DNA of 20,879 nucleotides, taken from positions 1 to 20,879 of IMG/VR virus record IMGVR_UViG_3300015371_000222. One strand, given 5' to 3'. The notes below the pieces were generated by a model. It was not told the DNA's origin. It ran no database searches and saw only the letters and a list, made by a program, of their open reading frames with translations. A program made the translations under genes and the position numbers. The stretch comes from a virus. Shown in pieces: positions 1 through 20,879 of the stretch (position 1 is its first letter; each line of letters starts with the position of its first letter).

Positions 1-47
1 CCCAGGCGAGTTTAAGCCCCCAGCTTATTGCTAATTCGGCCGGATTT

Positions 48-1475
48 ATGGCTACTTCTAGCGTAATAGGTAGCCAATATCCGAGAATTGCTCCGCATAG
101 TAGTGAACATTGGGATTATTCCTACGGGAACGCTGCCATCAATTGGAGCCGAGAGATATTGGGCATCGAGCTGATGCCCTGGCAGCAATTCCTCCTACGT
201 GAAGGATGCGCCAGACGTAACGGCAGGTTCCGGTACCGCACCCTATTGTCCGTCGTCGCTCGTCAGAACGGCAAGACACTCGTGGCAGCCATCCGCATCC
301 TTGCCGGCCTCTGCCTCTTCGGCGAGCGGTTAGCCGTCGGGGCAGCGCAGAACAGACCAATCGCTATGGAGTCATGGCAGATGGCCTACGAGATTGCCCA
401 GGATGCCGGGCTCCCTGTCGGCAAGCTCCGCTTGCAGTCCGGCACAGAGCGCTTCGACCTAGCAGGCGGTAGGTATCGCATCGTCGCCTCAACCGTCGGC
501 AGCGCTCGTGGCATCTCCGGCGTTGATTGCGTGCTGATGGACGAGATTCGTCAGCTCAGATCGTGGGAAGCCTACGCATCGATTGACAAGACGAGACGAG
601 CCCGGCCGGACTCTCAGCTTTGGGCGATCACGACCGAAGGTGACCTTCAGAGCGAAGTGCTCAACCGTTTGCAGACGACTGCCCGTGACGCAATCGAGCA
701 AGGGCAAGAGCTGCCGCTTGGGTATTGGGAATGGAGCGCTCCGCCTAACGCTCATCCTGCTGACCGAAGAGGTTGGGCGATGGCGAACCCATCTCTCGGC
801 TTCACGCTGGACGAGTCAACGGTTCTCGCAGAGTACGAAACCGATCCGGCGAGCGTCTTTGAGGTTGAGGTGCTCTGCCGAAAGGTCCTGGCCATCCAAT
901 CGTGGGTGAGCCCTGATGATTGGCAGCAATGTGCGAGTGATGCAGCGTTCCCGCTGGACTGCCCAATGGTCTTCGCCATCGATGCATCGGTTGACTTGCA
1001 GCATGTGAGCATCGTTGCCGGAGCGCTCAAAGACGATTGGCATTACCTAGAGCTGATCGCTTCCTATACCGGTCAACCGGCCTTGGCATCGGCAGAACGT
1101 CGCCTAGAATCGCTTCTAAGCCGTTGGAGCCCGGTCGGATGTGTCACGGTGGCCAAGAGCCCCTGCGAAGCGTCTGTGGCGAAATTAGCGGGCAGTGCGG
1201 GCATCTCACACATAGTGGTCAGACCAGCGGACTGGGCTCGTGCCTGCCGTGCGTTCTATGCGGCAGCTCGTCAGAAGACGATTCGGCATCCGGGGGGACC
1301 TGGCATTGCCGAGGCATTGGGAGCTACCCGGCGAGGCTCCGATGGGCTCGTGTCATCGGTCCACAAGATCAACCCACAAGCCGAAATCGATGCAGCACTT
1401 GCGGCCGTGCTCGCAATGTGGGCACCTACACAGATACCGGAGCCCGTCAAGGTTCCGAATTGGACGGTTTACTGA
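48..1475 (+). CDS. Terminase large subunit (TerL)
   Basis: The packaging motor ATPase and nuclease, which cuts concatemers and drives DNA into the prohead through the portal. The 475-residue length fits HK97-type TerL. A Walker A variant, ARQNGKT, lies at residues 71-77 and Walker B VLMDE at 162-166, with D165/E166 as the metal-binding and catalytic pair. Acidic nuclease residues are plausible at D312 (AIDAS) and D448 (AEIDAAL). The frame is open back to the window edge, so an earlier start cannot be excluded if the molecule is circular, but ATG 48 gives a normal N terminus. No good Shine-Dalgarno sequence precedes it. It is the first gene after the presumed cos end, the usual place for terminase. 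A small subunit was not recognised beside it. The stop overlaps the next start (tgATG). Confidence 0.93.
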   Translation: MATSSVIGSQYPRIAPHSSEHWDYSYGNAAINWSREILGIELMPWQQFLLREGCARRNGRFRYRTLLSVVARQNGKTLVAAIRILAGLCLFGERLAVGAAQNRPIAMESWQMAYEIAQDAGLPVGKLRLQSGTERFDLAGGRYRIVASTVGSARGISGVDCVLMDEIRQLRSWEAYASIDKTRRARPDSQLWAITTEGDLQSEVLNRLQTTARDAIEQGQELPLGYWEWSAPPNAHPADRRGWAMANPSLGFTLDESTVLAEYETDPASVFEVEVLCRKVLAIQSWVSPDDWQQCASDAAFPLDCPMVFAIDASVDLQHVSIVAGALKDDWHYLELIASYTGQPALASAERRLESLLSRWSPVGCVTVAKSPCEASVAKLAGSAGISHIVVRPADWARACRAFYAAARQKTIRHPGGPGIAEALGATRRGSDGLVSSVHKINPQAEIDAALAAVLAMWAPTQIPEPVKVPNWTVY

Positions 1476-1636
1476 TGCTCGACTCCCTGCTTGCAGCGGT
1501 ACAGATAGCTTCGCTAGCCACGATCCTCATTGTGTCGTGGCTGCTCTTTGATCGGCTCGTCTTCGTGCTGATCGCTGCTTCGCTCGTACTCGCCCTTTCG
1601 CTCTACATCGATCATGGCTCTTCTGTCGGTACTTGA
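1475..1636 (+). CDS. Small two-helix membrane protein, possible holin
   Basis: A 53-residue, strongly hydrophobic protein. It has two likely transmembrane segments at about residues 8-24 and 28-45, separated by a short FDR turn, and a short polar tail. The start overlaps the terminase stop (TGATG), and the end overlaps the longer version of the portal gene by 23 nt, so it is translationally embedded in the structural operon. The function is not recognisable from sequence. Because no holin is visible beside the endolysin, a holin-like role is one possibility (inference). The alternative is a fortuitous hydrophobic frame between TerL and portal. The tight coupling and clean double-helix profile argue for a real gene. 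Confidence 0.6.
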   Translation: MLDSLLAAVQIASLATILIVSWLLFDRLVFVLIAASLVLALSLYIDHGSSVGT

Positions 1637-2780
1637 ACGGGCACGACCCAAGGTCCATATGTCGACAGGGGTTAACCTGTCGCCAATTGCGGCTTGGCAG
1701 GAAGCGCTACGTCCCGGCACCTGGTCGACAGTGTGGGGCGATGACTTCCCTTGGCACTACGTCAGCGAAGAAGAAGCGCTTGGGCTTCCTGTCGTAGCAG
1801 GGTTTATGTCGATCACGTCTAGCCTGCTACTTCAAATGCCCCTAGAAGGGCTTCGTCGGAACCCGGACGGTTCGCTGACGCCGATTGACCCGAAGCCCAC
1901 TATCCTGATCAATCCCACTCCGGGCATCGGCCGTACGATCGTAGATTTCGCAAACGAGTACCTGCATGACATGGTCCTCTATGGGAACTATGTCGCGATC
2001 CTTGGACCCCGCAATCCGGCCGGGTGGCCAGAGATGATCGTTCCCATTCCTGTCGGGCAATGGCAGGTCAACATTGACGAGCGCACCGGTGCTGTCACGT
2101 ACCTTGTCAACGGTCAGATCTTCCAAGCAACCGATGTCTTCCACGTGATGATGAATAAGGCTTCCGGGCAGCTCGTCGGCCGTGGAGCCCTGCAGCTCTA
2201 CCAGCGGCTCATTGCCTCGTCGGTTGCCGCTGAGCGCTGGGCAACGCTCTTCTTTGAAGGTGGCGCAGTCCCACCCGGAGCCGTCAAGAGCAATAACCCG
2301 GACCTGACCCAAGCCCAGGCGGACTCGCTCAAGTCCAAGATGCGGACCATTGCGATGGCTCGTGAATGGGCAGTGCTGCCGGGTGGGACCGATCTGCAAG
2401 TGCTCAGCTCCGATGCCGAATCGGCTCAGCTCAACGAAACACGGAAGCTCAATGCTCAGCAGCTAGCGATGGCGATGGGGATTCCCGGGGCACTGCTTGG
2501 ATTGGATAGCCCATCCCTTACGTACCGCAACATTACGGATGTGTTTCAACAGTTCATCACCACTACTGTGATGAGCTACCTCGTGCCGCTTGAGCAGCAG
2601 CTCTCGTCCCAATGCCTGCCCCGCACGACTGATGCGAGATTCGTTCAAGCCAACGTGCTGAGACCTGATCTGCCTGCCCGTGTTGGTCTGGCCAACGAGA
2701 CCTTGGCATCCGGGCTATTCGACAGAGACGAGGCTCGACGGTTCTTCGGCCTTGGAGTAACGGAGGCGACCATTGATTGA
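1614..2780 (+). CDS. Portal protein, HK97 family
   Basis: Forms the dodecameric ring at the capsid vertex through which DNA enters and to which the tail attaches. The length (388 residues), position directly after TerL and the character of the sequence fit the HK97/SPP1-like portal family. Features seen are an early WGDDFPWHYVSEEEALGLPVV segment in which residues line up with portal openings, a DVFHVMM segment near residue 180, and the GIPGALLGLDSPSLTYRNI region near residue 290-308, which resembles the conserved portal stretch preceding the ring-core helix. The start is uncertain. ATG 1614 gives the typical MALLSVLER opening but overlaps the previous gene and lacks a Shine-Dalgarno. ATG 1659 has AAGG five bases upstream. 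The end overlaps the protease start. Confidence 0.9.
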   Translation: MALLSVLERARPKVHMSTGVNLSPIAAWQEALRPGTWSTVWGDDFPWHYVSEEEALGLPVVAGFMSITSSLLLQMPLEGLRRNPDGSLTPIDPKPTILINPTPGIGRTIVDFANEYLHDMVLYGNYVAILGPRNPAGWPEMIVPIPVGQWQVNIDERTGAVTYLVNGQIFQATDVFHVMMNKASGQLVGRGALQLYQRLIASSVAAERWATLFFEGGAVPPGAVKSNNPDLTQAQADSLKSKMRTIAMAREWAVLPGGTDLQVLSSDAESAQLNETRKLNAQQLAMAMGIPGALLGLDSPSLTYRNITDVFQQFITTTVMSYLVPLEQQLSSQCLPRTTDARFVQANVLRPDLPARVGLANETLASGLFDRDEARRFFGLGVTEATID

Positions 2781-3339
2781 TGGACTCTGCATCAGGTCAT
2801 GCGAGCGAGAGCTTGCAGTGACAGGTGATGGGCGCACCGTTGTCGGAATGCTCGCACCATATGGTCGTACTGCCAAGGTCGATGACGGGTTCGGCCAATA
2901 TTGGGAGATGTTCGAGCGAGGATGCTTCGCTCGTTGCATTAAGGGTCACGCTCAATATCTTCGTGTCCAGCTTGAGCACAACGGACATTGGGTCGGACGA
3001 GGATCAGTCTGGCGTGATGGACCTGACGGGCTCAGCGCTGAGATGCGCCTGGACGACACCGAAGCAGGACGGGAAGCGGCCTTCAAGATCAAGGATGGGC
3101 AGACTCCTGGGCTCTCGTTGGCCTTTCTCCCATCGCTCAGCGGTAGCCGGACCATTGATCACGCCGACGGCAAGCCCGTCGTGCACCGGCAGCGAGTGAA
3201 GGCGATCCATCACGTAGCGCTCTGCCAGCACCCTGCCTACGTAGATGCGCAGATAGCAGCCGTCCGGGAAGCCCCGGCAGGGCCTCCGGAGCGGCTTCAG
3301 TATTGGAATGAATGGACAGAGCGCATCAGACGTGCTTGA
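2773..3339 (+). CDS. Prohead maturation protease (HK97 gp4-like, S78)
   Basis: Serine protease expected to digest the scaffolding delta-domain of the capsid protein during head maturation. The 188 residues match the family size. Visible hallmarks are the early GMLAPYGR and the FERGCF motif (compare E-x-F-x-x-G-A-F), the catalytic-His region LEHNGHWVGR with H69, and the serine region TPGLSLAF with S115. TTG 2773 is chosen because GGAGG lies 6 nt upstream, and it overlaps the portal stop by 8 nt; a later GTG at 2818 would remove the conserved N terminus. It lies between portal and capsid as in HK97. It is followed by a 190-bp structured gap rather than directly by the capsid gene. Confidence 0.88.
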   Translation: MIDGLCIRSCERELAVTGDGRTVVGMLAPYGRTAKVDDGFGQYWEMFERGCFARCIKGHAQYLRVQLEHNGHWVGRGSVWRDGPDGLSAEMRLDDTEAGREAAFKIKDGQTPGLSLAFLPSLSGSRTIDHADGKPVVHRQRVKAIHHVALCQHPAYVDAQIAAVREAPAGPPERLQYWNEWTERIRRA

Positions 3340-3343
3340 GTCA

Positions 3344-3358
3344 GGACCGGCTAGGTCC
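3344..3358. repeat. GGCTAGGTCC repeat copy 1, inside GGACC-ggcta-GGTCC
   Basis: Fifteen bases just after the protease stop that read as a hyphenated palindrome (GGACC, 5-nt centre, GGTCC). The last ten bases are the exact 10-mer GGCTAGGTCC, found again in other intergenic segments (16587-16596, 20567-20576, 20601-20610). This suggests a protein-binding site. The function is inference. Confidence 0.5.
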
Positions 3359-3367
3359 AATGGCTTT

Positions 3368-3483
3368 GCCTGCCCCATCGGCTGCTTAGCCGCTGCCCAC
3401 CAATAGCGGCAAGGTCTCAGTCCCTTTCCGATGGGTGGCTGATGGGGCAGGCTCCCCGCATGACTCAGCACTTATCAAGTGCT
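3368..3483 (+). promoter_or_regulatory. Structured intergenic leader before the capsid gene
   Basis: A 190-bp non-coding gap (3340-3529) separates protease and capsid. A perfect 12-bp inverted repeat (GCCTGCCCCATC at 3368-3379, GATGGGGCAGGC at 3441-3452) encloses a 6-bp hairpin (GCCGCT/AGCGGC, 3389-3394/3405-3410). The left arm can instead pair through CCCATCGG (3374-3381) with CCGATGGG (3428-3435), so two folds exclude each other. A separate tight hairpin follows (AGCACTT-atc-AAGTGCT, 3467-3483). No U-tract follows, so simple intrinsic termination is not obvious. RNA control, partial termination or processing that tunes capsid over protease expression is plausible. Confidence 0.5.
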
Positions 3484-3529
3484 CACCCTTGCGAGAACCG
3501 AAGATTTCTCTCGCTACGGAGTATGAGTT

Positions 3530-4819
3530 ATGCCTACTGACGTATTGGGCACTAAGCGTCTCGATTGGCTTCGGCGCCAACGAGAGCAAGCCATGACAGA
3601 CATTGAGACGATCACGTCTCGTGCCGCCGACGAGGACCGTGACCTGACGGACTCTGAGCAGCACACTTGTGAGGCTCGCCGGAGCAGGATCACGAGCCTT
3701 GACGACGACATCACGGTAGAAGCCGACCTTGCGAAGCGCTCCGCTGACTATGGAGCGCTCGTGGCCGACATCGGTCCCGCTTCCGGTGAGCAGGCCAACG
3801 AGCCGCTCCGGCGAGCAGCTCCGGCCGATGTGCCGGTCTACGAGAGTCCCGGTGCGTACCTCGTTGATTTCTGTCTCCGGCACGAGGACCCGCAAGCCAA
3901 GCAGCGCTTCGGCCGGTACTTGGAGCGAGCCGTTGCCCATCAGACGACGACGAGCAACCCGGGCTTGCTGCCAACGCCGATCCTTGAGCCGGTATTTGTT
4001 CAGCAGACGAGCAGGCGTCCCGCCATTGAGGCAGCGACGCTTCGGCCGTTGCCCGGTCCCGGCAAGACGTTCCAACGGCCGAAGATCAGTGCCTACACGC
4101 TTGCAGGTCCTCAGTCCGCTGAGAAGGCGGAGCTGCCCAGTCAAGCGATGACGATTGATCCCGTCACGGTTACCAAGTCGACCTATGGCGGGGTCGTCAA
4201 CCTCTCGTGGCAGGATCGTGACTGGACCGATCCGGCGATTATGGATCTGCTCGTCGCAGACCTTGCGGGTAGCTATGCGCAAGCGACCGATGCAGCGTTC
4301 TGCACGTATTTCGTCGGCTCTGTCACCCAATCCGAAGCGCTCGCAACGCCGGACAGTGCCGGGCTGATGCAAGCGCTCTATGCGGCAGCCGGAACGATCT
4401 TCGGCGGGACGAACGGGATGCCCGACACGCTATGGGTTGCCCCGGATGTGTGGGGGAGCCTTGGATCGATGGTCGATAGCACCGGCCGCCCATTGTTCCC
4501 AACGGTCAACCCTGCCAATGCGATGGGCAATGTCAACCCGACGGCTATGGGTGGATCGGTTGCCGGGTTCCGGCTCGTGGCCGACAAGAACCTTCCGGCC
4601 GGTACCGCCATCCTGGGTGACAGTCTCTACGTTGAGGTTTACGAGACTGTTGGCGGTCAGGTGTCGGCCGTCGAGCCGTCGGTGTTGGGCACACAGATTG
4701 CCTTCTACGGCTATGTCGCTTGGCTTACTCTCGTGCCCGGTGCCTTCGTCAAGATCACTGGCGTTCCGGCCTTGCCGCTGACACAGACTCAGTCTGAGTC
4801 CAAGACATCGGGTAAGTGA
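3530..4819 (+). CDS. Major capsid protein, HK97 fold with delta-domain
   Basis: The shell-forming protein. Residues about 10-75 are charged and helical, as expected of the N-terminal delta-domain that serves as scaffold and is removed by the adjacent protease. The shell domain runs from about residue 105 to 415, with typical pieces such as NPGLLPTPI, GGVVNLSWQDRDWTDPAI and, near the C terminus, YGYVAWLTLVPGAFVKITG. The 429-residue length fits the family. No separate scaffold gene is present, consistent with delta-domain scaffolding. ATG 3530 has GGAG about 8 nt upstream. It sits behind the structured gap and directly before the connector gene (one-base spacing). A serine/threonine-rich C-terminal tail follows the fold. 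Confidence 0.92.
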   Translation: MPTDVLGTKRLDWLRRQREQAMTDIETITSRAADEDRDLTDSEQHTCEARRSRITSLDDDITVEADLAKRSADYGALVADIGPASGEQANEPLRRAAPADVPVYESPGAYLVDFCLRHEDPQAKQRFGRYLERAVAHQTTTSNPGLLPTPILEPVFVQQTSRRPAIEAATLRPLPGPGKTFQRPKISAYTLAGPQSAEKAELPSQAMTIDPVTVTKSTYGGVVNLSWQDRDWTDPAIMDLLVADLAGSYAQATDAAFCTYFVGSVTQSEALATPDSAGLMQALYAAAGTIFGGTNGMPDTLWVAPDVWGSLGSMVDSTGRPLFPTVNPANAMGNVNPTAMGGSVAGFRLVADKNLPAGTAILGDSLYVEVYETVGGQVSAVEPSVLGTQIAFYGYVAWLTLVPGAFVKITGVPALPLTQTQSESKTSGK

Positions 4820-4820
4820 G

Positions 4821-5150
4821 ATGGCGCTGCCGACAGGGCCGAATTGGCCAGACATCGATACCTATAAGGCTTGGGCTCGCATCCCTGACGGCATCGATGA
4901 CGTTGCGGTTGATCAAGCCCTGTCGGCAGTTCAAGAGGCAATCGTTGCTCGATGCCCAAGCCTCGCCGATGCTCCCTGCCCTTGGGATGCGCAATACGCC
5001 TGCCTGCTGTGGACGAACCGAGTCCTCAATCGGCGCAATAGCCCAGACGGGATCGTCGGCGTTGCGGACCTTGGCGTTGCCACCATCGCTGCTTTCGACA
5101 AGGACATTGCGCAGATGATCAGTCCCTACGTAGAGCCGGTTATTGCGTAA
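4821..5150 (+). CDS. Head-tail connector (adaptor) protein
   Basis: A 109-residue protein directly after the capsid gene, the usual place of the gp6/gp15-like adaptor that docks under the portal ring. The sequence is mostly helical, with a DVAVDQALSAVQEAIVARCP helix and the segment AQYACLLWTNRVLNRRNSPDGIVG, which resembles the conserved helix-turn of actinophage head-tail connectors (RLY-RRNSP-G). It starts one base after the capsid stop, and its TAA overlaps the next ATG (TAATG). The assignment rests on position plus the RRNSPDG-like motif. A head-completion role is likely; the exact contact is inferred. Confidence 0.75.
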   Translation: MALPTGPNWPDIDTYKAWARIPDGIDDVAVDQALSAVQEAIVARCPSLADAPCPWDAQYACLLWTNRVLNRRNSPDGIVGVADLGVATIAAFDKDIAQMISPYVEPVIA

Positions 5151-5773
5151 TGGGACGGCCGTTGCTCTTGAACCTATTCTGCGGAGCCGGTGGCGCTGCT
5201 ATGGGATATCATCGGGCGGGCTTTAGGGTGATCGGCGTGGACGTTAGGCAACAGAAGCGCTACCCATTTGAGTTTCACCTGATGGACGCGTTTGATGCTT
5301 TGGCGACGAATCTTCGTCATGTGACAGTGATTCACGCATCTCCGCCCTGTCAGCACTATTCCGTTGGCGCCAAGTCTTGGAATACGGCCAAGAATCATCC
5401 TGACCTTGTGGCGACGATTCGCGATGCGTTGATCGCTACCGGCAAACCGTATGTCATTGAGAACATCCCTCAAGCTCCGTTAAAGGACCCCATTCGGCTC
5501 TGTGGCACGATGTTTGGGTTGCCACTAATCCGCCACCGGATGTTTGAAAGCGGGGATGGGCTCGTGGCACCGGAACATCGCCGCCACACCGGCCGAGTCC
5601 GGGCGCCATACGTAACGGTTACTGGTTACCCGGGCTATTCCAAGGGAGGAACGGTTGCAGATTGGCGACGAGCGATGGGCATTCCGTGGATGGCTAAAGA
5701 TGAGCTGTCTCAAGCGATTCCGCCAGCCTATACGGAATACGTGGGAAGGCAAGCGCTCGAATGGGTTCGCTAG
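5150..5773 (+). CDS. Compact C5-cytosine DNA methyltransferase
   Basis: Transfers a methyl group from S-adenosylmethionine to C5 of cytosine. Motifs appear in canonical order: motif I LFCGAGGAAMGY (residues 9-20, AdoMet binding), motif IV SPPCQ with catalytic C67, motif VI IEN (103-105), motif VIII RHR (128-130) and a C-terminal IPPAYTEYVG motif X. At 207 residues it is far smaller than Dcm-like enzymes (about 330-470). Only about 60 residues lie between motifs VIII and X, so the target-recognition domain is minimal. No restriction endonuclease is nearby, so it is an orphan enzyme, perhaps protecting phage DNA from host restriction. Its place inside the connector genes, coupled by TAATG upstream and a 13-nt overlap downstream, is unusual. 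Confidence 0.93.
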   Translation: MGRPLLLNLFCGAGGAAMGYHRAGFRVIGVDVRQQKRYPFEFHLMDAFDALATNLRHVTVIHASPPCQHYSVGAKSWNTAKNHPDLVATIRDALIATGKPYVIENIPQAPLKDPIRLCGTMFGLPLIRHRMFESGDGLVAPEHRRHTGRVRAPYVTVTGYPGYSKGGTVADWRRAMGIPWMAKDELSQAIPPAYTEYVGRQALEWVR

Positions 5774-6096
5774 CTCGTGGCAAAGAGATTGCCGGGCTCA
5801 TTGAGGCCGAAGGGCTTCGGGCTACGGTAGATCCCGCATTGGCCAACCCACCTTGTGTGCTCGTTGTGCCGCCGAATCTGACGTTCGATCTTGCCTGCTC
5901 GCTAGACGCTACGTGGCAGCTCGTTGCACTCGCCCCGGCCGTCAATACGGCAGACCGGTCCTCGTGGGAAGCACTAGACATTCTGGTCGATGGCGTCTCG
6001 TCCGTCGTTGATCTATCCCGGGCCGACCTTGTCAGCTACATCATTAACGGCCGGACATATCCGGCCTACATCCTGACCCTTAACGAAGGGATCTAG
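5761..6096 (+). CDS. Tail terminator-like protein
   Basis: A 111-residue protein directly before the major tail protein. It begins with a helix (LARGKEIAGLIEAEGLRATV) followed by PPCVLVVPPNLTFDLAC and WQLVALAPA. This pattern, a short helix and then a proline-containing beta strand with a P-x-x-T/Y-x-x-x-C element, is typical of actinophage tail-terminator or minor-capsid proteins that cap the tail tube at the head interface. It overlaps the methyltransferase stop by 13 nt and ends two bases before the next gene. The fold assignment is by pattern and position; a head-closure role is the main alternative, since no separate stopper gene is visible. Confidence 0.65.
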   Translation: MGSLARGKEIAGLIEAEGLRATVDPALANPPCVLVVPPNLTFDLACSLDATWQLVALAPAVNTADRSSWEALDILVDGVSSVVDLSRADLVSYIINGRTYPAYILTLNEGI

Positions 6097-6098
6097 TA

Positions 6099-6569
6099 AT
6101 GGCAGTAATTGAGTCCAAGCTCAAGACCGGCAAGCTGCTCTTGGGCACTGCACCAGGTGTTGAGTACGCCTGCCAACAGACGAATGTCCGCATCGTGCCG
6201 GAGCACAACGAGGACGGCGATACCCAAGAGACGCTTTGTGGTGATGTCCTGACCCCCGTCACGACTACGACATGGTCGCTGCAAGGGACCGCGATTCAGG
6301 ATTGGGACGCTCCGAGCACTGACGATTCATTCGTCAAATACTCGTGGGAGAACAACGGGACGACTGTTGATTTCAGCTGGCAGCCTAACGCCGGTGCGAC
6401 GACTATTACCGGGCAGGTGACCGTTCGGGCTCTAGAGCTTGGCGGTGACGTTAATACCCGGATCACGAGCGATTTCGAATGGCCGATCGCCGGTGAGCCA
6501 ACGGTGGTCTGGCCGACAGTCATGGCCGAAGAGCAGACGAGCACAAAGACGACGAAGACGGCAGCGTGA
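6099..6569 (+). CDS. Major tail protein (tube subunit)
   Basis: A 156-residue protein located between the terminator-like gene and the chaperone genes. It has the beta-rich composition expected of a tube subunit: LKTGKLLLG near the start, TPVTTTTWSLQGTAIQDWD and a C-terminal ITSDFEWPIAGEPTVVW strand pair, then a charged and threonine-rich tail. Siphovirus tubes are built of stacked hexamers of such proteins. The sequence matches actinophage major tail proteins in architecture. The start ATG lies two bases after the upstream stop, and the stop overlaps the next GTG (GTGA), so translation is coupled. Confidence 0.82.
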   Translation: MAVIESKLKTGKLLLGTAPGVEYACQQTNVRIVPEHNEDGDTQETLCGDVLTPVTTTTWSLQGTAIQDWDAPSTDDSFVKYSWENNGTTVDFSWQPNAGATTITGQVTVRALELGGDVNTRITSDFEWPIAGEPTVVWPTVMAEEQTSTKTTKTAA

Positions 6570-6901
6570 TTGCCGTTGAGATCGTTGGTGCTAGGGAGCT
6601 AGCCCGGGCGCTGGACGAGGCTGTCCGGGGCATTCCGGATCTTGCCCCGGCAACGGTGGGTGACACGATCCTCGCTGCCGCTCGTCAGCGGGTTCCGGTG
6701 CGGAGCGGCACTCTCCGGGCCTCCGGCAGCGCACGAGGGATGGATGTTCGCTATTCGGCTCCATATGCGGCACCGGTTCATTGGGGCACTCGCAGTATGG
6801 AGCCGAATCCTTGGCTCACGATCGCTGCCGATCGCTCGGAGGATGTTTGGGTCAGTGCGTATGCCGAAGCGTTGCAAGGTGAACTGAATAGGAAGATCTG
6901 A
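6566..6901 (+). CDS. HK97 gp10-like neck/minor tail protein
   Basis: A 111-residue protein with the signature of the HK97 gp10 family: an N-terminal ARELARALDEAV helix, AARQRVPVRSGTLRASG in the middle, and YAAPVHWGTRSMEPNPWL. The last elements are the conserved Y-A-x-x-V-x-x-G-T and P-x-P-W/F motifs. The family sits at the head-tail junction. In most siphoviruses it precedes the tail terminator and major tail protein; here it follows the tube gene, so the order is rearranged. GTG 6566 overlaps the tube stop (GTGA). The function in assembly is inferred from the family. Confidence 0.8.
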   Translation: MIAVEIVGARELARALDEAVRGIPDLAPATVGDTILAAARQRVPVRSGTLRASGSARGMDVRYSAPYAAPVHWGTRSMEPNPWLTIAADRSEDVWVSAYAEALQGELNRKI

Positions 6902-6903
6902 CC

Positions 6904-7194
6904 GTGAGCACCTTTAGGAAGCACTTCCGAGTCGTTTGGGACAATCGGGAACCCATTGATGTCGTGACCAATGCTCGTGACCTAGCGGACGCTCACGAGT
7001 ACATGGGCAATGCGGCTCTCGCTAGCTATGCGATGGTTCACGCTGCCCTGAAGCGCTACGGACACAACGTCCCCTCGCTGGACGAGTTTATCGACTCGCT
7101 AGACGAGCTGAAGGCCGAAGACGCTGAGCCCGACGAGCTAAACCCTACCGAAGAGATGGCGTCTACTATAGAGCCATCGCCATCGCTGTCCTGA
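6904..7194 (+). CDS. Tail assembly chaperone, short form (gpG-like)
   Basis: A 96-residue, acidic C-terminal protein made without frameshifting. It sits between the neck protein and tape measure, where gpG-type chaperones lie. GTG 6904 is supported by AGGAAG about 8 nt upstream and by its two-base spacing from the preceding stop. The N-terminal half (FRVVWDNREPIDVVTNARDLADA) is beta-helical in character; residues 57-75 are rich in D and E. Such proteins coat the tape measure during tube assembly and are absent from the mature virion. The reading frame continues past a slippery site at 7140-7146 for 16 residues before stopping. Confidence 0.8.
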   Translation: MSTFRKHFRVVWDNREPIDVVTNARDLADAHEYMGNAALASYAMVHAALKRYGHNVPSLDEFIDSLDELKAEDAEPDELNPTEEMASTIEPSPSLS

Positions 7195-7298
7195 CCGGTA
7201 CGGGCTATGAGCAATGGCTTGAGCCACGAGCGCTCGTCACTGCCGAAGCCATCCTGATAGAAGCCGCCGAACGTGCCAAGACAAGCCGCAACCGTTGA
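6904..7298 (+). CDS. Tail assembly chaperone, -1 frameshift product (gpGT-like)
   Basis: Predicted fusion joining 6904-7146 to 7146-7298 by a -1 slip, giving 131 residues. The 50 residues added after the slip begin with YRRDGVYYRAIAIA and end KTSRNR. They form a helical domain with no start codon of its own that would suit independent expression, which is the classical pattern of the T domain that recruits the tape measure. The frame is open across the slip and ends 26 nt inside the tape-measure gene. Establishment of the fusion needs protein evidence, but the slippery heptamer and the conserved genome position make it very likely. Confidence 0.8.
7140..7146 (+). promoter_or_regulatory. -1 programmed ribosomal frameshift slippery site
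   Basis: The heptamer A AAC CCT fits X-XXY-YYZ exactly in the zero frame (codons cta-aac-cct). Slipping by -1 re-pairs the tRNAs on AAA and CCC, leaving only a wobble mismatch, and enters an open frame that ends at 7298. It lies near the end of the first chaperone frame, where double-stranded DNA tail phages conserve this event. Confidence 0.85.
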
Positions 7299-9423
7299 GC
7301 TAAACGTCAAGGCCGAATCCGCTGATGCCCTGAGGGATGTCAGCAAGGTCCAGGACTCGCTCCGAGAGCTAGAGCAAGCTGCCCAGGCGGTAGGCAAAGG
7401 TGCTGCCGGGATCGATGAGCTGACGAGCGCTACGAAACAGTTCCAAGACGCTTCGGCATCGGCCCAAGGCGAGGCCAAGGGGCTCAGTGAAGGCGTCAAG
7501 GCCGGGCTCGCCGGAGGAGCGGTAGCCGGAGCTGTCTCGGCGCTCGCAGACGTAGTGGTGGCAGGCTTCGCTCGGATGGGCGAGGAAGCGTCAGCGGCCT
7601 TCCAACGAGCACTGGACTTCCAAGCCGGTCAGTCCAAGCTCAAGGCGCAGATGGGGCTTACCGCTGAGCAATCGGCGCAGATGGGAAAGCTTGCTGGTGA
7701 CCTCTATAGCCAGAACTATGGGGAGTCCCTTGATCAGGTCAATGATGCGCTCCGGCTTGTCTCGCTCAACGTAGGACTTAACGCTGATAGCCAGGCGGCA
7801 GAGCTGCAAAGCATTACCGGCGAGGTACTCAACCTCAGCACGACATTCGAGCAGGACCTTGGCCCGACGACGGCTGCCGTTGGTCAGTTGATGCGCACCG
7901 GGCTTGCTGCCAATGCACAAGACGCAATGGACATCTTGACAAGAGGCTTCCAGGTCGGAGACGACAAGGCCGAAGATCTGCTAGATACGGTCAACGAGTA
8001 CTCAACAACGTTTCGGGAAGTAGGGCTTTCCGGCGAGCAGATGATGGGCCTTATCAGTCAAGGGCTCAAGGCTGGCGCCCGGGACGCTGACAAGGTGGCT
8101 GACGCTATCAAGGAATTCGGACTCCGTTCCAAGGATGCGAGCGCTCTGAGCAAGCAGGCCTTTAAGGACCTTGGGTTTGATGCTGATGCGATGACGAAGC
8201 GGTTTGCTGAAGGTGGTCAGGGTGCTGTCGAAGGCTTGGATATGGTCCTTGACTCGCTCCGCAAGATGGAAGATCCCGTTCAGCGGAACACGGACGCCGT
8301 AGCGTTGTTCGGCACCCAAGCCGAAGACTTGGGCGATGCGCTCTTTGCTCTCGATCCCACATCGGCCGTTGACGCTCTTGGACAGGTTGGCGGTGCCGCA
8401 AAGAATATGGGCGATGATCTGAGCGATAATGCGTCGGCTCGTCTGGAGACGTTCAAACGCACACTTGAGACGACAGTTACGACGTTCATTGCGGACAAGG
8501 TGATCCCCATATTTGAGCGTCTACTAGATGTTGGGCAGAGGGTGTTTAGCAAGCTCTCGGAGGCTTGGGACGCCTTCACGGCAGGCTTCAAGGGTGAGGA
8601 AGGCAAGCCGACAGACAACGCTGCCCTGAAGACCTTTCACGACCTGGGCGAGACTGCGAGGCAGCTCGCCGATGAGTGGCTTCCGAAACTCGAAACCGCA
8701 TTCAATAAGGTCAAGGATGCACTAGGGAATGTCACTACGGCACTGACAGAGAACCAGGATCTATGGGAACTGTTCAAGGTCATTGCGGTACTGGGGCTGG
8801 TCATTGCGCTGCTCACATTGGCGGCGATTCTGCTTGGACTCTTGTACCCGCTTGCCCTGGTTGCGACTGCCATACTCTGGCTCGCTACTCCGATCTTTGT
8901 CGTTCTTGGAGGGCTTCGGCTGCTTGGGCTTAGTTGGGAGCAGATCTGGGGACTGATGGGCACTATCACCCGGGCAACAGTCGATTGGATCACGACGTCA
9001 ATCTTCGACCTTAAGCGGATCTTTGAAGGCTTCTTCAATGCGACCGTTGGCTTTGCGCTCGGAGATTGGGACCGGTTCTGGAAGGGCGTGAAAGACATAG
9101 CAGGTGGCGCCATCGATTTCGTCGTGCACAAGATTGAAGTCCTCAAGAACATGATTGATGATCTGATGGGGCTCATCAATAAGGTCAAAGGTGAAGGTGG
9201 CGCCATCGGGGGGATCGTCGGAGGTGGCGGGATCGGTGGTAGCCATATGGTTGCCGGGACGAGCATTATGGCGACATCGGTTCCATCGACGCTCGCTACT
9301 GGCGGCACGACAGTCGTTAACGTGAACGTGACCCATACCGGGCTAGGTGCTGACTCGCCTCGTCTTCAGCGGGACATCGTGAACGCAATCCGGCTCTACG
9401 AGCGACGCAATGGCACTCGCTGA
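7273..9423 (+). CDS. Tape measure protein
   Basis: The longest gene. Its 716 residues set tail length; with the usual relation of about 0.15 nm per residue the tail would be roughly 105-110 nm. The N terminus is helical, and a glycine/alanine-rich hydrophobic stretch (GLAGGAVAGAVSALADVVVAGF) is near residue 80-100. A tail-tape domain extends from about residue 127 (MGLTAEQSAQMGKLAGDLY) to 340. A strongly hydrophobic region of several helices lies at about 498-560, of the kind thought to enter the host membrane during DNA delivery. The C terminus is glycine rich. GTG 7273 lies inside the end of the frameshifted chaperone gene. No lytic-enzyme motif was seen inside it. Confidence 0.92.
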   Translation: MPRQAATVELNVKAESADALRDVSKVQDSLRELEQAAQAVGKGAAGIDELTSATKQFQDASASAQGEAKGLSEGVKAGLAGGAVAGAVSALADVVVAGFARMGEEASAAFQRALDFQAGQSKLKAQMGLTAEQSAQMGKLAGDLYSQNYGESLDQVNDALRLVSLNVGLNADSQAAELQSITGEVLNLSTTFEQDLGPTTAAVGQLMRTGLAANAQDAMDILTRGFQVGDDKAEDLLDTVNEYSTTFREVGLSGEQMMGLISQGLKAGARDADKVADAIKEFGLRSKDASALSKQAFKDLGFDADAMTKRFAEGGQGAVEGLDMVLDSLRKMEDPVQRNTDAVALFGTQAEDLGDALFALDPTSAVDALGQVGGAAKNMGDDLSDNASARLETFKRTLETTVTTFIADKVIPIFERLLDVGQRVFSKLSEAWDAFTAGFKGEEGKPTDNAALKTFHDLGETARQLADEWLPKLETAFNKVKDALGNVTTALTENQDLWELFKVIAVLGLVIALLTLAAILLGLLYPLALVATAILWLATPIFVVLGGLRLLGLSWEQIWGLMGTITRATVDWITTSIFDLKRIFEGFFNATVGFALGDWDRFWKGVKDIAGGAIDFVVHKIEVLKNMIDDLMGLINKVKGEGGAIGGIVGGGGIGGSHMVAGTSIMATSVPSTLATGGTTVVNVNVTHTGLGADSPRLQRDIVNAIRLYERRNGTR

Positions 9424-10792
9424 GCCGACGGCTCCCCCTTGGCCCGGTACGCCTGGTGGCGCCTACTCGCCGCATTGGGGCGAGAACATCAGGCTCTACG
9501 TCTGGTGCGCTATCTACGCCGGAACGATCATGAAATGGGGCAGCGTCAGTGGCACGATTGATACGCTTGACAACGGGAACGTCTTCGGTCCAGTGATCAC
9601 GGTAGGGCCTCCGGTTCCGGCCGGGCAGCTTTGGGTCGACGTGACTTGTGATGTCCTAGAGCTGGAAACCAACATCGGCACGAGCGAGCATGATGTGGTC
9701 GTCAAGACGAGCGCTGAGAGCCCGTCATGCTCCTTCACATTGCGGGACCCCACCCGCAAATACGATCCGACGAACCCTGATAGCCCGTACCAGTTCGGTG
9801 GTCGTACCCGCCTAGGTCCCGGGACCGGTATAAAGGTGTTTGCGGAGACGCTGACCGGTGCGTCAACGATTACACGGTTCTCGCTCCATACCGGAACCGT
9901 TGACTCGTGGGGCGAGGACTGGACCCCCCATCCAACGGAGCGGCAAGCAAAGGTCGTTGCCTCTGGAGCACAGAAGCAGCTCGTCCGGCTGAGCCGTCCC
10001 GCTTCGGCAGTCGTGGGTGTCGGTGAGTTTGTCGATACACGTCTGAATCGCATTCTGAGCTTCGTCGGCTCAACGATCACGAAGCGCTTTGATGTGTCCT
10101 ATGTGCGGGAAGCAGGCACGACACTAGACGGGAACGCTTGGGACCTTCTGACCGCTTGTGCGGCCGACGAGATTGGTTACCTTGCGTTCGATGCGGACAA
10201 CATTCTTCAGTTCTTTGCCCGGGACACACTGAAGCTCCGGCCCACGATCAAGGCAACCGTCGGCTGCCCGGGTGGCCTTGACGTTCTGACCGATGCGACC
10301 ACTACGTCAATGGACACAAACATGGTCAACTCCGTCACGGGCTCACGACCTAGTGGGCCGGTCCAATTCGCTAAGTCACAGACGAGTATCGACCAGTATG
10401 GCGAATATGGTTTGCGACGCACTGATCTAGGTGTCTTCGGCAACGGGACCGACGAAACGGACGTAACCAATTGGGTCAACTACATGCTGAGCCTCGCCGC
10501 ATTCCCTCGCCCACGACTTGAAGACGTGACCCTTGTACCGGCGTTCCTGCCCACCTCGTGGCCAACGCTGCTAGGGATCAAGCTCGCTGATGGCGTCAAG
10601 GTCGTTTGGACCCCTCCGGGCACGACATCGGCCTACGACATCAGGGCTCGTGTTTTCGGCATTGCTCACACTATTTCGTTCGGCTCGTGGGAGATGAAAT
10701 GGTCCGTTGCCTATGCGGACATCTATAGCCGGATATTCCATTGGGGACCTGACGTCCTTGACCGGCTCAACGCCGGAAACGTCTACGTATAG
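9410..10792 (+). CDS. Minor tail protein (distal tail/baseplate hub-like)
   Basis: A 460-residue protein after the tape measure, with the ATG overlapping it by 14 nt. Position and size suggest the tail-tip protein that caps the tube and organises the baseplate. The sequence is beta rich, with DVTCDVLELETNIG, the segment SCSFTLRDPTRKYDPTNPDSPY and GTGIKVFAETL. The D-P-x-R-x-x-D-P-x-N-x-x-S-P motif is seen in many actinophage minor tail proteins, near the start of a module that carries tail-hub-like strands. No peptidase or glycosidase motif was recognised. Only this gene and the next one encode tail-tip proteins, a very short set consistent with the small genome. Confidence 0.72.
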   Translation: MALAEPTAPPWPGTPGGAYSPHWGENIRLYVWCAIYAGTIMKWGSVSGTIDTLDNGNVFGPVITVGPPVPAGQLWVDVTCDVLELETNIGTSEHDVVVKTSAESPSCSFTLRDPTRKYDPTNPDSPYQFGGRTRLGPGTGIKVFAETLTGASTITRFSLHTGTVDSWGEDWTPHPTERQAKVVASGAQKQLVRLSRPASAVVGVGEFVDTRLNRILSFVGSTITKRFDVSYVREAGTTLDGNAWDLLTACAADEIGYLAFDADNILQFFARDTLKLRPTIKATVGCPGGLDVLTDATTTSMDTNMVNSVTGSRPSGPVQFAKSQTSIDQYGEYGLRRTDLGVFGNGTDETDVTNWVNYMLSLAAFPRPRLEDVTLVPAFLPTSWPTLLGIKLADGVKVVWTPPGTTSAYDIRARVFGIAHTISFGSWEMKWSVAYADIYSRIFHWGPDVLDRLNAGNVYV

Positions 10793-10807
10793 AAGGGAGG
10801 TAGCCCG

Positions 10808-11464
10808 ATGGCATATAAGACTTTCGTAGCAGGCGAGGAAGCACTAGCAACAGACGTCAATAGCTACCTGATGAGCCAGAGCGTCAGTCGCTTCGCTACG
10901 GCAGCGGCAAGGACCTCCGGCTTGACGGCTCCGGTGCTGAATCAACTGTCGATGCTCGACACTGCCCCAGGGGTCGTCCAGTACTGGACGGGTTCTGCCT
11001 GGGTGGACCTGGTCAATAGCAATTGGCAGGCTTATACATCAACGTGGTCGGCTCCGGGTGGAGGGATCGCTGTCGGGAACGGATCATTGGTCGCAAGGTA
11101 CGCACTCTTCGGCAAGACCTGCTTCTTTCGCATCTTCCTGACGTTCGGTAGTACGACCAACGGGAGCAATGGTGCGTACACGTTTACGGTGCCGTTTGCG
11201 GGACAGTCTTCGGCAAACCAATGGGTCCTTGCAGCCTATTACATATCCGGTGGCGTTGTGATGACGGGAGCCGCCATCATTCCCGCTGGCACGGCGAACC
11301 TTCTTCCTTTCTGCATGGCCAATGCTAACGATTGTCGGCAATACCAAACACGTAATGCTGATGCAACTAACAACGCCGGAACGGGCATCCCAACGATCCC
11401 GGGTGGGTTTCCGTTCGTAAACGGAAGCTATATGTCCTTCAGCGGATGTTACGAGACCGCCTAA
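10808..11464 (+). CDS. Tail tip/receptor-binding candidate protein
   Basis: A 218-residue protein with a strong Shine-Dalgarno (GGGAGG) ahead of ATG 10808. The first 65 residues (AGEEALATDVNSYLMSQSVSRF, then LNQLSMLDTAPGVVQYWTG, ending in a WV) are like the N-terminal attachment domain of many actinophage tail proteins. The remainder is rich in G, S, T, N and aromatic residues (WQAYTSTWSAPGGGIAVGNG) with probable beta strands, as in receptor-binding tips. It lies between the main minor tail gene and the endolysin, typical of a fibre or host-range protein. Receptor binding is inference, with the domain architecture visible but no close family named. Confidence 0.6.
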   Translation: MAYKTFVAGEEALATDVNSYLMSQSVSRFATAAARTSGLTAPVLNQLSMLDTAPGVVQYWTGSAWVDLVNSNWQAYTSTWSAPGGGIAVGNGSLVARYALFGKTCFFRIFLTFGSTTNGSNGAYTFTVPFAGQSSANQWVLAAYYISGGVVMTGAAIIPAGTANLLPFCMANANDCRQYQTRNADATNNAGTGIPTIPGGFPFVNGSYMSFSGCYETA

Positions 11465-11476
11465 GGAGCAAGGCAC

Positions 11477-12385
11477 ATGACCCAAACATTCCCGGCAACC
11501 GTTGACTATTCGTACGGCCGTCCCTCGCCCCAATCGATTGCCGATGCTGGTTACGACGGAGCAATGCGCTATCTCGGCCACGACGGCCGATGCATCAACC
11601 GGTCCGAAGCGGAGCACCTGCTTGATTACGGGCTAGGCATCGGCCTGATTATGGAGACGAGCGCTAGCGCAGCCCTTGGCGGGTGGGGCACCGGAGTAGA
11701 TCACGGCAACAAGGCCAACAATTGGGCCGACGAGCTAGACGCTCCGGATGTGCCCATCTTCTATGCCGTTGACTTTCAGCCGACGAGCAATGAACTGTAC
11801 GGGCCGATCGCTGACTACTTCAGGGGTGCAATGTCCGTTGGCGGACGAGCCGTCCGGGCATATGGGTGCGCTGCCGTCATGCAAGCGCTCTGTGGGGATC
11901 TAGGGCTCTTCCCGGACTCGTGGCAGTGCGCTGCTTGGAGCTACCCGGGAACGGCTCCGGGCTCTCCGATCCATGACGGAGGTTGGGACCTTGTACTCAG
12001 CCCCTATGCATCGATGCTCCAATGTATCGGCTACGTCTTGGGCGATACCTCTGACCACAACAACCTGACAACCGCTGACCTCTCGTTTATGTGGGGATGT
12101 GAAGCCCCGGAACCCGAAGACAAGGACGAAGATATGCATTCTATCTATCACAGCAAGGTCGGCTCCGAAGCGGTAAGCCGATGGGGCATCAACAATGAGT
12201 TTCGGCAAGCGTTCTGGGTCGTCAACGCTCAGACGGTTACCTACCTCGGCGCTACGGACCTCTTGGAGCCACGACAGATGGCAGCCAAGAATTGGCTTGC
12301 ACTGGGCGGTAAGTCTGCCCAGGAATACATTGACGTCCCGGATGAATGGCTCGCTATGGCTGCACTCGTTGGGGAGAACACCTGA
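11477..12385 (+). CDS. Endolysin with DUF1906 (Rv2525c-like) hydrolase domain
   Basis: A 302-residue lysis enzyme. Residues about 5-205 form a DUF1906 glycoside-hydrolase-like TIM-barrel domain. D10 lies in TVDYSYGRPS, E54 region in GLIMETSASA, the FYAVDF strand (aspartate near 97) follows, and AWSYPG occurs later. The family acts on peptidoglycan-linked glycans in actinobacteria and is a common catalytic module of actinophage lysins. After an acidic linker (EPEDKDED, about 212-220) the last 80 residues form a separate domain, perhaps for wall binding, of no recognised family. AAGGAG precedes ATG 11477. The next gene overlaps the stop (TGATG). A holin is not adjacent. Confidence 0.82.
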   Translation: MTQTFPATVDYSYGRPSPQSIADAGYDGAMRYLGHDGRCINRSEAEHLLDYGLGIGLIMETSASAALGGWGTGVDHGNKANNWADELDAPDVPIFYAVDFQPTSNELYGPIADYFRGAMSVGGRAVRAYGCAAVMQALCGDLGLFPDSWQCAAWSYPGTAPGSPIHDGGWDLVLSPYASMLQCIGYVLGDTSDHNNLTTADLSFMWGCEAPEPEDKDEDMHSIYHSKVGSEAVSRWGINNEFRQAFWVVNAQTVTYLGATDLLEPRQMAAKNWLALGGKSAQEYIDVPDEWLAMAALVGENT

Positions 12386-12555
12386 TGCTTGAGTTGTCTG
12401 CGCTTCGGATGGCGCTCGGAGAGTGGATCGGCGCTGAGACCGAAGCCGACGAGGATGCAGCCCGGCAGCGAGTGATGAGCCTCGTTAACCCCCGCCTGCT
12501 CGTCATCATGTTCGCTCGCCTAGACGAGATTGAGGCACGACTGCACGATGATTGA
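12385..12555 (+). CDS. Small hypothetical protein after endolysin
   Basis: A 56-residue acidic helical protein. ATG 12385 overlaps the endolysin stop (TGATG), so it is translationally coupled to lysis. The sequence (for example LGEWIGAETEADEDAARQRV) contains no transmembrane stretch, so it is not a holin. It ends in a short coiled-coil-like helix (MFARLDEIEARLHDD). The function is unknown. It may be a regulator or accessory of lysis, but only operon position suggests that. A longer upstream frame that could be read from 12346 is less likely, as it would run inside the endolysin. Confidence 0.6.
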   Translation: MLELSALRMALGEWIGAETEADEDAARQRVMSLVNPRLLVIMFARLDEIEARLHDD

Positions 12556-12739
12556 GCCCCCGCACGATGCCCGATGGCGTGACGATCACAACGTTGAGCT
12601 GTCGGAATGGGACTGGCGCTCAATCATCGAACGTGAACGCAAGGCACTTGCCCGGATCGCTCGGTGCGCTCGTTGCCCTGAATGTGGGCATCCGATGGCA
12701 CTCGGCCAACAGACTGCGCACCGGTGCTGCATCGACTAG
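12548..12739 (+). CDS. Small zinc-finger-like protein
   Basis: A 63-residue protein whose ATG 12548 overlaps the previous gene by 8 nt. The N-terminal half is charged and helical (DDHNVELSEWDWRSIIERER). The C terminus carries CARCPECGHPMALGQ followed by HRCC, giving a CxxCxxC... arrangement that looks like a zinc ribbon or knuckle. The role is unknown. It is the last gene of the rightward late operon, followed by strong hairpins likely to end transcription. The coupled start and zinc motif support a real gene. Confidence 0.55.
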   Translation: MIEPPHDARWRDDHNVELSEWDWRSIIERERKALARIARCARCPECGHPMALGQQTAHRCCID

Positions 12740-12763
12740 GGTGCGGGCTCTGACGGGGCTGCC

Positions 12764-12814
12764 CCCTCCGGCTGATCCTCGTGCACCGGGAATGAGCGGC
12801 CGGAGGGATCAGCC
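12764..12814 (+). terminator. Interlocking inverted repeats after the late operon
   Basis: Two 9-bp perfect repeats overlap in an A-B-A'-B' order: CCCTCCGGC (12764-12772) with GCCGGAGGG (12799-12807), and GGCTGATCC (12770-12778) with GGATCAGCC (12806-12814). They can form as alternatives or approach a pseudoknot. No T-run follows, so factor-independent termination is uncertain. A terminator or processing element at the end of the late genes is likely. Confidence 0.4.
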
Positions 12815-12867
12815 CCCTACAAGCCTCGTAGCCGGCCTCGGAGCCGTTGGGATGGGTGCGGATAGCC

Positions 12868-12910
12868 GAGAGCCCCCCGAAGCGCTCAGAACGGCTTCTA
12901 GGGGGCTCTC
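12868..12910. terminator. Long hairpin, candidate bidirectional terminator
   Basis: Perfect 10-bp arms GAGAGCCCCC (12868-12877) and GGGGGCTCTC (12901-12910). Inside them a second 5-bp stem GAAGC/GCTTC (12879-12883/12894-12898) has a 10-nt loop. Lying between rightward late genes and leftward integrase, it could stop readthrough from both sides. A U-tract is lacking. Confidence 0.5.
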
Positions 12911-12933
12911 AGACGAAATCGGAGAATCTGGGG

Positions 12934-13146
12934 ATGGATTGGGTCAAGCCGGATGACGCCAAGCGGTTGCTCTTGGACTACGAGGGACCATTGCCCACCG
13001 GAGCCATCGACAAGGCACTTGCGCTCGTGGGCAGGCACCCGCCGATGGCTCCGAGCCAATGGCGATCAGTCGCTCGGGTTCTCGGGCTCGTAGTACCGGA
13101 CCGGCACGATGCGGTCCTCAGACCACCCAGAGCCGTAGAGCACTAG
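12934..13146 (+). CDS. Possible small protein overlapping integrase end
   Basis: A 70-residue open frame. The first 44 codons lie in the space between the hairpin and the integrase stop, and the last 26 codons run antisense through the 3' end of the integrase (81 nt overlap). The protein portion starting MDWVKPDDAKRLLLDYEGPL and including VARVLGLV looks soluble and globular, unlike most shadow frames. ATG 12934 has GGAG and a GGGG tract upstream, at imperfect spacing. The function is not recognised. It could be an expressed accessory gene convergent with integrase, or a chance frame. Confidence 0.35.
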   Translation: MDWVKPDDAKRLLLDYEGPLPTGAIDKALALVGRHPPMAPSQWRSVARVLGLVVPDRHDAVLRPPRAVEH

Positions 13147-14616
13147 CACTCCCTCCGGGAACACTGCCTTGAGGACCGCTTGCAGCTCCGGCACGTCATC
13201 GGCCTTGACGGCTGCATCCCATCGGGCGAGCAGCTCGTCATTCGGCTGTGCTGTCGGAGCCGGATGCTCTCGGAGCCACTTGTTGCGCTCTCGGTTGAGC
13301 CGTGACGCTTCCACAACGAGCGGAGCGTCAACGTCCTGCCATGCAAGCCAGTCGATGCGTCCCGCATCCTTCTCAGCGAGCCAATGTGCCTTGCGGGTAA
13401 GTACCTCGTCCAGCGTCGGCTGATTCGGCCAAGGCTCCGGCACGTAGACATCAGGTCCGGGCTTGAGCAGCTCTGCCCGGACGAGCACGTCAAGGTAGGC
13501 ATTAGTCATCAACATGCTGATGTTGTTTCGCCCACAATGCCCGGGCTGTCCGCTAGAGCACCGGTAGCTATCTGACCCCTGCTCGCTCGCACTGCCCACC
13601 AAGCCCTTGCCGCACTCGCACAGAAGCGAGCCCGATCCGGGATACCGACGACGACTACCCGGCCGGAGACGACGGTTCTGGTAGATGGCCCGAATCTCTA
13701 GCCAACGAGGCAAGTCGATGATGGCGTCTTGGGTGCCCTTGATCGGCTCTCCCTCGTCGTCAAGAGCGCATCCGTAGAAGATTGGGTGCGTCTCTTGCTT
13801 ACGGTCAACCCGAAGCCCGGCAACTCGTGGGGAGGTGAGCACTCCCCGGATCGTGCCTAGCGTGATCGGTCCACCTCGTGGGCCGACGTAGCCGGCCTTG
13901 TTGAGCCGCTCAACCAATGGCCAGAGATGCTTCCCGGCTTCCACGAGGTTGGCGCACTCAAGGATGAGTGCTTTCTGCTTGGGGATCACGTCACCGGTAG
14001 ACGTGTAGCCCATACCGCTGGAGCCTGCTACGGCTCCTCGGCGTCGGCGCTGAGAATGCCAACGGGTAATGCGTCGCTTGGTTGCCTTGGACTCTCCGGC
14101 AGCTATGTGCACAAGCCGACGAGCCTCGTCCCGGCCGTCCGCTGTCCGCAAGTCGACTAGCGGGTTATCGCAGTACCAGTAGAATTGATTCCGCTTGCCG
14201 TCACGAAGCTCGTAGAGCCGAATCAGCATCTCCAAGTCGTACTGCTGACGAGTGAGCCTATCGATATCGTAGACGACGATTCCCTTGATGACTCCATTCT
14301 TCAGGTCGTCAACCATCCGATCGTAGGCGGGACGCTCAACGTTGAGCTTAGAGCCTGAATGGTTTGGATCTAAGTACACTCGTGCGACGTAGGCTCCGTC
14401 CGGCCGGATGTCAGCAGACATGTCCTGCCGGTCTTCGGCTAGCGCTTGGTCCGCTGCCTTCTGCTTCGCATCACTGAGCCTGACGTATTGACCCGTTGGG
14501 ACGCCGTCTTGGGGCTCGTACTCGATTAGTTTAGATTCATGCTTGCGAGCCCTACCGGTGGTGGCAGGTAGGATCGTCTCGTTGACCGGCTGCCGCCGAT
14601 CGTCTGGTCTGGACAC
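13066..14616 (-). CDS. Large serine integrase
   Basis: Catalyses site-specific integration of phage DNA at an attB site. The 516-residue protein has an N-terminal resolvase domain with YVRLSD (S48 the likely nucleophile) and YDIDRLTR (about 116-123). A recombinase domain follows (near RRGAVAGSSGMGY and the TIRGVLTSPRVAGLR region, about 195-270). A zinc ribbon comes next, CECGKGLVG with C333 and C335 plus YRCSSGQPGHCG, then a coiled-coil-rich C terminus. The length fits phage large serine recombinases. GTG 14616 has AAGGGG upstream, and the N terminus has about 40 residues before the usual resolvase start, which may make a later start real. An excisionase-like HTH gene lies on the other strand; serine integrases use unrelated directionality factors, so that link is open. 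Confidence 0.93.
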   Translation of the reverse strand: MSRPDDRRQPVNETILPATTGRARKHESKLIEYEPQDGVPTGQYVRLSDAKQKAADQALAEDRQDMSADIRPDGAYVARVYLDPNHSGSKLNVERPAYDRMVDDLKNGVIKGIVVYDIDRLTRQQYDLEMLIRLYELRDGKRNQFYWYCDNPLVDLRTADGRDEARRLVHIAAGESKATKRRITRWHSQRRRRGAVAGSSGMGYTSTGDVIPKQKALILECANLVEAGKHLWPLVERLNKAGYVGPRGGPITLGTIRGVLTSPRVAGLRVDRKQETHPIFYGCALDDEGEPIKGTQDAIIDLPRWLEIRAIYQNRRLRPGSRRRYPGSGSLLCECGKGLVGSASEQGSDSYRCSSGQPGHCGRNNISMLMTNAYLDVLVRAELLKPGPDVYVPEPWPNQPTLDEVLTRKAHWLAEKDAGRIDWLAWQDVDAPLVVEASRLNRERNKWLREHPAPTAQPNDELLARWDAAVKADDVPELQAVLKAVFPEGVLVLYGSGWSEDRIVPVRYYEPENPSD

Positions 14617-14650
14617 TGCAACCCCTTGGCTAGGTGGGATGGGACTACGT

Positions 14651-14710
14651 ACCTAGCATCGGAGTGCTGTCTGTTGGAGTCAAGTGGCAGCACTCAACTC
14701 CGATAGACAG
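14651..14710. other. Candidate attP next to the serine integrase start
   Basis: An intergenic stretch of about 60 bp, 35 bp upstream of the integrase start, holds an imperfect inverted repeat: ATCGGAGTGCTG (14658-14669) against CAGCAC-tcaac-TCCGAT (14688-14704). CTGTCT (14667-14672) and AGACAG (14705-14710) add outer symmetry. Serine integrase attP sites are typically 45-60-bp imperfect dyads close to the int gene. The size and place fit; no integrase-host junction is available to prove it. Promoter or operator function is the alternative. Confidence 0.45.
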
Positions 14711-14727
14711 TTCCTAGCGGGGCAGGT

Positions 14728-14763
14728 CAAGCCTAGTGCCCATACAAGCGCCCATCAGGCTTG
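14728..14763. repeat. Inverted repeat between integrase and small gene
   Basis: CAAGCCT (14728-14734) and AGGCTTG (14757-14763) form a 7-bp stem around a 22-nt loop, just past the stop of the 51-residue leftward gene (14767). It could terminate that leftward transcript before the integrase. Confidence 0.35.
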
Positions 14764-14766
14764 TGG

Positions 14767-14922
14767 CTACGTGAAGCCCAGAACTACGCACTCGTCCTCG
14801 TCCTCGTTGAATTCAACGGTGGTCAGCTCCCGGTCGTCCTGGTCGTAGACGGCAAGTCCGCTGCCGTGCCGCTGGGCGAGGACTTGCAGCTCTAGGATTA
14901 GTTCTCGCAGAGTAAGTGCCAT
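14767..14922 (-). CDS. Small acidic hypothetical protein
   Basis: A 51-residue protein with ATG at 14922 and AGGAAA upstream. The sequence begins with a helix (LTLRELILELQVLAQRHG) followed by GLAVYDQDDRELTTVEFN, then a DEDEDE run and a terminal strand. This helix-then-acidic-beta pattern is common in small actinophage proteins of unknown role. It lies 13 nt after the preceding leftward gene and before the integrase leader. No enzymatic motif is present. The Shine-Dalgarno and soluble profile support a real gene. Confidence 0.6.
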   Translation of the reverse strand: MALTLRELILELQVLAQRHGSGLAVYDQDDRELTTVEFNEDEDECVVLGFT

Positions 14923-14935
14923 CAGTCGTTTCCTG

Positions 14936-15160
14936 TCAGTTTGGGTTCTGGTACTTAGCGCTCAGCACTGCTCCGAGAGCATCTCGGATCGTTAGCCAAC
15001 AAGCGGTTAGCGCTTCCTCGTAGCACGGGTACGTTTCCTTGGAGCTGAGATGCTCGTCGTTGGGCAGAACGACGTGAACGAACCAACGGTCCTCAGCTTC
15101 CCGGGCAACGTAGAACGAATACCCGCTGAAGTAGGTAACGAGCGTTAGCGGATCATCCAT
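14936..15160 (-). CDS. Small hypothetical protein
   Basis: A 74-residue protein starting ATG 15160, where TAATG couples it to the upstream gene; a GTG six bases earlier is less likely. The profile begins with a beta-rich YFSGYSFYVAREAEDRWFVHVV followed by a C-terminal helix (EEALTACWLTIRDALGAV). This is compact and soluble, with no catalytic or metal motif. It is part of the leftward accessory cluster between control region and integrase. The function is unknown. Confidence 0.6.
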   Translation of the reverse strand: MDDPLTLVTYFSGYSFYVAREAEDRWFVHVVLPNDEHLSSKETYPCYEEALTACWLTIRDALGAVLSAKYQNPN

Positions 15161-15417
15161 TACCACCGGCCTCGTCGGTTCACCCGGGTACCGTCCCGTC
15201 GTCTGCGCTCAGCGTCAATCCGACGAGCCTTCTTCACCCAAGGTTCCCGGATGCCATCTGCGACGCCACCGGCTTCGTCTATCTCTTCGGCTAACTCAAG
15301 TGCGAGAGCTTCCAGTAGCCCAGTGACGCTAACGCCATTGTCGGCACTAAATACTTCTAGAGCAGTCTTGCCCTGCTCGCTGAGGTAGGCGTGAACGGCA
15401 AAGGATTCAGCAGCCAT
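15160..15417 (-). CDS. Ribbon-helix-helix-like DNA-binding protein
   Basis: An 85-residue basic protein. The N-terminal half follows the ribbon-helix-helix pattern: a short strand (ESFAVHAYLSE), helix one (QGKTALEVFSADNG), then VSVTGLLEALALELAEEI as helix two, with the VS turn between. Such proteins dimerise and bind operator DNA as repressors, Arc or CopG style. The C-terminal tail is strongly basic (RRIDAERRRRDGTRVNRRGR), consistent with DNA contact. Because no CI-like repressor is seen, it is a candidate regulator of the phage. ATG 15417 has GGAAG upstream; it overlaps neighbours on both sides. Its targets are not known. Confidence 0.6.
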   Translation of the reverse strand: MAAESFAVHAYLSEQGKTALEVFSADNGVSVTGLLEALALELAEEIDEAGGVADGIREPWVKKARRIDAERRRRDGTRVNRRGRW

Positions 15418-15589
15418 CAGTCTTCCGATCTTCCGGGGCGAACCTATCTATCTCTTGGACCATCCGTCGGATTACGGCATCTACCCATCCCATAGCGATT
15501 AGCTCGCCCTTGGACTTGCCAAGGTGGTAGACGAGGAAATAGCCGGTTACGTTCATGACAAGCAGCACCACTAGGTCAGCGTTAGTCAT
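15407..15589 (-). CDS. Small membrane protein
   Basis: A 60-residue protein with one hydrophobic segment (about residues 4-24, from DLVVLLVMNVTGYFLVYHLG) followed by a basic and charged C-terminal part (VIRRMVQEIDRFAPEDRK). It is probably anchored with one transmembrane helix and a cytoplasmic tail. ATG 15589 is preceded by GGAGG at good spacing and overlaps the upstream gene by 8 nt; the end overlaps the next gene by 11 nt. It may contribute to lysogen traits or exclusion, but nothing proves it. A holin role is conceivable, though it is remote from the endolysin and on the other strand. Confidence 0.6.
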   Translation of the reverse strand: MTNADLVVLLVMNVTGYFLVYHLGKSKGELIAMGWVDAVIRRMVQEIDRFAPEDRKTDGC

Positions 15590-15872
15590 GCTCGATCCTC
15601 CGGATAAACTCCACCCGGTAGGTGATGCGGCCTAGTCCCTCGTGGGCTTCTGCCTGATAGCCATTGACGTAGGCGTAATGCCGATGGGCGAGTGAGCCGG
15701 TGCGGCGATTCAGTGTGTCGTGCCGCTCAGTGCCGCACACCCGGCAGGACAAGACGAGCCGGATGAATGCAGCGTTCTGGCTCTCGGCTCGTCCTACTGC
15801 CCAGTTGTGCCCGAAGGTTCGGCAATGCAAATAGCCGTCGGAGTATCCGTCCGGGACCTTGGGCTTAGGCAT
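15582..15872 (-). CDS. GHxW/CxxC zinc-ribbon-like phage protein
   Basis: A 96-residue protein beginning at ATG 15872, where GGAAGG lies about 8 nt upstream. An upstream extension in the same frame crosses the preceding gene and is rejected. The sequence has CRTFGHNW near residue 17-24 and CRVCGTER near 47-54, giving a probable C-x-x-x-GH-x-W ... CxxC metal site. A following HRHYAYVNGY is also typical. This arrangement is widespread in small actinophage proteins of unknown function. Zinc binding and nucleic-acid contact are inferred. It overlaps both neighbours by 8 nt, so it belongs to one leftward operon. Confidence 0.7.
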   Translation of the reverse strand: MPKPKVPDGYSDGYLHCRTFGHNWAVGRAESQNAAFIRLVLSCRVCGTERHDTLNRRTGSLAHRHYAYVNGYQAEAHEGLGRITYRVEFIRRIEHD

Positions 15873-16242
15873 GTGACGGACCTTCCAAGGTGTCGGCAGC
15901 AGAGTGCAAGCGCTTGGCTTCCTGTTCCAGCGCATCGGCCGTTGCCCGGAGCTGAAGGACCTGCCGGTCGTTCTCACCCGCTTTGCGTCTAAGCATCGAC
16001 ACAATTTGAGCGGTAGGGCCGGAGAGTTTCGTTGGCTTGGATTCCCGGTGTTCTGCGTCCGGAACGTCGTAGTTGGCTCGGACGAATTGGTAGACGGCAT
16101 GACGAGCCGAACCGGATGATGCGTAGTCCGTCTGGTTAAAGACGATCTTGGATTCGTCTTCTACTATCGCCCGGAAGCGGTCACCATCGGGCTCTATCGT
16201 CACGTTCAAGCCAAGGGTTGTGGCGAGGCTAGGTCTGCCCAT
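15865..16242 (-). CDS. Hypothetical protein, first gene of leftward operon
   Basis: A 125-residue protein, the most promoter-proximal leftward gene. The N-terminal half appears to fold as a beta domain (LNVTIEPDGDRFRAIVEDES, then a helix SARHAVYQFVRANYDV). The C-terminal half (about 78-118) is a likely coiled coil (MLRRKAGENDRQVLQLRATA and following heptads). ATG 16242 has an AAAGGG Shine-Dalgarno. It might be a DNA- or partner-binding regulator, but no family is recognised. A 9/10 match to the repeated GGCTAGGTCC element overlaps its first codons (16227-16236). Confidence 0.65.
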   Translation of the reverse strand: MGRPSLATTLGLNVTIEPDGDRFRAIVEDESKIVFNQTDYASSGSARHAVYQFVRANYDVPDAEHRESKPTKLSGPTAQIVSMLRRKAGENDRQVLQLRATADALEQEAKRLHSAADTLEGPSHA

Positions 16243-16324
16243 CAGCTCTGTGCCCTTTCTGAAGGGGGTCCAATGCTACTCCGTGTTCCTGGACCGTAGC
16301 ATGACAGTGCTCATCAGTCATGGA

Positions 16325-16346
16325 AGATCTGGAAAATATCTGATCT
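16325..16346. promoter_or_regulatory. AT-rich dyad in the divergent control region
   Basis: AGATC (16325-16329) and GATCT (16342-16346) are symmetric around the AT-rich core ggaaaatat. It sits about 85-105 bp upstream of the leftward start, so it could be an operator for the leftward promoter. No clear -35/-10 pair was found on the minus strand. The function is inference. Confidence 0.3.
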
Positions 16347-16446
16347 AGCACATAGAGTGACGCTGAGACGAACCTTCGGTAAATATCGTGCAACGAACGT
16401 CCGGGATTGGTAGACGCTCAGTGCGATGATGGTTGGCGCACATCAG

Positions 16447-16475
16447 TTGACGTGCCATTACGTCTCGTGTATGGA
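16447..16475 (+). promoter_or_regulatory. Sigma70-like promoter for the rightward operon
   Basis: TTGACG (16447-16452), a 17-bp spacer, and TATGGA (16470-16475) form a close match to the vegetative consensus. Transcription would start near 16482 and leave a leader of about 185 nt before the exonuclease gene, containing two hairpins. It is the best promoter seen between the divergent operons. Confidence 0.55.
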
Positions 16476-16525
16476 TGGTGGGCGCATCCGTCCTATCCCC
16501 AACGGACGGAGCTTTGGCAGACGTA

Positions 16526-16552
16526 GCTCCGGGCGCGACGAAGCCCCGGAGC
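16526..16552 (+). promoter_or_regulatory. GC-rich hairpin in the rightward leader
   Basis: GCTCCGGG (16526-16533) and CCCGGAGC (16545-16552) make a perfect 8-bp stem with an 11-nt loop. GGAGC just upstream (16508-16512) can pair with GCTCC instead, giving a choice of folds. Attenuation or leader control is possible; no T-run follows. Confidence 0.45.
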
Positions 16553-16578
16553 AAGCGTCTAGGGCACTGACGCCTATT

Positions 16579-16608
16579 AGTTAACGGGACCTAGCCTTCC
16601 CGCTAACT
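16579..16608. repeat. AGTTAaCGGGA inverted repeat with repeat copy 2
   Basis: AGTTAACGGGA (16579-16589) mirrors TCCCGCTAACT (16598-16608) at 10 of 11 positions, with an 8-nt loop. The 10-mer GGACCTAGCC (16587-16596), the reverse complement of the other copies, spans the arm-loop border, and the right arm contains GCTAAC, the hexamer clustered at the right end of the window. A regulatory binding site is likely. Confidence 0.5.
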
Positions 16609-16666
16609 GACGACGTCCCTATTGCTCTTCCCGGGGCTCCGTCACCCTAGCCAAAGGACTTGATTA

Positions 16667-17509
16667 ATGCCTAGCCATAGGCCGTACGCCAACGACCCAA
16701 CGGCTCCCCCATCAGTGACCCAAGTTCTGGGCACTCTCGACAAGCCGGGCTTGCCCTGGGGTGCAGCGAGGGAGACGGCTCGCTTTGCCGTGCACCATAC
16801 CTCCCAATGGGTAGACCTGCCATCTGATCAAGCGTCATCGATTCTAGCCCGTCACCATCGGGGGGTTTGGGATCACCGCGCACTCTTGGGCTCAGCGCTG
16901 CACGAGATTAACGCATTGTGGTGCTCCGGGCACTCAGTGCGCATCGGGGCAGTCATCGATGGAATCCGCAATAGATCACGTCTCTGGCAGCAAATGGATC
17001 GGAGTGCGATCTATGCAGAGATAGAGCCAATGGCCAACGGCCTAACGCAATTCTGGCGTGACATCAGGCCGGAAACGCTGTCGTGGGAGCAGGTCGTCCG
17101 GTATCGGCCCGGGAATCCGGACGTTGACTACATCGGCACATTGGATTGGCGTGCCGTGATCAAGGGTCGTCCCATCATTCTGGACCTGAAGACGACGGGC
17201 TCTGCTCACGGCAAGGGCAAGTACTTTGACCAATGGCGCTTGCAGCTCGCTGCCTACCGGTACGCCAACGAGGCCGTTTGCTATGACGATGCCGACAGGG
17301 AGGTCAGTACGGCCGTCCTGCCGGATGTGGATGGGGCAGCGATCGTGCATCTCTACAAGGACGGGCTCTGCGAGCTTCAGCCCGTGCAGGCCGGCCCACG
17401 TGAGCACGAGGTTTTCCTGGCGCTCCGACGAGTCTTCGGGTGGCGCTCCGACGAGGGAACCGTCAGCGGGGCCGGAGAGCTGTCTGCCTACAGGGCGGTC
17501 CCGTTATGA
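16667..17509 (+). CDS. PD-(D/E)XK exonuclease (RecB/Cas4/lambda-exo-like)
   Basis: A 280-residue nuclease expected to resect double-strand ends and load single strands for the annealing protein four genes on. Key residues fit PD-(D/E)XK: D160 in GTLDWRAV, D173 with L-K175 in IILDLKTTG, and a downstream Q-x-x-x-Y at Q193-Y197 (QLAAY). N-terminal residues, including TQVLGTLDKPGLPWGAARE and ARHHRGVWDHRALLGSALHE, match the helical region of phage RecB-like nucleases. ATG 16667 has AAAGGA 8 nt upstream. It is the first rightward gene after the control region. The stop overlaps the next ATG. Pairing with Bet makes recombination its likely job. Confidence 0.85.
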   Translation: MPSHRPYANDPTAPPSVTQVLGTLDKPGLPWGAARETARFAVHHTSQWVDLPSDQASSILARHHRGVWDHRALLGSALHEINALWCSGHSVRIGAVIDGIRNRSRLWQQMDRSAIYAEIEPMANGLTQFWRDIRPETLSWEQVVRYRPGNPDVDYIGTLDWRAVIKGRPIILDLKTTGSAHGKGKYFDQWRLQLAAYRYANEAVCYDDADREVSTAVLPDVDGAAIVHLYKDGLCELQPVQAGPREHEVFLALRRVFGWRSDEGTVSGAGELSAYRAVPL

Positions 17510-17802
17510 GCGCAACCGTCATGTCAGCAACCGAACTTGGCAAGCAGCTCGGAGTGTCCTCTCAAACGGTCTACCGATCGGTGGAACGTGGAGACATCAG
17601 GGCAATCCGCATCGGACGACGCATCCTCATCCCTAAGGCCGAAGCGGAGCGGCTGCTAGCGAGCAGTAACGGCCGACCGGCCGACGAGACAGATCAGCTC
17701 GTGCAAACCGTCGTAGGGCTAGTGCTCGAATGGTCAAAGCTTGCCATTGAGATCCGGGAGCTTACTAAGCGCTTGACTGAACTCTTGGGGGAGCTGCAAT
17801 GA
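17506..17802 (+). CDS. Excisionase/MerR-like HTH protein
   Basis: A 98-residue protein with an N-terminal helix-turn-helix of the HTH_17/excisionase kind (ATELGKQLGVSSQTVYRS, then IRIGRRILIPKAEAERLL), about residues 8-52. The C-terminal part is a coiled-coil-like helix (LEWSKLAIEIRELTKRLTEL) possibly for dimerisation. ATG 17506 is overlapped with the exonuclease stop (ATGA). A start at 17521 would give a shorter version. Such proteins bind DNA and control transcription or site-specific recombination. With a serine integrase, an excision role is not established; a regulator of early genes is as likely. Confidence 0.75.
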   Translation: MSATVMSATELGKQLGVSSQTVYRSVERGDIRAIRIGRRILIPKAEAERLLASSNGRPADETDQLVQTVVGLVLEWSKLAIEIRELTKRLTELLGELQ

Positions 17803-17993
17803 TCACCTGGACTTACCGGAATTGGGTCGATCTAGCCAAGGGCGATCTTGACCGTTGGATGCGCGACAAGATGGCCGACGGGGAGCGAGATACGTTTGAG
17901 CAGCGATGCGGTGAACATCTTGAGCTTGTGCTCACCGGGTTCTGGTTCGCTGCCAAGGGCGCCGGAGTGCTTTCTGACGAGGGGCCACAATGA
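17799..17993 (+). CDS. Small hypothetical protein
   Basis: A 64-residue protein, coupled at both ends: ATG 17799 overlaps the previous stop (ATGA), and its own stop overlaps the annealing-protein start. It is helical and charged (LAKGDLDRWMRDKMADGERD, then EHLELVLTGFWFAAKGAGV) without metal, nuclease or membrane motif. The position in the exonuclease-annealase operon suggests an accessory role in recombination, but that is only context. It may also be an adaptor or inhibitor. Confidence 0.6.
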   Translation: MITWTYRNWVDLAKGDLDRWMRDKMADGERDTFEQRCGEHLELVLTGFWFAAKGAGVLSDEGPQ

Positions 17994-18895
17994 GCCTCGT
18001 TCCTGCCTCATCAGTCCGGGAGTCAATGGACCTGATCAAGCGGACCATTGCCAAGGGAGCGACCGATCTAGAGCTTGAGCTATTCGTTCGGCAGTGCGAG
18101 CGGACTGGGCTTGATCCGTTTGCCCGTCAGATATATGCGATCAAGCGATGGGATGCGAGCGTCGGCGCTGAGGTGATGCAGACACAAGTATCAATCGATG
18201 GGCTTCGCACCCTTGCCGCTGATACCAACGAGATGGGCGGTCAAGATGGACCGTTCTGGTGCGGCCTAGACGGCTACTGGCTGGACGTCTGGCTTGAGCC
18301 GGAGCCGCCGAAAGCTGCCCGGGTAATCGTCATCAGGTCTGCGAACGGGACCCAAGCTCGATTCACGGGAACGGCTCTGTGGTCCTCATATGCGCAGACG
18401 AAACGTGATGGCTCGCTGAATCGGATGTGGGCTCAGATGGGAGCAGAGATGCTCGCAAAGTGTGCGGAAGCATTGGCTCTGCGCAAGGCCTTCCCTCAGC
18501 GACTTAGTGGTCTGTATACGAGTGACGAAATGGGTCAAGCAGACGGACATGCCCCCGTCCGGGTTGAACCGCCGGAGAGGCCGCTAGAACCCCCGGAGAA
18601 GCCCGCCGACCCCCTTCCGGCAGTGCTCGCCCATCCGACCGATCCGGAGCCGTCAGAGGCGAATCTAGGCGGCAATCCGGGGACGCTCGGAGCCGAATCG
18701 AGTGAGCGGGTCCAGAATCGGATGCGGCAGCGGGTCAGCGAGGAAATGGGCCGATTGACAGCAGCTCAACGGTCATCGGCTCTCGCATTAGGGGACGCTA
18801 AGCATCTCCGCTTACCAGACGAGCAATCGTTTACGTCTGAGGATGCCAACGGGTGGCTCATCATCTTTGCAAAGGTCAGATCTGATGCCAGCTAA
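17990..18895 (+). CDS. bet: Bet/RecT-type single-strand annealing protein
   Basis: A 301-residue protein that anneals complementary single strands. Conserved family segments are visible: LFVRQCERTGLDPFARQIY (about 30-50), QVSIDGLRTLA near 66-76, and WAQMGAEMLAKCAEALALRK (about 146-166). The rest of the core follows (AFPQRLSGLYTSDEM). A proline-rich linker (about 186-215) leads to an alpha-helical C terminus, which may bind host SSB or a partner as in lambda Beta. It overlaps the previous gene by 4 nt. With the upstream PD-(D/E)XK nuclease and downstream resolvase it forms a complete recombination set. No polymerase or helicase is near. Confidence 0.9.
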   Translation: MSLVPASSVRESMDLIKRTIAKGATDLELELFVRQCERTGLDPFARQIYAIKRWDASVGAEVMQTQVSIDGLRTLAADTNEMGGQDGPFWCGLDGYWLDVWLEPEPPKAARVIVIRSANGTQARFTGTALWSSYAQTKRDGSLNRMWAQMGAEMLAKCAEALALRKAFPQRLSGLYTSDEMGQADGHAPVRVEPPERPLEPPEKPADPLPAVLAHPTDPEPSEANLGGNPGTLGAESSERVQNRMRQRVSEEMGRLTAAQRSSALALGDAKHLRLPDEQSFTSEDANGWLIIFAKVRSDAS

Positions 18896-19238
18896 TGAGC
18901 GTCGCAAAGGGCATGATGCTGAGCGAGCCGTAGCCCGGTATCTCAAGGATCACGGCTACCCGCTTGCGATCACGACTCGTCAAGCCAATGCCCATGACGG
19001 GATCGCACTCGCTGAGGACGTGATTGGCGTACCCGGCGTCAGCATCGAAGTCAAGAACCGTCGGGCATTGGCCATCGGTCCAGCGCTCAGACAAGCAGCG
19101 ATCCAAGGTGGGCCGGACAAGGTGGCGCTCGTCGTCGTCAAGCCGGTGGGGATCGGGCTTGAGTCTGTGGGCGATTGGTGGGCGATCAGCTATATGCGCC
19201 ACATGATCGGTCTACTGCCGGAGGAGGGAGCGCTATGA
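18885..19238 (+). CDS. Holliday-junction resolvase, Hjc/RusA-like nuclease
   Basis: A 117-residue PD-(D/E)XK nuclease. Motifs are RRKGHDAERAVARYLKDHGY at the N terminus (E13 a likely metal ligand), then D45 in EDVIGVPG, and E55-x-K57 in IEVKNR. The final part has VVVKPVGIG and a WWAISY strand. The compact all-in-one form resembles Hjc and phage four-way-junction resolvases that cut branched DNA. ATG 18885 overlaps the annealing protein by 11 nt, with AAAGG about 9 nt upstream. A role in resolving recombination or packaging branches fits the operon. Its substrate specificity is inferred. Confidence 0.8.
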   Translation: MPANERRKGHDAERAVARYLKDHGYPLAITTRQANAHDGIALAEDVIGVPGVSIEVKNRRALAIGPALRQAAIQGGPDKVALVVVKPVGIGLESVGDWWAISYMRHMIGLLPEEGAL

Positions 19239-19405
19239 ACGATCAGCCCTTGCCTGCCAAGGTCAAGCTCCTAACCGATGTCGAGTGCGGCAAGTGCGGT
19301 TGCGTCTGTCTGTATGGGACGCCACCTCCGACGGTTGCCGTCTGCGATTGCGACTGTCACGACACAGCTCGTGCTTGGTGGGGTATCAAGCCTTGGCGCA
19401 AATAG
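19235..19405 (+). CDS. Small cysteine-rich protein
   Basis: A 56-residue protein with a dense cysteine set, VECGKCGCVCLYG, then CDCDCHD. This suggests a small metal-binding knuckle, probably zinc. ATG 19235 has a strong Shine-Dalgarno (GGAGGAGGGAG) and overlaps the resolvase stop (ATGA). It has no other features and ends in WWGIKPWRK. Similar zinc peptides are found in actinophages with no assigned role. It overlaps the next gene by 13 nt. Confidence 0.6.
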   Translation: MNDQPLPAKVKLLTDVECGKCGCVCLYGTPPPTVAVCDCDCHDTARAWWGIKPWRK

Positions 19406-19581
19406 ACAGAGACCAACTACTCAACGAGTACCGACGGCTTAAACGTCTGATGCTCCAAACGGGACTAGAGCCCGTCATCATGAATGAGCGATTGCTAGAC
19501 GGCTTTTCGGATATCGAGCTGGCAGCGCTCGTCAAGGATTGCTCGCTCAGGCTAATGGCCATACATCGGATGGAATCGTGA
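19393..19581 (+). CDS. Small helical hypothetical protein
   Basis: A 62-residue protein; TTG 19393 is used as the start, since it has a GGTGGGG tract upstream and overlaps the prior gene by 13 nt. It is all-helical and charged (QIDRDQLLNEYRRLKRLMLQ, then DIELAALVKDCSLRLMAIHR). ATG 19450 is a shorter alternative. The function is unknown. It is the last gene before an AT-rich, origin-like block. Confidence 0.5.
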   Translation: MAQIDRDQLLNEYRRLKRLMLQTGLEPVIMNERLLDGFSDIELAALVKDCSLRLMAIHRMES

Positions 19582-19607
19582 TAGTGCGGATCACTGAAGC
19601 CAACCTG

Positions 19608-19773
19608 ATATCCACAGGCTCCTCGTGCGGGCGCGCGCGATTATTGAATAAATACTCTTAAACCTTTGTTTACAACCCCTAATGATATATAACTAAAAAC
19701 ACAAACAGTTGAGTTGTTCAAACAGTCTGTTTACCCAAGTAAACGGGGTGTTATCTTTAAGGGTTTGCGCGCG
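19608..19773. other. AT-rich origin-like region
   Basis: A sharp composition change. GCGCGCGCG (19631-19639) and GCGCGCG (19767-19773) bracket about 127 bp that are strongly A/T rich, in a window otherwise GC rich. ATATCCACA at 19608-19616 differs from the DnaA box TTATCCACA at one base. Within lie GTTTAC (19668, 19729), inverted GTAAAC (19739), direct repeats CAAACAGT (19702, 19719) and palindromes such as AAACAGTCTGTTT (19720-19732). A replication origin, or a cluster of promoters and operators for the next genes, fits. TTGTTT (19666) and TATAAC (19688) with a 16-bp spacer could be a promoter. Confidence 0.5.
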
Positions 19774-19777
19774 AGGA

Positions 19778-20122
19778 ATGGACAACGTAAAGCCCATCAG
19801 GGCTATCAGACGGATGCTAATTGAGCGGGTTAGCTACGAGCAGGCATTGAGTGAGCAAATGGGAAACCATCAGGGCAGTGACGATCCGTTCTACAGCAGC
19901 GGTACTTGGTTCCGGCTACGTCTCGGCATCCTTCAGCGAGACGAGTACAAGTGTCAGATCAGGGGCACTGTCTGTGCAGGACGAGCCGACAGGGTAGATC
20001 ACATCGTCCCAAGGTCTAAGGGTGGCAGTGATCATCCGACGAATCTTCAGGCTTCGTGCAAGCCGTGCAATACACAGAAGAAGGATCGGGTACTCAGCCC
20101 GGTTCAAACGGTCAAGTGGTAA
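19778..20122 (+). CDS. HNH endonuclease
   Basis: A 114-residue nuclease. C59 and C66 lie before the core DHIVPRSKGGSDHPTNL (D74, H75, N89), then CKPCN with C94 and C97. This is the zinc-structured HNH fold (compare C...C, DH, GG, N, C-x-x-C). HNH proteins encoded beside terminases often work with TerL in cos cleavage, and this one lies about 760 bp before the presumed cos end, in line with that. The start is uncertain: ATG 19778 is preceded by a GAGGA placed too close. GTG 19748, TTG 19709 and ATG 19814 are alternatives. It might also be a homing endonuclease. Confidence 0.85.
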   Translation: MDNVKPIRAIRRMLIERVSYEQALSEQMGNHQGSDDPFYSSGTWFRLRLGILQRDEYKCQIRGTVCAGRADRVDHIVPRSKGGSDHPTNLQASCKPCNTQKKDRVLSPVQTVKW

Positions 20123-20133
20123 AGGACAGGACA

Positions 20134-20448
20134 ATGACGATCCTTTGGGAAGACCCACCTAAAGCTCCGAACGGCCGTCATAGCGGTCCAAGGGAGCGCA
20201 GTCCTCTTCGGCAGGAAGTCGATCAGATGGCAGAGCAGCTTGCCGCCTACCCCGGCCGCTGGGCGCGTCTTTGGATCTTCGAAGACAGGGACGAAGCGGA
20301 CAAGCGAGCAGCCTTCGTCCGATCGGCTTTCGGTCGTGGGTGGAACGTTGCGGTCCGGGAAACCGAAGACGGATGGGTGCTCTTCGCCCGGCTCAAGCCA
20401 GAGCTGGACGAGGACGCCGAGACGGAGCGAGAGCCGACCTTTCAGTGA
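20134..20448 (+). CDS. Hypothetical protein preceding the packaging end
   Basis: A 104-residue protein. Its first 35 residues are basic and proline rich (ILWEDPPKAPNGRHSGPRER), followed by a compact part (VDQMAEQLAAYPGRWARLWI, then RDEADKRAAFVRSAFGRGWN and VAVRETEDGWVLFARL). This helix-strand layout, with PGxWA and a terminal W-V-x-x-A-R strand, resembles a class of small actinophage proteins of unknown role found near replication genes. ATG 20134 has AAAGGA upstream. Because no small terminase was recognised, it could be one, but no HTH is visible, so this is speculative. Confidence 0.65.
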   Translation: MTILWEDPPKAPNGRHSGPRERSPLRQEVDQMAEQLAAYPGRWARLWIFEDRDEADKRAAFVRSAFGRGWNVAVRETEDGWVLFARLKPELDEDAETEREPTFQ

Positions 20449-20469
20449 CGATCAGCGTTTCCCCCTTTC

Positions 20470-20832
20470 GTTAGCGGGTCGTCACTGAGTGTGTGGCAGG
20501 TGCTGATGGTTCCCGGGCAGGGGATTGGGCCTCGGAGGCTGTCCAGTCGTCTGCTTAAAGCCCGGTGGCTAGGTCCTAATGGGTTCGTGCGTGCTCTGCG
20601 GGACCTAGCCACCATCACGAGTTAGCACAAGAATATGGATTGGCAAAGACCTTCACCACATGCTCGTCCCACCCCTCAGCTAGATAGAGCTGAAACGGCC
20701 CACCGGAAGCCGTCCGTGGACCAATGGCTAACCGACAAGGACCCCCAATGGTCGTGGGCCGGGGCAGGCAGGTCAGGTGGGGTAATTACGCTAACAAATG
20801 AAGCTAACGACCAATCCGGAATTCATGCTAAC
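20470..20832. repeat. Cluster of six GCTAAC/GTTAGC hexamers
   Basis: GCTAAC occurs at 20727, 20790, 20803 and 20827, and its reverse complement at 20470 and 20621, six copies in about 360 bp. Two plus-strand pairs are spaced 13 and 24 bp apart. A few scattered copies exist elsewhere (for instance 11324, 15144, 16602). The dense group, approaching the presumed cos end, suggests binding sites for terminase or a regulator. Confidence 0.5.
20564..20613. repeat. 13-bp perfect inverted repeat, repeat copies 3 and 4
   Basis: GGTGGCTAGGTCC (20564-20576) and GGACCTAGCCACC (20601-20613) are perfect arms with a 24-nt loop. Each arm contains the GGCTAGGTCC 10-mer. The structure could be a terminator for the rightward operon or a double binding site. 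No U-tract follows. Confidence 0.5.
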
Positions 20833-20879
20833 ATCGAGGAACATAGCGATTTTTATATTTCGAAATCGGGCCGCATAGG
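20635..20879 (+). CDS. Open frame running off the right end, doubtful
   Basis: ATG 20635 opens 81 codons (MDWQRPSPHARPTPQLDRAE...) that reach the window edge without a stop. If the ends are joined, the frame continues over positions 1-31 and stops at TAA 32-34, giving 92 residues and ending 13 nt before TerL. That would be the small-terminase position, but no HTH or known motif is seen, no Shine-Dalgarno precedes the start, and the frame crosses the repeated GCTAAC hexamers and AT-rich end. It may be chance. Confidence 0.3.
   Translation, partial: MDWQRPSPHARPTPQLDRAETAHRKPSVDQWLTDKDPQWSWAGAGRSGGVITLTNEANDQSGIHANIEEHSDFYISKSGRI
20847..20868. repeat. AT-rich palindrome beside the cos-like end
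   Basis: ATTTCGAAAT (20857-20866) is a perfect 10-bp palindrome, and CGATTT (20847-20852) with AAATCG (20863-20868) forms a wider dyad. The AT-rich block lies directly beside the GC-rich end. It could bend or melt DNA next to the cut site. Confidence 0.4.
20868..20879. other. Right cohesive-end (cos) candidate
   Basis: The last bases GGGCCGCATAGG, joined to the first bases CCC, form GGGCC-gcata-GGCCC. Symmetric nicks placed at the top-strand end (after 20879) and mirrored on the other strand (between 20870 and 20871) leave a 9-nt 3' overhang CCGCATAGG (20871-20879). Actinophages often have 3' overhangs of about 9-14 nt. This supports a complete linear cos genome. It is inferred from symmetry only. 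Confidence 0.5.

Follow-up and report, generated by a model that had tools for sequence, protein, structure and literature searches.

Cleavage at the cos site of phage HK97 gives 3′ overhangs and is carried out by TerL, TerS and the HNH protein gp74 (PMC11331095, PMC9410871). The HK97 TerS site lies at +15 to +29 from the cut and needs an A/T tract, with A:T at positions 24-29 (PMC11331095, PMC9410871). In Arthrobacter phage Maja and similar actinophages, an HNH gene is the last gene of the right end and the terminase genes are at the left end. P22 and SPP1 are headful phages with variable ends, and their pac site is inside the small-terminase gene (terS). A limited search of the literature yielded no report of a cos site cleaved within the terL reading frame, or of genes spanning cos.

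We analysed a 20,879-nt stretch of DNA (the window), an IMG/VR record that is classed as linear and is not a sequenced virion. Its megablast comparison with cultured phages gave no match, and it would belong to a tailed phage of the HK97 type that is uncultured and probably infects Actinobacteria. We consider it highly probable that the window covers practically the entire linear virion genome, and that its ends are terminase cuts at a 3′-type cos inside terL. The features used below are the following.

1..3, + strand: left terminus CCC; starts in the same codon in G037, G039, L080, L213 and G004
3..1475, + strand: TerL core (ATPase/nuclease part); PHROG_9 terminase large subunit, E 4.9e-69
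19709..20122, + strand: HNH endonuclease; PHROG_589, E 1.7e-20, and Pfam HNH_5/HNH
20134..20448, + strand: conserved protein of about 105 aa between HNH and terL; no family match
20564..20613, no strand assigned: inverted repeat with 13-bp arms, GGTGGCTAGGTCC and GGACCTAGCCACC; read from the sequence
20635..20877, + strand: TerL N-terminal segment, cut by the right edge; tblastn to the TerL N-termini of relatives
20727..20832, - strand: four GTTAGC/GCTAAC hexamers, at 20727, 20790, 20803 and 20827; 6-mer counts
20850..20854, + strand: T-tract TTTTT, the sole T5 run in the window
20873..20879, + strand: GCATAGG, probable first part of a 3′ overhang, provided that this has the 12 nt of the sister group described below

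Like HK97, the window has a TerL of the HK97-type family, which scores below the Pfam cut-off for TerL_ATPase, and an HNH gene near a terminus. Judging from contigs, it would also share with HK97 site-specific ends with 3′ overhangs and an A/T tract within 30 bp of the cut. Unlike in HK97, the cleavage site would be within terL coding sequence, with the T-tract towards the right end; the small terminase is a positional candidate, and the overhang, of 5 to 12 nt, may differ in length. The placement of the HNH and terminase genes, near the right and left ends, resembles that in Maja and other actinophages. However, the HNH gene of Maja ends before the end of the record, and terL in Maja does not run across the ends. 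As with pac in P22 and SPP1, the packaging signal would be embedded in a terminase gene, but the ends are fixed in the window's group and terL is divided by the cut itself, whereas the site of those phages is in terS.

The preliminary description had placed the HNH gene close to the right end. Its position at 19709-20122 agrees with this, although the ORF of about 105 aa and the start of terL lie between the HNH gene and the end. The HNH protein is a candidate cofactor of cos cleavage. The protein of about 105 aa carries the motif MT(V/I)xWEDPP... WARLWxFE...ADKRA in the window's group and has no Pfam or family match; its position makes it a possible small terminase. The inverted repeat sits between its gene and the terL start, and hairpins of different sequence are found at a similar position in five relatives (L045, L047, L049, L051 and L181). 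Among 6-mers of the terL 5′ region, GTTAGC/GCTAAC shows the strongest over-representation in the window and ranks first or second in G001 and G007 (P about 1e-6 per genome, before correction for about 2,000 words). We considered these hexamers as cosB iterons and dropped them, since they are enriched in these three genomes and absent from other relatives. Elsewhere in the window, there is a serine integrase (13066-14616, - strand), which suggests a temperate phage, as well as a RecT homologue (17990-18895) and a DNA methyltransferase (phrog_363, 5150-5773) inserted among the head-tail genes.

The terL reading frame at the two ends

TerL is one ORF of 535-590 aa in nine of the nine relatives that span the place where the window ends (G001, G002, G003, G005, G006, G007, G035, G036 and L078). 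In two contigs found later, L221 and L224, the terL frame is likewise open through this region. Close relatives are 59-68% identical to the window in TerL. The N-terminal segment of the protein carries a conserved W..D..WSW.G.GRSGG motif, and in the window this segment is encoded at the right end, where positions 20635..20877 match the TerL N-termini of G007, G001 and G003 (tblastn, 4e-13, 1e-9 and 7e-4, respectively). Among 50,697 cultured phage records, none matched this segment significantly.

Both ends of the window fall in the linker that separates the TerL N-terminal segment from the core. This linker varies strongly in length and sequence, and contains a 36-nt tandem repeat in G007. The differences at the three codon positions in three pairs of sequences (50/52/93) favour third positions, which indicates coding sequence; the counts come from a protein-guided alignment and are thus somewhat biased.

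It is misleading to place the TerL start 48 nt from the left end, as was done earlier. Upstream of the ATG at 48, the frame continues open as far as base 3, the N-terminal part of the gene is at the right end, and the ATG itself is internal when aligned with full-length relatives. A further contig, L044, is 100% identical to the window over its TerL part and also begins inside terL. When the end of the window is joined directly to its start, a stop follows after 92 aa of terL, and the frame stays open only with a gap of 2, 5, 8, 11... nt at the joint. Alignment of the window residues SDFYISKSGRI..(A)Q with GGFFSELSVRPAKAQ of G001 suggests that about 5 nt are missing there. Both the missing bases and a continuous terL ORF in the window's own phage are thus deduced from relatives.

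The same cos site could instead separate two proteins, the N-terminal segment and a TerL core starting at the in-frame ATG at 48, so that nothing would be split. This arrangement would suit the broken frame at the direct joint. It is unlikely, since the frame is open upstream of 48 as far as the left edge, all nine spanning relatives as well as L221 and L224 have one ORF through the site, and the frame of the window closes with just the 5-nt gap that homology predicts. We therefore favour a single terL gene that would be translated across the joint.

Contig ends in the group and in sister phages

Among the 60 ends of 30 contigs of the group, 16 fall within one 18-nt interval of the TerL linker, where 0.05 would be expected (P far below 1e-20 under uniform ends). 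The ends of independent relatives coincide and are clustered, not variable and circularly permuted as in headful packaging from a pac site. In assemblies, virion ends come to lie at the limits of contigs, and 3′ overhangs are stripped by end repair (PMC5557969; likewise PMC5000459).

We counted end positions in nucleotides after the codon pair that holds the T-tract (FF, FL or FY); the tract codes for the F of D-F-Y in the window and is part of G-F-F or G-F-L in relatives. Right ends are at nt 22 in G034, G037 and G038, 23 in the window and G039, and 25 in G012. Left starts are at nt 28 in G037, G039, L080, L213 and G004, 29 in the window and 30 in G012. For L080, L213 and G004, which lack the upstream part, the start positions come from codon alignment; for the window, G037, G039 and G012, we took the smallest gap that fits frame and homology. 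Left ends typically open with CC(C/G): CCCAGG in the window, CCCAGC in G037, CCGGCA in G039, CCGCTC in both L080 and L213, and CCCAAT in G004, with GCCGGC in G012. In five near-complete contigs of 20.9-22.3 kb (the window, G012, G034, G037 and G039), both ends are bounded at this place. In G004, TCCGATCT stands directly before CCCAAT and is identical to the 3′ end of a common Illumina adapter, which suggests a physical DNA end. We infer that the top strand is nicked immediately before base 1 of the window, give or take 1 nt.

Some relatives (such as G001, G002, G003 and G007) run across the site; non-virion or circular DNA was therefore sampled as well. G002 (22381 bp) and G007 (23617 bp) are near-complete genomes whose breaks lie at other places, and their ends are separated by about 15 and 90 missing nt, respectively. 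Both were likely assembled from circular or concatemeric DNA.

The T-tract lies at a fixed distance from the site of the contig ends in G001, G005, G006, G012, G034-G039, L221 and L224. A/T runs of at least 6 nt occur once each in G001, G036 and G037 (18-20 kb examined); by position, this single run is the T-tract in G001 and G037, and the same element on the other strand in G036. By analogy, the T-tract is probably part of the terminase recognition site, and it is plausibly the counterpart of the A/T tract in the HK97 TerS site.

A search by TerL alignment yielded about 70 contigs from phages that are more distantly related; their near-complete genomes measure 14-15 kb (for example G016, G018, G019 and G021). 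None of the 42 viral contigs found by an exact search for GGGCCGCATAGGCCC appeared in the TerL searches, and a prophage search in genome contigs returned three weak TerL matches only. The TerL of this sister group is about 33% identical to that of Maja-type actinophages. Many sister contigs from unrelated metagenomes start at the identical base just before terL, and complete ones run from this start to the HNH end, with ..GGACAC or ..GAACAC as last bases. Sister relatives that span the site have 12 nt between these ends, in two patterns: GGACAC / CTCTGACTCTTC / CTTTTCCG and GAACAC / CACCGACCCCGC / ATGTTCTT. The 12-nt gap matches a trimmed 3′ overhang. Two contigs, L114 and L144, have purine-rich starts that stop exactly 12 nt before the nick (AGAAGGAGGA / CCCCGACCCTTC / ATGG in L114), which we interpret as tails that library preparation attached to a 3′ overhang.

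As in the window's group, the top nick of the sister phages is 28 nt after the FF codons, the order is HNH-cos-terL, and the cut is inside a reading frame. Unlike in the window, it falls in the 3′ part of the HNH ORF instead of terL, and the overhang would be 12 nt. In the 28 of 31 spanning contigs whose frame was covered as far as the stop (all but L085, L086 and L090), the HNH ORF crosses the site and overlaps the terL start. At such loci (e.g. L127:9565-9864), cos is in the 3′ coding part of HNH, whose end overlaps the terL start codon.

These data bear on whether the ends of the window could be an ordinary assembly break, with packaging maybe headful and ends that are not physical. The linker is hypervariable and bears the tandem repeat in G007, and both G002 and G007 are broken elsewhere. 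Nevertheless, such a break is quite improbable, as divergent species have ends that agree to within 1-3 nt and keep a fixed distance from the T-tract, the adapter-like end of G004 and the purine-rich tails point to physical DNA ends, and the sister group, with its cos in a different gene, has its ends at the same spacing. Overall, the comparison of contig ends, which was not part of the material behind the preliminary description, makes it very probable that its central proposal was right, namely that the window ends at a cos site of 3′ polarity, close to terL and HNH.

Overhang length and the palindrome at the joint

The gap between the ends is 5 nt in the window and G037, and 4 nt in G039 and G012. 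The ends leave a gap without overlap, as expected after trimming of 3′ ends; the exception is G034, with an 8-nt overlap. G034 and L207, assemblies of a single phage from two metagenomes, have their starts 13 and 12 nt upstream of the nick, respectively. The gap of 4-5 nt fits a 5-nt overhang, while the starts of L207 and G034 together with the sister group favour 12 nt. The overhang is either about 5 nt, and would then be wholly missing from the contig, or about 12 nt and partly kept at right ends. In the latter case, by analogy with the sister group, GCATAGG would be its first part and about 5 nt after it would probably be missing.

An overhang of 9 nt, CCGCATAGG, had been proposed from a palindrome across the directly joined ends, and is indicated by neither reading. 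The last 12 bases of the window are GGGCCGCATAGG and the first are CCC, and the string GGGCC-gcata-GGCCC does form on joining. However, this symmetry is at chance level: of 20,000 random end and start joins within the window, 14.5% gave a palindrome over the joint with arms of at least 5 nt and a spacer of at most 10 nt, and 6.8% did so with a spacer of at most 5 nt. The symmetry is therefore no evidence for cos, and we found no dyad symmetry beyond chance around the nicks. As direct joining breaks terL, the palindrome is probably not present in the actual phage. We also tried palindromes at the nicks of relatives as a ruler for the overhang, and dropped them because no consistent dyad was seen by eye. 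A 9-nt cos set by GGGCC-N5-GGCCC, with ends that join directly, is thus hardly credible. In its favour, the letters are as given, and phages of this kind could well have an overhang of that polarity and size class. Against it, terL is one ORF in every spanning relative but would be interrupted by a stop at the direct joint, no consistent palindrome marks the nicks of relatives, and the sister phages have 12 nt.

Consequences for packaging and annotation

In the mechanism that we propose, the terminase would cut a fixed cos site in the linker between the N-terminal segment and the ATPase/nuclease core of TerL, with the T-tract, 28 nt before the top-strand nick, as a fixed landmark and probable part of the recognition site. 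The linear virion DNA would thus carry terL in two pieces, one per end. The 3′ cohesive ends would have lost part or all of the overhang in the contig, which would account for the 5 nt or so missing at the joint. Joining of the cohesive ends, or concatemer formation, would make terL a single ORF again. With the cut inside the gene, terL would be whole only after the DNA circularises.

Contigs that end at the cut lead to annotation of such genomes with truncated terL genes. In turn, the contig ends of many assemblies can reveal the exact virion ends of uncultured phages without reads or isolates, and likely overhangs and recognition landmarks can be read from them as well. The ‘linear’ class of IMG/VR, described as often containing fragments, can include complete genomes of such phages.

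The cut within terL may have a regulatory purpose, or a flexible linker may merely tolerate the cut site. That it acts as a functional switch, in which each packaging cut destroys the gene for the cutter, is a tentative idea that we hold to be somewhat doubtful. If true, full TerL (or HNH in the sister lineage) would be made only from circularised or concatemeric DNA, synthesis of the motor would be tied to circularisation of the genome, and the linker sequence would double as protein and cleavage signal.
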